A stretch of 61,959 bases of DNA from Bacteroidaceae bacterium (GTDB taxonomy: Bacteria; Bacteroidota; Bacteroidia; Bacteroidales; Bacteroidaceae), in assembly GCA_017444485.1 (NCBI GenBank), contig JAFSWM010000033.1, positions 1 through 61,959 on the forward strand. Direction: 5' to 3'. The notes beneath the pieces are model-generated. The model worked only from the letters and a program-made list of their open reading frames with translations. It had not been told where the DNA came from and ran no database searches. Made by a program: the position numbers and the translations under genes. The first letter of the stretch is position 1; each line of letters opens with the position of its first letter. This document shows, in pieces, positions 1 through 61,959 of this stretch.

Positions 1-41
1 TGACTTTAAAGTCACACCGAGTGACTTTAAAGTCACACGGA
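1..41. repeat. Twin-palindrome repeat (family C), copy 1, truncated by window edge
   Basis: Two copies of the perfect 16-base palindrome GTGACTTTAAAGTCAC (the first lacks its first base at the window edge) are separated by ACCGA. Together they form a larger inverted repeat that ends in ACACGGA, followed by TGTAGTTTTCAAC. The same structure is complete at 46680-46740 and is cut at 61931-61959. It lies beyond the 3' end of the acyltransferase gene on the minus strand, so it may act as a transcription end or be a REP-like repeat. Confidence 0.85.
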
Positions 42-111
42 TGTAGTTTTCAACTTCAAGGGAGTAAGTTTGATGGGGTAGGGCAGTGGCTTATGCTGGG
101 TGGCAATTTCG

Positions 112-1026
112 CTACGCGTTGGCGCGTCCTGAACTGCTTCCCAGACCGTTCAGATCGGTGCGTTTGCGTTTCCAGCGCCGGTGCGACCACAGCCACAGGC
201 TGGCACGGCGACGTATCATCTCTTCGAGCAACCGCATGTAGTGCTCGGTCAGTTCAAATTCGCCCTTTGCATCGCTGGCGTGGGCTTCCATGCGGCGGAA
301 GCGGCAGACGTAACGTCCGCGCTGAGGGCGTTCCACGTCAGCGAAATAGATGGCTGCGCCCACTTTCTTCGCGATGCGCTCTGTGCCGGTGAAGATGGGC
401 GTGTCCTGATGCAGGAACTCGACCCAGTGGTGGATGCTTTCGGCGCGCGGCGTCTGGTCGCTGATGAAGCCGATAACGGCTTTGTGCCCCTCTTGCTTCA
501 TCTGCACAATGCGGCGCAGGGCGATGTTTTTCTCAATACACTCTGCCCCGAAGCGGGAGCGCATACGCAGGAACAGCGCGTCAATGCGGGAGTCGTGGAG
601 CGGTTTATAGAGTTGGGCTGCGTGGTGTCCCTCACGAAGCCATAGGCCGAGCGTGGAGATCCACTCCCAGTTGCCGTAGTGCCCGAGGTAGATGAAGACA
701 AAAGGCTCTTCTTCAAGGTCTTTTTCCATCTCTTCAATGCCCTCAAAGCGCATACGCTGCCGGATTTCCTTTTCAGAGATGGTGAGGAATTTGATCTGCT
801 CGGCGATCAGGTCGCAAAAGAAGTGGTAGAAGTCGCGAGCCATCATGGCAATCTGCCGCTTGCTTTTGTCAGGGAAACTGTTGCGCAGGTTTTGCATCAC
901 CACCTTGCGCCGGTATCCCCATACAAACGGGCGCAAGATATCGGCCAGCACATAGAGTGCGCTGAGCGGCAGGTGGGAGAGTGTCTTGAGGAAGCCGAAG
1001 CCGATAGAGGTCAGTAGCCGTTTCAC
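112..1026 (-). CDS. lpxL: Lysophospholipid (lipid A-type) acyltransferase, LpxL/HtrB family
   Basis: Predicted inner-membrane enzyme that adds an acyl chain to lipid A precursors. With a GTG start at 1026 the protein has 304 residues, normal for the family. A hydrophobic N-terminal segment precedes the GYRRKVV region, and the H-x4-E acyltransferase motif HYGNWE is at about residues 116-121. An ATG at 1083 would extend the frame, but that stretch runs through the promoter box at 1030-1038 up to the edge of the HU terminator, so the GTG is preferred. It starts only 3 bases after the promoter box, suggesting a leaderless mRNA. Family assignment is firm; acyl donor and acylation position are not visible. 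Confidence 0.88.
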   Translation of the reverse strand: MKRLLTSIGFGFLKTLSHLPLSALYVLADILRPFVWGYRRKVVMQNLRNSFPDKSKRQIAMMARDFYHFFCDLIAEQIKFLTISEKEIRQRMRFEGIEEMEKDLEEEPFVFIYLGHYGNWEWISTLGLWLREGHHAAQLYKPLHDSRIDALFLRMRSRFGAECIEKNIALRRIVQMKQEGHKAVIGFISDQTPRAESIHHWVEFLHQDTPIFTGTERIAKKVGAAIYFADVERPQRGRYVCRFRRMEAHASDAKGEFELTEHYMRLLEEMIRRRASLWLWSHRRWKRKRTDLNGLGSSSGRANA

Positions 1027-1029
1027 GCT

Positions 1030-1038
1030 GCAAAAGTA
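1030..1038 (-). promoter_or_regulatory. Promoter -7 box of lpxL
   Basis: TACTTTTGC on the minus strand fits the Bacteroidota TAnnTTTG consensus. A TTGG lies 19 bases upstream as a -33 element. The GTG start of lpxL follows after AGC, so the transcript would have almost no leader. Confidence 0.7.
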
Positions 1039-1083
1039 CGATAACGCGGCGCAAACTCCAAGTGCATCGTTGGTTTTCGGCAT

Positions 1084-1118
1084 AAAAAAGAAGCCGCGTC
1101 CCGAGAATGGGGCGCGGC
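1084..1118 (-). terminator. Intrinsic terminator of hup
   Basis: On the minus strand GCCGCG and CGCGGC arms with a C/G-rich inner stem are followed by a T-rich tract (the A-run at 1084-1090 on the plus strand). It lies 35 bases past the HU stop codon and upstream of the lpxL promoter, separating the two transcripts. Confidence 0.75.
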
Positions 1119-1153
1119 GGGTAGAGGTAAATGTCGCTAATCGATGCTTCGTA

Positions 1154-1426
1154 TTAGTTCACAGCGGCGTTGAGTTCGGCACCTGCTTTGAACTTCACCA
1201 CGTTGCGTGCGGGGATGGTGATCTTTTCCTTCGTAGCGGGGTTGATGCCTTCACGTGCGGGGCGCTCAGCAACAGCGAGCGTGCCAAAGCCGATGAGTGA
1301 AACCTTGTCGCCCTTAACGAGAGCGGCCTTCATGGCGTCGAGGGCAGCCTCGAGCGCAGCCTTAGCGGCAACCTTGCTCAGTCCAGCAACTTCTGCAATC
1401 TGAGCAACGAGTTCTGTTTTGTTCAT
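1154..1426 (-). CDS. hup: HU family DNA-binding protein
   Basis: Ninety-residue histone-like protein, the standard HU length, that binds and bends DNA as a dimer in the nucleoid. The sequence shows the family pattern: an N-terminal helical pair (MNKTELVAQIAEVAGLS), the central GFGTLAVAERPAREGINPAT stretch containing the DNA-intercalating arm with its conserved Pro, and the closing IPARNVVKFKAGAEL segment. It has its own promoter (1472-1480) and terminator (1084-1118), so it is monocistronic. High confidence. Confidence 0.97.
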   Translation of the reverse strand: MNKTELVAQIAEVAGLSKVAAKAALEAALDAMKAALVKGDKVSLIGFGTLAVAERPAREGINPATKEKITIPARNVVKFKAGAELNAAVN

Positions 1427-1471
1427 AATTGTGGATTAAGTATTAAAAGGTGTTTTTGGCTTGTTTGCACC

Positions 1472-1480
1472 GCAAATATA
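1472..1480 (-). promoter_or_regulatory. Promoter -7 box of hup
   Basis: TATATTTGC on the minus strand, with TTTGG (plus-strand 1501-1505) 20 bases upstream as the -33 element. The leader before the HU start codon is about 40 bases. Confidence 0.75.
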
Positions 1481-1485
1481 GTCCC

Positions 1486-1628
1486 TTGGCACAATTGCCG
1501 CCAAACTTTTTTCGCACAAAATGCGCCGCAAGCCCCTTTTCTATGCGTTTTTTTGTGCGAAACCGCCTTTTTCCCTTTGTTTTCGGCACATCACCGGCCT
1601 CTGTGCCAAAACTTTGCTACTTGGCGGC
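1486..1628. repeat. Clustered inverted repeats between hup and the THUMP methyltransferase gene
   Basis: The 323-base divergent gap holds three inverted pairs: GCCGCCAA (1497-1504) with TTGGCGGC (1621-1628); TTTCGCACAAAA (1510-1521) with TTTTGTGCGAAA (1551-1562); and TTGGCACA (1486-1493) with TGTGCCAA (1602-1609). The first two nest; the third crosses them. The left GCCGCCAAA overlaps the hup -33 element. No ORF of interest lies here. Function unknown: regulator sites or a decayed repeat element. Confidence 0.55.
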
Positions 1629-1732
1629 ATCGCTCTGAACCCAGCATGCTAAGGGACGATAGCCAAGCCTTGCAGGGCAGGCGGGGGGGAAAGAAAACAA
1701 GCCCATGTGCCGTTTTATAGCGGCGAATGCAC

Positions 1733-1741
1733 TACTTTTGC
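1733..1741 (+). promoter_or_regulatory. Promoter -7 box of the THUMP methyltransferase gene
   Basis: TACTTTTGC ends 8 bases before the ATG at 1750, leaving a leader of only a few bases. It decides the start codon: the upstream ATG at 1705 precedes the promoter. No convincing -33 element is visible. Confidence 0.65.
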
Positions 1742-1749
1742 AGCCAACT

Positions 1750-3309
1750 ATGAAGGAAACGACACTCATTGCCAAAACTTTTGCCGGACTGGAGGAAGTC
1801 CTGGCGGGCGAACTTGTAGAACTGGGCGCGAACAATGTGCAAATGGGGCGCCGCATGGTCTCTTTTACGGGCGACAAAGAAATGCTCTATCGCGCAAACT
1901 TCTGCCTGCGCACGGCTGTCAGGGTGCTCAAACCCGTGATGACATTCCGTGCGGGGTCGCCCGATGAGATATATGCTGCAGTGACGAAGCATCCCTGGGA
2001 GGAAGTTATCATGCAGGGCAAGACGTTCAGCGTGGATGCCGTGACGAGCGGCGAGGAGTTCCCCAACTCGCGCTTCGTGACCTACCGCGTGAAGGACGCC
2101 ATCGTGGACCGATTTCGCGAGCGCGGCGAGAAGCGCCCCTCTATCTCGGTCAGCAATCCCGACATCCGCCTGAACATTCACGCCGCCGAAGGTCTTTGCA
2201 CCCTCTCGCTCGACAGCAGCGGCGAGAGCCTGCACCTGCGTGGCTACCGCGTGGCCAGCGTGGAGGCACCGCTCAATGAGGTGCTCGCTGCGGGTATGAT
2301 TCTTCTCAGCGGCTGGAAGGGCGACACCGACTTCTACGACCCATTCTGCGGCAGCGGCACACTGCTCGTGGAGGCCGCGCTGATAGCCAAGGGCATCGCA
2401 CCAGGATTGTTCCGCAAGAAGTTTGCCTTTGAGAACTGGCCCGACTTTGATCCCGACCTGCTCAGTAGAATTTACGAGGACGACAGCCTTGAGCGCGACT
2501 TCGCACACCACATCTACGGCTTCGACCGCGACATTGCGGCGGTCAAGGCTGCCGAACGCAATGCCAAGAGCGCGGGTGTGAGCGACGTCATCACGGTGGA
2601 GGAGCGCGACATCAGCAGTTTTGTACAGCCCGCCGAGCCAGGCATCATGGTCACCAACCCGCCCTACGGCGACCGGTTGCCCTCGCAAGGGTTGCTGGAC
2701 TTGTACGCCACGTTGGGCGAACGCCTCAAGAACGCCTTTACAGGAGGCACTGCGTGGGTGATCAGTTCGCGCGAGGAACTCCTTCGCAAAATCGGTATGC
2801 GTCACAGCGTGCGCTACCAACTCTTTAATGGTAAATTAGACTGCGACCTGCGCAAGTATCAAGTATTTGATGGCAAACTCAAGGACTTCCGTGCCGAGGG
2901 CGGCGAGATGAAAAACGAGGAGGAACTCCGCCACATGGCCGACCGCAAGAGTTTCCGTGCGCGGCGCGATGATTTCAAGCAACGTGTGGAAGATCGTGAG
3001 GACTTTGCCGACGCACAATTCCTTGAAGAGAACCCCGACTTCCTGGCCCTGCGCAACCGCCACCACGAGTTCGACCGCTACCAAAGGAACAAGGCTCGTC
3101 GTGAGGCCCGCCTCAAATTCGAGGCCGAACAAGCCGAACGTGCCAGCCGCCCCAGCGGTGATGGCACCCCCGCGCCCTACGAGCGCGTTAGGGGGCGGTA
3201 CGAACGGCGCGACGACTACCGAGGTGGCCAGGAGCGCAGGGACAACCCATACAGAAACCCCGATAAACCTTTCCGTAAACCCTATAAGAATGGAAACCAT
3301 AAAGACTAA
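1750..3309 (+). CDS. THUMP-domain class I SAM-dependent RNA methyltransferase (RlmL N-domain-like)
   Basis: Predicted 519-residue methyltransferase acting on the exocyclic amine of a guanine, probably in 23S rRNA. A THUMP RNA-binding domain spans about residues 45-155. The Rossmann methyltransferase domain carries the SAM-binding DPFCGSG (197-203) and the NPPY catalytic motif (303-306). The last 100 or so residues are charged and Arg-rich (RVRGRYERRDDYRGG), probably a basic RNA-contacting tail. It corresponds to the first half of the E. coli RlmKL fusion, without the RlmK half. It overlaps the start of the peptidase gene downstream by 20 bases if that gene uses ATG 3290. Confidence 0.87.
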   Translation: MKETTLIAKTFAGLEEVLAGELVELGANNVQMGRRMVSFTGDKEMLYRANFCLRTAVRVLKPVMTFRAGSPDEIYAAVTKHPWEEVIMQGKTFSVDAVTSGEEFPNSRFVTYRVKDAIVDRFRERGEKRPSISVSNPDIRLNIHAAEGLCTLSLDSSGESLHLRGYRVASVEAPLNEVLAAGMILLSGWKGDTDFYDPFCGSGTLLVEAALIAKGIAPGLFRKKFAFENWPDFDPDLLSRIYEDDSLERDFAHHIYGFDRDIAAVKAAERNAKSAGVSDVITVEERDISSFVQPAEPGIMVTNPPYGDRLPSQGLLDLYATLGERLKNAFTGGTAWVISSREELLRKIGMRHSVRYQLFNGKLDCDLRKYQVFDGKLKDFRAEGGEMKNEEELRHMADRKSFRARRDDFKQRVEDREDFADAQFLEENPDFLALRNRHHEFDRYQRNKARREARLKFEAEQAERASRPSGDGTPAPYERVRGRYERRDDYRGGQERRDNPYRNPDKPFRKPYKNGNHKD

Positions 3310-5488
3310 CCGCCGCATGCTTGGCGCGCGATTTCTTGCAATTGCAGTCCTGATGCTGCTCACAATCCCCGTTATGGCACAGAAACGCCAATTCACGCTC
3401 GAACAACTCGTCTATGGCGGCACAGAGTTCTGGAATTATCAGCCCGACTATGTGCAGTGCCAGTTCTGGGGCGACCGCCTGGTGCGCCTCGAGGCCGACG
3501 AGGCCGTGCTCATACAAGATGAGAAAGGGCAGGAGCAGTCGCGCCGCCTGTTTGGCGACACCGAAATCGAGGCAATCGGGTACGGACGCTCCCTGAACGT
3601 CATGTCGGCAACGTTTCCCGACCCCACAAAGCCCTGGGCACTTGTCTATACGTCAAAGGGCGTAGTGCTGTATGACTGGGAGGCCAAGACCGCCGTATGG
3701 AAGCAAGAACGCATCCCCGGCACGCAAGAGTTCTGCTACGCCTCGCGTAGCACGGCCTATGTGAAAGGCCACAACCTCTTTGTGCGTACCGCCGACGGGC
3801 GCGACTTGCAGGTCAGCACCGACGGCTCACGCGTATTGGTGTACGGACAGAGCGTGCACCGCGACGAGTTCGGCATTACTAAGGGCCTGTTTTGGAGTCC
3901 CAAGGGAAACCTCTTGGCCTTCTATCGCATGGATCAGAGCATGGTGACAGACTATCCGCAGGTGGACATCGCCCTGCCCAACCTTGAGGGCGAGGATAGC
4001 AGCCGCGTGGCGCGCCTGGTGCCAGACAAATATCCCATGGCGGGCGAGACGAGCCATAAAGTCACAGTGGGCGTGTTCAACCCTGCCACCGGCAGCACTG
4101 TCTATCTGCAGGCCGGCGACCCCACCGACCGCTATTTCACCAACATCGCGTGGAGCCCCGACGAGAAGACCGTGTATATGATCGAACTCCCACGCTCGCA
4201 GGATAAGGCCGAACTCGTGGCCTACGATGCCCGCACCGGTGCCCGCCAGCGCGTACTCTATACGGAGACGAACCCCAAGTATGTTCACCCCGAGCACCCC
4301 ATACAGTTCCTGCCGTGGGACGCAACGAAGTTTATCTATTGGAGCGAGCGCGACGGCTACAACCACCTCTATCTCTTCGACGTTGAAAAAGGCGAACTGC
4401 GCCAACTCACGAGCGGCAGTTTCGTGGTGACCGATGTGCTGGGCTTCAACACGAAATCTAAGAGCATCATTATTGCCAGCCGCGAGGCTTCGCCCGTCAA
4501 GGTGAACTATTGGAGCGTGGACATCAAGAGCGGCAAGCGCGTGATGCTTGATGGCGGGCAGGGTGTGCACAGCGGCATGCTCAGTGCGGGCGGCGCGTAT
4601 ATCTTCGACCGCTGGTCGTCGCCCAGCGTCATTCGTCGTTATGACTGCCTCGATGTGGCGCGCCCCGAGAAGGCACGTACGTTGAAGGACTGCGACGATC
4701 CGTGGGCCGCTTTCGATGTGCCCGAGATCAGCGGCGGCACCATCAAGGCTGCCGACGGCGTGACCGACCTCTACTACCGCCTGGTGAAGCCCACGGGCTT
4801 TGACCCTGCAAAGAAATACCCTGCCGTGGTGTACGTATATGGCGGTCCGCATGCTCGCAACGTGGATGAGGCCCGCAACTGGGGTGCACGAGGCTGGGAG
4901 ATCTACATGGCGCAACTCGGCTATGTGGTCTTCGTGCTCGACAACCGAGGCTCTTCGGAGCGTGGCTTTGAGTTCGAGAGCGCCACGTTCCGTCATCTCG
5001 GCGACGAGGAGATGCGCGACCAAATCAAGGGCGTGGAGTTCCTAAAGAGCCTGCCCTATGTGGACGCTGATCGCCTCGGCGTGCACGGCTGGAGCTTCGG
5101 TGGCTTCATGACCACCAACCTGATGATCACCTACCCCGATGTGTTCAAGGTTGGGGTGGCTGGCGGGCCGGTCATCGACTGGCGTTATTACGAGGTGATG
5201 TACGGTGAGCGCTACATGGACACCCCGCAGGAGAACCCCGAGGGATACGAAAGCACCTCGCTCATTCGCAAGGCGGGCAACCTCAAGGGCCGCTTGCAGA
5301 TCATCATAGGCTATAACGACCCCACCTGTGTGCCGCAGCACTCCTTCGCTTTCCTCAAGGCCTGCGCCGAGGCGGGTACGCAACCCGACTTCTTCGCTTA
5401 TCCCAACGAGGGCCACAACATGGCTGGCCACAACTATGAACACCTCCACGAGCGCATCACGCGCTATTTCGAGGACCATCTTAAATAA
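3290..5488 (+). CDS. Prolyl oligopeptidase-family dipeptidyl peptidase IV (S9)
   Basis: Secreted or periplasmic serine peptidase that removes X-Pro or X-Ala dipeptides from peptide N-termini. The 732-residue product has a signal peptide (hydrophobic core about residues 10-28, cut after VMAQ), an N-terminal beta-propeller region, and a C-terminal alpha/beta hydrolase domain. The triad is visible: Ser602 in GWSFGG, Asp677 in GYNDP and His709 in NEGH. ATG 3290 overlaps the upstream gene by 20 bases; ATG 3317, just past the upstream stop, is equally possible and still leaves the signal peptide. Length and motifs match the Bacteroidales DPP IV group. Confidence 0.93.
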   Translation: METIKTNRRMLGARFLAIAVLMLLTIPVMAQKRQFTLEQLVYGGTEFWNYQPDYVQCQFWGDRLVRLEADEAVLIQDEKGQEQSRRLFGDTEIEAIGYGRSLNVMSATFPDPTKPWALVYTSKGVVLYDWEAKTAVWKQERIPGTQEFCYASRSTAYVKGHNLFVRTADGRDLQVSTDGSRVLVYGQSVHRDEFGITKGLFWSPKGNLLAFYRMDQSMVTDYPQVDIALPNLEGEDSSRVARLVPDKYPMAGETSHKVTVGVFNPATGSTVYLQAGDPTDRYFTNIAWSPDEKTVYMIELPRSQDKAELVAYDARTGARQRVLYTETNPKYVHPEHPIQFLPWDATKFIYWSERDGYNHLYLFDVEKGELRQLTSGSFVVTDVLGFNTKSKSIIIASREASPVKVNYWSVDIKSGKRVMLDGGQGVHSGMLSAGGAYIFDRWSSPSVIRRYDCLDVARPEKARTLKDCDDPWAAFDVPEISGGTIKAADGVTDLYYRLVKPTGFDPAKKYPAVVYVYGGPHARNVDEARNWGARGWEIYMAQLGYVVFVLDNRGSSERGFEFESATFRHLGDEEMRDQIKGVEFLKSLPYVDADRLGVHGWSFGGFMTTNLMITYPDVFKVGVAGGPVIDWRYYEVMYGERYMDTPQENPEGYESTSLIRKAGNLKGRLQIIIGYNDPTCVPQHSFAFLKACAEAGTQPDFFAYPNEGHNMAGHNYEHLHERITRYFEDHLK

Positions 5489-5495
5489 CTGAACA

Positions 5496-5876
5496 ATGAA
5501 AACCGCAATCGCAACCCCCAACGCTCCCGCAGCCATCGGGCCGTACAGCCAGGCCGTTGAAGCCAACGGCATGGTCTTTGTCAGCGGGCAAATCCCCATC
5601 GACCCCGCCACCGGCGATCTGGTGGAGGGCGACATCGCCCTGCTCACCAATCGTTGCCTCACCAACGCGGGCAACATCCTCGAGGCCGCCGGCCTTTCGC
5701 TCGCCAATGTGGTGAAGACCACCGTGTTCCTTGCCGACATGGCCGACTTTGCAGAGATGAACGCCGAGTATGCCAAGTTCTTCCCTGCCACCGCTCCGGC
5801 TCGTTCGGCAGTGGCTGTGAAGACGTTGCCCAAGGGCGTGCGTGTGGAGATAGAGTGCATCGCTGCGCGCGGCTGA
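5496..5876 (+). CDS. ridA: RidA family reactive enamine/imine deaminase
   Basis: A 126-residue cytoplasmic protein of the RidA/YER057c family, which hydrolyses reactive enamine or imine intermediates formed by PLP enzymes, as a trimer. Diagnostic stretches are the N-terminal APAAIGPYSQAVE, FVSGQIPIDPATG, the Arg in PARSAVAVKTLP and the closing VEIECIA containing the conserved Glu. It lies 7 bases after the dipeptidyl peptidase stop and 4 bases before the next gene, so it is part of the same transcript. Confidence 0.95.
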   Translation: MKTAIATPNAPAAIGPYSQAVEANGMVFVSGQIPIDPATGDLVEGDIALLTNRCLTNAGNILEAAGLSLANVVKTTVFLADMADFAEMNAEYAKFFPATAPARSAVAVKTLPKGVRVEIECIAARG

Positions 5877-5880
5877 TCTT

Positions 5881-6423
5881 ATGCGTAGGATAGGCGTGTT
5901 TCTTTCTGCCCGCGAGGGGCTTGCCGAGGAGTATGTGCAGGCCGCCCGCGAGGTGGGCGAATGGATAGGGCGCACGGGCCGCACGCTGGTTTACGGCGGC
6001 TCGGCCTGCGGTCTGATGGAGGTGATGGCCGAGGCCGTGAAGCGCATGGGAGGCAGCGTGTGGGGCGTGGTGCCGCGCGTCATCACTGAGCGCGGGCTGG
6101 AGAGCAAGCACATCGACGTGGCCTTCCCCTGCGAGGGGCTGGCCGACCGCAAGAGCATCCTCAATCGCGAGAGCGACGTGCTGGTGGCGCTGCCTGGCGG
6201 CATTGGTACGCTCGACGAACTTTTCACCGTGCTGGGTGAGGCCGCTATTGGTATGCCTGGCGCGAAGACGTTGGTGCTCTACAACGCTGCCGGCGTGTGG
6301 GACGAACTGCTCCGCACGCTGGAGACGCTCCATGCCAAGGGCTTCCTGCGCGACAACTACCGCGACAGCCTGAGGGTGGCGCACAGCACCGACGAACTGG
6401 AAACCATCGTGACAAACCTCTAA
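5881..6423 (+). CDS. LOG-family Rossmann protein (TIGR00730, nucleoside-monophosphate phosphoribohydrolase-like)
   Basis: A 180-residue cytoplasmic protein of the LOG family; characterised members cleave cytokinin ribotides or purine nucleotides to base and ribose 5-phosphate. It has the family's nucleotide-binding pattern: VYGGSACGLM near residue 40, ESKHIDVAF, the RKS motif in LADRKSILN, and the signature PGGIGTLDELF near residue 105 that carries the catalytic Glu. The gene is four bases after ridA and four before the next membrane protein gene. The natural substrate cannot be told from sequence. Confidence 0.92.
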   Translation: MRRIGVFLSAREGLAEEYVQAAREVGEWIGRTGRTLVYGGSACGLMEVMAEAVKRMGGSVWGVVPRVITERGLESKHIDVAFPCEGLADRKSILNRESDVLVALPGGIGTLDELFTVLGEAAIGMPGAKTLVLYNAAGVWDELLRTLETLHAKGFLRDNYRDSLRVAHSTDELETIVTNL

Positions 6424-6426
6424 CTT

Positions 6427-7659
6427 ATGGTTCTCAACTACATTTGGATTGGCTTCTTTGCCGTGGCCTTCGTGGTGGCGGTGGTGCGGCTGGTCTTTTT
6501 TGGCGACACCGACGTGTTTCCGGCAATCATGAACAGCACGTTCGACACGTCGAAGACCGCCTTTGAGATTTCGCTGGGCCTCACGGGCGTGCTGTCGCTC
6601 TGGCTCGGCATCATGAAGGTGGGCGAGCGCGGCGGCGTGGTGTCGGCCTTTGCCAAGGTACTCGGGCCGGTGTTCGCCAAACTTTTCCCCGACATCCCCA
6701 AGGGCCACCCCGTGGTGGGCAACATCTTTATGAACCTCTCGGCCAATATGCTTGGCCTTGACAATGCGGCCACCCCGCTGGGCTTGAAGGCCATGGAGGG
6801 CTTGCAGGAACTCAATCCCAAGAAGGACACGGCGAGCAACCCGATGATTATGTTCCTGGTACTGAACACGAGCGGCCTGACCATCATCCCCGTGAGCGTG
6901 ATGGTGTATCGTGCGCAGTTGGGCGCCGCGCAGCCCTCCGATATCTTCATCCCCATCCTCATTGCCACTTTCTTCAGCACGCTGGCGGGCATCGTGATTA
7001 CTTGCTTGTTTCAGCGCATCAACCTCTTCAACCGCACGCTGCTGCTCACGCTGGGCGGCCTGTCGCTCTTCGTGGCCTGCGTCATTTGGGGCTTCAGCCG
7101 CATGGACAGTGCGATGATGGACGTGGTGGGCACCACGTCGGCCAATGTCCTGCTGTTCCTGATCATCATCGCCTTCCTCGCCGCTGGGGTGCGTAGGCGT
7201 GTGAACGTGTACGACGCCTTTGTGGAAGGCGCCAAGGACGGTTTCCAAACCGCCGTGCGCATCATTCCCTACCTCGTGGCCATCCTGGTGGCCATCGGCG
7301 TGTTTCGCGCGAGCGGTGCGATGGACTGGCTGATAGAGGGCGTGAAGACGGGCGTGGCCGCCATGGGCTTCGACGCGCAGTGGGTGGAGGCCCTGCCCAC
7401 CGCCTTGATGAAGCCCCTGAGCGGAAGCGGTGCGCGCGGCATGATGGTGGACTGCATGACGGCACACGGCGCCGACAGTTTCGCCGGACGCCTGAGTTGC
7501 GTGTTCCAGGGCAGTACCGACACCACGTTCTACATCCTCGCCGTCTATTTCGGCAGCGTGGGGATCAGCCGTATGCGCCACGCCGTGACCTGCGGCCTGC
7601 TGGCCGACCTGGCCGGAGCAATTTCGGCGGTGGCCATCTGCTACCTCTTCTTCGGATAG
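6427..7659 (+). CDS. Nucleoside recognition (Gate) domain membrane protein, SpmA-SpmB fusion
   Basis: A 410-residue polytopic membrane protein in which SpmA-like (residues 1 to about 200) and SpmB-like (about 230-410) halves are fused. The Bacillus proteins take part in spore core dehydration, but this fused form occurs in non-sporulating Bacteroidota, where its role is unknown; a transporter of a small solute is a reasonable guess. Both halves carry the Gate-type signature: FMNLSANMLGLDNAATPLGLKA-like in the first, LPTALMKPLSGSGARGMM-like in the second. The stop codon TAG at 7657-7659 is the first three bases of the 22-base palindromic array downstream. Confidence 0.87.
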   Translation: MVLNYIWIGFFAVAFVVAVVRLVFFGDTDVFPAIMNSTFDTSKTAFEISLGLTGVLSLWLGIMKVGERGGVVSAFAKVLGPVFAKLFPDIPKGHPVVGNIFMNLSANMLGLDNAATPLGLKAMEGLQELNPKKDTASNPMIMFLVLNTSGLTIIPVSVMVYRAQLGAAQPSDIFIPILIATFFSTLAGIVITCLFQRINLFNRTLLLTLGGLSLFVACVIWGFSRMDSAMMDVVGTTSANVLLFLIIIAFLAAGVRRRVNVYDAFVEGAKDGFQTAVRIIPYLVAILVAIGVFRASGAMDWLIEGVKTGVAAMGFDAQWVEALPTALMKPLSGSGARGMMVDCMTAHGADSFAGRLSCVFQGSTDTTFYILAVYFGSVGISRMRHAVTCGLLADLAGAISAVAICYLFFG

Positions 7660-7740
7660 GAAGTAGTACTTCCTCGCTTAGGAAGTAGTACTTCCTCGCT
7701 TAGGAAGTGGTACTTCCTCGCTTAGGAAGTGGTACTTCCT
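7657..7740. repeat. Four-unit 22-bp palindromic tandem array (family B)
   Basis: Four near-identical units with a period of 22 bases start at about 7657, 7679, 7701 and 7723. Units one and two contain AGGAAGTA-G-TACTTCCT, an 8-bp inverted repeat with one central base; units three and four change one arm base, leaving a G-T pair. CGCT spacers join them. The array begins inside the stop codon of the SpmA-SpmB gene. Since 22 is not a multiple of three, the TAGs in the units place stops in every frame. No unique spacers, so it is not a CRISPR. Confidence 0.9.
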
Positions 7741-7798
7741 GCTTTGAGGTAGTGGGCACGAAAAATGGATTAAGACAAGAGCATAACAAGAAGCGTTT

Positions 7799-9262
7799 AT
7801 GGCAGATCTCAAGAGCCTTGCAAAAGACAGCGCGATCTACGGGCTGAGTAGCATCGTGGGCCGGTTCCTCAACTACCTGCTCGTGCCGCTCTACACCCGC
7901 GTGTTCGCCGCCGAGGGCGGGGAGTACGGCGTGGTGACGGAACTCTATTCCTATGTGGCCCTCGCGCTGGTGCTGCTCACGTTCGGCATGGAGACCACGT
8001 TCTTTCGCTTCGTGAACAAGTCCGACGAGGACTCCGCGCGTGTATACAATACGGTGCTGACGCTCGTTGGCGGCGTGTGCCTGCTGTTTGTGGCTGCCGT
8101 GGCGCTGTTCCTGAGCCCCGTCTGCGCCGCGATGGGCTATGCTGCCCACCCCGACTATGTGATGGTGATGGCCGTCTGCGTGGCGGTCGATGCCTTCCTG
8201 TGTATGCCCTTTGCCTATCTGCGCTATGAGAAGAAAGCCCTCAAGTTCGCCACGCTGAAACTCATCGCCATTGGCCTCAACATCGCGCTCAACCTGCTCT
8301 GCTTCGTGGTGTTGCCGCGCGTGGTCGATGGGTTTGCCGTCCGTGTAGGCTACGTGTTCTACGCCAACCTCGTCAGCACACTCGTCACCGCCCTGCTCCT
8401 CTGCCGCGAGGTGAGGGGCTTCCGCCCCACGTTCAGCAAGGCCCTGGTGCGCCGCATGTGGGCCTACGCCTGGCCCGTGCTCATCCTCGGCCTGGCCGGA
8501 ATCCTCAATCAGACGGCCGACAAGATTATCTTCCCCCATGTGGTGGAAGGGCAGGAGGGCAAAGTGCAGTTGGGCATCTACGGCGCGTGTGTCAAGATAG
8601 CGATGATCATGGCCATGATTACGCAAGCCTTTCGCTACGCCTACGAGCCCTTTGTCTTCAGCCGTCAGAACGCCAGCGACGTGCGCTCCGACCAGGCACG
8701 AGCCACCAAGTTCTTCCTCATCTTCACCCTGCTGGCCTTCCTCACCGTGACGGCCTATATGGACCTGCTCAAATACCTCATTCGTGCAGACTATTGGGAG
8801 GGCCTGCGCGTGGTGCCCATCGTGATGGGCGCCGAGATCCTGATGGGCGTTTATTTCAACGTGGCCTTCTGGTGCAAACTCACCGATCGCACGCTCTGGA
8901 ACGCGCTGTTCGCCTTTGCAGGCTGCGCCGTGCTCGTCGCGGTGAACATCCTCGGCATCCCTCGCTATGGCTATATGGCCTGTGCCTGGGGCGGTGTGGC
9001 AGGCTACGGCACCGCATTGCTGCTGAGTTATTTTGTGGGCCAGCGCTACTACCCCGTGCGCTATCCGCTGCGTTCCATGGCGGCCTACGTGCTGCTTGCC
9101 GCCTTCTTCTTCCTCCTGATGGCGCTCATTCCCGCCGACTGGCCGCTCTGGGTGCGTCTTGGGGCCAACACGCTCTGCCTGCTCGCCTTCGCCGCCCACA
9201 TCCTGTATCACGACTTCCCTCTGGAGCGCGTACCCCTGCTCCGTAAGTTACGCCGCCGCTGA
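7799..9262 (+). CDS. Polysaccharide flippase, Wzx/MATE-like (MurJ-superfamily) membrane protein
   Basis: A 487-residue protein with about 12-14 membrane segments and the N-terminal pattern KDSAIYGLSSIVGRFLNYLLVPLYTRVF, typical of polysaccharide biosynthesis flippases that move lipid-linked oligosaccharides across the inner membrane. No glycosyltransferase cluster surrounds it, so the cargo is unknown. The ATG at 7799 is the first residue matching the family start. It sits 58 bases after the palindromic array and overlaps the next gene by one base (TGATG). No promoter box is obvious upstream, so expression may come from read-through across the array. Confidence 0.88.
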   Translation: MADLKSLAKDSAIYGLSSIVGRFLNYLLVPLYTRVFAAEGGEYGVVTELYSYVALALVLLTFGMETTFFRFVNKSDEDSARVYNTVLTLVGGVCLLFVAAVALFLSPVCAAMGYAAHPDYVMVMAVCVAVDAFLCMPFAYLRYEKKALKFATLKLIAIGLNIALNLLCFVVLPRVVDGFAVRVGYVFYANLVSTLVTALLLCREVRGFRPTFSKALVRRMWAYAWPVLILGLAGILNQTADKIIFPHVVEGQEGKVQLGIYGACVKIAMIMAMITQAFRYAYEPFVFSRQNASDVRSDQARATKFFLIFTLLAFLTVTAYMDLLKYLIRADYWEGLRVVPIVMGAEILMGVYFNVAFWCKLTDRTLWNALFAFAGCAVLVAVNILGIPRYGYMACAWGGVAGYGTALLLSYFVGQRYYPVRYPLRSMAAYVLLAAFFFLLMALIPADWPLWVRLGANTLCLLAFAAHILYHDFPLERVPLLRKLRRR

Positions 9263-10485
9263 TGCCCGAACGTCTCTCCACAACCCTGCCCTGCGGCATG
9301 CAGGTGGTGGCGGAGCGCACCCCCTCGCGCGCCGTCTATTGTGGCATAGTGGTCAAGGCCGGCACGCGCCACGAGGAACTGGCCGACACCGGCATGGCAC
9401 ACTTCGTGGAGCACATGACCTTCAAGGGCACCCGCCGCCGCACGGCGCGCCAGATCAACGGCTTGCTCGAGCGACGCGGGGGCGACATCGGCGCGTTCAC
9501 CTCCAAGCAAGAGACCGTCTATTATGCCCAGGTGATGCCCGAAGATTTCGCCCTGGCCGCCGACCTGCTCTGCGACATGGTGTTTTGCAGCACCTACCCG
9601 CAGGCGGAGATCGACAAGGAGGCCGAGGTCATCTGCGACGAGATAGAGAGTTATCGCGACGCGCCGGCCGAACTCATCTTCGACGACTTCGAGAGCCGCC
9701 TCTTCCCGGGCAGTCCCTTGGGGCGCGATGTGCTGGGCGATGCCGACCGCCTGCGCACCTACACCACCGCCGATGCCCTGCGGTTCGTTCGTCGCTATTA
9801 CACACCCGCCAACTGCGTCTTCTATGCCTGCGGCGACATCACCGCCGCCCACGTCGTCCGCGCCCTGACCGCTGCCACGCGCACCCTTAGCCCCGTCGCC
9901 ATAGATAAAGCCGAGCCCCCCGTTGTGCCTGCCGCCCCTTTCATGCACCGCGCAGAGAAAGGCACACACCAGGCGCACGTCGTCGTCGGTGCCCCCGTCT
10001 TCGGCGGGGACGACGCGCGCCACACCACGCTCCAATTGCTCAACAACCTGCTCGGTGGCCCCGCCACCAACAGTCGCCTTAACCTTGCGCTCAGAGAGCG
10101 CGCCGGCCTGGTCTATACGGTGGACAGTTATGCCTCGTGCTACCCCGACATCGGGCTTTGGGTGGTCTATTTCGGTTGCGATGCCCATGACACGGAGCGC
10201 TGCCTGCGCCTGGTGCGTCGCGAACTCGCCCGCCTGGCCGACAGCCCCCTTCCCCTCCGCACCTTGCAGGCCGCACAGCGACAGTTGGTGCGCCAGACGC
10301 GCCTGGCCTGCGACAATTACGAGAGTTATGCCCTGGCTTTCGGCAAGGCCTTTGCCCACTACGGTCGCCACCGCGACATCAATCGTTTCTGCAACGAGGT
10401 GGAGGCCGTCACGCCCGAGTCGCTCCACGCCGTGGCCGCCGAGTTCCTCGCACCCTCCCGTCTCTCTACGCTCATCTACGCTTAG
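9262..10485 (+). CDS. M16 family zinc metallopeptidase
   Basis: A 407-residue inverzincin-type peptidase of about the usual M16B (processing-peptidase-like) size. The inverted zinc motif HFVEH is at residues 47-51, and the third zinc ligand Glu lies in the EAEVICDEIESYRD segment. The C-terminal half has the usual catalytically silent repeat, including the LRERAGLVYTVDS region. No signal peptide is visible, so it is probably cytoplasmic, degrading peptides. Translation is likely coupled to the flippase gene through the TGATG overlap. Confidence 0.93.
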   Translation: MPERLSTTLPCGMQVVAERTPSRAVYCGIVVKAGTRHEELADTGMAHFVEHMTFKGTRRRTARQINGLLERRGGDIGAFTSKQETVYYAQVMPEDFALAADLLCDMVFCSTYPQAEIDKEAEVICDEIESYRDAPAELIFDDFESRLFPGSPLGRDVLGDADRLRTYTTADALRFVRRYYTPANCVFYACGDITAAHVVRALTAATRTLSPVAIDKAEPPVVPAAPFMHRAEKGTHQAHVVVGAPVFGGDDARHTTLQLLNNLLGGPATNSRLNLALRERAGLVYTVDSYASCYPDIGLWVVYFGCDAHDTERCLRLVRRELARLADSPLPLRTLQAAQRQLVRQTRLACDNYESYALAFGKAFAHYGRHRDINRFCNEVEAVTPESLHAVAAEFLAPSRLSTLIYA

Positions 10486-10544
10486 GGCTGCCGCCCTCGC
10501 CCCCGTAATCGCCCAGCGGTGGCTCGCCGTTGGGGAAAATGTGT

Positions 10545-10553
10545 TACTTTTGC
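10545..10553 (+). promoter_or_regulatory. Promoter -7 box of dacB
   Basis: TACTTTTGC 33 bases before the ATG at 10587. It shows that the DD-carboxypeptidase gene is transcribed separately from the M16 peptidase gene, and it excludes the upstream in-frame start at 10530. Confidence 0.75.
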
Positions 10554-10586
10554 AGCCGAACCCAACAATCTGTTTCAGAAAATCCG

Positions 10587-11915
10587 ATGAAGCAAAATAA
10601 TTTTCTGCCGCCCGCCGTTGCACTGTGTCTCGGTTTGCTCCTCTTCTGGTCGCTGCCTGCCGTTTCTCAGGGGGTGGTGGACCGCGATGAGGTGACGCTC
10701 TCCGACGACAGCGTGAGCATCGATGCAGACGGCTTGAATGCCATTGTCAGTGCGCCAGCCGCCCCGATGCTCACCCATGCGCAAGTCATCGCTGAGCGTG
10801 TGCGTGCCTTGATGCACGACCCGCTTTTTAACCGCACGCAGGTGGGCCTCTGCATCTACGACCTCACCGACGACAGCCTCGTTTACGCCTACCACTGGCG
10901 CTACCGCCTACGTCCCGCCAGCAACATGAAGATCATCACCGCCGTCACAGCCCTCGACCTCTTGGGCCCAGACTATATGTATCGCACCACGTTGCTGACG
11001 GACTACGAGCCCGACACGGTGTTTGTGCGGCTAAACGACAGCACGGTGGCGCGCAGCGTGGTGTTGCCAGGCAACCTCTATGTCCATGGCGGTTTCGACC
11101 CCGTCCTGGGCGATGCCGACGTGCGCCGTCTCATTTCCGCCCTGACCTCGCGCGGCATCAGCGAGATACGCGGCAATGTGGTGCTCGACTACTCCATGAA
11201 GGACGAGAACCGCAAGGGCTGGGGCTGGTGTTGGGACGACGAAGACCCGCCGCTCGTCTCCCTGCTCTACAACGGCAAGGACGAGTTCGCCAGCGCCTTC
11301 TTCGCCCGTCTGAATGCAGCGGGCGTGCGCCTCGGCGGAAGGATTATGGGCGATGTCACGCCCGACACCGCGCAGGTGTTCTACCAGTTGGAACGCCCCA
11401 TCTCCGAGGTTATGGAACGCATGATGAAAGCCAGCGACAACCTCTACGCCGAGAGCATGTTCTATCAACTCGCTGCCCAGTGCGGTCCGCGTGGCGTGGG
11501 GCGTGTGGAGGGTGCTGCCATGGTGGACAGCCTCGTGGAGCGCCTCGGCCTCGACCACACCGTGTATGAGTTTGCCGATGGCAGCGGCCTATCGCTCTAT
11601 AACTACGCCACCCCCGAACTGCTGCTCACCTTGCTGCGTTATGCTTACAGCGAGCCCGATATTTACGACGCGTTGCTGCCTACGCTTCCTGTGGCAGGGC
11701 GCGATGGCACGCTCAACAAGCGCATGAAGGGTACCGCCGCCGAGGGTAATGTGCAGGCCAAGACCGGTACGGTCACCGGTGTCAGCACCTTGAGCGGCTA
11801 CTGCACCGCCAGCAACGGCCATCGCCTCGCCTTCTCCATCATGAACAACGGCTTGCGCAACTCGGCCCAGGGGCGTGCCTTCCAGGACCGCGTCTGCGTG
11901 GCATTGTGCAAATAG
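10587..11915 (+). CDS. dacB: D-alanyl-D-alanine carboxypeptidase/endopeptidase, PBP4 (DacB) type
   Basis: Periplasmic class C low-molecular-mass penicillin-binding protein that trims or cleaves peptidoglycan cross-links. The 442-residue precursor has a signal peptide ending near residue 28 (LPAVSQ). The three active-site motifs are SNMK (112-115), SDN (283-285) and KTG (392-394), in the S13 family arrangement with a large insert between the first two. The start at 10587 places the promoter box at the usual distance. Confidence 0.94.
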   Translation: MKQNNFLPPAVALCLGLLLFWSLPAVSQGVVDRDEVTLSDDSVSIDADGLNAIVSAPAAPMLTHAQVIAERVRALMHDPLFNRTQVGLCIYDLTDDSLVYAYHWRYRLRPASNMKIITAVTALDLLGPDYMYRTTLLTDYEPDTVFVRLNDSTVARSVVLPGNLYVHGGFDPVLGDADVRRLISALTSRGISEIRGNVVLDYSMKDENRKGWGWCWDDEDPPLVSLLYNGKDEFASAFFARLNAAGVRLGGRIMGDVTPDTAQVFYQLERPISEVMERMMKASDNLYAESMFYQLAAQCGPRGVGRVEGAAMVDSLVERLGLDHTVYEFADGSGLSLYNYATPELLLTLLRYAYSEPDIYDALLPTLPVAGRDGTLNKRMKGTAAEGNVQAKTGTVTGVSTLSGYCTASNGHRLAFSIMNNGLRNSAQGRAFQDRVCVALCK

Positions 11916-11937
11916 TCTCAACAGGTTCAGCGAGCCG

Positions 11938-11953
11938 CATCCGCCTGCGGATG
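11938..11953 (+). terminator. Short hairpin after dacB
   Basis: CATCCGC-CT-GCGGATG forms a 7-bp stem with a two-base loop 23 bases after the dacB stop. No T-run follows directly, so it may be a weak terminator or an mRNA-stabilising hairpin. Confidence 0.4.
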
Positions 11954-11997
11954 TATAAGAAAACAGATACTCCCTCTTTTTTTATTCACACATTGAG

Positions 11998-12756
11998 ATG
12001 AAACACCTCGTGTCGGCACTTTTCCTTTTCCTTGCAGTCCTCGTTGCTCCGGCACAGGACGTTCATCACAACGCCTCCCATCGCTCCGATTGCGTGGAGA
12101 GCGGCGGCATCACCGCACGCGCCGCAGGATCGGTGGGCAGGGAGCGTATCTCTTGGCACGCCATGCCCACCGACACGGCAGCCACTCCGGGCTTCCTCCC
12201 CTCGGGCGAGGTCGTGATAGAGTTCCCCAGCCTGCGCACCGCAGAGGTGTTTACACGCAGGGCCGACACCCTGGCCGGTACGGTGATGACACATGTCGTT
12301 TCGGGAGGGCTTGACATGACGAGCGAGATGCTGGCGTGCGGCCTGCGCAGGGTGCTGGCCATTCGTATTACCGCCGCTGAGGGTAGCCGTCCGCTAAACT
12401 TCCGTGTCACGATGGCCGACGATAAAGGAAAGCCTGCCACAGCCTCATGGCGCACGCTGACCAATGTGCAGGCCGACACTGCGGCTTGCAGCGAGACGAT
12501 GCTGCGCGTGACCACCGATGCCGAGGGAGCCGCCGTGGCCGACCGTGACGGCATCCGTGTGGTTGATGCCACAGAGGCCACGCTCTATCTGGTGTGCGAC
12601 ACGCGTCCTGCTCTGCGTTCCGGCTCTTATGCCAAGGCCGACCGCACCGCTGCGCGTCTGCATCGCGACCTCGGCCTGCGCCTGCGCCGTGCCATGCTGC
12701 GCCCCTTCCCCGTGTTGAAGAGTAAGCACGCAGCCCACAGCGGGCAGAAGGACTGA
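11998..12756 (+). CDS. Small secreted protein resembling an isolated GH95 N-terminal domain
   Basis: A 252-residue protein with a signal peptide (MKHLVSALFLFLAVLVAPAQ) and no catalytic domain. The middle, from TRRADTLAGTVMTHVVSGG through VLAIRITAAEGSRPLNFRVTM to ATLYLVCDTRP and the helical RLHRDLGLRLRRA, follows the order of elements in the beta-sandwich N-domain of GH95 alpha-L-fucosidases (start of the R-x-L-D-L strand, the RevFaS strand, the V-l-R-l-t-A strand, the linker helix). This is remote similarity read by eye. It may be a truncated relic or a stand-alone binding domain. No promoter box is evident in the short gap after dacB. Confidence 0.6.
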   Translation: MKHLVSALFLFLAVLVAPAQDVHHNASHRSDCVESGGITARAAGSVGRERISWHAMPTDTAATPGFLPSGEVVIEFPSLRTAEVFTRRADTLAGTVMTHVVSGGLDMTSEMLACGLRRVLAIRITAAEGSRPLNFRVTMADDKGKPATASWRTLTNVQADTAACSETMLRVTTDAEGAAVADRDGIRVVDATEATLYLVCDTRPALRSGSYAKADRTAARLHRDLGLRLRRAMLRPFPVLKSKHAAHSGQKD

Positions 12757-12886
12757 CCGACCTGCGGCTGTGGGGACAAACTGCATCACTCGCGAGTTTT
12801 GTATGTCGCACTTTGTTGTGCGTAATTCGTCGGCGCTCCCTCATTTCCCGACAGTTGAGGCCTGCTGGCCCATCTCCCTTCTGGAC

Positions 12887-12951
12887 AAAACTATCTCGGA
12901 CCTTGTTTAAACTGCAAAGCCAATAGTTTAAACAAGGTCCGAGATAGTTTT
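12887..12951. repeat. Perfect 27-bp inverted repeat with 11-base loop (family D)
   Basis: Arms 12887-12913 and 12925-12951 are exact reverse complements across 27 bases, with loop GCAAAGCCAAT. Each arm holds the palindrome GTTTAAAC and the module GGTCCG. The right arm matches the outer flanks of the twin-palindrome repeats (TAGTTTAAAC, AGGTCCG, ATAGTTT) without their core. It lies between convergent genes and could end transcription from either side; on the minus strand it finishes in TTTT. Confidence 0.92.
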
Positions 12952-13004
12952 CTGAAAATCCGCTTGCGAGGGGGCTTCCTCGCTATTTCCCACATCCCTT
13001 TCCC
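12887..13004 (-). ncRNA. Candidate small RNA: orphan promoter leading into the 27-bp hairpin
   Basis: A minus-strand promoter box (13009-13017) has no gene downstream before the convergent gene end at 12756. A transcript from about 13004 would carry a short hairpin (GCGAGG with CCTCGC, 12966-12983) and end with the 27-bp stem followed by TTTT near 12887, about 118 bases. There is no sizeable ORF with a recognisable product in it. The call rests on promoter and terminator-like signals only; a decayed gene or chance promoter match remain possible. Confidence 0.3.
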
Positions 13005-13008
13005 CGCT

Positions 13009-13017
13009 GCAAAGATA
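13009..13017 (-). promoter_or_regulatory. Orphan promoter -7 box facing the 27-bp hairpin
   Basis: TATCTTTGC on the minus strand with CTTG 21 bases upstream, matching spacing of the Bacteroidota promoter. It lies downstream of the HIT gene stop and has no coding gene in front of it. Confidence 0.45.
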
Positions 13018-13101
13018 GCACACTGAGGCAGCGTGGGGCAAGGACAAAATGCGCTTTTGTGAGTGCGCGTCGGCTCGCCATGGAACGGAGCGTGGCTTGC
13101 C

Positions 13102-13497
13102 TTATTCGCTGAATGCGGCGAGGATTTTGTCGGCGATGGCCTGCATCTCCTCAGCGGGCAGTTGCAGTTTCTTTTTCCCGAAGTCCATGTCCACCTCGCT
13201 CTGGAGCGGTGCAAGGTGCACGTGTGCATGGTTCACGTCGAGCCCCATCACGGCCACTCCTACCTTCTTGCAGGGGAACACCTTTGCAATGGCAGCGGCC
13301 ACCCTCTTGCAAAACACCATCATCCGCCCGATTTCCTCGTCGGAGAGGTCGAAGAAATAGTCCGTCTCGTGCTTGGGCACCACAAGGGTGTGACCAGCGG
13401 TGACAGGGTTGATGTCGAGAAAGGCGTAGAACTCGTCGTTCTCGGCGCAGCGGTAGGAGGGAATGTCACCGCGTATGATTTTGGTGAAGAGCGTCAT
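13102..13497 (-). CDS. HIT family (Hint-like) nucleotide hydrolase
   Basis: A 131-residue cytoplasmic protein with the histidine-triad motif HAHVHL at residues 90-95, preceded by GHTLVVPKHE, the usual Hint substrate-side segment. Family members hydrolyse nucleoside phosphoramidates or adenylates. It follows greA by 43 bases on the same strand and has no promoter box of its own in the gap, so the two are probably co-transcribed. Confidence 0.95.
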   Translation of the reverse strand: MTLFTKIIRGDIPSYRCAENDEFYAFLDINPVTAGHTLVVPKHETDYFFDLSDEEIGRMMVFCKRVAAAIAKVFPCKKVGVAVMGLDVNHAHVHLAPLQSEVDMDFGKKKLQLPAEEMQAIADKILAAFSE

Positions 13498-13540
13498 AGG
13501 TATTATTGTTCTAAGAAAAACTTTGTTGCAGAGGGGTGTT

Positions 13541-14005
13541 TCAGAGGCTGATGCTGACGATTTCGAGTTGTATCATGCCTTGCGGAATCTTGACGTTCAC
13601 CACATCGCCCACCTTGTGCCCCAGCAGTCCTTGGGCAATGGGGGTGGCAGAACTGATTTTGCCTTCGCGCAGGTTGGCCTCGCTCTCGCTCACGATGGTG
13701 TATTTCATCAGGCTCTTGTTCTTGGGGTTGCGTATCTCCACGGTGGAGAGTATCTGCACGGTGTCGCCCTTGAGTTGCGACTTGTCGATGATCTTCGCAT
13801 CGGCGATCTCGGCCTTGAGGTTGCTGATCTTCATTTCGAGCATGGCCTGGTGTTCTTTTGCGGCCTCGTACTCGCTGTTTTCCGACAGGTCGCCCTTGTC
13901 CCTAGCCTCGGCGATGGCGGCGGAGGCGGCGGGGCGGTCTATCTGCTCCATCTGGCGGAGCCGGGCTACCATCTTGTCGTAGCCCTCCTGTGTCATGTAT
14001 GCCAT
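13541..14005 (-). CDS. greA: Transcription elongation factor GreA
   Basis: Binds the secondary channel of RNA polymerase and stimulates cleavage of backtracked transcripts. The 154-residue product matches the family: N-terminal antiparallel coiled coil (YDKMVARLRQMEQIDRPAASAAIAEARDKGDLSENSEYEAAKE, with the acidic tip D-x-x-E in GDLSENSEY) and the C-terminal FKBP-like domain (ATPIAQGLLGHKVGDVV). The ATG at 14005 is chosen because the frame upstream has no family match and the promoter lies at 14117-14125, giving a leader of about 110 bases. Confidence 0.96.
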   Translation of the reverse strand: MAYMTQEGYDKMVARLRQMEQIDRPAASAAIAEARDKGDLSENSEYEAAKEHQAMLEMKISNLKAEIADAKIIDKSQLKGDTVQILSTVEIRNPKNKSLMKYTIVSESEANLREGKISSATPIAQGLLGHKVGDVVNVKIPQGMIQLEIVSISL

Positions 14006-14116
14006 TATTACGGTTTTTGGGAACAGTAAAAAGAAGCGAAAGAACTCCATTCGCCTTCTTGACGGGCTTCGGAATTCTTTCCGCGCTTTTTGCTGGGTTG
14101 TCAATATGTTTTCGGT

Positions 14117-14125
14117 GCAAAAGTA
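14117..14125 (-). promoter_or_regulatory. Promoter -7 box of the greA-HIT unit
   Basis: TACTTTTGC on the minus strand, 112 bases before the greA start codon. The long leader contains no obvious conserved RNA structure. Confidence 0.7.
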
Positions 14126-14241
14126 GCCAAAGTTTTGGATTGGCCGCACGAAAAAGTCGAAAAGTCGCTCGCGCCCCGTGCCGTTTCTGTGGGTTTGCTA
14201 CGTGTTGAGGAATAAAAACGGCAGTGCGGAGTCGGTGCGGT

Positions 14242-14907
14242 TCAGTATTCTTCGTCGTCGTAGTCCGCTTCGGCTGGTTCTGTGTCCGCTTCGTCCTGCT
14301 TCGGGCGCGAGGCCTGAATGATGTTGTCAATGCGGTATGCGCCGCCAGCGGTCACAATGCGAAGCACATAACTCCCCGCCGGCGGGGCGCTGACAGCGAA
14401 CCAGTCCTGCTGGTAGTGCCACACGCTGGTGGCGGCCAAGTTGTCGAGGGGGAAGAAGAGCAGTTCGGGCAGTGCGGGCTTGCGCTGGGTGAGGAAGCGC
14501 TTGAAATTCTCGGTGGCGCGACTCTCGAACACCGCGCGCCGCTGGTTGTCGTCATATTTGGCCGCCGCCTCGTTCAGTACCGACCACAGGAACGCCACCT
14601 TGCGGTCGGCTTCGGCCTCTGCCGCCATCTCTTGCTCGGCGCGTGTGGCCGAGTCGGTGCGTTGCTGCTCGGCGAGCAAGAGTTGGCGCAGGTCGCTGTC
14701 GGCCTTTATGGAATCGCCCAACGCGCGTACCACGGAGTCCACCGTTTCTTGCTGCTGCGTCTGTCCGGCTTCCTCGCGCGCCGACAGAAGGGCCCACACA
14801 TAGACGGCGGCAATGGCTACCAGCACCAGCAGCCCCACTTTGGCCAGCCGTCTCAGCGACCGAGAACGCGCAAAGGCTTCCAATATACGTTTCTTGATGG
14901 TTGGCAT
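14242..14907 (-). CDS. Membrane-anchored protein with periplasmic coiled coil, unknown function
   Basis: Not assigned to a family. From the ATG at 14907 the 221-residue product has a basic N-terminus (MPTIKKRILEAFARSRSLRR), one membrane segment (residues about 25-42, VGLLVLVAIAAVYVWALL), then an Ala/Gln/Glu-rich coiled-coil region to about residue 125, a small hydrophobic domain ending in YVLRIVTAGGAYRIDNI, and an acidic tail (ADYDDEEY). The start was chosen because the promoter box sits 27 bases upstream of it. It is monocistronic. Confidence 0.8.
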   Translation of the reverse strand: MPTIKKRILEAFARSRSLRRLAKVGLLVLVAIAAVYVWALLSAREEAGQTQQQETVDSVVRALGDSIKADSDLRQLLLAEQQRTDSATRAEQEMAAEAEADRKVAFLWSVLNEAAAKYDDNQRRAVFESRATENFKRFLTQRKPALPELLFFPLDNLAATSVWHYQQDWFAVSAPPAGSYVLRIVTAGGAYRIDNIIQASRPKQDEADTEPAEADYDDEEY

Positions 14908-14933
14908 TGCGATAACGTGTGTGCTGTTGTGCA

Positions 14934-14942
14934 GCAAAAGTA
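14934..14942 (-). promoter_or_regulatory. Promoter -7 box of the membrane-anchored coiled-coil protein gene
   Basis: TACTTTTGC on the minus strand, overlapping the end of the longer in-frame ORF, which supports the start codon at 14907 rather than 14937. Confidence 0.7.
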
Positions 14943-15023
14943 CATAAAAACGTGCGTATGCGCCCTTGCTTCGTTGCGATTTCGCTCCTACGGGAGCTCC
15001 TTCCGCTCTGGGCGGTCATAACA

Positions 15024-15060
15024 AGCCGCGCCCCCAGGGCGGTAGGCCAGGGGGCGCGGG
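15024..15060 (-). terminator. GC-rich terminator hairpin after the sulfatase gene
   Basis: Perfect 10-bp stem CCGCGCCCCC (15026-15035) with GGGGGCGCGG (15050-15059), loop 14 bases, 56 bases past the sulfatase stop on the minus strand. The following tract is only weakly T-rich. Confidence 0.5.
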
Positions 15061-15115
15061 TAGAAAGGGGTAGGGGATGCAGCGGTAGTGCAGGCGCCTC
15101 TTCGTTGGTGCTTGT

Positions 15116-17272
15116 TCAGAAAGATATCTTCCAGGTGCGTTCGCCGTCGCGCACGATGTACACCCCGTGCAGGCGGCTCAGCGAGGTGGGCACCACACGC
15201 CGTCCGTTGATGGCAAACACCTCCACGTCGCGCCCGTTGCCTGAGAGGACGAACTTGCCGTTGCGCACTTCAAGTTCGCCGCGTTGCAGTTCGGGCGTAG
15301 TGATGGCGGTGGGCGTCATGGTCTCGGAAGATGCGGCGGCGAATACTGCGGCGTATTTGCAGCCCGCGTCGCTCGTGTTGGTGCCATTGCCCCAGTTGAG
15401 GATGCGCCAGTTGTTGGAGGTCTCGCTCTGGTTGAGTTGGCTGGTGCCGTTGGTCACAGCGAAGAGGCAACTCATTTGGCCGCTCGTGGTGAGCGTCCAA
15501 CCGGTGGTGGGTTGTGTGGCAGAGGTCTTCATCTGTGCGGCGGGACTGGTGACAGTGCCCGGGGCGATGTAACTGTTGTCCGCGCGGTTGATGATGTCGT
15601 ATGCACCATCGGCGCGCAGCACGAACTTCCACTGCGAGGCTTCACCCTGCGGAGCCGTTTCGCCCGTCATGCCCTGGCCTGCACCTTGCGATGTGGCGTA
15701 GCGCGGGCGGTCGGGCGTGTAGAGATAGTACCAGAAGCAGGTATCTGCACTGGTCAGCGGCTGACGCATTTGTGCCAATTGTTCCGACAGGCGGCGCGCC
15801 ATGGCGGTCTGCGTGCTATAAACGTTGTTGCTCTCGTACTTGGAGGTGCGAATGTTGTAGAGTTGGGGCGAACTGGAATAGCCAGTCTCGATGCCGGTCT
15901 GTCCTTGTGTGGCACCGCCGTTGCTGGGCTCGAGGTATTTCCAATACTTGACGCGATAGGAGAGGGCGCGCGACTGTGCCATTTCTACCACAAAGTCGCG
16001 GTTCTGTGTGTCTTCGCCAAGCCAAGTGGAGATGTGGTCCTGGCTGTCGTAGGCTGCGCCGAGAGGTATTTCTGCGCCGATCAGTGCTGCAAACGAGGCG
16101 ATGTCGTCGATGTGCGACACGAGGGCGTCGGATACTTTCCCCTCCTTGATTCGTGCTGGCCAGTTCACGATGAACGGCACGGCGGTGCCGGCTTCAAACA
16201 TGCTGTACTTGCCGCCGCGCCACGGGCCGCCGGGCTTGTGCGTGCCGCAGAGGGCCACGGCCTGGTCCTGATAGCCGTCGTCGAGCACGGGGCCGTTGTC
16301 GCTGGTGATGACCAGGAGCGTGTTGTCGGCAATGCCGAGGCTGTCGAGGGCGCGTGCTATCTCGCCCACCGTGTAGTCGAATTGTAGGATGGCGTCACCG
16401 CGCAGGCCGAGTACGCTCTGCCCGCGGAAACGGTCGGCGGGCCAGCGGGGCACGTGCGGGTCGTTGGTGCAGAGATACATAAAGAAAGGCTGGTCGCCGC
16501 ACTCGGCCATGAACTGCACGGACTTGGCGATGATGGTGTCGGCAAGTATTTCATCGCGCCACAATGCTCGTCCACCGCCTTTCTGGTATCCGATGCGCCC
16601 GATGCCGTTCACGATGGCCTGGTTGTGGCCGTGGCTGGATTTCAGATTGGTGAGCAGTTCGGGGTTGGCGGAGCCCGTGGGCTCACCGGCGAAGTTGCTG
16701 GAATAGGACACGTAGATGGGGTTGTCCGGATCGTGGTTGGCCACGCGTCCCTGCTCAATGAACACGGTGGGCACGCGGTCGGCAGTGGCGGCCATGAGGT
16801 AGTGGTAGTCAAAGCCGATATCGCGCGGCGTCCAGTCGAGTTCGCCGTTCCAGTCCTGCTGCCCGCCCACGCTTCCGAGGCCGAGGTGCCATTTGCCGAT
16901 GGCCGCTGTGCGATAGCCCGCGCTGCGGAACATGTCGGCCATGGTGTATTGTTCGGGCTTGATGATCATCCCCTCGTTGCCAGGCGCGATGTCCGTTCCG
17001 GGGCGGCGGAAAGCATATTCGCCGGTGAGCAGGGAGTAGCGCGAGGGCGTACTGGTGGAGGCGCAGGCGTGAGCGTCGGTGAAGCGTATGCCGTTTGCCG
17101 CGATGCTGTCCACACAGGGCGTGGAGATACGCGTGGCCCCGTAGCAGGAGAGGTCACCGTAGCCCAGGTCGTCGGCCACGAGGAAAATCACATTGGGGCG
17201 TTGTGTCGTCTGTGCCAGCGCGCTTGCAGCCACGCCGAGGCAGGGGAGCAAAGAAAGCGTAAAAGGTTTCAT
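15116..17272 (-). CDS. Secreted sulfatase (S1 family), Ser-type active site, T9SS-like tail
   Basis: A 718-residue exported hydrolase that removes sulfate esters from a glycan or other substrate. A signal peptide ends near residue 21 (ALAQ). PNVIFLVADDLGYGD supplies the metal-binding Asp34 and Asp35. The formylglycine motif is S74-T-P-S-R78, a serine type that needs an anaerobic (radical SAM) maturase, not encoded in this window. The alkaline-phosphatase-like domain ends near residue 470. An extra beta-rich domain follows (about 520-670), then a tail with VEVFAINGRRV and GVYIV, like T9SS sorting domains. No SusCD pair lies nearby, so the substrate is unknown. Confidence 0.92.
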   Translation of the reverse strand: MKPFTLSLLPCLGVAASALAQTTQRPNVIFLVADDLGYGDLSCYGATRISTPCVDSIAANGIRFTDAHACASTSTPSRYSLLTGEYAFRRPGTDIAPGNEGMIIKPEQYTMADMFRSAGYRTAAIGKWHLGLGSVGGQQDWNGELDWTPRDIGFDYHYLMAATADRVPTVFIEQGRVANHDPDNPIYVSYSSNFAGEPTGSANPELLTNLKSSHGHNQAIVNGIGRIGYQKGGGRALWRDEILADTIIAKSVQFMAECGDQPFFMYLCTNDPHVPRWPADRFRGQSVLGLRGDAILQFDYTVGEIARALDSLGIADNTLLVITSDNGPVLDDGYQDQAVALCGTHKPGGPWRGGKYSMFEAGTAVPFIVNWPARIKEGKVSDALVSHIDDIASFAALIGAEIPLGAAYDSQDHISTWLGEDTQNRDFVVEMAQSRALSYRVKYWKYLEPSNGGATQGQTGIETGYSSSPQLYNIRTSKYESNNVYSTQTAMARRLSEQLAQMRQPLTSADTCFWYYLYTPDRPRYATSQGAGQGMTGETAPQGEASQWKFVLRADGAYDIINRADNSYIAPGTVTSPAAQMKTSATQPTTGWTLTTSGQMSCLFAVTNGTSQLNQSETSNNWRILNWGNGTNTSDAGCKYAAVFAAASSETMTPTAITTPELQRGELEVRNGKFVLSGNGRDVEVFAINGRRVVPTSLSRLHGVYIVRDGERTWKISF

Positions 17273-17300
17273 AGGCAAGGTGTTATAAAAGTTCTGTGCG

Positions 17301-17309
17301 GCAAAAATA
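17301..17309 (-). promoter_or_regulatory. Promoter -7 box of the sulfatase gene
   Basis: TATTTTTGC on the minus strand, 28 bases before the start at 17272; it rules out the longer frame beginning at 17347. Confidence 0.7.
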
Positions 17310-17435
17310 CGTTTTTCTTTCGCTACGGCAAACCTGCCGTGGCACAATCTTAGCCTGATGGGCTTGGCTGTACCTCAAATTACGCTTAACTTCGCCGCTT
17401 CAAAGGCTTTGTCTGCCAGGCTACACTTCTTAATT

Positions 17436-18257
17436 ATGCCCGTAATCCCCATAATAAATATAGACGACAAGGCGCTTGATCCCTACGCACGCCTCACCGA
17501 GTCGCAGTTGCGCAGCCGGCTCAATCCAGAGCGGGCTGTGTTCATTGCTGAAAGCCCCAAGGTGATACGTGTGGCCCTGGATGCTGGATTGCAACCCCTG
17601 TCGTTGCTCTGCGAGGAGCGTCATATTTGCGGCGATGCCGCCGACATCATCGCTCGCTGCCCCTCGCTGCCCGTCTATACGGCATCGCGTTCGTTGCTTT
17701 CCGTCCTAACAGGATACACGCTCACACGCGGTGTGCTTTGTGCCATGCGCCGTCCGGCTCCTTCCACTCCTGCTGCCATTTGCAAGGGTGCGCGGCGCGT
17801 CTGTGTGTTACACGAAGTCACCGATACCACCAACGTCGGTGCCATTTTCCGTTCCGCTGCCGCGTTGGGTATAGATGCCGTGCTCCTCACGCCCGACACT
17901 TGCGACCCGCTCAACCGCCGCTCGGTGCGTGTGTCCATGGGAAGCGTATTCCTGGTGCCGTGGGCGTGGCTCGGGAGCGATAGGCCTTGTGACGAACTGA
18001 ACGCGTTGGGCTTTCGCACCATAGCGATGGCACTGAGTGCCGATTCCCTCCCGCTCGATAGTCCGGGCTTGCCCCTGGAACAGCCCCTGGCTCTTATATT
18101 CGGCACGGAGGGCGACGGACTTCCGCAAGAAACGATAGACCAGGCGGATTATGTGGTGCGAATACCCATGGCCCATGGGGTGGACTCGCTCAATGTGGCC
18201 GCTTCGTCGGCAGTGGCTTTCTGGCAGTTGCGGGCAGACCGCCATGGGAAGGGCTGA
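17436..18257 (+). CDS. SpoU/TrmH-family RNA 2'-O-ribose methyltransferase
   Basis: A 273-residue SPOUT-class methyltransferase predicted to methylate ribose in rRNA or tRNA. The three SpoU motifs are visible: TTNVGAIFRSAAALG near residue 130, LIFGTEGDGLP near 215 and IPMAHGVDSLNVAASSAV near 240. An N-terminal extension of about 120 residues resembles the substrate-binding part of larger SpoU enzymes. The ATG at 17436 is used because the family match begins there; a weak promoter-like TAACTTCGC is at 17397-17405. The rRNA or tRNA target cannot be told. Confidence 0.9.
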   Translation: MPVIPIINIDDKALDPYARLTESQLRSRLNPERAVFIAESPKVIRVALDAGLQPLSLLCEERHICGDAADIIARCPSLPVYTASRSLLSVLTGYTLTRGVLCAMRRPAPSTPAAICKGARRVCVLHEVTDTTNVGAIFRSAAALGIDAVLLTPDTCDPLNRRSVRVSMGSVFLVPWAWLGSDRPCDELNALGFRTIAMALSADSLPLDSPGLPLEQPLALIFGTEGDGLPQETIDQADYVVRIPMAHGVDSLNVAASSAVAFWQLRADRHGKG

Positions 18258-18365
18258 GAGAATAGAATTTTTGCTCGCCGCCGTACGGGGTTCATTATTT
18301 GGCCACCCGTCACGCTTACGACTTGAAAAAACTTCGCGGCGCCGGTAGCGTATAGCGTTTTTTCG

Positions 18366-18373
18366 TATTTTTG
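18366..18373 (+). promoter_or_regulatory. Promoter -7 box of the nucleosidase gene
   Basis: TATTTTTG 43 bases upstream of the ATG at 18417. Confidence 0.6.
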
Positions 18374-18416
18374 TTGCGCCGTCACTACACGGCTTTTCTT
18401 TAATACCTTTTCTATT

Positions 18417-19019
18417 ATGCCTGAGATACTCCTTGTCACTGCTCTCCATGAAGAGCAGATCCGCTTGCCGGAAGGCTTGTTCCACACGTCCACACTCGTC
18501 ACAGGTATGGGAAAAGTGCCCTGCACATATTCCTTAGCCCGTGTGCTGCAAGTGGCGCGCCCGCGCTTGGTACTCAACGTGGGAACTGTGGGCACCGTGC
18601 GCTATTCGCCAGGCGACGTGTTGGTGTGCCGCGATTTTGTGGACCGCAATTTGCTGGGGATTCAACTCCCTGGCGTTGCAGACCATATCGAAAGCACCGT
18701 CCCCGACCGCTATGCCCTCCCACCATCGGTTATCTCGGGTGTGGAAGACCGCGAGTTGTGCCCCGTCTGCGCCACAGGCGATAGTTTTGTGACGACCGAG
18801 GACCAGGCGTGCGGCGATGTGGTGGACATGGAGGCCTTCGCCCTGGCCTATGTGTGCCAGCAGGCCGATGTGGACTTCCTGAGCGTGAAGTGTGTCACCG
18901 ACGTGGTGGGTCGCAACAGCGTGGGGCTGTGGGAGGAACGCATTGCTGATGCCAGGCGCACACTGCAAGCCTTCTTTGAACGCTACGGCGAGGTGCTGGC
19001 TTCTAATTTCACCCGTTAG
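18417..19019 (+). CDS. Nucleosidase/nucleoside phosphorylase-family protein
   Basis: A 200-residue cytoplasmic protein of the PNP/MTAN fold, which cleaves the N-glycosidic bond of nucleosides such as methylthioadenosine or S-adenosylhomocysteine. Seen are the N-terminal LLVTALHEEQ, VLNVGTVGT near residue 55, and the catalytic region GDVVDMEAFALA near residue 140 followed by VKCVTDVVG with the conserved Asp. It is shorter than typical MTAN (about 230), so the exact substrate is uncertain. It ends 14 bases before the helix-hairpin-helix gene, which is probably co-transcribed. Confidence 0.85.
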   Translation: MPEILLVTALHEEQIRLPEGLFHTSTLVTGMGKVPCTYSLARVLQVARPRLVLNVGTVGTVRYSPGDVLVCRDFVDRNLLGIQLPGVADHIESTVPDRYALPPSVISGVEDRELCPVCATGDSFVTTEDQACGDVVDMEAFALAYVCQQADVDFLSVKCVTDVVGRNSVGLWEERIADARRTLQAFFERYGEVLASNFTR

Positions 19020-19033
19020 CCTGACCCCGACAA

Positions 19034-19990
19034 ATGCCGATTTTGCCTACGCGCCGACAGATGCGTGGCTATTTGGTGTGGGCTACGTTGCTGTTGCTGG
19101 CAGGTGCGGCAGGTATAGTGTTTTGGCTCACCCGAACGACGCTCGCCGATCAGCCGCTCACCGATGAGGAGGCCGCCACGCTTGACAGTTTCAGTAGGGC
19201 GGTGGCCGCCGACAGTGTGGCGCGGCGCGAGGAATGGGAAAACCGATATACGCACTACGGCAAACGCAGTGGGAATGGCGGCTATAAGGGCAGTTATGGC
19301 CAAAACCATGCTGCTGAAACATTCCCGTTCGATCCCAACCATTGTGACAGCCTTACATTTCTGCGCCTCGGACTGAAGCCGTGGCAAGCCCACAACGCCC
19401 TGCAATATCGCCGTAAAGGGGGAGTGTGGCGCAGTGCTGAACATTTCTCAAAACTCTACGGCCTTGAACCTGACGACTATAAGCGGCTGGCACCCTACAT
19501 TCGTATAGACAGCGCCATCAGCGCGAGACAGAATAAACGAGGCGCAAACCAAAACAACGAGCGTGCGACCGCTGCTGTGAGTCGCAAATACGAGCCTGGT
19601 AGTGTCGTGCTGGACCTCAATGCCTGCGACACCGCAGAATTGCGCTGCATCCCTGAGATAGGCGCATACCGAGCGCAAAAGATTGTGGAATATAGAGAGC
19701 GGCTGGGCGGTTTTGTGAGTGTCTCGCAACTGCAAGAGATACAGGGCTTGCCGCAGGGGATTGAGGCGTGGTTCGCGGTGGACGGCGATACCGAGCCAGA
19801 GCGTCTCAACGCCAATGCCGCGACGTTTCAAACCCTATTTCGTCACCCCTATATCAATTACGAACAGGCGCGTGAGATTATGAATTATCGCCGTCGCTAT
19901 GGTCGCCTCGAGAGCCTTGACGACTTGCGCCTCAGTCCCCACTTCACACCCGAGGATTTGCGTCGCTTGCGCCCATATCTCGAGTTTTGA
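19034..19990 (+). CDS. Membrane-anchored helix-hairpin-helix (ComEA-like) protein
   Basis: A 318-residue protein with one N-terminal membrane segment (residues about 12-33) and three helix-hairpin-helix units outside the membrane: around NHCDSLTFLRLGLKPWQA, NACDTAELRCIPEIGAYRA and NANAATFQTLFRHPYINYEQA. Each has the N-x-A-(D/T)-x-x-x-L start and I-x-x-Y-R end of ComEA-type DNA-binding repeats. Such proteins bind double-stranded DNA non-specifically; whether this one takes part in DNA uptake is unknown, as no other competence genes are present. Confidence 0.88.
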   Translation: MPILPTRRQMRGYLVWATLLLLAGAAGIVFWLTRTTLADQPLTDEEAATLDSFSRAVAADSVARREEWENRYTHYGKRSGNGGYKGSYGQNHAAETFPFDPNHCDSLTFLRLGLKPWQAHNALQYRRKGGVWRSAEHFSKLYGLEPDDYKRLAPYIRIDSAISARQNKRGANQNNERATAAVSRKYEPGSVVLDLNACDTAELRCIPEIGAYRAQKIVEYRERLGGFVSVSQLQEIQGLPQGIEAWFAVDGDTEPERLNANAATFQTLFRHPYINYEQAREIMNYRRRYGRLESLDDLRLSPHFTPEDLRRLRPYLEF

Positions 19991-19995
19991 GCCCG

Positions 19996-20044
19996 AAAAA
20001 TCCGCCTTGTAGCCGTATATGGTCCACAAGGCGGAATCTTTTTG
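19996..20044. terminator. Bidirectional terminator between the helix-hairpin-helix and AraC genes
   Basis: Perfect 10-bp stem TCCGCCTTGT (20001-20010) with ACAAGGCGGA (20026-20035), preceded by an A-run and followed by CTTTTTG, so it can end transcription from both convergent genes. Confidence 0.85.
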
Positions 20045-20055
20045 CGGGATAGAAC

Positions 20056-20952
20056 TTATACGGTGGGCATGGTGTGCTGTTTGCGGTACTGCTTGGGCGA
20101 CATACCGATGACTTTCGTGAAGAGGCGAGAGAAGTAGTAGTTGTCCTCAATGCCCAACTGTGCGCAGATGTCAAGAATGCGCAGGCGCGTGGTGACAAGA
20201 AGTTCGCAGGCGCGCTGCATCTTCATGATGTTGAAGTAGGTGATGGGGCTGTAGCCCGTCTTGCGCCGGAACAGGGAGGAGAAGTAGGTGGGCGTGTAGC
20301 CTGCGTGTGCGGCGATGTCCTCCAACTTGAGGCGGCGTTCCAAGTGCTCGCGCATGAACTTGGTAGCCACTTCCACCACCACATCGTTGGAAGAGGTTGC
20401 AGAGACCTGCTCCTCGCCGTCGCTGGAATGGCCGTAGAAGAGGTTGGCCAACGCGTAGGTCAGCATGCACGAGGCGTGGCGCATGGAGTTGATGGAAAAA
20501 CCGCGGTCAAAGCAGTTGAAGAGTTGTAGGAGCACGTGCTCCAGTTCGCGGCGCTCTGCCCCAACCAGCGTGACAGCGTGGTGCAGGCTACGCCGCGCAA
20601 CATCGCCAGAGAGCGTGCCACGGAAGCGGACGGCGATCAGTTCGCAGGATTCGCCCTTTGACGGAGTGAAAGAATACTCCTCGCCCGCTGGGATGACGAA
20701 ATACTGTCCGGCGCTGAAGCGTTTGTAGTTGCCATAGGCCGTCAGACTGCCACGTCCTTGCCGCATGTAAACAAGGATTGTGTCGCTTTGTTCAATGTGT
20801 TTAGGGTATGTAGCGGGGGTGTCCGATCCGAAATAGGAAAGGCCCGTCACAAACAGACGATCGCAGATAATATCTTCCCGCAGACTGGCTAACAATGGCT
20901 CTGGAACAATGGTCCGCAAAGAGGCGGGGAGAAAAGGTTTGCGTAGTGTCAT
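20056..20952 (-). CDS. AraC family transcriptional regulator
   Basis: A 298-residue DNA-binding protein. The N-terminal cupin-like effector domain includes SDTILVYMRQGRGSL and FSAGQYFVIPAGEEYSF (about residues 55-115), probably sensing a sugar or small molecule. The C-terminal 100 residues hold the two AraC helix-turn-helix units: LKLEDIAAHAGYTPTYFSSLFRR and RILDICAQLGIEDNYYFSRLF followed by the GMSPKQYRKQ signature. It is divergent from purN, but its targets are unknown; no carbohydrate operon is adjacent. The ATG at 20952 is preferred to 21021 because the promoter box at 20992-20999 lies between them. Confidence 0.93.
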   Translation of the reverse strand: MTLRKPFLPASLRTIVPEPLLASLREDIICDRLFVTGLSYFGSDTPATYPKHIEQSDTILVYMRQGRGSLTAYGNYKRFSAGQYFVIPAGEEYSFTPSKGESCELIAVRFRGTLSGDVARRSLHHAVTLVGAERRELEHVLLQLFNCFDRGFSINSMRHASCMLTYALANLFYGHSSDGEEQVSATSSNDVVVEVATKFMREHLERRLKLEDIAAHAGYTPTYFSSLFRRKTGYSPITYFNIMKMQRACELLVTTRLRILDICAQLGIEDNYYFSRLFTKVIGMSPKQYRKQHTMPTV

Positions 20953-20991
20953 ATATTGGCTTTTTTGAGTTGCTGATAGCAATTTGTAACA

Positions 20992-20999
20992 CAAAAATA
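20992..20999 (-). promoter_or_regulatory. Promoter -7 box of the AraC regulator gene
   Basis: TATTTTTG on the minus strand, 39 bases upstream of the chosen ATG. Confidence 0.55.
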
Positions 21000-21062
21000 A
21001 GTGTACCTGCCTAAATGACAAAGAATTTCAAGCAAAAAGTGAAGATTTCTCTTCCCTTGCTC

Positions 21063-21071
21063 TAATTTTGC
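21063..21071 (+). promoter_or_regulatory. Promoter -7 box of the purN-recO unit
   Basis: TAATTTTGC about 118 bases before purN. The leader between it and the start codon matches no riboswitch class I recognise. A second, imperfect box (ATACTTTGA near 21087) is also present. Confidence 0.5.
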
Positions 21072-21188
21072 TAATCAAATAGGCATACTTTGAGGTAGTA
21101 CATTGCACAGTCTGCCACCTTTGAGCATCGGGCAAGAGACTCATGACTAGCTTCAGATGGCTGTTACAAGTTTTTTTTCATTCAGATT

Positions 21189-21758
21189 ATGACACATATC
21201 GCCATTTTTGTTTCTGGCGGAGGGACAAACTGTGAAAATATCATCCGCCATTTTTCGGGTTCAACCGAGGTGAGCATCGACCTGGTGCTGAGCAACCGCA
21301 CGGATGCCTATGCACTGGTACGTGCACAGCGCCTCGGAGTGAAAACCGCCGTGCTGGGCAGGGCAGACTTCAACAACGAGCAGCGACTGATGCCGCTCTT
21401 GGAGGGCATTGACTTTATCGTCCTTGCGGGTTTTCTACTCATGGCTCCTCCGTTCCTCACTGCCGCCTACCCGCATCGTATGCTGAATATCCATCCCGCG
21501 CTCTTGCCGAAATACGGCGGGAAAGGGATGTACGGGCATCACGTTCATGAAGCAGTGAAGGCAGCCAACGAGAAGGAGACCGGCATCACAATACATTATG
21601 TGAGTGACGAGTGCGACGGCGGGGAAATCGTGTTCCAAGCAACCACACCGGTGCTTCCTCAGGACACGCCCGAAGATATCGCCGCCAAAGTTCATGAGTT
21701 AGAGCAGGCACACTTCCCCCGAGTGATAGAGGAGGTGGTGCGCGCCACATTCGAATAG
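21189..21758 (+). CDS. purN: Phosphoribosylglycinamide formyltransferase
   Basis: Third step of purine synthesis: transfers a formyl group from 10-formyltetrahydrofolate to GAR. The 189-residue protein is of normal size. The phosphate-binding SGGGTNCENI is at residues 9-18, and catalytic residues are visible as Asn100 and His102 in NIHPALLP and Asp142 in DECDGGE. recO starts at the base after its stop codon, so both are on one transcript. Confidence 0.96.
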   Translation: MTHIAIFVSGGGTNCENIIRHFSGSTEVSIDLVLSNRTDAYALVRAQRLGVKTAVLGRADFNNEQRLMPLLEGIDFIVLAGFLLMAPPFLTAAYPHRMLNIHPALLPKYGGKGMYGHHVHEAVKAANEKETGITIHYVSDECDGGEIVFQATTPVLPQDTPEDIAAKVHELEQAHFPRVIEEVVRATFE

Positions 21759-22487
21759 ATGATTACTCGTTCGCGCGCCATCGTACTCAGCGTGATTCGC
21801 TACGGGGACGACAAGCTGATCTGTCGCCTGCTGACCGAGCAGGATGGATGTGTGTCGTTCATGGTGCGGCGCGGGCGGGGAAGGGGCTCGCGCCACAGAC
21901 TCTTCCGACCTTTGGCGATGCTCAGCGTGGAGTGGGACAAGACAGCGCGCGACAGGCTTGTCCACCCTAAAAGCGTGACACCGCTCGAGACCTATGCCAC
22001 TATCCCCTATGAGCCCGAAAAGGCTTCCGTAGCCATGTTCCTCTGCGAGTTTCTCAACGCCGCATTGCGGAAGGAACCACCAGGAGGGGGACTGTTTAGT
22101 TTTGTGGAGAATGCCTTGCGATTTTATGACCGCGTATCAGATCGCCACGCCAATTTTCACCTGGTGTTTCTCCTCAATCTATCCGCCTTTCTCGGCTTAC
22201 AGCCCGATGCTGGTGGATATACCACTGGCAGCCATTTCGATATGCGCGATGGCTGTTTCACTCCACACTGTCCACAACACCCTGACTTCATTCCGCCCCA
22301 AGAGGCTTCGGCCCTGCCCGCCTTGTTGCGTATGAATTTTGCCAATATGCACCTCTTCAGGCTCAACGGGAGGGAACGCTCACGCCTTTTGCAGTATCTT
22401 GTGGCTTACTACAGACTCCATGTTCCCGACTTCCCTGAACTCAAATCCTTGCAAGTGCTTCGAGATATATGGGACACGGAAGCATGA
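21759..22487 (+). CDS. recO: DNA repair protein RecO
   Basis: A 242-residue recombination mediator that works with RecR to load RecA on gapped DNA. The N-terminal OB-fold is clear (TRSRAIVLSVIRYGDDKLICRLLTEQDGCVSFMVRRGR), followed by the helical region with FLCEFLNAALRKEPP and the C-terminal part containing FDMRDGCF in place of the zinc-finger cysteines found in some homologues. Directly abuts purN. Confidence 0.93.
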   Translation: MITRSRAIVLSVIRYGDDKLICRLLTEQDGCVSFMVRRGRGRGSRHRLFRPLAMLSVEWDKTARDRLVHPKSVTPLETYATIPYEPEKASVAMFLCEFLNAALRKEPPGGGLFSFVENALRFYDRVSDRHANFHLVFLLNLSAFLGLQPDAGGYTTGSHFDMRDGCFTPHCPQHPDFIPPQEASALPALLRMNFANMHLFRLNGRERSRLLQYLVAYYRLHVPDFPELKSLQVLRDIWDTEA

Positions 22488-22535
22488 TTGTGTACAAAAT
22501 CACACATTAGCACCCTCGCTTTTTGCCGAATGCGT

Positions 22536-22544
22536 TATTTTTGC
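22536..22544 (+). promoter_or_regulatory. Promoter -7 box of the large secreted protein gene
   Basis: TATTTTTGC 36 bases before the ATG at 22581; it excludes the upstream in-frame start at 22488. Confidence 0.7.
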
Positions 22545-22580
22545 GGCGAAAAGTTTACAAACCACTTCAAATCAATCTTT

Positions 22581-25500
22581 ATGAAGAACCTTTACACGCT
22601 TATTGCAGCGATGCTGCTCCTGGCTGTAGGGAACACACCTGTGTATGCCCAATATAAGCAAGGCGACGAGCCACTGGTGATCATCACCGACGGGCAGAAA
22701 GTGCTCCTGCAGAACGGACGCGAAGAGGCAATGACCACCTCGTACCTCAAGTGGTATGAGACTCCTGGAACTGCCGCCACGGACTATTTTACCGACAAGG
22801 TGGACGATAATTCTGTGATGCAGTTCGTTGACGCCGGCAATGGCTCCTACTATCTCTACAATCCCGCGCACGAGGCTTATATCGAAGACGCGAACTACCA
22901 GTATTCAACCACTTATTCCATGTACTGGACCACCGACAAGTCAAAGGCCGCCCGTTTCGCGCCCTCGGAGGAGATCGTCGCAGCCGACCATGTCACGCCC
23001 GCGCTGATGCTACACCACGAGGAGCCATGCTTCAATATGACAACGTGGTACCTCACCCCAGCCAATGTGTTCGGACATGGTGCAGGCTACACCTACTTAC
23101 TTTTGGACGGTTATGAATACTATAACGCATGGGTGATTTATGCAGTGGAGGAAACTGGTGGGAAATCCTATCTGGAGAATGTCCTTGAAACCTATTTCCC
23201 TGACGGCATTCCCGAAGGGCGCTGGATAGAAGGAACCGCCCCGGGCTGTGTGCCGACTGATATTTATGCGGCGCTGACCACCGCCTATAGCAATGCTGTC
23301 AGCGTGTATAACAACAGCGGTTCTTCGGAGGAAGAATATACTGCGGCTGCTAATGCCTTGATGACGGCTTATAACAATGTGGCGGCAGCGATCGTACCCA
23401 TCACACCCGGATACTATTACATTCGCAATGGCGCGTTCGACGCATACATTTATGCCTCATCAGAAGGCAGCGGCACCGACATTGTGAATCACGCCCGTTG
23501 GGCGGGAGTGGAACTGCCTGAGCAGTATGAAGCCTCAATCGCTCCTTACATCTGGAAGGTAGAAGCCATTGAGGGCGGCACAGGCTTCCGTTTCTTCAAT
23601 CCCTACTTTGAGAAATACCTCACACGTTCTGGCTCGTACGGCATGGCCACCCCCCTACAAGCAGATGGCGAGCAGACAGGAACCTTCGGCGTGACCTATC
23701 AAAACGAGGCCTATTCTGGATACGGCGGGTGCTTCAACATCACGAACTCCTACTTCGGCGGAAGAATACTCCGTGCTATCGGCGCGGGGGTGGGTTATTC
23801 CAGCGATTCGACCGACCCGAAGGATGACGATGCGTTGTGGCAGTTTATTCCTGTACCCGAAGGCTTCATCCAAGCCATGGAGGACGAAAAGACTGGCAAT
23901 ACCCTGCTTGCACAGATGAGCGAACTGGTGGAAAGCAGCAACGTACTTCTTGCCAATACTAAGGTGTACGACAGTCCGATGACCATCAACGGGCTGATAG
24001 ACACCCCGGGACTTATCAACGATCTGACCACCAATGCGCAAGAACCCACAGAGGGTGATGCGGCATATGCTATTGACGGCGATGTGACCTCTTTCTTCCA
24101 CACTTTGTGGAGCGATGGCAGTGCGCAGCCCGAGGGACGCCACAATTTCAGCGTTCAACTCGCAGAGCCCGTGCAGACCTTTGCGCTTAAAATCGTGAAG
24201 CGCACCAATGCCACCGGACTGGCACAAGGCTCGCCCTACTATCCTACGGCGCTCATTGTTTATACTGTGAATGGCGAGGAGGCCGATAGCGTGTGCAGCA
24301 TCAAGGCAATCTACAATCAGGGCTTCCTTCCCTTTGAGGGGAGCACAGAGCCGGCTGAAGACATGGTCAGCGTGAACTATATCACCCTGCCCGCTGCTTC
24401 AAGCAACCTGCGCTTTGACGTGGTGTCTAACGGCGGGAACAGCGAGCTTTACTTCTGTTTCTCGGAGGTGGGCATATTTAAAGCGGAGTACAACGCTACG
24501 GCTTCTCCCTATGAGAATATTCCGGAGGCGGTAAGGACTTCCTTCCTTGCAGCACTGGCCGCCGCCGAAGCCGAATTGGTTGCGGGCAAGCCCACCAACG
24601 AGACTTTGCAGGCCCTGCAAGAGGCTTACGAGGCGATGGATGATGCCTTTGCTGACCGCAGCGAACTGCGCGCGTTGCTCGATGAGGCACGCTCCTATGT
24701 GGACGAAGCAATAGAGCAGGACGAAGAGCCCGGCTATTACGCAGAGGGAAGTATTGACGTGGCAACGACAAAACTCAACGAACTGGAGACGGTCATAGAA
24801 TCTCTCGTAAACCCCTCCACGGAGGAGTTCCAAAATGTGAAAACGCGCATTGAGGCTGTGATGGACGAGTTTGACGGCAAACTCAACAAGCCCAGCGACA
24901 CCTCGCTCTATTATATCCAGAGTGCTTCGGCAGAGGGCGACAACTACTATCGCTACCTGTTCACGACTACCAATGACGTCATGGGTGCACGGCTCAATAG
25001 TACAGACGTGGCCGATCCTGGTGCATATTTATATTATATGTGGCGGATAGAACCCCAAAGCGATGGCACCTTCTATGTGCGCAATGCAGCCAGCGGAATG
25101 TATCTTGGCGGTTACGACACACGCTTGAACAACGTAACCTCCACCTACGAGCCAACACCGCTGCGTATCGTTTCTGCCCGCACACCTGGTGCACTTACCT
25201 TGCAGACTACCGACGGAAAGAGTCTCTTTGCCCTTGATTTCCAACAGGGCGTTACACTTCGTGAGGGTACGAAAGGCCCAGACGGCGCCGCTTTCAGTTT
25301 CATCCCGGCAGGCTTTGAGGGTATGCACACCACCAAGGCTTATCCCGGCACACAAATTGTCACCCTGCCTTTCGGCGTGTTTGGTAGCGTCATCGGTGGC
25401 GTGGCATATCAAATGACCGGTCGCATCACCACCGAAGGAACCGTAACAGCACAACTTGAGCCTTACGACGGATCTTCAATCATTCCTGCCGCCACACCAT

Positions 25501-25922
25501 TTGTCCTGGTTGTGGACGAAGGCACAGAAGAAATAGTATATCTCACACAGGAAGGCAGCGACGGCATGGCGATAGAATATGTGCTTACGCCGGGCACCGC
25601 TCCTGGCTTGGTGGGCACTCTGGCCTCCGAGAACGTGATGCCGCCCTATGGCGTGTTGCGAAACAACAAGATAGATATCGCACTTAGCGGCGGACAGACA
25701 GTCGGCCCGAACAGCGGATATTTCGATGTTTCCACGCTTGAAGAGACAACTGTGGCCGGCCAACTGCAAATCCCTGTAACCGATGCAGTGAGCGCAATTA
25801 GGATTGTGACTGGCGAATACGATGAGAACGCCCCCGTTTATGACCTTCAAGGTCGAAGGGTATTGCGCTTGCAAAAGGGCGGTGTGTATATCATCGGTGG
25901 ACGCAAAGTGATTGTCAAATAA
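22581..25922 (+). CDS. Large secreted mosaic protein with F5/8-type and FIVAR-like domains and T9SS-like tail
   Basis: A 1113-residue exported protein of unknown function. After the signal peptide (ending near PVYAQ) come repeated ricin/agglutinin-like blocks in which a Tyr-rich phrase recurs (GSYYLYNPAHEAYIEDANYQ, GYYYIRNGAFDAYIY, GTFYVRNAASGMYLG). A galactose-binding F5/8 type C-like domain spans about residues 470-640 (AYAIDGDVTSFFHTLW). A FIVAR-like helical part follows (about 655-780). The end, APVYDLQGRRV to GVYIIGGRKVIVK, is a typical Bacteroidales T9SS-like C-terminal tail. No catalytic motif is seen, so glycan or surface binding is the best guess. Confidence 0.8.
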   Translation: MKNLYTLIAAMLLLAVGNTPVYAQYKQGDEPLVIITDGQKVLLQNGREEAMTTSYLKWYETPGTAATDYFTDKVDDNSVMQFVDAGNGSYYLYNPAHEAYIEDANYQYSTTYSMYWTTDKSKAARFAPSEEIVAADHVTPALMLHHEEPCFNMTTWYLTPANVFGHGAGYTYLLLDGYEYYNAWVIYAVEETGGKSYLENVLETYFPDGIPEGRWIEGTAPGCVPTDIYAALTTAYSNAVSVYNNSGSSEEEYTAAANALMTAYNNVAAAIVPITPGYYYIRNGAFDAYIYASSEGSGTDIVNHARWAGVELPEQYEASIAPYIWKVEAIEGGTGFRFFNPYFEKYLTRSGSYGMATPLQADGEQTGTFGVTYQNEAYSGYGGCFNITNSYFGGRILRAIGAGVGYSSDSTDPKDDDALWQFIPVPEGFIQAMEDEKTGNTLLAQMSELVESSNVLLANTKVYDSPMTINGLIDTPGLINDLTTNAQEPTEGDAAYAIDGDVTSFFHTLWSDGSAQPEGRHNFSVQLAEPVQTFALKIVKRTNATGLAQGSPYYPTALIVYTVNGEEADSVCSIKAIYNQGFLPFEGSTEPAEDMVSVNYITLPAASSNLRFDVVSNGGNSELYFCFSEVGIFKAEYNATASPYENIPEAVRTSFLAALAAAEAELVAGKPTNETLQALQEAYEAMDDAFADRSELRALLDEARSYVDEAIEQDEEPGYYAEGSIDVATTKLNELETVIESLVNPSTEEFQNVKTRIEAVMDEFDGKLNKPSDTSLYYIQSASAEGDNYYRYLFTTTNDVMGARLNSTDVADPGAYLYYMWRIEPQSDGTFYVRNAASGMYLGGYDTRLNNVTSTYEPTPLRIVSARTPGALTLQTTDGKSLFALDFQQGVTLREGTKGPDGAAFSFIPAGFEGMHTTKAYPGTQIVTLPFGVFGSVIGGVAYQMTGRITTEGTVTAQLEPYDGSSIIPAATPFVLVVDEGTEEIVYLTQEGSDGMAIEYVLTPGTAPGLVGTLASENVMPPYGVLRNNKIDIALSGGQTVGPNSGYFDVSTLEETTVAGQLQIPVTDAVSAIRIVTGEYDENAPVYDLQGRRVLRLQKGGVYIIGGRKVIVK

Positions 25923-25965
25923 TGTATCGAGGCTGAAGACAGCCCCGCTACTCTCTTTTCTTTCC

Positions 25966-26005
25966 AAACACCCGTACTGGTTTGTGGCCGGTACGGGTGT
26001 TTTTG
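25966..26005 (+). terminator. Terminator of the large secreted protein gene
   Basis: Perfect 12-bp stem AAACACCCGTAC (25966-25977) with GTACGGGTGTTT (25991-26002), followed by further Ts. Confidence 0.92.
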
Positions 26006-26102
26006 TCTAAGCAAGCAGACAACTAATGGCTAAAAGAACAGGTAGAAAAGTGCTTTGAGCGCATTTTTTTAAGAAAACATTTGCAAAACTCAAAACAATA
26101 CG

Positions 26103-26111
26103 TACTTTTGC
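26103..26111 (+). promoter_or_regulatory. Promoter -7 box of the tRNA-Glu/rpsT unit
   Basis: TACTTTTGC 44 bases before the mature tRNA 5' end. No other promoter is visible before rpsT, so both genes probably share it. Confidence 0.75.
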
Positions 26112-26154
26112 ACGCGCAAATCACACCGATGTGGTTTTCGTCGGTTCAATAAAT

Positions 26155-26229
26155 GGCCCGTTCGTCTATCGGCTAGGACGAGAGATTTTCATTCTCTAAA
26201 GAGGAGTTCGACTCTCCTACGGGCTACCA
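26155..26229 (+). tRNA. tRNA-Glu (anticodon TTC)
   Basis: A 75-base cloverleaf: acceptor GGCCCGT pairs with ACGGGCT, D-stem GTCT/GGAC, anticodon stem AGAGA/TCTCT around loop TTTTCAT (anticodon TTC), and T-stem AGGAG/CTCCT around TTCGACT. The CCA end is encoded. The first acceptor pair is G-U. The S20 gene begins 22 bases downstream. Confidence 0.97.
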
Positions 26230-26251
26230 ATCAGAAAAGAAAGAAAAAACT

Positions 26252-26506
26252 ATGGCAAACCACAAATCCGCTTTGAAGAGAATTCGCCAGACGGCTGCCC
26301 GCCGCCTGCGCAACAGATACTATGCCAAAACGATGCGCAACGCTGTGCGTCGCCTCCGCGCCACAACCGATGCTGCTGAGGCCAAGGAACTCCTGCCCAC
26401 TGTGCAGAAGATGCTTGACAAACTGGCAAAGCGCAACACGATTCACCGCAACAAGGCCGCTAACCTCAAGTCGAGCCTGGCCAAGCATGTGAACAGCCTC
26501 GCATAA
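26252..26506 (+). CDS. rpsT: 30S ribosomal protein S20
   Basis: An 84-residue primary rRNA-binding protein of the small subunit. It starts [13 protein letters not shown], the near-invariant S20 N-terminus, and is rich in Ala, Lys and Arg through three helices, ending [14 protein letters not shown]. It follows tRNA-Glu closely and precedes a strong terminator. Confidence 0.98.
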
Positions 26507-26554
26507 ACCGCGAGAAAGAATACGTTTTTCATAGTCGTTTTTATGATATCTTTA

Positions 26555-26582
26555 GCCGGAAGCGTTAGCCTCCGGCTTTTTT
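26555..26582 (+). terminator. Terminator of rpsT
   Basis: GCCGGA (26555-26560) pairs with TCCGGC (26571-26576), followed by six Ts. Confidence 0.9.
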
Positions 26583-26676
26583 GTATCCGTCCCTTCCTGG
26601 CTCTTCACTCTTACTGGCTGTGAGTGGTTAGCGTCTCGGCCTGAGTAGCACTGAGTGATGAACTTCAAAGATAGAA

Positions 26677-26716
26677 GTGCGCCGCACTGCCGATCTGAGT
26701 CGGCGGTGCGGCGCAC
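26677..26716 (-). terminator. Long GC-rich terminator after the rubrerythrin operon
   Basis: A 16-bp stem (26677-26692 with 26701-26716, one G-T pair) and an 8-base loop lie 32 bases past the rubrerythrin stop on the minus strand; a T-rich stretch TTCTATCTTT follows. Confidence 0.75.
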
Positions 26717-26748
26717 AAATAGCGTTTCCCCTTGTCGGGGCGTAGGCT

Positions 26749-27297
26749 TTACTTCTTGAAGTAGCGGTTGTAGAGGCCTTGGAAGCCTTGGCCGTGGCGG
26801 GCTTCGTCGCGAGCCATCTCGTGAACTGTGTCGTGGATGGCGTCAAGATTCAGGGCCTTAGCGCGCTTGGCGATGCGTGTCTTGTCCTCGCAGGCCCCGG
26901 CTTCGGCCGCCATGCGCTTCTCGAGGTTGGTCTTGGTGTCCCACACCACTTCGCCGAGCAGTTCGGCAAACTTAGCGGCATGTTCGGCTTCCTCCCAAGC
27001 GTAGCGCTTGAAGGCCTCAGCCACTTCGGGATAGCCCTCACGGTCGGCCTGGCGACTCATGGCGAGATACATGCCTACCTCACCGCATTCGCCGAGGAAG
27101 TGGTTGTTCAAGTCTTTGATCATTTCGTCGTCGCAGCCTTTGGCCACACCTACGACATGTTCGGAGACAAATTGCAGAGAATCGCTCTCCATCTCCTTGA
27201 ATTTGCTGGCGGGAACGCCGCAAATGGGGCACTTCTCAGGGGGTTCGGGACCCTCGTGTACGTAGCCGCACACGGTGCAGATGAATTTCTTGTTCAT
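26749..27297 (-). CDS. Rubrerythrin (rubredoxin domain at the N-terminus)
   Basis: A 182-residue cytoplasmic peroxide scavenger of anaerobes. The rubredoxin-type iron site is N-terminal (C7-x2-C10 and C23-x2-C26), followed by the ferritin-like di-iron domain with the E-x-x-H motifs in [10 protein letters not shown] and [12 protein letters not shown]. This is the reversed order compared with classical rubrerythrin, i.e. the reverse rubrerythrin arrangement. It is the last gene of a minus-strand run and is followed by a strong hairpin. Confidence 0.95.
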
Positions 27298-27373
27298 GGG
27301 TTTGTAGTGTTTAGTGAGTGAAAGATTGATTGTTAATACTGTAGCGGCTTCGTGTCGCTATTTTGTCGGCGAA

Positions 27374-27958
27374 TTAGAAGATGAACTCGTAGTTCTCGCT
27401 GAGGTACGCAACCATGTTTGGTCCGAAGGTGGAAAGAAGGAAGATAAGCCACACGACCGACACGGCTATAGCGATGAGGCTCCAGCGAACGGCGAGGTTG
27501 GAGTGCTGGAGAGCCTTGTCAATGTCTCCGCGCAGCACATTGAGGTCCACTTTTGCTGCATGGTGTATGGCCACGATACCGATGGGCGAGAGCATGAAGA
27601 GTACAGAAAGAACTGCAAGCCAAAGGTAGTTGGGCACTTCCTTTTCCTCCGTGGCTGGCATCGGTCTCACTTCTTGTACGGGAGCGGACTTGTGTGAGCC
27701 TTGTGTGGTGTCGTGTGTGGTTTCAGCGGGGATCTCTACACCGCTTGATTGCGTGGTGGTGGCAGACTGAATGGTATGTTCGTTTTCGTCGGCACCGAGG
27801 AACGGGATGAGTTCCTCTATTTCGCCTGCCGGAGTCCACTGCGGTAGGTTCTTGCACCATACGAGCGTTTCGGCTGTGACACCTTCTTCGGCAAACCGGT
27901 CGGGGGTGATGGGGCCAGCCTGCTTCTGGTTTTTATCTACATAGAAATAGTTTTCCAT
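27374..27958 (-). CDS. GYF_2 and CD225/dispanin-domain membrane protein
   Basis: A 194-residue protein with an N-terminal GYF_2-like domain (residues 1 to about 52: NYFYVDKNQKQAGPITPDRF to WTPAGEI) and two C-terminal membrane segments (about 110-135 and 160-182) around a cytoplasmic loop containing AAKVDLNVLRGDIDKALQHS, matching the CD225/dispanin fold known from interferon-induced transmembrane proteins. The linker is Thr/Glu-rich. The bacterial function is unknown. It lies 19 bases after pepD and 76 before rubrerythrin. Confidence 0.85.
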   Translation of the reverse strand: MENYFYVDKNQKQAGPITPDRFAEEGVTAETLVWCKNLPQWTPAGEIEELIPFLGADENEHTIQSATTTQSSGVEIPAETTHDTTQGSHKSAPVQEVRPMPATEEKEVPNYLWLAVLSVLFMLSPIGIVAIHHAAKVDLNVLRGDIDKALQHSNLAVRWSLIAIAVSVVWLIFLLSTFGPNMVAYLSENYEFIF

Positions 27959-27977
27959 CGTGCTGTTGTTTGAGTTT

Positions 27978-29432
27978 TTATTTTTCAGGAACGCGCTTGA
28001 GCACTTCTTTCACGAAGTCGTAGTATTTGCCCACCGTGGCAATGAGGCAACGCTCGTTGGGCGTGTGGGGACTACGAAGCGTGGGGCCGAAACTAACAAT
28101 GTCCATGTGTGGGTACATGGCTCCGATGATGCTGCATTCCAGGCCGGCGTGCACCACTTGCACTTTGGCTTCCTCGTCGTACATATCTTTATATACGGTA
28201 CGCATCAGGTCCACCATCTCGTTCTTCAAGGCGGGTTGCCATTCGGTGTACGCGCCACCTGTTTCTACGTCCATACCCGCAAGGCGGAAGCAAGCAGTGA
28301 GGATTTCCTCAACATATTCGCGCTGGCTACGCATGGAGGAACGGATCAGGTCTTTGAAGAAGGCCTTGCCGCCACCGATTTCTACAATGGCCAGGTTGGA
28401 TGAAGTCTCTACAATGTCGCCAATGCCCGGGATGAAGCGCAGCACACCGTTGTGGCAGGCGGTGATGGCGCAAACGAGTTTGTTCTGTACCTCAAAAGGC
28501 ACGCGCTCTGTGGGTGCGCTGACGGGCTCGGCGTCAATGCGAATACCATCTTCGATACCTTCGTATTCGGCACGGAACACGTCGCCCCATTTGACCACGT
28601 CTTGTTGGAGTTGACCAACTTTGTCGGCGGGTACGGCAACAACGACTTCCGCATTGTTAGGGATAGCGTTGCGCATATTGCCTCCAGCCCACGACGCGAG
28701 TTCTGCGCCGAGATCAGCAATGGCCTTGTGTACCACGCGAGCCATCAGTTTGTTAGCATTGGCGCGACCCTCGTTGATTTCTAACCCGCTGTGTCCGCCT
28801 TTCAGCCCTTGGAGAACAATGTGCACCCCGGCGTCGGCTTGTGGCACTTCGGGAGTATAAGTCAGTTCGGCGGTGAGATTAATGCCTCCGGCACTGCCGA
28901 TGACGAATTCTCCCTCGGTCTCGTTGTCAAGATTCATCAAGTAGTCGCCGTGAAGAGTGCCGGGCTCCATGTGGGTCACGCCATACATGGTGGTCTCTTC
29001 GTCAGCGGTGATGAAACCTTCTATGGGGCCATGAACCAGTTCGTTGTCTTCCATAACAGCCATGATGGTAGCCACTCCCATGCCATCGTCGCTGCCCAGC
29101 GTGGTGCCACGCGCTTTCACCCATTCGCCGTCAATATAAGGCTGGATGGGGTCGGTCTCAAAGTTGTGCGTGGAGTCTTTGGCCTTTTGCGGCACCATGT
29201 CCATGTGGGCCTGCATAGTCACTGTCTTGCGGTTCTCCATGCCAGGTGTGGCTGGCTTGCGCATCACAATGTTCTCGCCTGCGTCCTTGAAAGCCTCAAT
29301 ACCCCGCTCGGCAGCCCAGTCAAGCAGGAATTGTTGAATCTTTTCAAGATGCCCGCTGGGGTGGGGCACGGCGCAGAGTTTGTCAAAGTTCTCCCAGATG
29401 GCCTGGGGGTGAAGGTTCTTGATTTCAGACAT
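27978..29432 (-). CDS. pepD: Aminoacyl-histidine dipeptidase (Xaa-His dipeptidase)
   Basis: A 484-residue cytosolic M20-family zinc dipeptidase that splits dipeptides, including beta-Ala-His. Metal-binding segments are visible: QAHMDMVP (about residue 77), the TLGSDDGMGVA block (about 112), and TADEETTMYG with the catalytic Glu pair (about 142). The length matches E. coli PepD. It is the second gene after the flippase-like gene, 21 bases downstream of it. Confidence 0.95.
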   Translation of the reverse strand: MSEIKNLHPQAIWENFDKLCAVPHPSGHLEKIQQFLLDWAAERGIEAFKDAGENIVMRKPATPGMENRKTVTMQAHMDMVPQKAKDSTHNFETDPIQPYIDGEWVKARGTTLGSDDGMGVATIMAVMEDNELVHGPIEGFITADEETTMYGVTHMEPGTLHGDYLMNLDNETEGEFVIGSAGGINLTAELTYTPEVPQADAGVHIVLQGLKGGHSGLEINEGRANANKLMARVVHKAIADLGAELASWAGGNMRNAIPNNAEVVVAVPADKVGQLQQDVVKWGDVFRAEYEGIEDGIRIDAEPVSAPTERVPFEVQNKLVCAITACHNGVLRFIPGIGDIVETSSNLAIVEIGGGKAFFKDLIRSSMRSQREYVEEILTACFRLAGMDVETGGAYTEWQPALKNEMVDLMRTVYKDMYDEEAKVQVVHAGLECSIIGAMYPHMDIVSFGPTLRSPHTPNERCLIATVGKYYDFVKEVLKRVPEK

Positions 29433-29453
29433 GTTTCAATGAGTATTAAAAGG

Positions 29454-30431
29454 TTAATTGTTTTTACGTCTAACAAAGCCGAGGTCGGCCCACGCGCCGA
29501 TGCCCAGCACAGCCACGAGCAGTGTCTGCACGGTGTGAACCACCAGGGCAAACGTCACAGCGGGCACTTCAGCCACGCCGTAGATGACAAGCATGGTCTT
29601 TACTGCAAAATGCCATGGGCCCGCCCCGTTGGGGGTAGGTACGAGAACGGCAAACGAGCCGACACAGAACACGAGAAAAGCACCCAATACGGGGAAGTGC
29701 GCTGTTTCTTCAAAACAGAAGAATGCGGTATAGAAGTGCAGGAAATAGCATACCCAGATGCCGAGTGACAAAGCCCAATAGAGCCAAGGACGACGCACTT
29801 GGCGCAGGGAGAGGATGCCGTCTTTCATGTCGCGAAGCAGATCGCGCCCTTTGCGTACCATGGCATATCGCGAAGTCAGGAATACCAGCCCCGCCACAAG
29901 CGCCACGAAGCATATCGCGGTGACTATGTATCCCGTTTGTGTGAAACGGTTGATCAATCCAGCCGGAGTGATGCCGGTGGTGCGCAGGAAGTTTAGGAAT
30001 ATGGGCAGTTGCGTAAGCAGAGACAGCACAGTGAGCAGCACAATCAGCACTGAATCTACTACGCGTTCCGTGAGCACCGTTCCTACAGACTTGGTAAAAG
30101 ATACTCCGTCAGTGCGCTTCAGTGTGCCACAGCGCATCACTTCGCCGATACGTGGCACCACGAGACTTGCCCCGTACGAGAGGAATATGGCATCTGTTGC
30201 TGTCCGCAGGCGCGCATGTTCGCCCAGCGGCTCAAGCGTCATGCGCCACCTCACGGCGCGCACCACCATTGCCAATATGCCGAAAACAAACGAGAAGAGC
30301 ATCCAGCCCCACTGCATCCCGCCGGTCACCACACGCCAAAGCCCCTCGAAGTCCTCGCTGCGATACATCCACCAAAGGATGGCCGCGCCAAGGGCGAAGG
30401 GGATCAGGATTTTTATGAGTGTCTTGAACAT
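29454..30431 (-). CDS. Lysylphosphatidylglycerol synthase-type (UPF0104) transmembrane protein
   Basis: A 325-residue polytopic inner-membrane protein related to the membrane part of MprF and to AglD, a family of lipid flippase-like proteins. Family-like segments are ILWWMYRSEDFEGLWRVV near the N-terminus, YGASLVVPRIGEVMRCGTL, and the VPTPNGAGPWHFAVKTML region near the C-terminus. The synthase domain is absent. It is the first gene of the minus-strand operon; its leader carries an octanucleotide repeat array. Confidence 0.88.
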   Translation of the reverse strand: MFKTLIKILIPFALGAAILWWMYRSEDFEGLWRVVTGGMQWGWMLFSFVFGILAMVVRAVRWRMTLEPLGEHARLRTATDAIFLSYGASLVVPRIGEVMRCGTLKRTDGVSFTKSVGTVLTERVVDSVLIVLLTVLSLLTQLPIFLNFLRTTGITPAGLINRFTQTGYIVTAICFVALVAGLVFLTSRYAMVRKGRDLLRDMKDGILSLRQVRRPWLYWALSLGIWVCYFLHFYTAFFCFEETAHFPVLGAFLVFCVGSFAVLVPTPNGAGPWHFAVKTMLVIYGVAEVPAVTFALVVHTVQTLLVAVLGIGAWADLGFVRRKNN

Positions 30432-30456
30432 TGGCGGGATGATGCTTTGAGGCCCT

Positions 30457-30488
30457 TACAACCTCATAACCTTACAACCTTATAACCT
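30457..30488 (-). repeat. Octanucleotide tandem array in the leader of the UPF0104 gene (family E)
   Basis: Four 8-base units on the plus strand (TACAACCT, CATAACCT, TACAACCT, TATAACCT) lie between the minus-strand promoter at 30520-30528 and the start codon at 30431, so they are transcribed in the mRNA leader. A related array is in the leader of the divergent rsmA gene. Confidence 0.8.
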
Positions 30489-30519
30489 CATCAGGTTTGT
30501 TTCCTAATTATTTTGCAGG

Positions 30520-30528
30520 GCAAATGTA
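30520..30528 (-). promoter_or_regulatory. Promoter -7 box of the UPF0104-pepD-GYF-rubrerythrin operon
   Basis: TACATTTGC on the minus strand, 89 bases before the first start codon. Confidence 0.65.
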
Positions 30529-30623
30529 AGCATTATTCCTGTTACCCGCAAAAACTACGGGAGTGGAATGCTTATTTTTATAAAAACACTGCGTGCCGCC
30601 AAGATGCTTCGTCACGTTATTGG

Positions 30624-30632
30624 TACTTTTGC
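30624..30632 (+). promoter_or_regulatory. Promoter -7 box of rsmA
   Basis: TACTTTTGC 107 bases before the ATG at 30739; divergent from the box at 30520-30528. Confidence 0.7.
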
Positions 30633-30649
30633 GGCGAGAAACAAGGAAT

Positions 30650-30727
30650 AAGGTTATAAGGATCTGAAACCATTATCCACCGCGTGCATAGCCCCTCAAA
30701 ACCTAACAACCTCAAAACCTAATAACC
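30650..30727 (+). repeat. Octanucleotide array and complementary block in the rsmA leader (family E)
   Basis: AAGGTTATAAGG (30650-30661) is followed by four 8-base units TCAAAACC, TAACAACC, TCAAAACC, TAATAACC (30696-30727). The first block can pair with the CCTAATAACCT end of the array to form a leader hairpin just upstream of the start codon. Confidence 0.7.
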
Positions 30728-30738
30728 TCAAGAAATCC

Positions 30739-31554
30739 ATGCGTCGTGTACGTCCCAAGAAATCCCTCGGTCAGCACTTTCTGACCGACCTCCCCACTGC
30801 CGCCCGCATTGCCGATACCGTTGATGCCTGCCCAGACCTACCTATTCTTGAGGTGGGGCCAGGCACTGGTGTGCTGACGCAATTCCTGCTCAAAAAGGAG
30901 AGGCGGCTTCGTGTGGTGGAACTCGACCATGAGAGTGTGGACTACCTGCGCAAGAACTTCGTTGGGCTGCGCGATGAGGACATCATCCCCGACGACTTTT
31001 TGAAGATGCACCTCGACCGCACGTTCGGCGGCCCTTTCGTCCTCACAGGCAACTATCCCTATAATATCAGTTCGCAGATTTTCTTTCGTGTGGTGGAGTT
31101 CCGATGCTTCATCCCTTGCTGTACAGGGATGATACAAAAGGAGGTGGCTGAACGACTGGCCGCCAAGCCTGGTTGTAAGGATTTCGGCATACTGAGCGCA
31201 TTGGTGCAGTTGTGGTATGACGTGGAGTACCTTTTTACGGTTGAACCCGACGTGTTCGACCCGCCGCCCAAGGTGCGTAGTGCTGTGGTCCGGCTTATGC
31301 GCAACAGCCGTCAAGAGATAGACTGCGACGAGTCGCTTTATAAACGAATCGTCAAGACTGTGTTCAACCAGCGCCGCAAGATGTTGCGTGTCACATTGCG
31401 CGGCCTTCTGCAACAATTGGACAACGAACACGGCATACAGAGAGACCACAGCGCTCTGCTCACCGACCCACTACTCACTCGTCGCCCCGAACAGTTGGGT
31501 GTGGAGGACTTCATTTCCCTGACCAAACGGATCTCATTGAATATTGACCGTTAA
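30739..31554 (+). CDS. rsmA: 16S rRNA dimethyladenosine transferase (KsgA/RsmA)
   Basis: Dimethylates two adjacent adenosines in helix 45 of 16S rRNA late in small-subunit assembly. The 271-residue protein shows KKSLGQHFLTD at the start, the SAM motif EVGPGTGVLTQ (about residues 38-48), and the catalytic NYPYNISSQIFF near residue 110 (NLPY-type). The C-terminal RNA-binding domain ends SLTKRIS; the last residues LNIDR and the stop TAA lie inside the heptad repeat that follows. Confidence 0.96.
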   Translation: MRRVRPKKSLGQHFLTDLPTAARIADTVDACPDLPILEVGPGTGVLTQFLLKKERRLRVVELDHESVDYLRKNFVGLRDEDIIPDDFLKMHLDRTFGGPFVLTGNYPYNISSQIFFRVVEFRCFIPCCTGMIQKEVAERLAAKPGCKDFGILSALVQLWYDVEYLFTVEPDVFDPPPKVRSAVVRLMRNSRQEIDCDESLYKRIVKTVFNQRRKMLRVTLRGLLQQLDNEHGIQRDHSALLTDPLLTRRPEQLGVEDFISLTKRISLNIDR

Positions 31555-31664
31555 TCATTGACCATTGATGATTGACCATTGAACATTACCAATACCAGCT
31601 GCAATGGATTTTGCGAACGATCAATGTTCAATGAAGAACGGTCAATGGTCAATGTTCAATGGTT
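31535..31664. repeat. Heptad-repeat hairpin (family A), copy 1
   Basis: Left arm of 7-base units of the ACCATTG/AACATTG type (to 31587), a centre with ACCAATACC and GGATTTTGC (31588-31619), and a right arm of CAATGTT/CAATGGT-type units. It covers the last codons and stop of rsmA and ends just before the dnaK promoter. Copies at 42708, 43906 and 44627 have the same plan. Confidence 0.85.
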
Positions 31665-31687
31665 AATTGTTGAGCGGCCAATAACTT

Positions 31688-31704
31688 TTGGCACGCTCTT
31701 TGCT
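31688..31704 (+). promoter_or_regulatory. Consensus sigma-54 promoter of dnaK
   Basis: TTGGCACG-CTCT-TTGCT matches the -24/-12 consensus YTGGCACG-N4-TTGCW at every position, with GG at 31690-31691 and GC at 31702-31703 exactly 10 bases apart. Transcription would start near 31715, leaving a leader of about 60 bases. No proper TAnnTTTG box is seen; AACTTTTGG at 31683-31691 is the nearest match. Confidence 0.65.
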
Positions 31705-31773
31705 TTAATGTGGCTGACGCGAACAACAAGAGGCGTCAGCACAAAGATTATTAACAATTAAAGAAATACAACA

Positions 31774-33696
31774 ATGGGAAAAATTATTGGAATTGACCTC
31801 GGAACCACCAACTCGTGCGTTTCCGTGTTTGAAGGCAACGAGCCTGTAGTCATCGCCAACAGCGAAGGCAAGCGCACCACGCCTTCTGTAGTGGCCTTCG
31901 TGGATGGGGGTGAGCGAAAGGTGGGTGACCCTGCCAAGCGCCAGGCTGTGACCAACCCCAAGAAAACCATCTACTCCATCAAACGCTTCATGGGCGAAAC
32001 CTACGACCAGGTACAGACTGAGATTAGCCGTGTGCCCTACACCGTCGTGAAGGGCGACAACAACACTCCCCGTGTGGACATTGACGGACGTCAGTACACG
32101 CCGCAAGAAATCAGCGCAATGGTGCTTCAAAAGATGAAGAAGACCGCCGAGGACTACCTCGGGCAGGAAGTCACAGAGGCTGTCATCACCGTGCCTGCAT
32201 ACTTCAGCGACTCGCAGCGTCAGGCTACCAAAGAAGCCGGACAGATCGCTGGTCTTGAAGTGAAACGTATTGTCAACGAGCCGACGGCTGCTGCCCTTGC
32301 CTATGGCCTGGACAAGAGCAAGAAGGATATGAAGATTGCTGTGTTTGACCTCGGCGGCGGAACGTTCGATATCTCCATCCTCGAACTCGGCGATGGTATC
32401 TTCGAAGTGCTCAGCACCAATGGTAATACCCACCTCGGCGGAGACGACTTCGACCAGGTGATTATCAACTGGCTCGTACAGGAGTTCAAGAACGACGAGG
32501 GTGCCGATCTCAGCCAAGATCCCATGGCTATGCAGCGCCTGAAAGAGGCCGCCGAGAAGGCTAAGATAGAACTTTCCAGCAGCACCACTACCGAAATAAA
32601 CCTGCCTTACATCATGCCCGTAGGCGGTGTACCCAAGCACTTGGTGAAAACACTCACACGTGCCAAGTTCGAAGCCCTGAGCCACGAACTCATCCAGGCC
32701 TGCCGTGTGCCGTGCGAGAAAGCCCTCAGCGACGCACACCTGAATAAGAACGAGATCAACGAAGTGATTCTTGTCGGTGGTAGCAGCCGTATCCCCGCCG
32801 TTCAGCAACTAGTAGAAGAATTCTTCGGAAAAGCCCCCAGCAAGGGAGTGAACCCTGATGAGGTGGTGGCCGTAGGTGCTAGCATCCAGGGCGCAATCCT
32901 CAACAAGGAGAGCGGAGTGGGCGACATGGTACTTCTTGATGTAACACCGCTGAGCCTCGGCATTGAGACGTTGGGCGGCGTGATGACACGACTGATTGAA
33001 GCCAACAGCACCATACCTATCCGCAAGAGCGAGACGTTCAGTACGGCTGAAGACAACCAGCCAGAAGTAACCATCCACGTCCTTCAGGGCGAACGCCCCA
33101 TGGCTTCACAGAACAAGAGCCTCGGACGTTTCAACCTCGCAGGTATCGCTCCCGCCCGCCGCGGTGTTCCTCAGATTGAAGTGACCTTCGATATTGATGC
33201 CAATGGTATTGTAAACGTCAGCGCCAAGGATAAGGCTACCGGTAAGGAACAGGCCATACGCATCGAAGCCAGCAGCGGACTCTCCAAAGAAGAGATCGAC
33301 CGCATGAAGGCAGAGGCCGCAGCCAATGCGGAGGCCGACAAGAAGGAGAAGGAACGTGTGGATAAACTCAACCAGGCAGACTCCATGGTGTTCCAAACCG
33401 AAAACCAACTCAAAGAACTCGGCGACAAACTCCCTGCTGGTGCGAAGGCGCCCATTGAAGAGGCCCTCGGCAAACTCAAGGATGCCCATAAGGCACAAGA
33501 CCTTGCTGCCATCGACACCGCTATGGCCGCACTGAACGCCGCTTGGCAGACCGCCAGTGCGCAGATGTACCAACAGCCTGGTGCCCAGCCCGGTCCCGAT
33601 GCCGCTCAAGGTTTTTCCGGAGCAGGGCAGTCCAGCACAGGCTCCACCGACAGCAAGGACGACATCCAAGAAGCCGACTTCGAGGAGGTCAAATGA
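31774..33696 (+). CDS. dnaK: Molecular chaperone DnaK (Hsp70)
   Basis: A 640-residue ATP-dependent chaperone. The nucleotide-binding domain (about residues 1-380) begins [15 protein letters not shown] and contains [14 protein letters not shown] and the [11 protein letters not shown] segment; the substrate-binding domain and helical lid follow, and the end EADFEEVK carries the EEVK-type motif that recruits co-chaperones. grpE and dnaJ are not adjacent, and no CIRCE operator is seen in the leader. Transcription appears to come from a sigma-54 type promoter just downstream of a heptad-repeat hairpin. Confidence 0.98.
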
Positions 33697-33734
33697 GACG
33701 CTGAAGTAAAGTCATAACAAAACACTATCAAATG

Positions 33735-33768
33735 GAGGGTGTGTCAGAATAGGCACATCCTCTTTTTT
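33735..33768 (+). terminator. Terminator of dnaK
   Basis: GAGGGTGTG (33735-33743) pairs with CACATCCTC (33754-33762, one G-T), followed by six Ts. Confidence 0.9.
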
Positions 33769-33892
33769 GTTTAAGGCATATCAGCTCTTTTTTGTATCCT
33801 TCGATTTGCGAAAAGGTGCGCCCGGAGAGGGCATATTCAATGCCAGACTTTGATTTGCTCTCGACAGCGGTGGAATTGTCCCTCGGAAACGT

Positions 33893-33901
33893 TACTTTCG
33901 C
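33893..33901 (+). promoter_or_regulatory. Probable promoter -7 box of cstA
   Basis: TACTTTCGC, one change from TACTTTTGC, 62 bases before the ATG at 33964. Confidence 0.5.
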
Positions 33902-33963
33902 GGTTGGTATGGCGGTCTACTGATTCCGCGGTGCCTTTTACAATATTCTGATATTCATTGCTT

Positions 33964-35412
33964 ATGATTTCGTTCTTGCTTTCAGTGCTGGCTCTTTTTG
34001 CTGGCTATATGGTTTACGGGCGTTTTGTGGAACGGGTGTTCGGCCCAGACGACCGCCCTACGCCTGCTGTTTCGCGTGCCGATGGTGTGGATTTCATCGT
34101 GTTGCCAGGCTGGAAGATTTTCATGATACAATTTCTTAATATCGCTGGCACGGGCCCCATTTTCGGAGCAATCATGGGCATGATGTTCGGTCCGGCGGCG
34201 TATCTGTGGATTGTCTTGGGCTGTGTGTTCGCTGGCGCGATGCACGACTACCTGAGTGGCATGCTTTCCTTGCGCCACGGCGGTGCGGGCTTGCCAGAAT
34301 TAGTGGGTAAATACCTGGGCGGCGGCACACGTCGGGTGATGCTGGTGTTCAGCGTGTTGCTATTGGTGATGGTGGGCGCGGTGTTTGTTTACAGTCCCGC
34401 GTTGATTATGGGCGGACTCACGGCCTCCTGGACCGGCGCAGCAGCCTCTTCCTCCATGTTGTGGGTGTGCGTGATTTTTGCTTACTATGTGGTGGCTACG
34501 CTGATGCCAGTGGATAAGATTATCGGAAAGATTTACCCGCTCTTCGCCTTTGCTTTGTTGTTTATGGCGGTGAGCCTTTTTGTGGTGTTGTTATTGAAGT
34601 GGCCCTCGCTTCCTGAACTGTGGACAGAGGACTTGCAGCCAATGACAACGCAGCCTTTGTTTCCCGCCTTGTTCATCACGGTGGCTTGCGGCGCGATTAG
34701 TGGTTTCCATGCCACGCAGAGCCCGCTCATGGCGCGCTGCATGAAGAGCGAGAAGCAAGGGCGTCCCATATTCTATGGCGCAATGATTACCGAGGGCGTG
34801 GTAGCCTTGATTTGGGCCACGGTGGCTTCGTGGTTTTTCTACGATGGCGGCGCAGCAGCGGTGGGCAGCACTACCGATGCTCAGGCACCCGAGGTGGTCA
34901 CAGCGGTGTCACGGGGATGGCTCGGCGCGTTGGGAAGTGTCTTGGCCCTGCTCGGTGTGGTGGCTGCACCCATCACAAGTGGCGACACAGCGTTGCGCTC
35001 TGCAAGGCTCATTATCGCGGAGTTTGTGGGGCTGAAACAGACGGGGCTGCGCGATCGTTTGCTTATCTGCGTGCCACTCTTTGCCGTGACTGGCTTGCTG
35101 ATTTGGTACAACATCGCCGACAAGGACGGCTTCAACACCATTTGGGGCTACTTCGGTTGGGCCAATCAGACGCTTGCCGTGTTCACGCTCTGGACGCTCA
35201 CCGTGTGGCTAACGCGCTCAGGCAAACCATTTTGGGTGGCTTTGTTGCCGGCATTGTTCATGACGGCGGTGTGCCTTTCGTTCATCCTCATTTCAAAGAA
35301 CGGCCTCGGCCTGCCTCTCGTCGCGGGATACAGCGTGACAGCGGTGGTTGTTGCTGTCGCCATCGTGTGGTTCTTCGCTTGGAAGCGTAAAGAGAAGAGG
35401 GGGAAGGAGTGA
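33964..35412 (+). CDS. cstA: Carbon starvation protein CstA-family peptide/pyruvate transporter
   Basis: A 482-residue polytopic inner-membrane protein of the CstA family; characterised members import pyruvate or peptides. Conserved features include the first membrane segment with YGRFVERVFGPDDRPTP, the LNIAGTGPIFGAIMG block, and FVYSPALIMGG. It is shorter than the roughly 700-residue E. coli CstA and matches the compact form common in anaerobes. The frame opens with a TTG at 33958, but the ATG at 33964 is the natural start. Confidence 0.93.
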   Translation: MISFLLSVLALFAGYMVYGRFVERVFGPDDRPTPAVSRADGVDFIVLPGWKIFMIQFLNIAGTGPIFGAIMGMMFGPAAYLWIVLGCVFAGAMHDYLSGMLSLRHGGAGLPELVGKYLGGGTRRVMLVFSVLLLVMVGAVFVYSPALIMGGLTASWTGAAASSSMLWVCVIFAYYVVATLMPVDKIIGKIYPLFAFALLFMAVSLFVVLLLKWPSLPELWTEDLQPMTTQPLFPALFITVACGAISGFHATQSPLMARCMKSEKQGRPIFYGAMITEGVVALIWATVASWFFYDGGAAAVGSTTDAQAPEVVTAVSRGWLGALGSVLALLGVVAAPITSGDTALRSARLIIAEFVGLKQTGLRDRLLICVPLFAVTGLLIWYNIADKDGFNTIWGYFGWANQTLAVFTLWTLTVWLTRSGKPFWVALLPALFMTAVCLSFILISKNGLGLPLVAGYSVTAVVVAVAIVWFFAWKRKEKRGKE

Positions 35413-35421
35413 AACCGGCGC

Positions 35422-35787
35422 TTATCCCTTGGTGAAGGTGAGTGTGTCGCCGTAGGAGGTGCCGATGCCGTTTGTGGCAAACGCGGCGTAGGAGTAGTCG
35501 CCATCGCCGAGGCTATCAGTGAAGGCGCGGAACACGTTGGTGTCGTCGAGCGGCGCTTCACGAGTGACTTTCAGCGTGTCGTTCCAATAGGTAAAGCCAC
35601 GCTTCGTCACCGTGCTGTTGAGCGACTCCACCACTTCGCCGGTCATGCGCACGCTGTCGCCCACAGCGGGTTCTGCACCAAGCGTGCGTACCACGGGCGC
35701 AAAGGGCTGCTCGCCGCTGCGGTCTTCGCCGGCGCAGGCGGTGAAGATTGCGAGGAGTGTGAGGGCTATAAACGGAAATCTTTTCAT
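35422..35787 (-). CDS. Small lipoprotein with fibronectin III-like fold, unknown function
   Basis: A 121-residue predicted lipoprotein: hydrophobic signal and lipid-attachment Cys18 in FTACAGED. The mature part shows a strand pattern (VRMTGEVVESLNSTVTKRGFTYWN, YSYAAFATNGIGTSYGDTLTF) seen in fibronectin type III-like Bacteroidales lipoproteins. Its ATG overlaps the tilS stop by four bases (ATGA), so translation is probably coupled. No function is evident. Confidence 0.8.
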   Translation of the reverse strand: MKRFPFIALTLLAIFTACAGEDRSGEQPFAPVVRTLGAEPAVGDSVRMTGEVVESLNSTVTKRGFTYWNDTLKVTREAPLDDTNVFRAFTDSLGDGDYSYAAFATNGIGTSYGDTLTFTKG

Positions 35788-37001
35788 AGTTCGGAGGTTC
35801 GGAGGGTTCTTTTGTTCTTGGTGTTGGGCGTGACGGCCACTCGCTGGTCTATCTCATAGCCCACAACCCACACGATGCCTGCGTCGTCGCATAGGACGCG
35901 GGCCCGCTTGCGACGTAGCAACGAGATGTGGCGATCAGCAAAGTAGTCGCTGACGAGTTTTGTGCCGCTCATCCCGTAAGGGCGGAAACGGTCGCCATTG
36001 TGAAGCGGACGCAGGCGGAGATCGCCTTTCACGCTGTCTGCATCGATGATACAGGGTTTGTCGGGGAGAAAAGGCGTGTGCAACGGGCCCCATTCTATCG
36101 TGTCGTGCGCGCGCACCACTATGGTGTCGCCGTGCACATAGTGCTTGCCCGGCATGGCTTCCACCAATGCGGCTATTTGTGGAAACATGGCAGGCGGGAA
36201 ATGCTTGCCCGCAGTGTGGCGGATGAGAGTCTGACGCGCAGGGTGCGCGAGCAAGGCCTCTACGGGCAGCGAGCAGATGTCTTGGTCGGTGCGTAGCATG
36301 GCCGCGATGTCGTGCTTCAGTGTCTCTTGGCACAAGTACTGCGTTTCTTGCAGCCGTTGCATCGTCTTGCTAAGGGTTTGCACCACGGAGGGATTCAGGC
36401 TTTGCAGCACGGGGAGTAATTGGTGGCGCACAGCATTGCGGCGATAGTTGGTGTCGGAGTTTGTACTGTCGGTGACGAACGGCTGCCCTTTCTCTTTCAG
36501 ATAGTCCAGAATTTCCGTTCGCGGCGTGCCGAGTAGGGGGCGCAACACAGGGTGTGTGCCGTTGCCCGCGGGGAATGACTGCTGCCGCATCCCCGTAAGG
36601 CCGTCAAGGCCACTGCCGCGTACAAGGTTGAGCAAGAAGGTCTCCACATTGTCGTCAAGGTGGTGGGCGATGCAAACGGCATCGGCAGCCTCGTCGCAGC
36701 AAAGTTGTTCAAACCAGGCATAACGTAGCCGCCGCGCTGCCATTTCTATGCTTTCCCCATTGGAGCGTGCTTCTGCCACTGTGTTGAAATGGCGTACATG
36801 CAGACGCACTCCGCGTTGCTCGCACAGTTCGCGCACAAAGCGCTCGTCGCGGTCGCTCTCCGCACCCCTTAGCCCGAAGTGGCAATGAGCGGCCACGACC
36901 TCTACGCCGGCTTCTGCCAGCAGCAGTAGCAGGGCCACGGAGTCTGCCCCGCCGCTAAGGCCGAGCACCACACGGCGGGCTTCAATCCTGAGGGGAGACA
37001 T
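35784..37001 (-). CDS. tilS: tRNA(Ile)-lysidine synthase
   Basis: Converts C34 of the CAT-anticodon tRNA-Ile to lysidine so that it reads AUA codons. The 405-residue protein has the PP-loop SGGADS at residues 16-21, HCHFGLRGAESDRDE, and HHLDDNVETFLLNL near residue 115, then the TilS-specific C-terminal domain. It lies 25 bases after the radical SAM gene. Confidence 0.96.
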   Translation of the reverse strand: MSPLRIEARRVVLGLSGGADSVALLLLLAEAGVEVVAAHCHFGLRGAESDRDERFVRELCEQRGVRLHVRHFNTVAEARSNGESIEMAARRLRYAWFEQLCCDEAADAVCIAHHLDDNVETFLLNLVRGSGLDGLTGMRQQSFPAGNGTHPVLRPLLGTPRTEILDYLKEKGQPFVTDSTNSDTNYRRNAVRHQLLPVLQSLNPSVVQTLSKTMQRLQETQYLCQETLKHDIAAMLRTDQDICSLPVEALLAHPARQTLIRHTAGKHFPPAMFPQIAALVEAMPGKHYVHGDTIVVRAHDTIEWGPLHTPFLPDKPCIIDADSVKGDLRLRPLHNGDRFRPYGMSGTKLVSDYFADRHISLLRRKRARVLCDDAGIVWVVGYEIDQRVAVTPNTKNKRTLRTSEL

Positions 37002-37026
37002 GCGGGGAGATAGGGGTTAGTGGATA

Positions 37027-37803
37027 TCAGTAGGAGACTGAGACTTCAAAGCCTTCGGCACGCACCTGTGCGGCAATGGCGTCGAGCACGGGGGCGGGGG
37101 CTTTGCGTAGCCCAGGGTCAGGCGTGTCGCGGTCGATGGTATAGACCATCACCTTCTCGGGCCGAATAGTGCGGAGGGCATTGAGCCAGGGCCTGACGAA
37201 GTCGTCAGAGGTGTTGTCTACATCAGCACCCGAGACCGTCGTGCCCTGCATGAAGAGAGTCTGCACCATCACGTGGCCGTTGAAGTCAGCCAATCGCTTC
37301 ACGATGTTATCTACATCGTATGCCCCCACTGGTCTGTCAATGGTGCGGATGTAATCGGGGCTGACGGTGTCGAGTTTCTGGATATTGTCGTCCACACGTA
37401 GCAACGCACTGAACACCTCGGGGCGATGCGTCATTGTGGCGTTGCTGAGCACAGCCACCTTGGCACTGGGGCAGTATTCGTCGCGCAGGGCGATGGTGTC
37501 GGCAATGATGTCGGGGAAGTCGGGGTGTGCGGTGGGTTCTCCGTTTCCTGCAAAGGTAAGCACATCGGGCAACACACCCTCAGCAGCCATCTTCTCCAAT
37601 TGGGCTCTCAGTGCCTTGCTCACCTGTTCGCGGGTGGGGCGCGGCTGTTTGGGCCGCTGCCCGCTGTTGAAACCGCATTCGCAATAGATGCAGTCGAAGG
37701 TGCAGAGTTTGCCGTCGGCAGGCATCAGGTTGATGCCCAGCGACACACCGAGCCGTCGGCTGTGCACAGGGCCGAAAATAGGAGATGGATAGAGAATGGT
37801 CAT
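37027..37803 (-). CDS. Radical SAM protein (MoaA/YfkB-like)
   Basis: A 258-residue enzyme with the radical SAM cysteine motif C-x3-C-x2-C in CTFDCIYCEC near residue 35, and the SAM-binding FAGNGEPTAHPDF block (GGE-like motif replaced by GNGEP). The N-terminus IFGPVHSRRLGVSLGINL is typical of a widespread group of Bacteroidales radical SAM proteins of unknown substrate. First gene of a minus-strand unit with tilS and the lipoprotein gene. Confidence 0.9.
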   Translation of the reverse strand: MTILYPSPIFGPVHSRRLGVSLGINLMPADGKLCTFDCIYCECGFNSGQRPKQPRPTREQVSKALRAQLEKMAAEGVLPDVLTFAGNGEPTAHPDFPDIIADTIALRDEYCPSAKVAVLSNATMTHRPEVFSALLRVDDNIQKLDTVSPDYIRTIDRPVGAYDVDNIVKRLADFNGHVMVQTLFMQGTTVSGADVDNTSDDFVRPWLNALRTIRPEKVMVYTIDRDTPDPGLRKAPAPVLDAIAAQVRAEGFEVSVSY

Positions 37804-37881
37804 AGAAGGGGAGACGGTGGCGGGAACGATGAGACGGAATGGGCTATGGCTGCATTCCGCTTCCTCCCGCGTGTTTGCTGT

Positions 37882-37890
37882 GCAAAAGTA
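37882..37890 (-). promoter_or_regulatory. Promoter -7 box of the radical SAM-tilS-lipoprotein operon
   Basis: TACTTTTGC on the minus strand, 79 bases upstream of the radical SAM start codon; divergent from the leuS promoter 33 bases away. Confidence 0.7.
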
Positions 37891-37922
37891 AGCCTTTCCT
37901 TTTGTTTTCGTTGCTATTTACG

Positions 37923-37931
37923 TACTTTTGC
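37923..37931 (+). promoter_or_regulatory. Promoter -7 box of leuS
   Basis: TACTTTTGC 30 bases before the ATG at 37962; excludes the upstream in-frame ATG at 37839. Confidence 0.75.
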
Positions 37932-37961
37932 GCTGCGAAACGACATACCTTATTTATATAT

Positions 37962-40799
37962 ATGGAATACAACTTCACGGAAATCGAGGCCCGGTGGCGC
38001 AAACGCTGGGCTGACGGGAAGGTTTATGAGGTCAGCCAAGACGACAGCCGCCCGAAGTTTTATGTACTCTCCATGTTCCCGTACCCCAGTGGTGCGGGGC
38101 TTCATGTAGGCCATCCGCTGGGATACATCGCTGCCGATATCTACGCCCGATACAAGAGGAACAGGGGCTTCAATGTGCTTCACCCCATGGGGTACGACGC
38201 CTACGGACTCCCTGCTGAGCAGTATGCCATACAGACCGGTCAGCACCCTGCTGTGACTACCGAGCAGAACATCCGCCGCTACCGTGAGCAACTCGACCAG
38301 ATAGGGTTCAGTTTTGATTGGAGCCGCGAGGTGCGCACCTGCGAGCCGGGCTATTACAAGTGGACGCAATGGGCGTTCCAACGTATGTTCGACTCGTTCT
38401 ATTGCAACAAGTGTGGCAAGGCGCAGCCCATCAGCAAACTTGCGGATAGCTTCTCGCAGCAAGGCACTGCCGGGCTCGATGTGGCGCAGACCGAGGAACT
38501 GAACTTCAGTGCAGAGGAGTGGAACGCTATGACCGAGAAGCAGCAGCAAGAGGTGCTGATGAACTATCGCTTGGCCTACCTTGGCGAGACGATGGTGAAC
38601 TGGTGCGCAGGCCTCGGCACTGTGCTGGCCAACGATGAAGTGGTCGACGGGCTGAGTGTGCGCGGCGGCTTCCCTGTGGAGCAACGCAAGATGAAGCAGT
38701 GGTGCCTGCGCATATCGGCCTACTCGCAACGTTTGCTCGATGGGCTCGACACGATAGACTGGAGTGAGAGCATCAAGGAGACACAGCGCAACTGGATAGG
38801 GCGCAGCGAGGGTGCCGAGATGCAGTTCAAGATAAAAGGTACCGACGAGGCTTTCACGATTTTCACCACGCGTGCCGACACCATCTTCGGTGTGACGTTT
38901 ATGGTGCTTGCCCCCGAGAGTGAACTGGTGGGCAGGCTCACCACCCCCGCGCAGTCGGAGGCCGTGGAGGCTTATCTTGAAGAAGTGAAGCACCGCACGG
39001 AACTCGACCGCATGGCGGGCAAGAAGGTGACGGGCGTCTTCACCGGTAGTTATGCCGTAAATCCTTTCACGGGCGAGGAAATCCCTGTGTGGGTGAGCGA
39101 CTATGTGCTGGCTGGTTATGGCACGGGCGCCATTATGGCTGTGCCTGCCCATGACTCGCGCGACTATGCCTTTGCCCGTAAGTTCGGGCTGCCCATCGTG
39201 CCGCTCATTGAAGGGGCCGATGTGAGCGAGGAGAGTTTCGACGCTAAGGAAGGCATCGTGACCAATTCGCCCGCCGCGGGCAAGGAGTCGCTCGCTGGCT
39301 TCAGTCTCAACGGTCTGAGCGTCAAGGAGGCCATCGAAGCCACCAAGCGCTTTGTGGAAGAGCAGGGGCTGGGGCGCGTCAAGGTGAACTATCGACTGCG
39401 CGACGCTATCTTCTCGCGCCAGCGCTATTGGGGCGAGCCGTTCCCTGTGTACTACAAGGACGGCATGCCGTATATGATTCCCGAAGCCTGCCTGCCCCTG
39501 CAATTGCCGGAGGTGGATAAGTTCTTGCCTACCGAAACGGGCGAGCCGCCCCTGGGCAATGCCAAGGTATGGGCCTGGGACACACGGAGCAATACGGTGG
39601 TGGACCGCTCGCTCATCGACAACGTCGCGGTATTCCCCCTCGAACTCTCCACGATGCCGGGCTTCGCGGGCAGTAGTGCTTACTACCTTCGCTATATGGA
39701 CGCCCGATGCGACAGTGCGCTCGTCTCGCCCGAGGCCGATGCTTATTGGCGCGATGTGGACCTCTATGTGGGCGGCTCGGAGCACGCCACGGGCCACCTC
39801 ATCTATTCGCGCTATTGGAATAAGTTCTTGCACGACATCGGTGTGTCGTGTGTTGAAGAGCCGTTCAAGAAGTTGGTGAACCAGGGCATGATACAAGGCC
39901 GCTCCAACTTCGTGTATCGCATCAAGGGGACAAACACCTTTGTCTCCGAGGGGCTCAAGGAGCAGTACGACGTGACGCCCATCCATGTGGACATCAACCT
40001 TGTGCAGAACGATGTGCTGGACCTTGAGGCCTTCCGCCGGTGGAGGCCGGAGTATGCCGACGCTGAGTTTGTGCTTGAGGACGGCAAGTACGTATGCGGC
40101 TGGGCTGTGGAGAAGATGTCGAAGTCGATGTTCAACGTGGCCAACCCCGACCAGGTCATTGCTCGCTACGGTGCCGACACGTTGCGGCTCTACGAGATGT
40201 TCCTCGGCCCCATCACGCAGAGCAAGCCGTGGGACCAGAACGGCATTGACGGCTGCGCCCGCTTCCTGCGCCGCGCGTGGAACCTCTTCTTCGACAAGCA
40301 GGGTGCTCTCGCTGTGACCGACGAGGCTCCCAGCAGGGATGCCTTGAAGAGCATCCATAAACTCACGAAGAAGGTGAGCGGCGACATGGAGGAGATGGCC
40401 TACAACACGAGCATCGCCGCCTTTATGATCTGTGTGGGCGAGCTGGCTCAGCAGAAGTGCCACTCGCGCGAGGTGCTGGAGCGCCTCGTGGTGTTGCTCT
40501 CGCCCTTTGCGCCGTTCATGTGCTGCGAACTGTGGCAGTTGCTCGGCCACGCCACCCTGGTGCTCGATGCGCCGTGGCCTACGTGGGACGAGGCGTACCT
40601 GAAGGAAGACACGGTGACGATGGCTGTGAGTTTCAGCGGCAAGACGCGCTACACCATCGATGTGCCTGCCGACGCCCCTGCTGAGGAGGCTGAGCGGCTC
40701 GCCCTGGGCCATGAGGCCGCGGCCCGCTATATGGAGGGCAAGCAGCTTGTGAAGGTCATTGTTGTTCCCAAACGTATTGTAAACATTGTTTTGAAATGA
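37962..40799 (+). CDS. leuS: Leucyl-tRNA synthetase
   Basis: A 945-residue class I aminoacyl-tRNA synthetase. HIGH-type motif HVGH at residues 48-51, a large editing (CP1) insertion with the [14 protein letters not shown] threonine-rich region near 310, and KMSKS at residues 718-722 followed by the anticodon-binding domain. It overlaps yitT by four bases (ATGA), so the downstream gene is translationally coupled to it. Confidence 0.98.
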
Positions 40800-41740
40800 C
40801 TTCCCCGAAGATCAACTATTTCCAGGAGGCGCGCGACTACGTGTTCATCACGCTTGGCCTCCTGATGTACGCCCTCGGCGTGACGTGCTTCCACCTGCCC
40901 TATCAGATCACCAGCGGCGGTGTGGCAGGTATCGGCGCGCTACTGTTCTACGGCTTCAACTTCCCGCAGGCCTACACTTTCTTCATCATCAACATCTTCT
41001 TGCTCGTGCTGGCCATCAAGGTGCTGGGCTGGCGTTTCTGCATCAAGACGATCTACGCCGTGGTGACGCTCACCATCTTCCTCGAAGTGGTGCGCCACGG
41101 CATGATAGCCTATGGCGCGGCGCACAACGAACTGACCCTCTCGCCGCAGCACCTGCCGCAGATAGTGAAGGACGACGCCTTCATGTCGTCCATCCTCGGC
41201 GCGGCCATTGAGGGCATCGGGCTGGGCATCGTGTTCCTGAACAACGGCTCCACCGGCGGTACCGACATCATTGCCGCCATCGTGAACAAGTATCGCGACA
41301 TCACGCTCGGGCAGGTCATCATGGCCTTCGACATCCTGATCATCACCAGCAGCGGCTTGCTCCCCACGGTGGGCATTTCGCAGATGCTCTATGGCTACTG
41401 CACGCTCTTCGTCACCAGTTTCGTGCTCGACTATGTGGTGGAGAGCGGGCGTCAGTCCGTGCAGTTCCTCATCTTCTCGCGCAAGTATGGCGAGATAGCC
41501 GACGCCATTGCCTCCACCGGTCGCGGCGTGACGGTGCTCGACGGCGAGGGCTGGTACACCCACACCGAGCGCAAGGTGCTCGTGGTGTTGGCCAAGAAGC
41601 GCGAGAGCACCAACATCTTCCGCTTCATCAAGAGCGTGGACCCGCAGGCCTTTGTCTCGCAGAGCAAGGTCATCGGCGTCTTCGGCGAGGGCTTCGACGC
41701 CATCAAGGCCAAGACGAAGAAAAAAGAGGCCAAGGCATAG
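40796..41740 (+). CDS. YitT family (DUF161/DUF2179) membrane protein
   Basis: A 314-residue inner-membrane protein with five or six membrane segments in the first 210 residues ([51 protein letters not shown]) and a C-terminal cytoplasmic DUF2179 domain (about residues 220-300, [26 protein letters not shown]). The function of the family is not known; transport has been suggested. ATGA overlap with leuS. Confidence 0.92.
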
Positions 41741-41762
41741 GCCCGCCGTACCCCCCGAGGCG

Positions 41763-41826
41763 CTACAGTGGTACTGTAGAACGTCTTGAGTGGTACTGTA
41801 GAGCGTCTTGAGTAGTACTATAGAAC
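41763..41826. repeat. 22-bp period tandem array after yitT (family B-like)
   Basis: Three units with a 22-base period begin AGTGGTACTGTAGA at 41767 and 41789 and AGTAGTACTATAGA at 41811, the last partial. The first is part of CTACAGT-GGT-ACTGTAG (41763-41779), a 7-bp inverted repeat. Same period and palindromic style as the array at 7657 but a different sequence. Confidence 0.8.
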
Positions 41827-41830
41827 AAGT

Positions 41831-41865
41831 AAAGTATACCTTTACTGCTATTAAAGGTATACTTT
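41831..41865. repeat. Perfect 14-bp inverted repeat before the glycosyltransferase gene
   Basis: AAAGTATACCTTTA (41831-41844) and TAAAGGTATACTTT (41852-41865) with a 7-base loop. AT-rich stem ending in TTT; it could terminate the leuS-yitT message or be an operator. A third related block, GTTATACTTT, follows at 41878. Confidence 0.85.
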
Positions 41866-41902
41866 AATGCCATCAGAGTTATACTTTGCGATTTTCACAC
41901 CC

Positions 41903-41908
41903 CAAGGA
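41903..41908 (+). promoter_or_regulatory. Strong Shine-Dalgarno site of the glycosyltransferase gene
   Basis: AAGGAG eight bases before the ATG at 41917. Most genes in this window have no such site, so it stands out and supports the start. Confidence 0.65.
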
Positions 41909-41916
41909 GATTTGAT

Positions 41917-42720
41917 ATGAAACTCACCGTCGCCGCCCAGGGAGGGCTTTGCAACCGTCTGCGAGTGCTCTTCGGCACACTGGCAGTGGCCGAGGCGCAG
42001 CAGGTGCGCACCCGCCTGGTGTGGGAGCCCAACTGGCAGTGCGAGGCCTACTTCGACGAACTCTTCGAGCCCCTGCAGAGCCCGTGGCTGACGGTGACCG
42101 ACGGCTTGTTCCTCGACCGGCCCTCGTCGCACAAGGAACTCTATCTGCCCCAGGTGCTCCGCTTGCCGCTCTATAGGAAGCAAATCAAACTCTTCCACCC
42201 CGACCGCCACGGCCCGCTGGCCGAAGCCCTGCGCCGCTACCGCAGCCTCTACATCAACACCGGCTTCCAGGTAGCACCCTACGGCACCGAGCAGTTTCGC
42301 CGCCTGCGCGCCCTGCCCGAACTGCAGGCGCGGATCGACAAAACCGTGGCGCACTTCCCCGAAAACATCATCGGCGTGCACGTGCGCCGCAGCGACAACA
42401 CATGGTCCAAGCAAGTGAGCACCGACGAAGCCTTTGTGCGCGCCATGGAGCAGTACCCCGACGCCAAGTTCTACATCGCCTCCGACGATGCCGAAGTGAA
42501 ATGGCTCCTGCGCGACACTTTCAAGGGCCGCACCCTCGCCCAGGAGACCGACGGCCTGCGCGACAACGCCTTCAGCCTCGGCGAAGCACTGGTGGACCTG
42601 TGCTGCCTCGCAGCCACACGCCGCGTCATCGGCAGTTACTGGAGTTCGTTCAGCGACCTCGCCGCAGAGATAGGCGGCGTACCCCTCGAGATAGCAGGCA
42701 AGTCTTTCATTGAACATTGA
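41917..42720 (+). CDS. Fucosyltransferase-like glycosyltransferase
   Basis: A 267-residue soluble glycosyltransferase whose two clearest motifs, GGLCNRLRVLFG at the N-terminus (residues 9-20) and GVHVRRSDN (about residue 151), match the GDP-fucose-type superfamily (NodZ, alpha-1,6- and O-fucosyltransferases), where the H-x-R-R-x-D loop binds the donor. Donor and acceptor are not known. The C-terminal IEH and the stop TGA come from the heptad repeat. Followed by an acyltransferase, so it may help decorate a surface glycan. Confidence 0.8.
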   Translation: MKLTVAAQGGLCNRLRVLFGTLAVAEAQQVRTRLVWEPNWQCEAYFDELFEPLQSPWLTVTDGLFLDRPSSHKELYLPQVLRLPLYRKQIKLFHPDRHGPLAEALRRYRSLYINTGFQVAPYGTEQFRRLRALPELQARIDKTVAHFPENIIGVHVRRSDNTWSKQVSTDEAFVRAMEQYPDAKFYIASDDAEVKWLLRDTFKGRTLAQETDGLRDNAFSLGEALVDLCCLAATRRVIGSYWSSFSDLAAEIGGVPLEIAGKSFIEH

Positions 42721-42939
42721 ACATTGACCATTGAACATTACCAATACCACAGCTAACTGGTCTTGCCAATGTTCAACGTTCAATGTTCAACGTTCAATGT
42801 TCAACGTTCAATGTTCAACGTTCAATGTTCAATGTTCAATGTTCAATGTTCCAACGTTCAACGGTCAATGTTCAACGGTCAATGTTCAACGGTCAATGTT
42901 CAACGGTCAATGTTCAACGGTCAATGTTCAACGGTTAAC
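42708..42939. repeat. Heptad-repeat hairpin (family A), copy 2, with expanded right arm
   Basis: Left arm of AACATTG/ACCATTG units (42708-42739) contains the glycosyltransferase stop codon. The centre has ACCAATACC and GGTCTTGCC (42740-42766). The right arm is 24 heptads of CAATGTT, CAACGTT or CAACGGT: twelve (42767-42850), one extra C at 42851, then twelve more (42852-42935). It runs into the acyltransferase reading frame. Confidence 0.95.
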
Positions 42940-43920
42940 GGCTTTGAAGCCCTGCGCTGGCTCGCCGCACTCACAGTAGTGGTGAGCCACTTCTTCGGCC
43001 TGGCACAAGTTGAAGGCATGCCAGCGCTGCCCACCGCCGAGGCCGTGCAACTCTTCTTCATCCTCAGCGGCATGCTCACCTATCGCAGCCTCGTCGCAAA
43101 GCCCGGCACACTCGCCTTCTACAAGCGCCGCGCACGCCGCATACTGCCCGCATACTGGAGCGTCATCCTGTTCTGCCTGCTCGTGGGCCTGCTCTTCACC
43201 GAGATACCCCTGCGCCACTTCGTCACCCACCCGCAGACTGGGCGCTACCTGCTTTGGAACGCCCTAATGCTAAACCGCCTGCAGCCCGCACTGCCCGGCG
43301 TCTTCGAGACCCACGTGAACACCGCCATGGACGGCGCCCTCTGGACCATGAAGTACGAAGTAGCCTTCTACCTGCTCCTGCCCGCCGCCGTCCTCCTCCT
43401 GCGCAAATGGGACAAGCGCATCGTCTTTGCCACAGGCTACGTGCTGCTCGTCATAGCCCAGTTCACCCTCAGGCTGATGGCCTACCACGGCGGCGGCGAG
43501 ACCATTGCCCTGCTCTGTCAGCGCGGCGTGTCGCAGGCCGTATGTTTCTGGTCTGGCATGATCGTTTGCGAAGCCTATCCCATACTCTCCGCCCGCAGCC
43601 ACATCGCATTCCCACTGGCCCTGGCCCTGGCTGTGCTCGGTCTCGTATGGTGGCCGTTCAAGATAGTCTGGCCCCTGGCCTATGCCGTACTCATCCTGAT
43701 CATCGGCACGCGCCTCCCGCTCCTGAACCATTGCAACCGCCTGCCACGCATCACCTACGAAATCTTCCTTATCCACTTCCCCATCATACAGGTAGCCGTA
43801 GAGGTCGACCTGCCCCAGCGCTTAGGCACAGCGACGGCATTCAGCGTCTGCCTGCTGCTCAGCCTCATCTTCGCCAGCCTGCTTCATCACACAGTAGGCT
43901 TATTGACCATTGACCATTGA
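42910..43920 (+). CDS. Acyltransferase 3 family (OafA/YrhL-like) membrane protein
   Basis: A 336-residue membrane protein with about ten membrane segments that transfers acyl groups to sugars. The family start ALRWLAALTVVVSHFFG supplies the conserved Arg and His; PAYWSVILF and AFYKRRARRILP (R-x-x-R-I-x-P) are also seen. Between the heptad array (to 42935) and that conserved Arg there is no ATG, GTG or TTG in frame, so the start must lie in the array; the last in-frame ATG is 42910, giving the N-terminus MFNGQCSTVNG. The frame stays open further up to 42763. The end, LLTIDH and TGA, is supplied by the next repeat. Confidence 0.85.
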   Translation: MFNGQCSTVNGFEALRWLAALTVVVSHFFGLAQVEGMPALPTAEAVQLFFILSGMLTYRSLVAKPGTLAFYKRRARRILPAYWSVILFCLLVGLLFTEIPLRHFVTHPQTGRYLLWNALMLNRLQPALPGVFETHVNTAMDGALWTMKYEVAFYLLLPAAVLLLRKWDKRIVFATGYVLLVIAQFTLRLMAYHGGGETIALLCQRGVSQAVCFWSGMIVCEAYPILSARSHIAFPLALALAVLGLVWWPFKIVWPLAYAVLILIIGTRLPLLNHCNRLPRITYEIFLIHFPIIQVAVEVDLPQRLGTATAFSVCLLLSLIFASLLHHTVGLLTIDH

Positions 43921-44030
43921 TGATTGACCATTGATGATTGACCATTGATGATTGACCATTGATGATTGACCATTGACTATTCTCAGTGGTATTGCCAATG
44001 GTCAATGTTCAATGTTCAATGTTCAATGTT
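43906..44030. repeat. Heptad-repeat hairpin (family A), copy 3
   Basis: Left arm: ten heptads ACCATTG or ATGATTG (43906-43975), containing the acyltransferase stop codon. Centre with GGTATTGC (43976-43995). Right arm: one CAATGGT and four CAATGTT units (43996-44030). The RdgB start codon lies 23 bases further on. Confidence 0.93.
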
Positions 44031-44053
44031 CAATAAAAGAAACCATAAAGACC

Positions 44054-44641
44054 ATGAAGGAAATCGTCTTCGCCACCAACAACGCCCACAAACTCGCAGA
44101 GATACGCGCCATCCTCGGCACAGCCTTCAACGTGCTCAGCCTTGCCGACATAGGCTGCCACGACGACATCCCCGAGACCGCCGACACCCTCGAGGGCAAT
44201 GCCTTGCAGAAGGCACGCTACGTAGCCGAGCACTACCACACCGCCTGCTTTGCCGACGACACAGGCCTTGAAGTCACAGCCCTCGGCGGCGCACCCGGCG
44301 TCCATACCGCCCGCTATGCCTATCCCGACCGGCAAGACACCGAGGCCAACACCGACCGCTTGCTCCAAGAGTTGCAGCACGCTGCCGACCGCTCAGCCCG
44401 CTTTCGCACCGTCATTGCCTACATCGATGCAGCCGGCAAAGAGCACCTCTTCGAAGGCATCGTGCACGGCCACATCACCACACAGCGCCAAGGCACCGAA
44501 GGCTTCGGCTACGACCCCGTCTTCGCTTCAGACGAGAGCGGCCTCACCTTCGCACAGATGGGCGTGCAGGCCAAAAACCGCATCAGCCACAGGGCACGCG
44601 CCGTGGCAAGACTCAGCGAATACTTGCTCATTGACCATTGA
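44054..44641 (+). CDS. rdgB: XTP/dITP diphosphatase (RdgB/HAM1)
   Basis: A 195-residue house-cleaning enzyme that hydrolyses non-canonical purine triphosphates (dITP, XTP) to monophosphates. It begins KEIVFATNNAHKLAEI, the family substrate loop, with FADDTGLEVTALGGAPGVHTARYA near residue 70 and GFGYDPVF near 150 and SHRARA near the end. The ATG at 44054 is the family start; the frame continues upstream into the heptad repeat, which is not part of the protein. The final LIDH and TGA come from repeat copy 4. Confidence 0.95.
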   Translation: MKEIVFATNNAHKLAEIRAILGTAFNVLSLADIGCHDDIPETADTLEGNALQKARYVAEHYHTACFADDTGLEVTALGGAPGVHTARYAYPDRQDTEANTDRLLQELQHAADRSARFRTVIAYIDAAGKEHLFEGIVHGHITTQRQGTEGFGYDPVFASDESGLTFAQMGVQAKNRISHRARAVARLSEYLLIDH

Positions 44642-44731
44642 CCATTGATCATTGAACATTGACCATTGAACATTGCCAATACCGGCAGCGTATGTGGTTT
44701 TGCTAATGTTCAATGTTCAACAGTCAATGTT
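44627..44731. repeat. Heptad-repeat hairpin (family A), copy 4
   Basis: Left arm of seven heptads (44627-44675) that includes the rdgB stop codon, centre with CCAATACC and GGTTTTGC (44676-44703), right arm TAATGTT, CAATGTT, CAACAGT, CAATGTT (44704-44731). The speA ATG is 24 bases downstream. Confidence 0.92.
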
Positions 44732-44755
44732 CAATAAAAATAAAACTCAAAGCCT

Positions 44756-46654
44756 ATGACAACGAGAAAATGGCGGCTGGAGGACTCTGAGGACCTCTAC
44801 AACGTGAAAGGTTGGGGCGCCGGCTACTTCGGCATCAACAAGGCCGGCCACGCCTGTGTCACCACGCTCAAGGGCGGCACGCAGGTGGACCTGCAAGAAG
44901 TGATGGAAGAACTCGAAGGGCGCGACATGCCCGCCCCCGTCCTGCTACGCTTTCCCGACATCCTCGCCGACCGCATAGAGATGACGGCCAACTGCTTCGC
45001 CAAGGCCCGCAAGGAATACAACTACCGCGCCGAGCACTTCATCATCTACCCCATCAAGGTCAACCAGATGCGCCCCGTGGTGGAGGAAATCATCAGCCAC
45101 GGCGCACGCTACAACCTCGGTCTGGAATGCGGTGCCAAGCCCGAACTCCATGCCGTGCTGGGGGTGAATATGGACAGCGACAGCCCCATCATCTGCAACG
45201 GCCATAAGGACCGCAACTACATCGAACTCGCATTGCTTGCCCAAAAGATGGGCAAACGCGTCTTCCTCGTCATCGAGAAACTCCCAGAACTCCAAATCAT
45301 AGCCCAGGCAGCCGAGAAGATCGGTGTGCGCCCCAACCTCGGCATACGTATCAAACTCGCCAGCAGCGGCAGCGGCAAGTGGGAGGAGAGCGGCGGTGAC
45401 GCCTCCAAGTTTGGCCTCTCGTGTAGCGAACTGCTGCAAGCCCTCGACTGGCTCGACGCCAACGGGCTGCACGACTGCCTGCGCCTCATCCACTTCCACA
45501 TAGGCAGTCAGATCACCAAGATACGCCGCATCAATACCGCCCTGCGCGAGGCCGCACAGTACTATGTGCAACTGCGCACCATGGGGTGGCAGATCGATTT
45601 CGTGGACTGCGGCGGCGGACTCGGCGTGGACTACGACGGCACACGCTCCAGCAACTCACAAAGCAGCGTGAACTACAGCGTGCAGGAGTATGTGAACGAC
45701 TGCGTCTATAACTTCGTAGATGCCTCCGACAAGAACGACATCCCGCACCCCAACCTCATCACAGAGGGCGGGCGCTCCCTCACCGCTCACCACAGCCTCC
45801 TCGTGCTCGACGTGATGGAGAGTGTGCGCCTGAGCGAGATGTCGCAAGACTTCCAGCCCGACGAGGACGCCCACCAACTCGTAAAAGACCTCACCGAGAT
45901 TTGGGACAAACTCTCCCCGCGCTCCATGCTCGAGGACTGGCACGACGCCGAAGATATACGCGCCGAGGCCCTCGACCTCTTCCGCCACGGCATCATCGAC
46001 CTGCGCACCCGTGCACAGATTGAGAGCCTCTACTGGAGCGTCACGCGCGAAGTCGATGAACTCTCGCACCACCAGAAGCACGTGCCCGACGAACTGCGTG
46101 CCCTCGACAGCCTGATGGCCGACAAGTATTTCTGCAACTTCTCCCTCTTCCAGTCACTGCCCGACGCTTGGGGCATCGACCAAATCTTTCCCATCATGCC
46201 GCTCGCCCGCTTGGCAGAACGTCCCACGCGCAACGCCACCATCCAGGACATCACCTGCGACAGCGACGGAAAGATCGATGCCTATGTGAACCACGATCAG
46301 CAAAAGACCTACCTGCCGCTCCACGAGGTCAGCCCCGGCGAGCACTACTACATCGGCGTGTTCCTCGTTGGCGCCTATCAGGAAATTCTCGGCAACATGC
46401 ACAACCTCTTCGGCGACACCAACGCCGTACACATCTCTGTGGACGAGGAGGGCTGGCACATCGACAAAACGATTGACGGCGAGACCGTGGCCGACCTGCT
46501 CGACTATGTGCAGTACGACCCCAAGCGCCTCGTGCGCCGACTGGAAACGTGGGTGACACGCGCCGTGAAGGAGCAACGCATCACTCCCGAGGAGGGCAAA
46601 GAGTTCATCTCTAACTATCGCAGCGGCCTTTACGGATATACTTATATTGAGTGA
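44756..46654 (+). CDS. speA: Biosynthetic arginine decarboxylase
   Basis: A 632-residue PLP enzyme making agmatine from arginine, the first step of one route to polyamines. The PLP-binding Lys101 is in YPIKVNQMRPVVE; HFHIGSQ and DCGGGLGVDYDG (phosphate-binding Gly-rich loop) follow, and EGGRSLTAHHS is seen near residue 340. Length agrees with the E. coli enzyme. Last gene of the plus-strand run that begins with leuS. Confidence 0.97.
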   Translation: MTTRKWRLEDSEDLYNVKGWGAGYFGINKAGHACVTTLKGGTQVDLQEVMEELEGRDMPAPVLLRFPDILADRIEMTANCFAKARKEYNYRAEHFIIYPIKVNQMRPVVEEIISHGARYNLGLECGAKPELHAVLGVNMDSDSPIICNGHKDRNYIELALLAQKMGKRVFLVIEKLPELQIIAQAAEKIGVRPNLGIRIKLASSGSGKWEESGGDASKFGLSCSELLQALDWLDANGLHDCLRLIHFHIGSQITKIRRINTALREAAQYYVQLRTMGWQIDFVDCGGGLGVDYDGTRSSNSQSSVNYSVQEYVNDCVYNFVDASDKNDIPHPNLITEGGRSLTAHHSLLVLDVMESVRLSEMSQDFQPDEDAHQLVKDLTEIWDKLSPRSMLEDWHDAEDIRAEALDLFRHGIIDLRTRAQIESLYWSVTREVDELSHHQKHVPDELRALDSLMADKYFCNFSLFQSLPDAWGIDQIFPIMPLARLAERPTRNATIQDITCDSDGKIDAYVNHDQQKTYLPLHEVSPGEHYYIGVFLVGAYQEILGNMHNLFGDTNAVHISVDEEGWHIDKTIDGETVADLLDYVQYDPKRLVRRLETWVTRAVKEQRITPEEGKEFISNYRSGLYGYTYIE

Positions 46655-46670
46655 CGCAAAGCAAAGTCCA

Positions 46671-46760
46671 TTGTAGTTTAAACTAGGTCCGTGTGACTTT
46701 AAAGTCACACCGAGTGACTTTAAAGTCACACGGATATAGTTTCAACGAAGGTCCGTTGAA
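46671..46760. repeat. Twin-palindrome repeat (family C), complete copy
   Basis: Two GTGACTTTAAAGTCAC palindromes nested in a 21-bp inverted repeat (46688-46708 with 46714-46734, loop ACCGA), bounded by AAACTA (46680-46685) and TAGTTT (46737-46742). Upstream TAGTTTAAAC and AGGTCCG match the 27-bp hairpin at 12887. A further inverted repeat, TTCAACG (46741-46747) with CGTTGAA (46754-46760), follows. Located between the convergent speA and DUF5686 genes. Confidence 0.93.
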
Positions 46761-46826
46761 GTTTGTGTCGCCTCCCAGTACGTTAGGTCTTGCTTCGTGA
46801 AGCGCAAACCGAGGACCACCACATAG

Positions 46827-46863
46827 AAGCCGCCGCCCCTTGTGTGAGAGAGGGCGGCGGCTT
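46827..46863. terminator. GC-rich hairpin between speA and the DUF5686 gene
   Basis: Perfect 12-bp stem AAGCCGCCGCCC (46827-46838) with GGGCGGCGGCTT (46852-46863), 13-base loop, 33 bases past the DUF5686 stop on the minus strand. T-runs are poor; likely a terminator of the minus-strand operon. Confidence 0.55.
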
Positions 46864-46895
46864 GCTGTATCGCCTTGAGGTATGCTCGCGGGCGT

Positions 46896-49544
46896 TCAGA
46901 ACCTAAGTTCGAAGCCCACACGGATGCTGTGCTTCTTCGTTTCGGGGTTGCCAAGGTAGGAAAGGCGGCGCACGTACTGGATGTGGAACACCTTGAACAC
47001 GTTGTATACGCCGGCGTAGAGTTCTATGTAGGGCTTTGAAGCGCTGATGGGGTGGCTCTGATATTCAAAGCACCCATCCTCGCCCCACTGCCCCGGGAAG
47101 TGGAACAGGCGTGCATCGCCGGGGTTGAGGTAGGGGTTGTTGCGGTCGGACAGCGCGCCCCAGAAGATATTCACGCCCACCAGTTCGCGCCACTTGAGTT
47201 TGCGCAGCAGGGGAATGCGGTTAAAGAGTTTGCCGCTGAAGTCCCATTGGCCAAAGAATTGCAGCGCGCGGTCGGCCATGAACTCCATGTTGTCGGCCAT
47301 CGAGAACGAGTTGTCGGCACTGAAGTAGGAGAGATTGGTGCGCGGGGTGATGAGGAAGGGGTAGGGCACGCGGTTCCATTGCACCGCGCCGTGTAGTTGC
47401 ATGTCGATTTTTCCCCAAGAGCCCACCCAGAACCGCTTGTAGAGCATCAGTTCGGTGAGGTTGTTGGTGTAGTCGGCACCGAGGAATCCCCTTGCGCTAA
47501 TGGTGTGCGACAAGGAGATGATCGGCGCGTCGTGGTTGGTGGGGAAGCGTCGCTGCTTCGTGTTCATCCAGGTCACACCAGGCTGGTAGGTCAGCCCCAG
47601 TTGCAGTTCGGCGCGGTTCAGGTGCTTCTTGTAGAGCGCTGCGTCCTGCGACACGTCGCCCGTGGAGAGCGGCTGGTAGAACAGTGAGAGGGTGGGGGTG
47701 GTCCGCTCGCGGCTGGCCTCCGCCCATATTTGCAAGCCGTTGCCCCACTCGCGGTGGTAGTGCAGGCTGAGGGCACGGAGGTAGTACATGTGGTTCACGT
47801 CGGCCCACTTCAAGGCTTTGAACGTGTTGTCCTTGTCGGCCCCGAGGAAACGGTCGGACGGCGAGAAAACGTCGTCGGTATAGATCAGTGTGAGGTCGTG
47901 ACGTGGGAATTCGTGCGGGCGGTATGCCTTGGGGAGGAAGGAATAGGTGGTCTCGAGTTGTCCTTTCCAGCGTCCGTCCTTAAAGCCGTAGGCAAGGTAT
48001 CCCTTGAAGAAGAGGTGGGGATTGAGATGCGCCGTGGTCTGGGCGGAGGCACGCAGACGCAGCCCGTCCACTTTGTTGGTGGAAATCATGCTCAGTATCG
48101 GGCCGATGTCAATCTTGCCAGGTTTGCCCTCGCTGCCGGTCTCGATGAAGTTTTCCACAAAGGCTTGCAGGGCGAGCATATAGAGTTTGTAGCCCTTCAT
48201 TCCCCTGATGCGCGACATCACGCCTTTGACGCCCTCCTCAGTCTGTTGTATGCTGCCTGGTCGGTAGCGGTCCCAGTAGGCCTCGTCGCGCACGGTGGCC
48301 TGTGGCTCGGTGCGTGTGTCGCCCTCAAACTTGAAGGTGCGGGCAGGGATTTCGCCGAAGTCGTAGTGCGAATAGGCCGTGGTGCGGCGTATCATCCATT
48401 TGCCCATGATGTCGAGCAGGTTGAGTTGCACGATCATGTCGTCCTCCTCCATCACGTGCTCGCCGGTGGAGAGTTGCACAAACTGCTGGCGGATCATCAT
48501 GTTGGTCACCCAGTTTACGCCCGAGCCGTGGGGGATGCCCATCTCCACGCGCCGCACGCGCCACGAACTGTCGCCGACCACCACGAACAGGTGGCCGCTG
48601 AAGCCGAAGTCCTGCGAGTTGGCAGGGGTGAAGTTCACGTCCACGCAGCGGTCGCCACCGATGTCCGTGGTGTCGCCGAGGAAGAAGTGGTAGAAACTGA
48701 TGGCGCCGGAGCCTATGGGACTGATGAACTGGTGGCGCAGCAGCATGATTTCGTTGTCGTAGATGTTCACGTCGGTGAAGCATTCGGCCAGCATCTGCGA
48801 CATGTTGTCGCCGGTGGAAAGGAGTTGCGTCACACCGATGTTGCGCTTGCCGGTGACGATGGTCTTTTCAGCCTTGGGGCGTTTGCGCCACACCTGCGTC
48901 TGCGTGCTCTCGTCCATCGTCACGGGCAGGATCACGGTGCCGGTCTCTTCACACACCTCCTCGCTTCCTTTGAGGAAGGAGAGGGGTTTGAGAGTGATGA
49001 GATCAAACGTGTGGGGCGTCACCTCGTCGAGCGCAAAGGTCATGCGCGTGTATTTGTCGTAGCGGAAGTAGTCGTGTGTGTGCAGGTCGGTCTGTTTCTT
49101 TGCTGCGATGACCTTGCGCATGAGTTCCACGGCGGGGTTCTCTTTCCGGCTGTAGCGTGTTCGCCGTCCCTGCACCACCGCGGTGCCGAGTTCGGAGTCG
49201 AACGGTGCGAGTTGCACCTCGATCTCCGTCTGCCGCCTGATGTTGATAGTCTGTGCCGTGTAGCCCACGCAGGCCACACGCAGTTTGCCTCTGCGCAGTG
49301 GCTTGGCGAAGGTGCCGTCGCGTCCCGTCTGCGTGATTTCGCCGCCTTGGTAATACACACTGGCGGCCATAACCGGCTCACCGGTCACGGCGTCGATCAC
49401 ACGTCCGCGCAAGGTGTCTTGCGCATGGGCGGGAAAAGCGCAGCATAGGCACAGAAGGAATAGCAGGAGGGCGTGCCTTAATATAATATGGTAGGCGGTG
49501 AGGCAGGAGTATGTCGCTGCGCCGCGTTTATTCCAGTTCTTCAT
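46896..49544 (-). CDS. DUF5686 outer-membrane protein with carboxypeptidase-regulatory-like domain
   Basis: An 882-residue exported protein. The signal peptide has a long N-region (cut near HAQ, residue 42). A carboxypeptidase-regulatory-like beta domain (about 43-125, LRGRVIDAVTGEPVMAASVYY) is followed by the large DUF5686 region, with a C-terminal half rich in alternating aromatic strands and a final Phe (VGFELRF), as in outer-membrane beta-barrels. The domain order recalls SusC-like receptors but lacks the plug. Its ATG overlaps the inositol-phosphate synthase stop by 17 bases. Function unknown; context points to the envelope. Confidence 0.88.
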   Translation of the reverse strand: MKNWNKRGAATYSCLTAYHIILRHALLLFLLCLCCAFPAHAQDTLRGRVIDAVTGEPVMAASVYYQGGEITQTGRDGTFAKPLRRGKLRVACVGYTAQTINIRRQTEIEVQLAPFDSELGTAVVQGRRTRYSRKENPAVELMRKVIAAKKQTDLHTHDYFRYDKYTRMTFALDEVTPHTFDLITLKPLSFLKGSEEVCEETGTVILPVTMDESTQTQVWRKRPKAEKTIVTGKRNIGVTQLLSTGDNMSQMLAECFTDVNIYDNEIMLLRHQFISPIGSGAISFYHFFLGDTTDIGGDRCVDVNFTPANSQDFGFSGHLFVVVGDSSWRVRRVEMGIPHGSGVNWVTNMMIRQQFVQLSTGEHVMEEDDMIVQLNLLDIMGKWMIRRTTAYSHYDFGEIPARTFKFEGDTRTEPQATVRDEAYWDRYRPGSIQQTEEGVKGVMSRIRGMKGYKLYMLALQAFVENFIETGSEGKPGKIDIGPILSMISTNKVDGLRLRASAQTTAHLNPHLFFKGYLAYGFKDGRWKGQLETTYSFLPKAYRPHEFPRHDLTLIYTDDVFSPSDRFLGADKDNTFKALKWADVNHMYYLRALSLHYHREWGNGLQIWAEASRERTTPTLSLFYQPLSTGDVSQDAALYKKHLNRAELQLGLTYQPGVTWMNTKQRRFPTNHDAPIISLSHTISARGFLGADYTNNLTELMLYKRFWVGSWGKIDMQLHGAVQWNRVPYPFLITPRTNLSYFSADNSFSMADNMEFMADRALQFFGQWDFSGKLFNRIPLLRKLKWRELVGVNIFWGALSDRNNPYLNPGDARLFHFPGQWGEDGCFEYQSHPISASKPYIELYAGVYNVFKVFHIQYVRRLSYLGNPETKKHSIRVGFELRF

Positions 49545-50829
49545 CAGGTTCGTAGCCGCCGAGTTCGCGGAGTTTGTTTTTCAGCACGGTGTATTGTTGG
49601 AAGAGGTCGTGGAGAGGCTGTTCGCCGTGCCATTCATTGTGCATGGGGCTCTTGAGGAAGAAGGCGAGCCACGGCTGGTTGCCATAGAGTCCCGCACGTG
49701 CGGCCAGGTCGATGCAGAGCACGAGGTCAAGGGCCACGGGCGCGGCCAGGATGCTGTCGCGGCAGAGGAAGTTCACCTTGATCTGCATGCCATATTTGCG
49801 GCCCATCCAGCCGAAGATATCCAGATTGTCCCACGACTCCTTGTTGTCGCCGCGCGGCGGATAGTAGTTGATGCGCACCTTGTGGTAGATGTCGCCGTAG
49901 AGTTCGGGCTGCTCATTGGGGGCAAGGATAGTGTCGATGACACCAAGTTTGGAGACCTCCTTGGTGCGGAAGTTCTCGGGCGCGTCAAGCACTTCGCCGT
50001 CGCGGTTGCCGAGAATGTTGGTGCTGAACCACCCGTCCAGCCCCAGGCAGCGCGTGCGGAGCATCGGAGCGAGCACGGTCTTCATCAGCGTCTGTCCGGT
50101 TTTGAAATCCTTTCCAGCGATGGGCACGCGCTCGGTGTCGGCCAGTTCCCACATGGCGGGGATGTCGATGCACAGGTTGGGAGCGCCCATCACGAAGGGC
50201 ACACCCTCGCGCAGCGCGGCGTATGCGTAGCACATAGAGGGGCTGATGGTTGCTCGGTCGTCACTATCGAGGCTTGCCTCAAATGCGGCAAGGCTCTCGT
50301 GCGCGGCGGGGCTGTAATCGATGAGTTTCTCCGTGCTTGCTGCCCATATCACCACGATGCGGCTGCACCCGTTCTCTTCGCGGAAACGCTTGATGTCGGC
50401 ACGCAGGCTTTCGGTGAGTCCGCGCCGTGTGCCTTGCTTGACGTTGCCGCCCTGGCCCGCAAGGCGTGTCACATAGTCGGGGTCGAAGGCAGCGGCCATG
50501 GGGCGTATCTGCTCCAGTTCCGCGTGTATCTGCTCCAGGTCGTCGGGCTGCAGCACACCGGCACACCTCGCTGCTTCGTAAGCGTTTTGCGGGAAGATGT
50601 CCCACGCGCCGAAAACGATGTCGTCAGTGGAGGCCAGCGGCACGAGTTCGCTGACGGGTAGGTACTGCCTGTCTTTGCCGCGCCCCACGCGCACCTTTGC
50701 CATTTGTGTGACAGAACCTCCGGGCAGGCCATAGCCTTTGCGCAGTGCGAGCACACCGCTTATGAGTGTGGTGGAGACGGCGCCGAGGCCCACGCAGAGC
50801 ACGCCGAGTTTTCCAGTTGCTGGTTGCAT
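49528..50829 (-). CDS. ino1: myo-Inositol-1-phosphate synthase
   Basis: A 433-residue NAD-dependent enzyme converting glucose 6-phosphate to inositol 1-phosphate, which in Bacteroidales feeds inositol-lipid synthesis. The NAD-binding start GVLCVGLGAVSTTLISGV is clear, and the conserved blocks NLCIDIPAMWELA, GKDFKTGQT and LGLDGWFSTNILGNRDG follow. The other inositol-lipid genes known next to it in Bacteroides are not adjacent here; instead it lies between tamL (42 bases) and the DUF5686 gene (17-base overlap). Confidence 0.95.
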   Translation of the reverse strand: MQPATGKLGVLCVGLGAVSTTLISGVLALRKGYGLPGGSVTQMAKVRVGRGKDRQYLPVSELVPLASTDDIVFGAWDIFPQNAYEAARCAGVLQPDDLEQIHAELEQIRPMAAAFDPDYVTRLAGQGGNVKQGTRRGLTESLRADIKRFREENGCSRIVVIWAASTEKLIDYSPAAHESLAAFEASLDSDDRATISPSMCYAYAALREGVPFVMGAPNLCIDIPAMWELADTERVPIAGKDFKTGQTLMKTVLAPMLRTRCLGLDGWFSTNILGNRDGEVLDAPENFRTKEVSKLGVIDTILAPNEQPELYGDIYHKVRINYYPPRGDNKESWDNLDIFGWMGRKYGMQIKVNFLCRDSILAAPVALDLVLCIDLAARAGLYGNQPWLAFFLKSPMHNEWHGEQPLHDLFQQYTVLKNKLRELGGYEPDEELE

Positions 50830-50871
50830 ATTGTTTGTTGTTTTTGTTTTATGGTTTAGGTTTGTGGTATG

Positions 50872-53535
50872 TCAGAACGGATAGCCGATGGCGAAGTGCA
50901 GCGCCAAGGCATCCTTGAACTTGCGCAGATTGAAGAAGCCGCCTTTCCCAGTGTCGTAGGGCGCGTGCAGCCCTATCCCGAGGTCAAGGCGCAGCACCAG
51001 GAACTCCAGGTCGTAGCGCAGCCCCGCGCCAGTGCCGAGCGCGATGTGGCGCAGATTGGAAAAGGAGAACTCGGCGTCGGGACGTTGTTCGTCCTTGCGC
51101 GCCAGCCACACATTGCCCGCGTCGAGGAATACTGCGCCGTAGAGCGAGCCGAGCAGGTGTGCCCGCAGTTCAAGGTTGGCCTCGAGTTTGATGTCGCCAG
51201 TCTGGTCCACATAACTGTAGCGCGTGTCTTCGCTGCGGAAACGCCCGGGGCCGATGCTGCGCACGGTGAAGCCGCGCACGCTGTTCGCACCGCCCACATA
51301 GAACTGCTCGGAATAGGGGGCCCGGATCAGATTGCCATAACTGAAGATGGCTCCAGCATAGAAGCGCGAAACCAGTTGCATACTGCTCCCGAGCGGCTGG
51401 GTGTGGTGGATCTCGCCCGTGAGTTTGAGGAACTGCGCGAAGGGGTTGTTGAACATCTGCTTGTCGCGCTCCTTGAAGGGCTTGCCAAACAGGGCGTAGC
51501 CTGCAGAGAGCAGGTTGCCAGCCTCCTTCACACTGACCTGTAGAAACACAGGGTGGCGATGGCGACGGGAACTGTTGTAGGTGAATGTGTAGCCGATAGA
51601 AGGCACAAAGTAGTCGCGCATAGAGACTTCGAGCACGGGGTTGGCGGCCAGGATATCGTTGAAGGCCGATGTGCTACTGAGTCTTTTGGTGAAGTCCAAG
51701 CCCACGTCTACGCTGTGGTTCACCGTTCGTTTGACGCGTCTGCGTCCCGTCTGCCCGGCTTTGCCTTGTGGCTGCCACGAGTAGTTAGCCCCCAAACGGT
51801 AGGTGAGCATCTGGTAGAACCCCGAACGATTAAGCCAGTCGGCTTCAAGGGCGAAAGTGGTGGTGGCAGGGAAATTCAGCCGACGACGACTGACGAGGGG
51901 CAGCACGAAGCGGGGAAACTCAAACGAAAGCCGTGTGCCGAATTCATAAGAGTTGAGCAGGGAGTTACTCTCTTGCCCGCCAGTGCCAAGTTGCCACTCG
52001 TAGGAGCCAAAGATCTTGAACGACACTTTCTCTCCGCCACGGAAGGCGTTGCGCTTGGAGAGCGTGTAGGTGAGCGCGGGGCCAAGTTGCGAGTTGCTCT
52101 TCAGCGTGGCATCAAGTTCGAGGCTGCTGTCGTAGGGCTTCTCAAACACCGCATTGATATAGATGTCGAGCGTGTCGCAGCCAGGCGTGGTGCCGGCGCG
52201 CACAAACTGCATGTCGTACTGGCTGAACACGCCCATCTCGCTCAGTTTGGTGAGCGTGAGGTTTTCGAGTATGAGACTGTATCGCTGTCCCTTGGTGAAG
52301 GCCACTGCGTCGCGCCACATATAGGGGCGCAGGGGCATCCGTGTGGTGCTGTCGCCATTCCAAGTGAATGTGGTGGGCGGGGGGAGGAGTCGTTTCTGTG
52401 TGGTGTCGCGCCGAGCCATCATTCGTGCAAATCGCGCCGCCTGCCGCCGGCTGATTTCCCTGGTGGGCCGTTGGCGCCGCGCGGGATCCCAAAGGGTGAC
52501 CTCACGCGTGCCTTCCCCATTGGCCGAACTCTGCATGTTCACGTACATCCGTCCGATATACCACGGGTGTTTGGCCTCCTCGGGCATGTTTTCGTCGGGT
52601 CGCACTTGGAGTTGCACGTAGTCCTGTCGCTGAAAGGTGTCGGCCTGGAACGTGATGTAGGACGGCGAGTAGAAATAATAGCCCCTGTTGCGCAGGATGT
52701 CGCTGATACGTGTGCGCTCGTTGCTGAGTGCCAGCGCGCTGAATCCGTCGTTGCGGTGCAGGAGTGGCTGTTGCGACTTGAGGCGCGGCTGGAGTATGGC
52801 ACGTTCCACCTCGGGACTGAAACCGAGGTAAGCGATGCTGTCGAGGCGGTAGAGCGGGCCGGTGATGACGCGGTAGGACACCTTGGCTTTGCGCGGGTTG
52901 CGCATGGTGTGGACGCGATAGTCCGCAAAGCCCCTAAAATAGCCGTAGTTGTGGAGCGTGTTGGTGGCTACTTTGGCGCGCGTCTCGGGGGCGACAGTGG
53001 AGATGAGCACGGGCTGCGTGGCGAAGTTGCGGAAGAACCAGCGGCCCACCTTGCTGCTGTCGTCCACCAGGCCGTTGTAGAACCACAGCCCAATGTTCAG
53101 CGGGCTGCGCACCGACGAACTGCCCATCAGCGAGCCGTTGGGGGGATAGGCCAACAAGGCATCAATCTCGGTTTGTGCAGGTTCGAAATCTGCTTTCTCG
53201 CGTGCGATACGCTGACGCAACGCTCGGCGTTCCTCCCTCGTGAGGCTGTCGCGGCTGAAGGAGCGCATGGTCCAGTCGAATCCCTTCCCCTCTAATGCCG
53301 CATCCACGGCGCGAACAGCATTGGCCACACTGGTAATGACGCCAGTCTCGTCGGCAGCCGCCATGCGCGAACTGTCAGCGGAGAAGTCCTCGTTGTAGCG
53401 TATCTCGCGGATACCGGTGTAGAGTTGCTCGCCCTCCGGCAGGTGCGATGTCGTAGAGCAGGCAACAAGCGTCAGCCCCGCGATGAGGGCAAGGGAAACG
53501 CGTGCGCAGAGATATGTCAGTATGCCAGTTCTCAC
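50872..53535 (-). CDS. tamL: TamL: lipidated TamA/BamA-family outer-membrane assembly protein
   Basis: An 887-residue Omp85-superfamily protein. The signal sequence ends in lipobox LVAC with Cys26, making it a lipoprotein, the feature that separates Bacteroidota TamL from TamA. POTRA-like repeats occupy about residues 40-440, and a C-terminal barrel contains NSVRGFTVRSIGPG (the VRGF loop-6 motif) and ends ALALHFAIGYPF. With TamB, encoded just upstream, it is expected to span the envelope and help insert outer-membrane proteins or move phospholipids. Confidence 0.93.
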   Translation of the reverse strand: MRTGILTYLCARVSLALIAGLTLVACSTTSHLPEGEQLYTGIREIRYNEDFSADSSRMAAADETGVITSVANAVRAVDAALEGKGFDWTMRSFSRDSLTREERRALRQRIAREKADFEPAQTEIDALLAYPPNGSLMGSSSVRSPLNIGLWFYNGLVDDSSKVGRWFFRNFATQPVLISTVAPETRAKVATNTLHNYGYFRGFADYRVHTMRNPRKAKVSYRVITGPLYRLDSIAYLGFSPEVERAILQPRLKSQQPLLHRNDGFSALALSNERTRISDILRNRGYYFYSPSYITFQADTFQRQDYVQLQVRPDENMPEEAKHPWYIGRMYVNMQSSANGEGTREVTLWDPARRQRPTREISRRQAARFARMMARRDTTQKRLLPPPTTFTWNGDSTTRMPLRPYMWRDAVAFTKGQRYSLILENLTLTKLSEMGVFSQYDMQFVRAGTTPGCDTLDIYINAVFEKPYDSSLELDATLKSNSQLGPALTYTLSKRNAFRGGEKVSFKIFGSYEWQLGTGGQESNSLLNSYEFGTRLSFEFPRFVLPLVSRRRLNFPATTTFALEADWLNRSGFYQMLTYRLGANYSWQPQGKAGQTGRRRVKRTVNHSVDVGLDFTKRLSSTSAFNDILAANPVLEVSMRDYFVPSIGYTFTYNSSRRHRHPVFLQVSVKEAGNLLSAGYALFGKPFKERDKQMFNNPFAQFLKLTGEIHHTQPLGSSMQLVSRFYAGAIFSYGNLIRAPYSEQFYVGGANSVRGFTVRSIGPGRFRSEDTRYSYVDQTGDIKLEANLELRAHLLGSLYGAVFLDAGNVWLARKDEQRPDAEFSFSNLRHIALGTGAGLRYDLEFLVLRLDLGIGLHAPYDTGKGGFFNLRKFKDALALHFAIGYPF

Positions 53536-53682
53536 TGATGGTTTAGTTTTCGTTGTAGAAAATAGATTGGAACGTGCTGATAACCGATTTGCTCATGGTG
53601 TAAGTCCTCTTGTTCCAAGGCTGATAGGCATGCAGGATGCCCCACTTTGTCCTGACTTGTTCGTATTCTTTTTGTCCTTCGG

Positions 53683-56600
53683 CTATTGGTCCTTCTTTTT
53701 CTTAAAGATAAACAAGTCTCCGAGGCGGTCGCTCTTCTTACGAAGCACGATGCCTGCGCCCGTTCGGGTGAGTTGGCCCTCAAGGGGGTCTTGCGTGTCG
53801 CGGTTGTAAAAGAGTTTGAGCAGTTTGGTTGAGGCCTGGTCAAGACGGTACTCGATGGCGACGTTGGTGATGAAACTCTCTGCACTGTTTTCCGCATCCA
53901 CGCCGGCGCTGACACGCCCGCCGATGATCACACTGACGCGGTCGCCCCACAGCCGTTTGCTGAACTGGAACGAGTAGTCGGTGGTGTTGGTACCCTTGCT
54001 GCTTGTGCCAGTCTCCACGCCGAGGTTGATGTCGATGCTCTTGAGCGCGTTGCCCGCAATGTTTTGTATCTCGCTTTGCAGGAAGGCATTGAGTGCGTTG
54101 CTGGCTTTGAAGCCCGAGGAGTTGTTGTCGGAGAGGTACATACCTGTGGCGAGCATCGCCACCGCCGTCTTGTTGCGCTGGTCGGGGCCCATCGCCGTGA
54201 GTTGATTCTGCACGCTGAGGTCTTCGGGCGCGTCGATGACGAAGTTCAGCCCCATGTTCTGCACGGTCTTAGAGATTTCTACGCCCACGTCGAACGCCAC
54301 GCTGCGCTGCTGGTCGTTTTCTACGACGACAGCCTTCACTCGTTCCTTTGCGGTGATGGACAGGGTAGGATTGGCAATGTTGCCCTTGAAGTCTACATAA
54401 CTTCCAGGCTCAATCGTAAACGTCTTGAGGGGGATGATGGGGAGTTCGTATTTCATCTCTCCCTTTTGCACCGTGACACGTCCCACCAGGCGCGTGTCGC
54501 CCTGCCGTGTCTGTCTCAGGGTGAGCGAGCCGCCGCCATTGAGGTCCACATAACTCTTGCCGTCCTCGCTCAGGTTGCAGAGGAAATGAGCATTTTCGTC
54601 AATGTTCACGCCGAGAGTCATCTCAAAACTGCCGCCATCATCTTCAGGAGTGGCATCGTCGGTGTCGAGCGAGTCCTCGAAACTGACAAAGGTGACGAGC
54701 CCCTCAAACTGGTTGTCAATGGTGAGCGGCGAGTCGCGCAGGATGTAGGTCATGTCGGTCTTGGGCAGGATGTCCAGGTTGCCTCGCATCGCGATGCCGT
54801 CCTTAGTGCCTCCTCGCAGCGTGCCGTTGAAATCAACATAGGCCGTGCCGAACACCGTGCTCTCGCGCTTGCGCTTGCTGTTGATGAGTTCGAAGTCGTC
54901 AGCGAAGAGGTCGAAATTCATCGACACGTTGGACAGGTTCGACATGTCGAGCGCGCCGTCGATGGTGAGCGGATTGGTGCCCGACGACCAGAGTTTGTAG
55001 TTGTTGAAGGTGAGACGGCTGCGGTCGATGACCACCGGCACGCTGTCGGTGCGGAAGTCGAAGCCGTACTCGTTGCTGTAGATATGCCCGTCGTGGAAGT
55101 CTATGCTGCCGTTGAGTATAGGTTTTGAAGCAGTGCCACTCACGTTGAACTGCCCCACGCCAGTGCCGCGCAGCGCCACACCGGTGCCGTTCAGGAATCC
55201 ATTGATCAGTGCCAGGGGGATGTCGTTGAGGGTGCCATCGGCCTCAAACGCTTCGGTCTCGGCGAAGTAGGTGCCCTCAAGTGCCATCACCTCCTGCTCG
55301 TCCACATTGATGAACGCCTGTGCATAGTGTTGGCTACTGTCTTTAGGCAGATAGATGCCCATCACACCGAGGTCGCCTAGTTCCGTGCCCTGATAGGCAA
55401 AGTTGTCTAAGTGCAGGTCGGCCAATGCACTGATGCTGGTGTGGTCGTCGGTGAAGTGGAGGTCGCCAGTGAGCATTCCGCGCATATCGGGGACGTAGGG
55501 GATAGAAGCCGAGAGTTCTTGTAGATTAACCTGTGAGAGCGAGAGTGTCACATCGGTGAGCGAATCGTTGGGCTCACCATAGACACGGAGTCCTGTGCCA
55601 TCGTCGGCCAGCAGGTCGATGTTGGCACCGATCGCCCCGTTTTTGCCGTAGTAGGCATAGTTGTCGGTGTTCACAGTGAAGGTGCGGTAAGCCAGCACAG
55701 GATGTTCGGGGTAGAGATGTAGTCGGTAGCCGCTGGGCTCGATGTCTGCCAGTGCGCCGAGGTTGAGTCCTACGTTGCCGTCTTTGTCACGGAACTCAGC
55801 CTCCGCACCTACGCCGCGCGGTTGCACATAGCCCTTGAAGGCAGCGAGGAACTTGTTGGGGTTCTTGCGTTTGTAGTTATGGATGATACCCTCAATGGCC
55901 AGGTTGGTGCTGTCGTGGGTGATGTTGGCGTGAATGCTGTCTAAGGTCAGTTTGTCACGGTAGAAGCCCGTCAGATAGAGGTGCCCGCCCAGCCCGCCTT
56001 CGATAGAGGACGTGAGGTGTATGTCTGCCTTGTCGTACCCGATGTTCAGCGTTTTTAGGAAAGCGGTTAGCGGGTTCTTCTTCCCAGACTTGAGGGTGAG
56101 TTCAGCCTGTGGCAGCAGTCCGTTCAATGAGCGGGTGTCGATGTGGCCCGTCTTCAATTGATCGGTCACCGTGTCCGCCAGCAACGTGAAAGCTTCTGCC
56201 GCTTCGGTCAATGCACCTTGTGCGGAGTAGTCCAGATAGAGGTCGCCCGATGTAGCGAGCGCGTTGGTGGATTCGGGCGATGTCTCGAGCATCATGTCCA
56301 TGTCCTGTCCCATGAAACTCAGTCCCGAACCACTGAAGTGCATGTTCTTGATTTGTCCGTCGAAGCCAAACTGCGAGAAGTCCTGTGTGGCATGGAAGGT
56401 CATGGCCATGTCCGCTCCGGCCTGCATCGTCTCGTTGAGGCGTGCCAATGCTCCGATGTCGGCAAAGGAGATGTTGGAATTGAGTACGCCCTGGATCTCG
56501 TCGCCCAGCGTGGCTTGTGCCGTGCCACTGCCTTGCAGGAGGTCGCTTTGTGCGTTGAAGTTCAAAGAGAATAGGCCGCCGTCGCTGTTGGCATCGAGGG

Positions 56601-59055
56601 AGACGTCCTTGATGAGCAGACTGTCCAGCCCCAGGGCTTCGACCTCCGCGCTGGCGATGAGCCGCGAGGTGGCAGAAAGCACATCGAATTTCGCTCCGTC
56701 GGCGTGTATCCCACCGGTGAAACGTTGCAGACCAGTGGCGGGGAGGAAGTTTTGAAGCGGGAAGGCATTGGCTGCGACAGTGGCGTCGTAGGTCTCGCGG
56801 CGCGTGTTTACCGACGCTTTGATATGCGCCGTGCCCCCGTCCTGGCTGACGATGAGGTCGGCTTTATAGGCTTCGCCGCTGAATCCGAGCGTGCCCTTGG
56901 CGCTGAGGTTGTTGGGAATATGCACCGTGGCCGCCACATCGGGAGGCAACAGGCGGTTGATGAGTGCCATGTCACGTCCGGTGAATGCCACCTTGAAATT
57001 CCCCGAGGGGCTTCCAGCCAGCAAACCGCCCAGGTTCCCATCGGCGGCTATCGTGCCCATGCCGGGAATGCCGAGCGAGGCCTTGCCGAGTTGTATGTTC
57101 GAGAGGCTGCCGCCAGCATTCAATGCGATTTCATAATTGCCGTGCGGCAGTTTTTCTTTTAGGTCGGCGGGAATGAATTGCCCACCGTAGCGTTCGATGT
57201 CCGCCCACCCGAGCGAGGCGCGGAGGTCGGTGTTGAAAGCGCGGGCGGAGTTCGACGCAAAGGCTGCGGGCCACACGTCTGCATTTCCCGCCACACGGCT
57301 GTAGGGCGTTTGCAGCAGTAGGTCGCTCAGAGCGATGTGGTCCGGGTTCCCGCGCAACGCGGTGTTGAGCGTAAGGTCATAGGGTGGCAATAGGCCGAGC
57401 ATGTCAGGCGAGAGGAACTGCCCGCCAAAAGCACGCACGTCAGCAGCGGCTATGCGGCTTTGGATGCGCCCGCTAAACACGTCTTGCGCCACTCCGTATC
57501 CACCAGCGAGGGCGTTGAGGTTGGCAGCGATGTTTCCAGAAAGGCGCGTGCCGGTAGAAGTCTGGAATAGCAGGTTCTCCAGGCGCACCTGCCCCGTATT
57601 GCCGCGCACATCGGTGATGAGCGTCAAGTCGGTGTGCGGGTAGCGGTTGGCCATGGCCTGTGGCAGATAGGGCTTGCCCCAAGCGCTTACGTCTTGCCAA
57701 CCTATCTTGCTGGTCAGACGCAGGTTCAGATCCTGCGCATTGGTCTGATACGGACGACCTTGCATCACGGCAGATGGACGTAGATCCCCCGACAGAGCCA
57801 GTCGGCTGTACGGAGTGCCGAGGTGTGCCTCTTGCACTTGCAGGTGGCGTATGCTACCATTGACCTTCGCACCGAGCGTCACGTCGTAGTGCGGGTAGTT
57901 GCGCCATAGTTCGTCGGGAAGGTAGCCCAGTGCCAGCGCTTTTACGTCTTGCCAACCGAGGGTAGCGGTGAGGTCTGCGTCAAGACCACCATCGCTGCCC
58001 GTGGCTTCGGTGTCGAGCGCACTGAAAAGGATGTTGGCATGCCCGCTCAGGTTGGAGTAGGGGGTGGTGAGGCTGAGGCCGCTGATGCGCACGCGCTCGG
58101 CGTCGTAGTATAGTTTGGCGGCCAGGTTGCTGAGCAGGAAACCGGTGCGGCCTTCACGGAACGAGAGTCGCTCAACGACAGCGTGAAGCACCCCTTGCTC
58201 GTTGTAGTCCACGCCGCTGACTTCGGCCAGCAGTCCTTCAAGGTGCAGATGGGCCGGATCGAGGGCCGCGGCGCGCCATAGCGTGCTGTCGGCAAGAATG
58301 ACTTGGCTCTCCACGCTCGGGCGCATGCCAGTGTCATAATGAAGCCTGCTGCCGTCTATTTCCACACGTTCCACCTGATAGAGGGGCTTGCCCGTGTCGA
58401 AATGTCCGCCTTTTAGGCTTGCTTCGCCGATGCGGGTGAACAGGTGGAGCGAATCGCCCGGCAGACTCAGGCGCAAAGCCGTGCTCTTGATGGCTGCGCG
58501 ACCCACGTCGATGATCCAGGGTGCACCTTTCGTGGTGTCCTCGGCGGCGGTGTCGCAGAGTAGCACTGTTAGGTCTGTGTTTTCCAATTGCGCCTTCTCT
58601 ACGTTCACGAGATTATCACGCCAATTCACGCCGCACAGGTCTGCAGAAAGTTCGCCCACCGTGCCGATGATTTGCGTGTTCGACACCAGATCGCGTGTGT
58701 TCAACCCCGCGTCGCGCAGTTTCAGCCCGTCCACGTTGGCCTGCCCGCCGAGCAGCGGCCAGAACTCTACGCTCAGCACCAATTCCTCTGCACGGAGCAC
58801 GCTGTCGCCGCGCTGTTCGGCTCGCACGCCCCTCACACTCAGGTCGAGCGGGAATGCCAGCCGCACGCGGTCAATGGAAAACGAGAGGCCCGTGCTGTCG
58901 CTCATCGCTTCGCAGACTCGGTGCACCACATAGTTTTGTACAGGAGGCAGATACAACAGTAGGAAAAGCAGCAAGAAAAGTACGAATGGTGAGAGCAAAG
59001 CGGCGCTGAACCACTTCGCCCGCCTTTTATTCAATAGTCGGAGCGCTTTTCCCAT
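53683..59055 (-). CDS. tamB: TamB-like translocation and assembly module protein
   Basis: A 1790-residue AsmA/TamB-superfamily protein anchored in the inner membrane by one N-terminal segment (residues about 14-38, FSAALLSPFVLFLLLFLLLY) and extending as a long beta-groove across the periplasm. The repetitive middle shows recurring DxxLTxxLxG-type strands; the last 350 or so residues are the conserved DUF490 domain, including FTIEPGSYVDFKGNIANPTL. The ATG at 59055 is chosen because the promoter box lies just upstream; the longer ORF start (59148) would precede it. The leader would be only a few bases. tamL follows after 147 bases. Confidence 0.93.
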   Translation of the reverse strand: MGKALRLLNKRRAKWFSAALLSPFVLFLLLFLLLYLPPVQNYVVHRVCEAMSDSTGLSFSIDRVRLAFPLDLSVRGVRAEQRGDSVLRAEELVLSVEFWPLLGGQANVDGLKLRDAGLNTRDLVSNTQIIGTVGELSADLCGVNWRDNLVNVEKAQLENTDLTVLLCDTAAEDTTKGAPWIIDVGRAAIKSTALRLSLPGDSLHLFTRIGEASLKGGHFDTGKPLYQVERVEIDGSRLHYDTGMRPSVESQVILADSTLWRAAALDPAHLHLEGLLAEVSGVDYNEQGVLHAVVERLSFREGRTGFLLSNLAAKLYYDAERVRISGLSLTTPYSNLSGHANILFSALDTEATGSDGGLDADLTATLGWQDVKALALGYLPDELWRNYPHYDVTLGAKVNGSIRHLQVQEAHLGTPYSRLALSGDLRPSAVMQGRPYQTNAQDLNLRLTSKIGWQDVSAWGKPYLPQAMANRYPHTDLTLITDVRGNTGQVRLENLLFQTSTGTRLSGNIAANLNALAGGYGVAQDVFSGRIQSRIAAADVRAFGGQFLSPDMLGLLPPYDLTLNTALRGNPDHIALSDLLLQTPYSRVAGNADVWPAAFASNSARAFNTDLRASLGWADIERYGGQFIPADLKEKLPHGNYEIALNAGGSLSNIQLGKASLGIPGMGTIAADGNLGGLLAGSPSGNFKVAFTGRDMALINRLLPPDVAATVHIPNNLSAKGTLGFSGEAYKADLIVSQDGGTAHIKASVNTRRETYDATVAANAFPLQNFLPATGLQRFTGGIHADGAKFDVLSATSRLIASAEVEALGLDSLLIKDVSLDANSDGGLFSLNFNAQSDLLQGSGTAQATLGDEIQGVLNSNISFADIGALARLNETMQAGADMAMTFHATQDFSQFGFDGQIKNMHFSGSGLSFMGQDMDMMLETSPESTNALATSGDLYLDYSAQGALTEAAEAFTLLADTVTDQLKTGHIDTRSLNGLLPQAELTLKSGKKNPLTAFLKTLNIGYDKADIHLTSSIEGGLGGHLYLTGFYRDKLTLDSIHANITHDSTNLAIEGIIHNYKRKNPNKFLAAFKGYVQPRGVGAEAEFRDKDGNVGLNLGALADIEPSGYRLHLYPEHPVLAYRTFTVNTDNYAYYGKNGAIGANIDLLADDGTGLRVYGEPNDSLTDVTLSLSQVNLQELSASIPYVPDMRGMLTGDLHFTDDHTSISALADLHLDNFAYQGTELGDLGVMGIYLPKDSSQHYAQAFINVDEQEVMALEGTYFAETEAFEADGTLNDIPLALINGFLNGTGVALRGTGVGQFNVSGTASKPILNGSIDFHDGHIYSNEYGFDFRTDSVPVVIDRSRLTFNNYKLWSSGTNPLTIDGALDMSNLSNVSMNFDLFADDFELINSKRKRESTVFGTAYVDFNGTLRGGTKDGIAMRGNLDILPKTDMTYILRDSPLTIDNQFEGLVTFVSFEDSLDTDDATPEDDGGSFEMTLGVNIDENAHFLCNLSEDGKSYVDLNGGGSLTLRQTRQGDTRLVGRVTVQKGEMKYELPIIPLKTFTIEPGSYVDFKGNIANPTLSITAKERVKAVVVENDQQRSVAFDVGVEISKTVQNMGLNFVIDAPEDLSVQNQLTAMGPDQRNKTAVAMLATGMYLSDNNSSGFKASNALNAFLQSEIQNIAGNALKSIDINLGVETGTSSKGTNTTDYSFQFSKRLWGDRVSVIIGGRVSAGVDAENSAESFITNVAIEYRLDQASTKLLKLFYNRDTQDPLEGQLTRTGAGIVLRKKSDRLGDLFIFKKKKDQ

Positions 59056-59062
59056 TTTGGAC

Positions 59063-59071
59063 GCAAAATTA
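59063..59071 (-). promoter_or_regulatory. Promoter -7 box of the tamB-tamL-ino1-DUF5686 operon
   Basis: TAATTTTGC on the minus strand; the tamB ATG begins 7 bases after it, so the mRNA would be leaderless or nearly so. Confidence 0.6.
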
Positions 59072-59376
59072 AGGAAATGCGCGCGCACGCGAAAACCTTT
59101 CCCTTTTTTTCTTGTTCGGAGTGGTCTTGTGGCAACGTTTGGAGACAAAAGTGACAGCAGGTTTTGTCAGCCGCTTTCCATCGGCGCAGTTCAGGGCGTG
59201 AGCAGAAAAGTTGCTAAAAACCTTCGCGAAGGTTAAAAAAAGTTATACGTGCTTTTGTGGCCCGTAATAGGGGCTTTTTTGCCCGTCGAGCGGTCAAAAA
59301 AGTGCGTTCTGCGGCAAAAAAAGCATTTTTTTTGCGCTTTAAATGCAAAAAAATGTTGTCAGATAAAAAATTTACC
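59072..59376. other. Divergent gap between tamB and the OmpA gene with palindromes
   Basis: About 300 bases without a gene. It holds a perfect 16-base palindrome AACCTTCGCGAAGGTT (59219-59234) followed by an A-run, and an A/T hairpin GCAAAAAAA (59314-59322) with TTTTTTTGC (59327-59335). The first may be an operator; the second lies upstream of the OmpA promoter and could bend DNA or end a minor transcript. Nothing else is recognised. Confidence 0.5.
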
Positions 59377-59385
59377 TACCTTTGC
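59377..59385 (+). promoter_or_regulatory. Promoter -7 box of the OmpA gene
   Basis: TACCTTTGC with TTG near 59356 as -33 element. The leader is about 108 bases before the ATG at 59497. Confidence 0.7.
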
Positions 59386-59496
59386 CCCGCAAATCTGCGC
59401 AGTGACGCGCTTAAAACAAGCGGAAAAAGGTGCGTGTCGGCTGTGCAGAAACACAAAGAGAACAAACAACCTAATTTATTCATCAAACCAACTTTT

Positions 59497-60768
59497 ATGA
59501 AAAAGTCACTTTTGGCAATTGCGCTGGCAGTGTTCGCTTTCAGCGCATCCGCACAGGAAGCTCCTGTGAGCAAGTACAGTGTGGCCACCAACAGTTTCTG
59601 GGCTAACTGGTTCGTTCAGGCCGGTTTCAGCGCCCACATGACGTTCTCCTCTCAAGAAGCGTCCGACATGGACTTCTTCAAGATCAAGGAGCGTGGCCAA
59701 ATCGGCGCAAGCCTCGCCGTAGGTAAGTGGTTCACCCCCGGTATCGGTCTTCGCACCAAGGCCCGCGTTTATCGCGACAAGGCTGTCTTCACCGAGGACA
59801 TTCACCCCAGCTTCAGCTACTGGCAGGTAACCGAGGACGTGATGTTCAACCTCTCTAACCTTCTCTGCGGCTACAACGAGACCCGCGTGTGGAACTTCAT
59901 TCCTTATGTAGGTATCGGTGTGAACAAGATGATGACCTTTGGCGGTAAGGACTACGACCTCGTTTACAACGGCGGTTTGCTCAACACCTTCCGTCTCAGC
60001 AAGCGCTTCTCCGTGTTCCTCGACATCTATGCTCAGGCCACCGAGGGTAGCTTCGACCGCGAAAATGTTTTCGCTGCAAGGAGCTTTAACCCCCGTGGTG
60101 TAGCTGGCGACCCTGGAGATGTAATGGCTGAACTGGCCGACGTTCACTATTGGGGACAGTACGCCAAGTACGAAAGCCGTCACTGGGACAAGCAGCTCGG
60201 TGTAGACCTCGGTGTTCAGGTTAACATCAGCAAGACCACTGGCTGGAGCAAGGTGCCCGACGTAGCCGCTCTGACCGCTATGTACAACGAGCAACTCGAC
60301 GCCATGAGGCTCGCTCTGAAGAACTGCGAAGACGAGAACCAGCGTCTGCTTGACCTGATTGCTGCCCAGCCCACCGACAATGGCCAGGCTCGCGTTCAGA
60401 CCCAGACTCAGACTCAGATCCAGTACGTTGATCGTGAGAAACCCGTACTCGTAGGCTCTCCCGCCAGCGTATTCTTCAACATCGGCAAGTCCACCATCGC
60501 AAGCCGTCGTGACCTCGTCAATGTTCAGGATCTCGCCACCATCGCTAAGGAGAAGGGCTACACCCTGCTCGTTACCGGTTACGCCGACAGCGCTACTGGC
60601 ACTGAAGAGATCAACAACCGTCTGGCTCAGGAGCGTGCTGAGGCAGTTGCTGCCGAACTCCAGAACATGGGCGTTCCCGCCAGCCAGATCGAAACGGTTG
60701 CTAAGGGTGGTGTTGACACCCTCACTCCGTTCGAGTACAACCGCCGCGCTACGGTTACCATCAAGTAA
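59497..60768 (+). CDS. OmpA-family outer-membrane protein with N-terminal beta-barrel
   Basis: A 423-residue porin-like protein. The signal peptide ends at FSASAQ. Residues about 25-270 form an eight-stranded barrel-like domain (VGKWFTPGIGLRTKARVY, FIPYVGIGVNKMMTF); a Gln-rich linker (RVQTQTQTQIQ) follows, then the C-terminal OmpA peptidoglycan-binding domain (about 310-423) with VFFNIGKSTIASRRDL and NRLAQERAEAVAAEL. It holds the outer membrane to the peptidoglycan. Codon choice is strongly skewed, as in a highly expressed gene. The ATG follows a long leader. Confidence 0.94.
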   Translation: MKKSLLAIALAVFAFSASAQEAPVSKYSVATNSFWANWFVQAGFSAHMTFSSQEASDMDFFKIKERGQIGASLAVGKWFTPGIGLRTKARVYRDKAVFTEDIHPSFSYWQVTEDVMFNLSNLLCGYNETRVWNFIPYVGIGVNKMMTFGGKDYDLVYNGGLLNTFRLSKRFSVFLDIYAQATEGSFDRENVFAARSFNPRGVAGDPGDVMAELADVHYWGQYAKYESRHWDKQLGVDLGVQVNISKTTGWSKVPDVAALTAMYNEQLDAMRLALKNCEDENQRLLDLIAAQPTDNGQARVQTQTQTQIQYVDREKPVLVGSPASVFFNIGKSTIASRRDLVNVQDLATIAKEKGYTLLVTGYADSATGTEEINNRLAQERAEAVAAELQNMGVPASQIETVAKGGVDTLTPFEYNRRATVTIK

Positions 60769-60796
60769 TCCACGCAGACGATTGACCAACATCAGC

Positions 60797-60827
60797 AAGC
60801 GGGCTGCCCATCTCGGGCAGCCCGCTT
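60797..60827 (+). terminator. Terminator of the OmpA gene
   Basis: Perfect 13-bp stem AAGCGGGCTGCCC (60797-60809) with GGGCAGCCCGCTT (60815-60827), loop ATCTC. The T-run is weak, but the stem is very stable. Confidence 0.85.
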
Positions 60828-60995
60828 CGCTTATTTGAAATTCTCTCAGCAGTCACCAACGGCCGATATGCTGTTCCCCTTTTCCTTCCTCGCTTATAGC
60901 GCGAAGGCACGGCTTTGACGGCAATGCAAATGTCGTTTTCCCGCAAAAGAATGTTAATAATTGCGTGAGGATGTGCGATGTGTGCGATTTATTCT

Positions 60996-61004
60996 TACTT
61001 TTGC
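60996..61004 (+). promoter_or_regulatory. Promoter -7 box of the OmpA-like lipoprotein gene
   Basis: TACTTTTGC 32 bases before the ATG at 61037. Confidence 0.75.
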
Positions 61005-61036
61005 ATCGGTAATTCTAACCCCAAAATCGTTTACGT

Positions 61037-61765
61037 ATGAAATTCATGAAACTTAAAGCAGGCTTTCTCTGCTCGCTGCTGCTCCTGAGCGGCTGTAACA
61101 TGACCAACACTGCGAAGGGAGGCCTCATCGGTGGCGGCGGTGGCGCAGCACTCGGTGCCCTCGTTGGCGCCTTGGCCGGCAAAGGCAAGGGTGCCGCTAT
61201 CGGAGGTGCTATCGGCGCAGCCGTAGGTGCTGGTGCTGGTGTGCTGATTGGCAACCGCATGGACAAGGCAGCCCGCGAGGCAGCCGCTATTGCCGAGGCA
61301 CAGACCGAGGTGCTTGAAGATCAGGCTACAGGCCTGAAGTATGTGAAGGTTACGTTTGACAGCGGCATCCTCTTCGCCAGCGGCAAGAGCACCCTGAGCA
61401 GCACCGCCCAGGCAGCGCTCACCAAATTCGCGCAGAACGTGATGCAGCAGAACCCCGACATGGACGTGGCCATCATCGGCTATACCGACAACACCGGCTT
61501 CAGAGGTAAGACAGCCGCTCAGAGCCAAGAGATGAATGTGGAACTGAGCAAGCAACGCGCACAAGCCGTTTGCAGTTACCTCACCGCACAACTTGCTGCC
61601 CTCGGCGCTTCCGCCACGCAGATCAAGTCCGTCGAAGGACTTGGCGAAGCCAACCCCGTGGCCGACAACTCCACTGCCGAAGGCCGCCAGCAGAACCGCC
61701 GCGTAGAGGTGTTCCTCGTAGCCAGCGACGCTATGGTTCAGGCCGCCAACCAGCAGGCTTCCTGA
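61037..61765 (+). CDS. OmpA-family lipoprotein with glycine-zipper segment (Pal/YiaD-like)
   Basis: A 242-residue lipoprotein: signal peptide with lipobox LLSGC (Cys20), a glycine-zipper segment (about residues 27-75, repeated GGAIGAA-type steps) that can insert in the membrane, and a C-terminal OmpA domain (about 105-230) with VTFDSGILFASGKSTL and the peptidoglycan-contacting NVELSKQRAQAV. The order matches YiaD-type proteins. A second ATG (residue 4) is possible. Own promoter and terminator. Confidence 0.94.
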   Translation: MKFMKLKAGFLCSLLLLSGCNMTNTAKGGLIGGGGGAALGALVGALAGKGKGAAIGGAIGAAVGAGAGVLIGNRMDKAAREAAAIAEAQTEVLEDQATGLKYVKVTFDSGILFASGKSTLSSTAQAALTKFAQNVMQQNPDMDVAIIGYTDNTGFRGKTAAQSQEMNVELSKQRAQAVCSYLTAQLAALGASATQIKSVEGLGEANPVADNSTAEGRQQNRRVEVFLVASDAMVQAANQQAS

Positions 61766-61792
61766 TCGTCCAGGCAAACGCCTAAATCTTCT

Positions 61793-61828
61793 ACGGGTCT
61801 CGTGATTTTCACGAGCCCCGTTTTTTTT
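61793..61828 (+). terminator. Terminator of the OmpA-like lipoprotein gene
   Basis: ACGGG-T-CTCGTG (61793-61804) pairs with CACGAG-C-CCCGT (61810-61821) with one internal mismatch, followed by eight Ts. Confidence 0.92.
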
Positions 61829-61929
61829 GCGCCCGTGCCTGCCCCATTTACTTTTCACCCCTGCAGCACGCCTCCAGCCCGCGCTCCCCGTCCACTCCCC
61901 GACTGACTCCATTTATACTACATCCGTTC

Positions 61930-61959
61930 AAGTTTAAACTAGGTCCGTGTGACTTTAAA
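61930..61959. repeat. Twin-palindrome repeat (family C), copy 3, cut by window end
   Basis: AGTTTAAAC, AGGTCCG and the first bases of GTGACTTTAAAGTCAC appear in the same order as at 46675-46701, and the window then stops. The last ten bases equal the first ten of the window. Confidence 0.9.

Follow-up and report, generated by a model that had tools for sequence, protein, structure and literature searches.

A dispersed palindrome with heptanucleotide arms that supplies stop codons to adjoining genes in a ruminant-gut Bacteroidales genome

The DNA analysed here (the window) is a 61,959 nt stretch, contig C105 of a Bacteroidaceae genome (GCA_017444485.1, contig JAFSWM010000033.1) that comprises 2,235,276 bases in 115 contigs. 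A preliminary description of the window had placed inverted heptad arrays at 31535, 42708, 43906 and 44627, and all four were found there (Table 1). The centre motif that it gave them was recovered in part: CCAATACC occurs in three of the four copies and is absent from 43906, and GGTnTTGC is likewise present in three, with GGATTTTGC in its place at 31535. RNA folding gave z-scores of -9.1 (42708-42800), -5.8 (31535), -6.4 (43902) and -7.4 (44630). An Rfam search of the window at gathering cut-offs returned nothing besides one tRNA. The window also carries octad arrays (CCTTACAA, CCTCAAAA) at 30454-30488 and 30694-30731, in the gap of divergent genes, and an 8 nt unit similar to these makes gene-end arrays in the sister genome introduced below. 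Tandem repeats with units of 21-22 bp are found at 7657-7744, 41767-41826, 41834-41887 and 46677-46731.

Table 1. Copies of the palindrome in the window and the genes that adjoin them.
Feature	Position	Strand	Remarks
Copy A, inverted heptad palindrome	31535..31668	.	core CCAATACC..TTTTGC at 31589-31614; R1 bits 77.3
Copy B	42708..42933	.	left arm 42708-42740, core 42741-42766, long right arm 42767-42933; R1 bits 92.7
Copy C	43902..44034	.	degenerate core without CCAATACC, GGTATTGC retained; R1 bits 53.5
Copy D	44630..44735	.	left arm 44630-44675, core 44676-44703, right arm 44705-44735; R1 bits 88.8
rRNA adenine dimethylase family gene (PF00398)	30739..31554	+	TAA stop in degenerate unit inside copy A; C-terminus ..SLNIDR*
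Gene without Pfam match	41917..42720	+	TGA stop inside copy B; tail ..SFIEH*
Acyltransferase gene (PF01757)	42910..43920	+	predicted ATG start in copy B right arm; TGA stop in copy C
Ham1/RdgB gene (PF01725)	44054..44641	+	stop inside copy D; tail ..LLIDH*
Arginine decarboxylase gene (speA-like)	44756..46654	+	start 20 bp past copy D

The palindrome is about 100 bp long, and this 2.2-Mb genome of a ruminant-gut Bacteroidales bacterium has copies of it dispersed over 82 sites or more. Sites were located with a covariance model (R1) built on 11 copies, which gave 148 strand matches at E <=0.01 that were merged into 82 sites; this is a lower bound, with 150 of 1272 candidates scored. The heptad pattern ATTGANNATTGANNATTGA has 140 forward and 156 reverse matches genome-wide against none for a control pattern read backwards, and the heptad arrays are therefore beyond chance.

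In register, a typical copy consists of a T-tract and C, about four NNATTGA heptads, ATT, the core, AAT, about four TCAATNN heptads, and G followed by an A-tract. The NN of the NNATTGA heptads is CC or AC in most cases. Four heptads per arm is the mode on both sides (22 left arms, 32 right arms), with a range from 0 to 28, and four elements have a left arm without any heptad. The core is 26 bp long and near-palindromic (GCAAAACC-N-ATTGCANC-N-GGTATTGG), and its stem has two recurring mismatches, G opposite G and A opposite A. At the 162 arm ends, the base before the outermost ATTGA is C in 71%, and T is the commonest base from -2 to -8 (51-70% at -2 to -7, and 43% at -8). Since this outer tract reads T at one end of the element and A at the opposite end, it is part of the inverted repeat rather than of the target. 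The element has terminal inverted repeats with defined ends like those of MITEs (T-rich then C; 162 ends), intergenic tandem 7 nt units of the STRR type, and, in the manner of REPs, many similar extragenic palindromes in one genome (82 sites, none intragenic).

The left arms in the window had been described as stopping every frame, and this was borne out, with all four needing at most 19 nt to close the three frames; the four right arms do the same when read on the opposite strand. Across the genome, 149 of 164 inward-read arms close all three frames. Closure takes no more than 21 nt in 123 of the 164, compared with 1.3% of arms after shuffling and with 4 of 130 element-free gene 3′ flanks. 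Because each unit carries a TGA and the period is 7, any frame entering from either side meets a stop within about three units.

Genes were called with a simple caller of our own trained on this sequence. None of the 82 sites lies inside a called gene; 63 lie between co-directional, 9 between divergent and 5 between convergent genes, and the remaining 5 are flanked by a called gene on a single side. Elements are faced by 77 gene 3′ ends (76 distinct genes), with the stop inside the element in 34, 2-24 bp before it in 31, and farther than 24 bp away in 12. Most copies thus lie close to gene ends, as the preliminary description required: 65 of the 77 stops are in the element or no more than 24 bp from it. 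The inside stops (32 TGA, 2 TAA) fall in the first unit (10), the second (14), the third (6), deeper (3) or at the edge (1), so that host genes use the element in all three frames, and the protein tails derived from it read ..FFH*, ..SIEH* or ..SLTIDH*. At co-directional sites the stop side is closer than the start side in 50 of 63 cases (p = 3e-6). These gene predictions support the all-frame stop half of the earlier reading for the heptad-armed family of this genome. The orientation of the core relative to the genes shows no preference (36 antisense and 27 sense at the 63 co-directional sites, p = 0.31), and co-directional junctions are not significantly enriched (62 of 74 junctions with an element vs 95 of 124 without, p = 0.28).

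By SpeA protein the closest named relative is the ruminant Bacteroidaceae MAG RGIG9197 (92% identity); the other SpeA loci among the 80 retained belong to Prevotellaceae, Prevotellamassilia and Alloprevotella records, at <=82%. Twenty elements, from five loci, were compared with the genome of the closest relative (G101, probably identical with G035 to judge by coordinates), and both flanks could be aligned at 9. Where copies B and C lie in our genome, the sister genes form direct ATGA overlaps, and there is no element at either junction; the two junctions are too diverged to give base-level ends for a MITE empty-site or target-site duplication comparison. The sister orthologue of gene 41917-42720 has the tail ..EIARQ* and overlaps the following gene as ATGA, a pair that is split in our genome by copy B, which provides the stop of 41917-42720 and the predicted start of 42910-43920. 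The N-terminus of the latter (MFNGQCSTVNGFEALRW) and that of its sister counterpart (MNPPRLPADNGFELFRW) are of equal length. The orthologue of the Ham1/RdgB gene starts in an ATGA overlap with the acyltransferase gene. Synteny is broken at 31535 and 44627, rsmA/dnaK and rdgB/speA being on different contigs in the sister genome; the rdgB/speA break may be an assembly effect, as a contig end is near.

The remaining seven of the nine sites carry arrays in the sister genome, with other units (AATTAAA, TAAACAA, GAGGTTTAA and TAGGTTTT types) and other cores, and four of the seven are clearly inverted by eye. Arrays are present at 7 of 9 element sites vs 6 of 42 other junctions in the fetched stretches (p = 4e-4), or 7 of 42 when one array seen by eye is added (p = 8e-4), these stretches having been picked around orthologues, not at random. 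The six control-junction arrays have periods of 7 to 9, and one is a TTCTTTC run, not a palindrome. Site-sharing at this level exceeds what blind insertion predicts and may reflect hot spots, turnover at ancestral sites, or a function. At some sites the gene stop lies within the sister array (the TAG of TAGGTTTT twice, and the TAA of AATTAAA). Closure of all frames within 22 nt past the gene stop is seen in two of the seven sister arrays, and one of the seven never closes them within the gap. All-frame closure as a law of every arm type in the sister species was rejected on this count, and frame-blind closure is accordingly a property of the present heptad arms rather than of such arrays in general. 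The sister core half GCCGGA[TC]GG adjoins three arm types (ATTGANN, AATTAGG and GAGGTTTAA) and is also found without arrays, indicating that cores and arms combine and that the site is better kept than the sequence. Repeats of about 20 bp (AAATTAAGCCTAAGTTTG-like) recur in long divergent or convergent gaps of the same genome (L196, L197, L198, L200).

The position of the element next to stop codons would suit a functional 3′ mRNA element, as in some E. coli REPs, where a hairpin near the stop tunes operon expression by holding up ribosomes at termination or by impeding 3′ exonucleases. The strong predicted hairpins, the closeness of the facing stops, the arrays at the same sister junctions and the 63 of 82 co-directional sites (an excess over other junctions that is not significant) are consistent with such a role, and PMC12306157 reports that E. 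coli REPs within 15 nt of the stop affect translation. However, paired heptads show no covariation: in the 60 of 82 elements that were parsed, 92 of 225 were matched (0.409), a rate no higher than with shuffled partners (0.425 by permutation). Compensatory change preserving an RNA structure was not seen. Arms of up to 28 heptads, left arms with none, the two sister junctions without an element and the 9 sites between divergent genes also argue against this reading, which we consider rather unlikely.

A hairpin after stop codons is also what a Rho-independent terminator would present, but the 10 nt past the element in the gene direction are A-rich, not T-rich (53% A, 15% T), with TTTT in 3 and AAAA in 32 of 63 cases, and so do not form a U-tract. 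Convergent junctions are not enriched either (5 of 74 with an element vs 13 of 124 without). An intrinsic terminator was rejected on the A-rich downstream sequence, and termination of this type is extremely unlikely.

The start half of the preliminary description fared less well. Its right arms without a forward stop are found at 42708 (measured to 42847) and 43906, and stops are present at 31535 (TGA 31632, TAA 31664) and 44627 (TAA 44704); ATG occurs in all three frames of the right arm in three copies, and in two frames at 44627. Read outward, 67 of 164 arms are free of stops and the other 97 have one or more frames stopped; 81 of the 164 offer an ATG in every frame. The claim that the element opens whatever frame leaves it finds little support: the start is predicted to lie inside for about 11 of the 82 genes that face an element (10 by script, and gene 42910-43920, whose array runs past the script-found edge), and starts do not cluster at elements. 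Among nearby downstream genes, 27 of 58 have an in-frame array ATG without an intervening stop, and in 26 of the 27 another in-frame ATG follows. The all-frame start property looks incidental, a by-product of CAATG, with gene 42910-43920 as one well-supported case of a predicted start supplied by the element.

These counts bear on the idea of a dedicated cassette, selected to end the incoming frame and open the outgoing one and so to insulate neighbouring genes. The all-frame stop half, the single stop-and-start case at 42910 and the in-frame ATGs of the 27 downstream genes are what such a cassette would show. The scarcity of starts inside, the outward stops in most arms and the slow closure of most sister arrays are not, and the sister units AATTAAA, TAGGTTTT and GAGGTTTAA have outward stops or no ATG (by eye). 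A dedicated cassette is very unlikely.

Among 101 genomes (this one and 100 relatives) the heptad pattern was found in 28. The backwards control pattern was found in 18 of the 101, our genome being without it, and 7 nt arrays of other sequence are therefore common in the order. The R1 model matches 7 of the 58 genomes of the genus, ours included; in 18 loci read from the six other species, the cores differ and so do some of the heptads. The exact core pattern, present 28 times in this genome, was found in none of 57 congeners and none of 392 other genomes of the order; judged by sequence, the core is lineage-specific. In the six other genus genomes (18 loci), the array contains 6 of the 15 facing stops, and all six belong to G014, G015 and G016, which have TTGACAATTGA-type heptads; the count for G022 and G035 is 0 of 4. 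Stop-bearing heptads were also seen by eye upstream of speA in two horse-gut relatives (TTGACAG / TTGTCCG and AATTAAG heptads; L047, L051), where they begin at the end of the upstream gene. A candidate empty site upstream of speA in another relative (L031) was rejected because synteny is lost. Phage spread was rejected as well, the one viral contig that matches the core pattern having no heptads and being judged a chance match.

Purely local heptanucleotide slippage, resembling cyanobacterial STRR or TAACTGA repeats, might leave stop-bearing arrays that persist at gene ends because they are harmless. Heptad copy number is highly variable, heptads differ between related species, and in most of the genomes of a survey cited in PMC4679880, heptamers outnumbered every other class of long tandem repeat. 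Slippage alone cannot yield a common 26 bp core, two inverted arms and common outer ends at 82 sites, and as a full explanation it is highly improbable; it is likely as the cause of later arm growth. The cyanobacterial STRR described by Mazel in 1990 are reportedly tandem heptamers in intergenic positions, as in our element, and are said to be direct repeats without inverted arms or a dispersed common core. The element, having inverted arms and a common core, falls outside that type.

The preliminary description knew of no repeat with the property that it proposed, which is incorrect for the stop half. Delihas 2007 (PMC2229807) describes RUP (107 bp), Correia/NEMIS (155 bp) and CIR as intergenic interspersed repeats with stops in all or all six frames. 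The element resembles them in being short, dispersed and intergenic with all-frame stops; unlike them, as they are presented there, it draws its stops from 7 nt units in two inverted arms, and these serve as the stop codons of host genes. MacGregor 2015 (PMC4679880) describes TAACTGA heptamers, which are also intergenic, stop-bearing 7 nt units, occur in some Bacteroidetes, and had their effect on reading frames already noted. Unlike the element, they are direct repeats (one indirect set is reported) without a common core, and in the Beggiatoaceae genome they lie mostly just upstream of start codons. With REP/RAYT systems the element shares palindromy, high copy number, extragenic position with some copies near a stop, and a Y1 transposase in the genome (Nunvar 2010, PMC2817692; RepRanger 2025, PMC12306157). 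It has no GTAG-type head as tabulated in PMC2817692, it has heptad arms where REPs have a single short stem, and no transposase gene flanked by the element was found. No description of an inverted heptad palindrome in Bacteroidales was found in the titles and abstracts consulted, mostly of open-access papers, which makes this a weak negative; three features are tentatively put forward as not found in print, namely the arrangement of heptads in inverted arms, the fact that about four in ten facing genes end on stops of the element, and the exchange of cores and arms at common sites.

We think it probable, with moderate confidence, that the element is a REP/MITE-like non-coding repeat which, owing to its heptad arms, can land at gene ends without harm. 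Copy number, palindromy and extragenic position support a REP-like origin, and copies may have spread by a REP-like mobile process. A copy that landed on the last codons of a gene, or on a stop/start overlap, would cost the upstream gene only a short tail. Stops would be retained because arms are tolerated at gene ends, that is, through a purifying filter and not for a regulatory task; if the arms are what purifying selection tolerates there, the all-frame stop need not be an adaptation. The ATGs of the outgoing arm would be by-products, used as starts now and then. The 9 of 82 sites between divergent genes and the 12 of 77 facing stops that are over 24 bp distant count against this REP/MITE-like reading, and neither a transposition event nor a target-site duplication nor a presence/absence difference between strains was observed. 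Matches to the Y1 transposase (PF01797) lie at two places in our genome and five in the sister genome, and none of these seven loci, examined over about 3 kb each, carries ATTGANN arrays or the element core. As the association with a RAYT gene was tested and did not appear, the element is filed as REP/MITE-like and not as a REP proper. A GC-rich palindrome (GGGAGCGCGGGCGTC..) stands for one arm in 3 of the 82 copies and in one further copy, and a similar one adjoins a Y1 transposase gene with an open frame (L211), a hint only.

The site-sharing with the sister species can also be read as a system of modular palindromes at the gene junctions of the genus, each with a lineage-specific core and interchangeable 7 to 10 nt stop-bearing arms, in which the position would be preserved between species and its core and arms exchanged wholesale. 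Selection would then have favoured the heptad-armed members as bidirectional, frame-blind translation stoppers, able to enter an ATGA overlap by giving both codons. This reading as a whole is unlikely, and was made somewhat less likely by the finding that only two of the seven sister arrays close the frames within 22 nt.

On the preferred REP/MITE-like reading, a repeat can colonise a gene-dense genome because stop-bearing units with a period not divisible by three would make landing at gene ends survivable. Genes would then rely on the repeat for termination and, in one well-supported case, for a predicted start as well. For annotation, C-terminal tails such as ..SLTIDH* derive from the repeat. 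The element also bears on how overlapping genes get separated and on why 7 nt repeats are common, and the exchange of cores and arms at common sites between sister species is a puzzle that can be tested.
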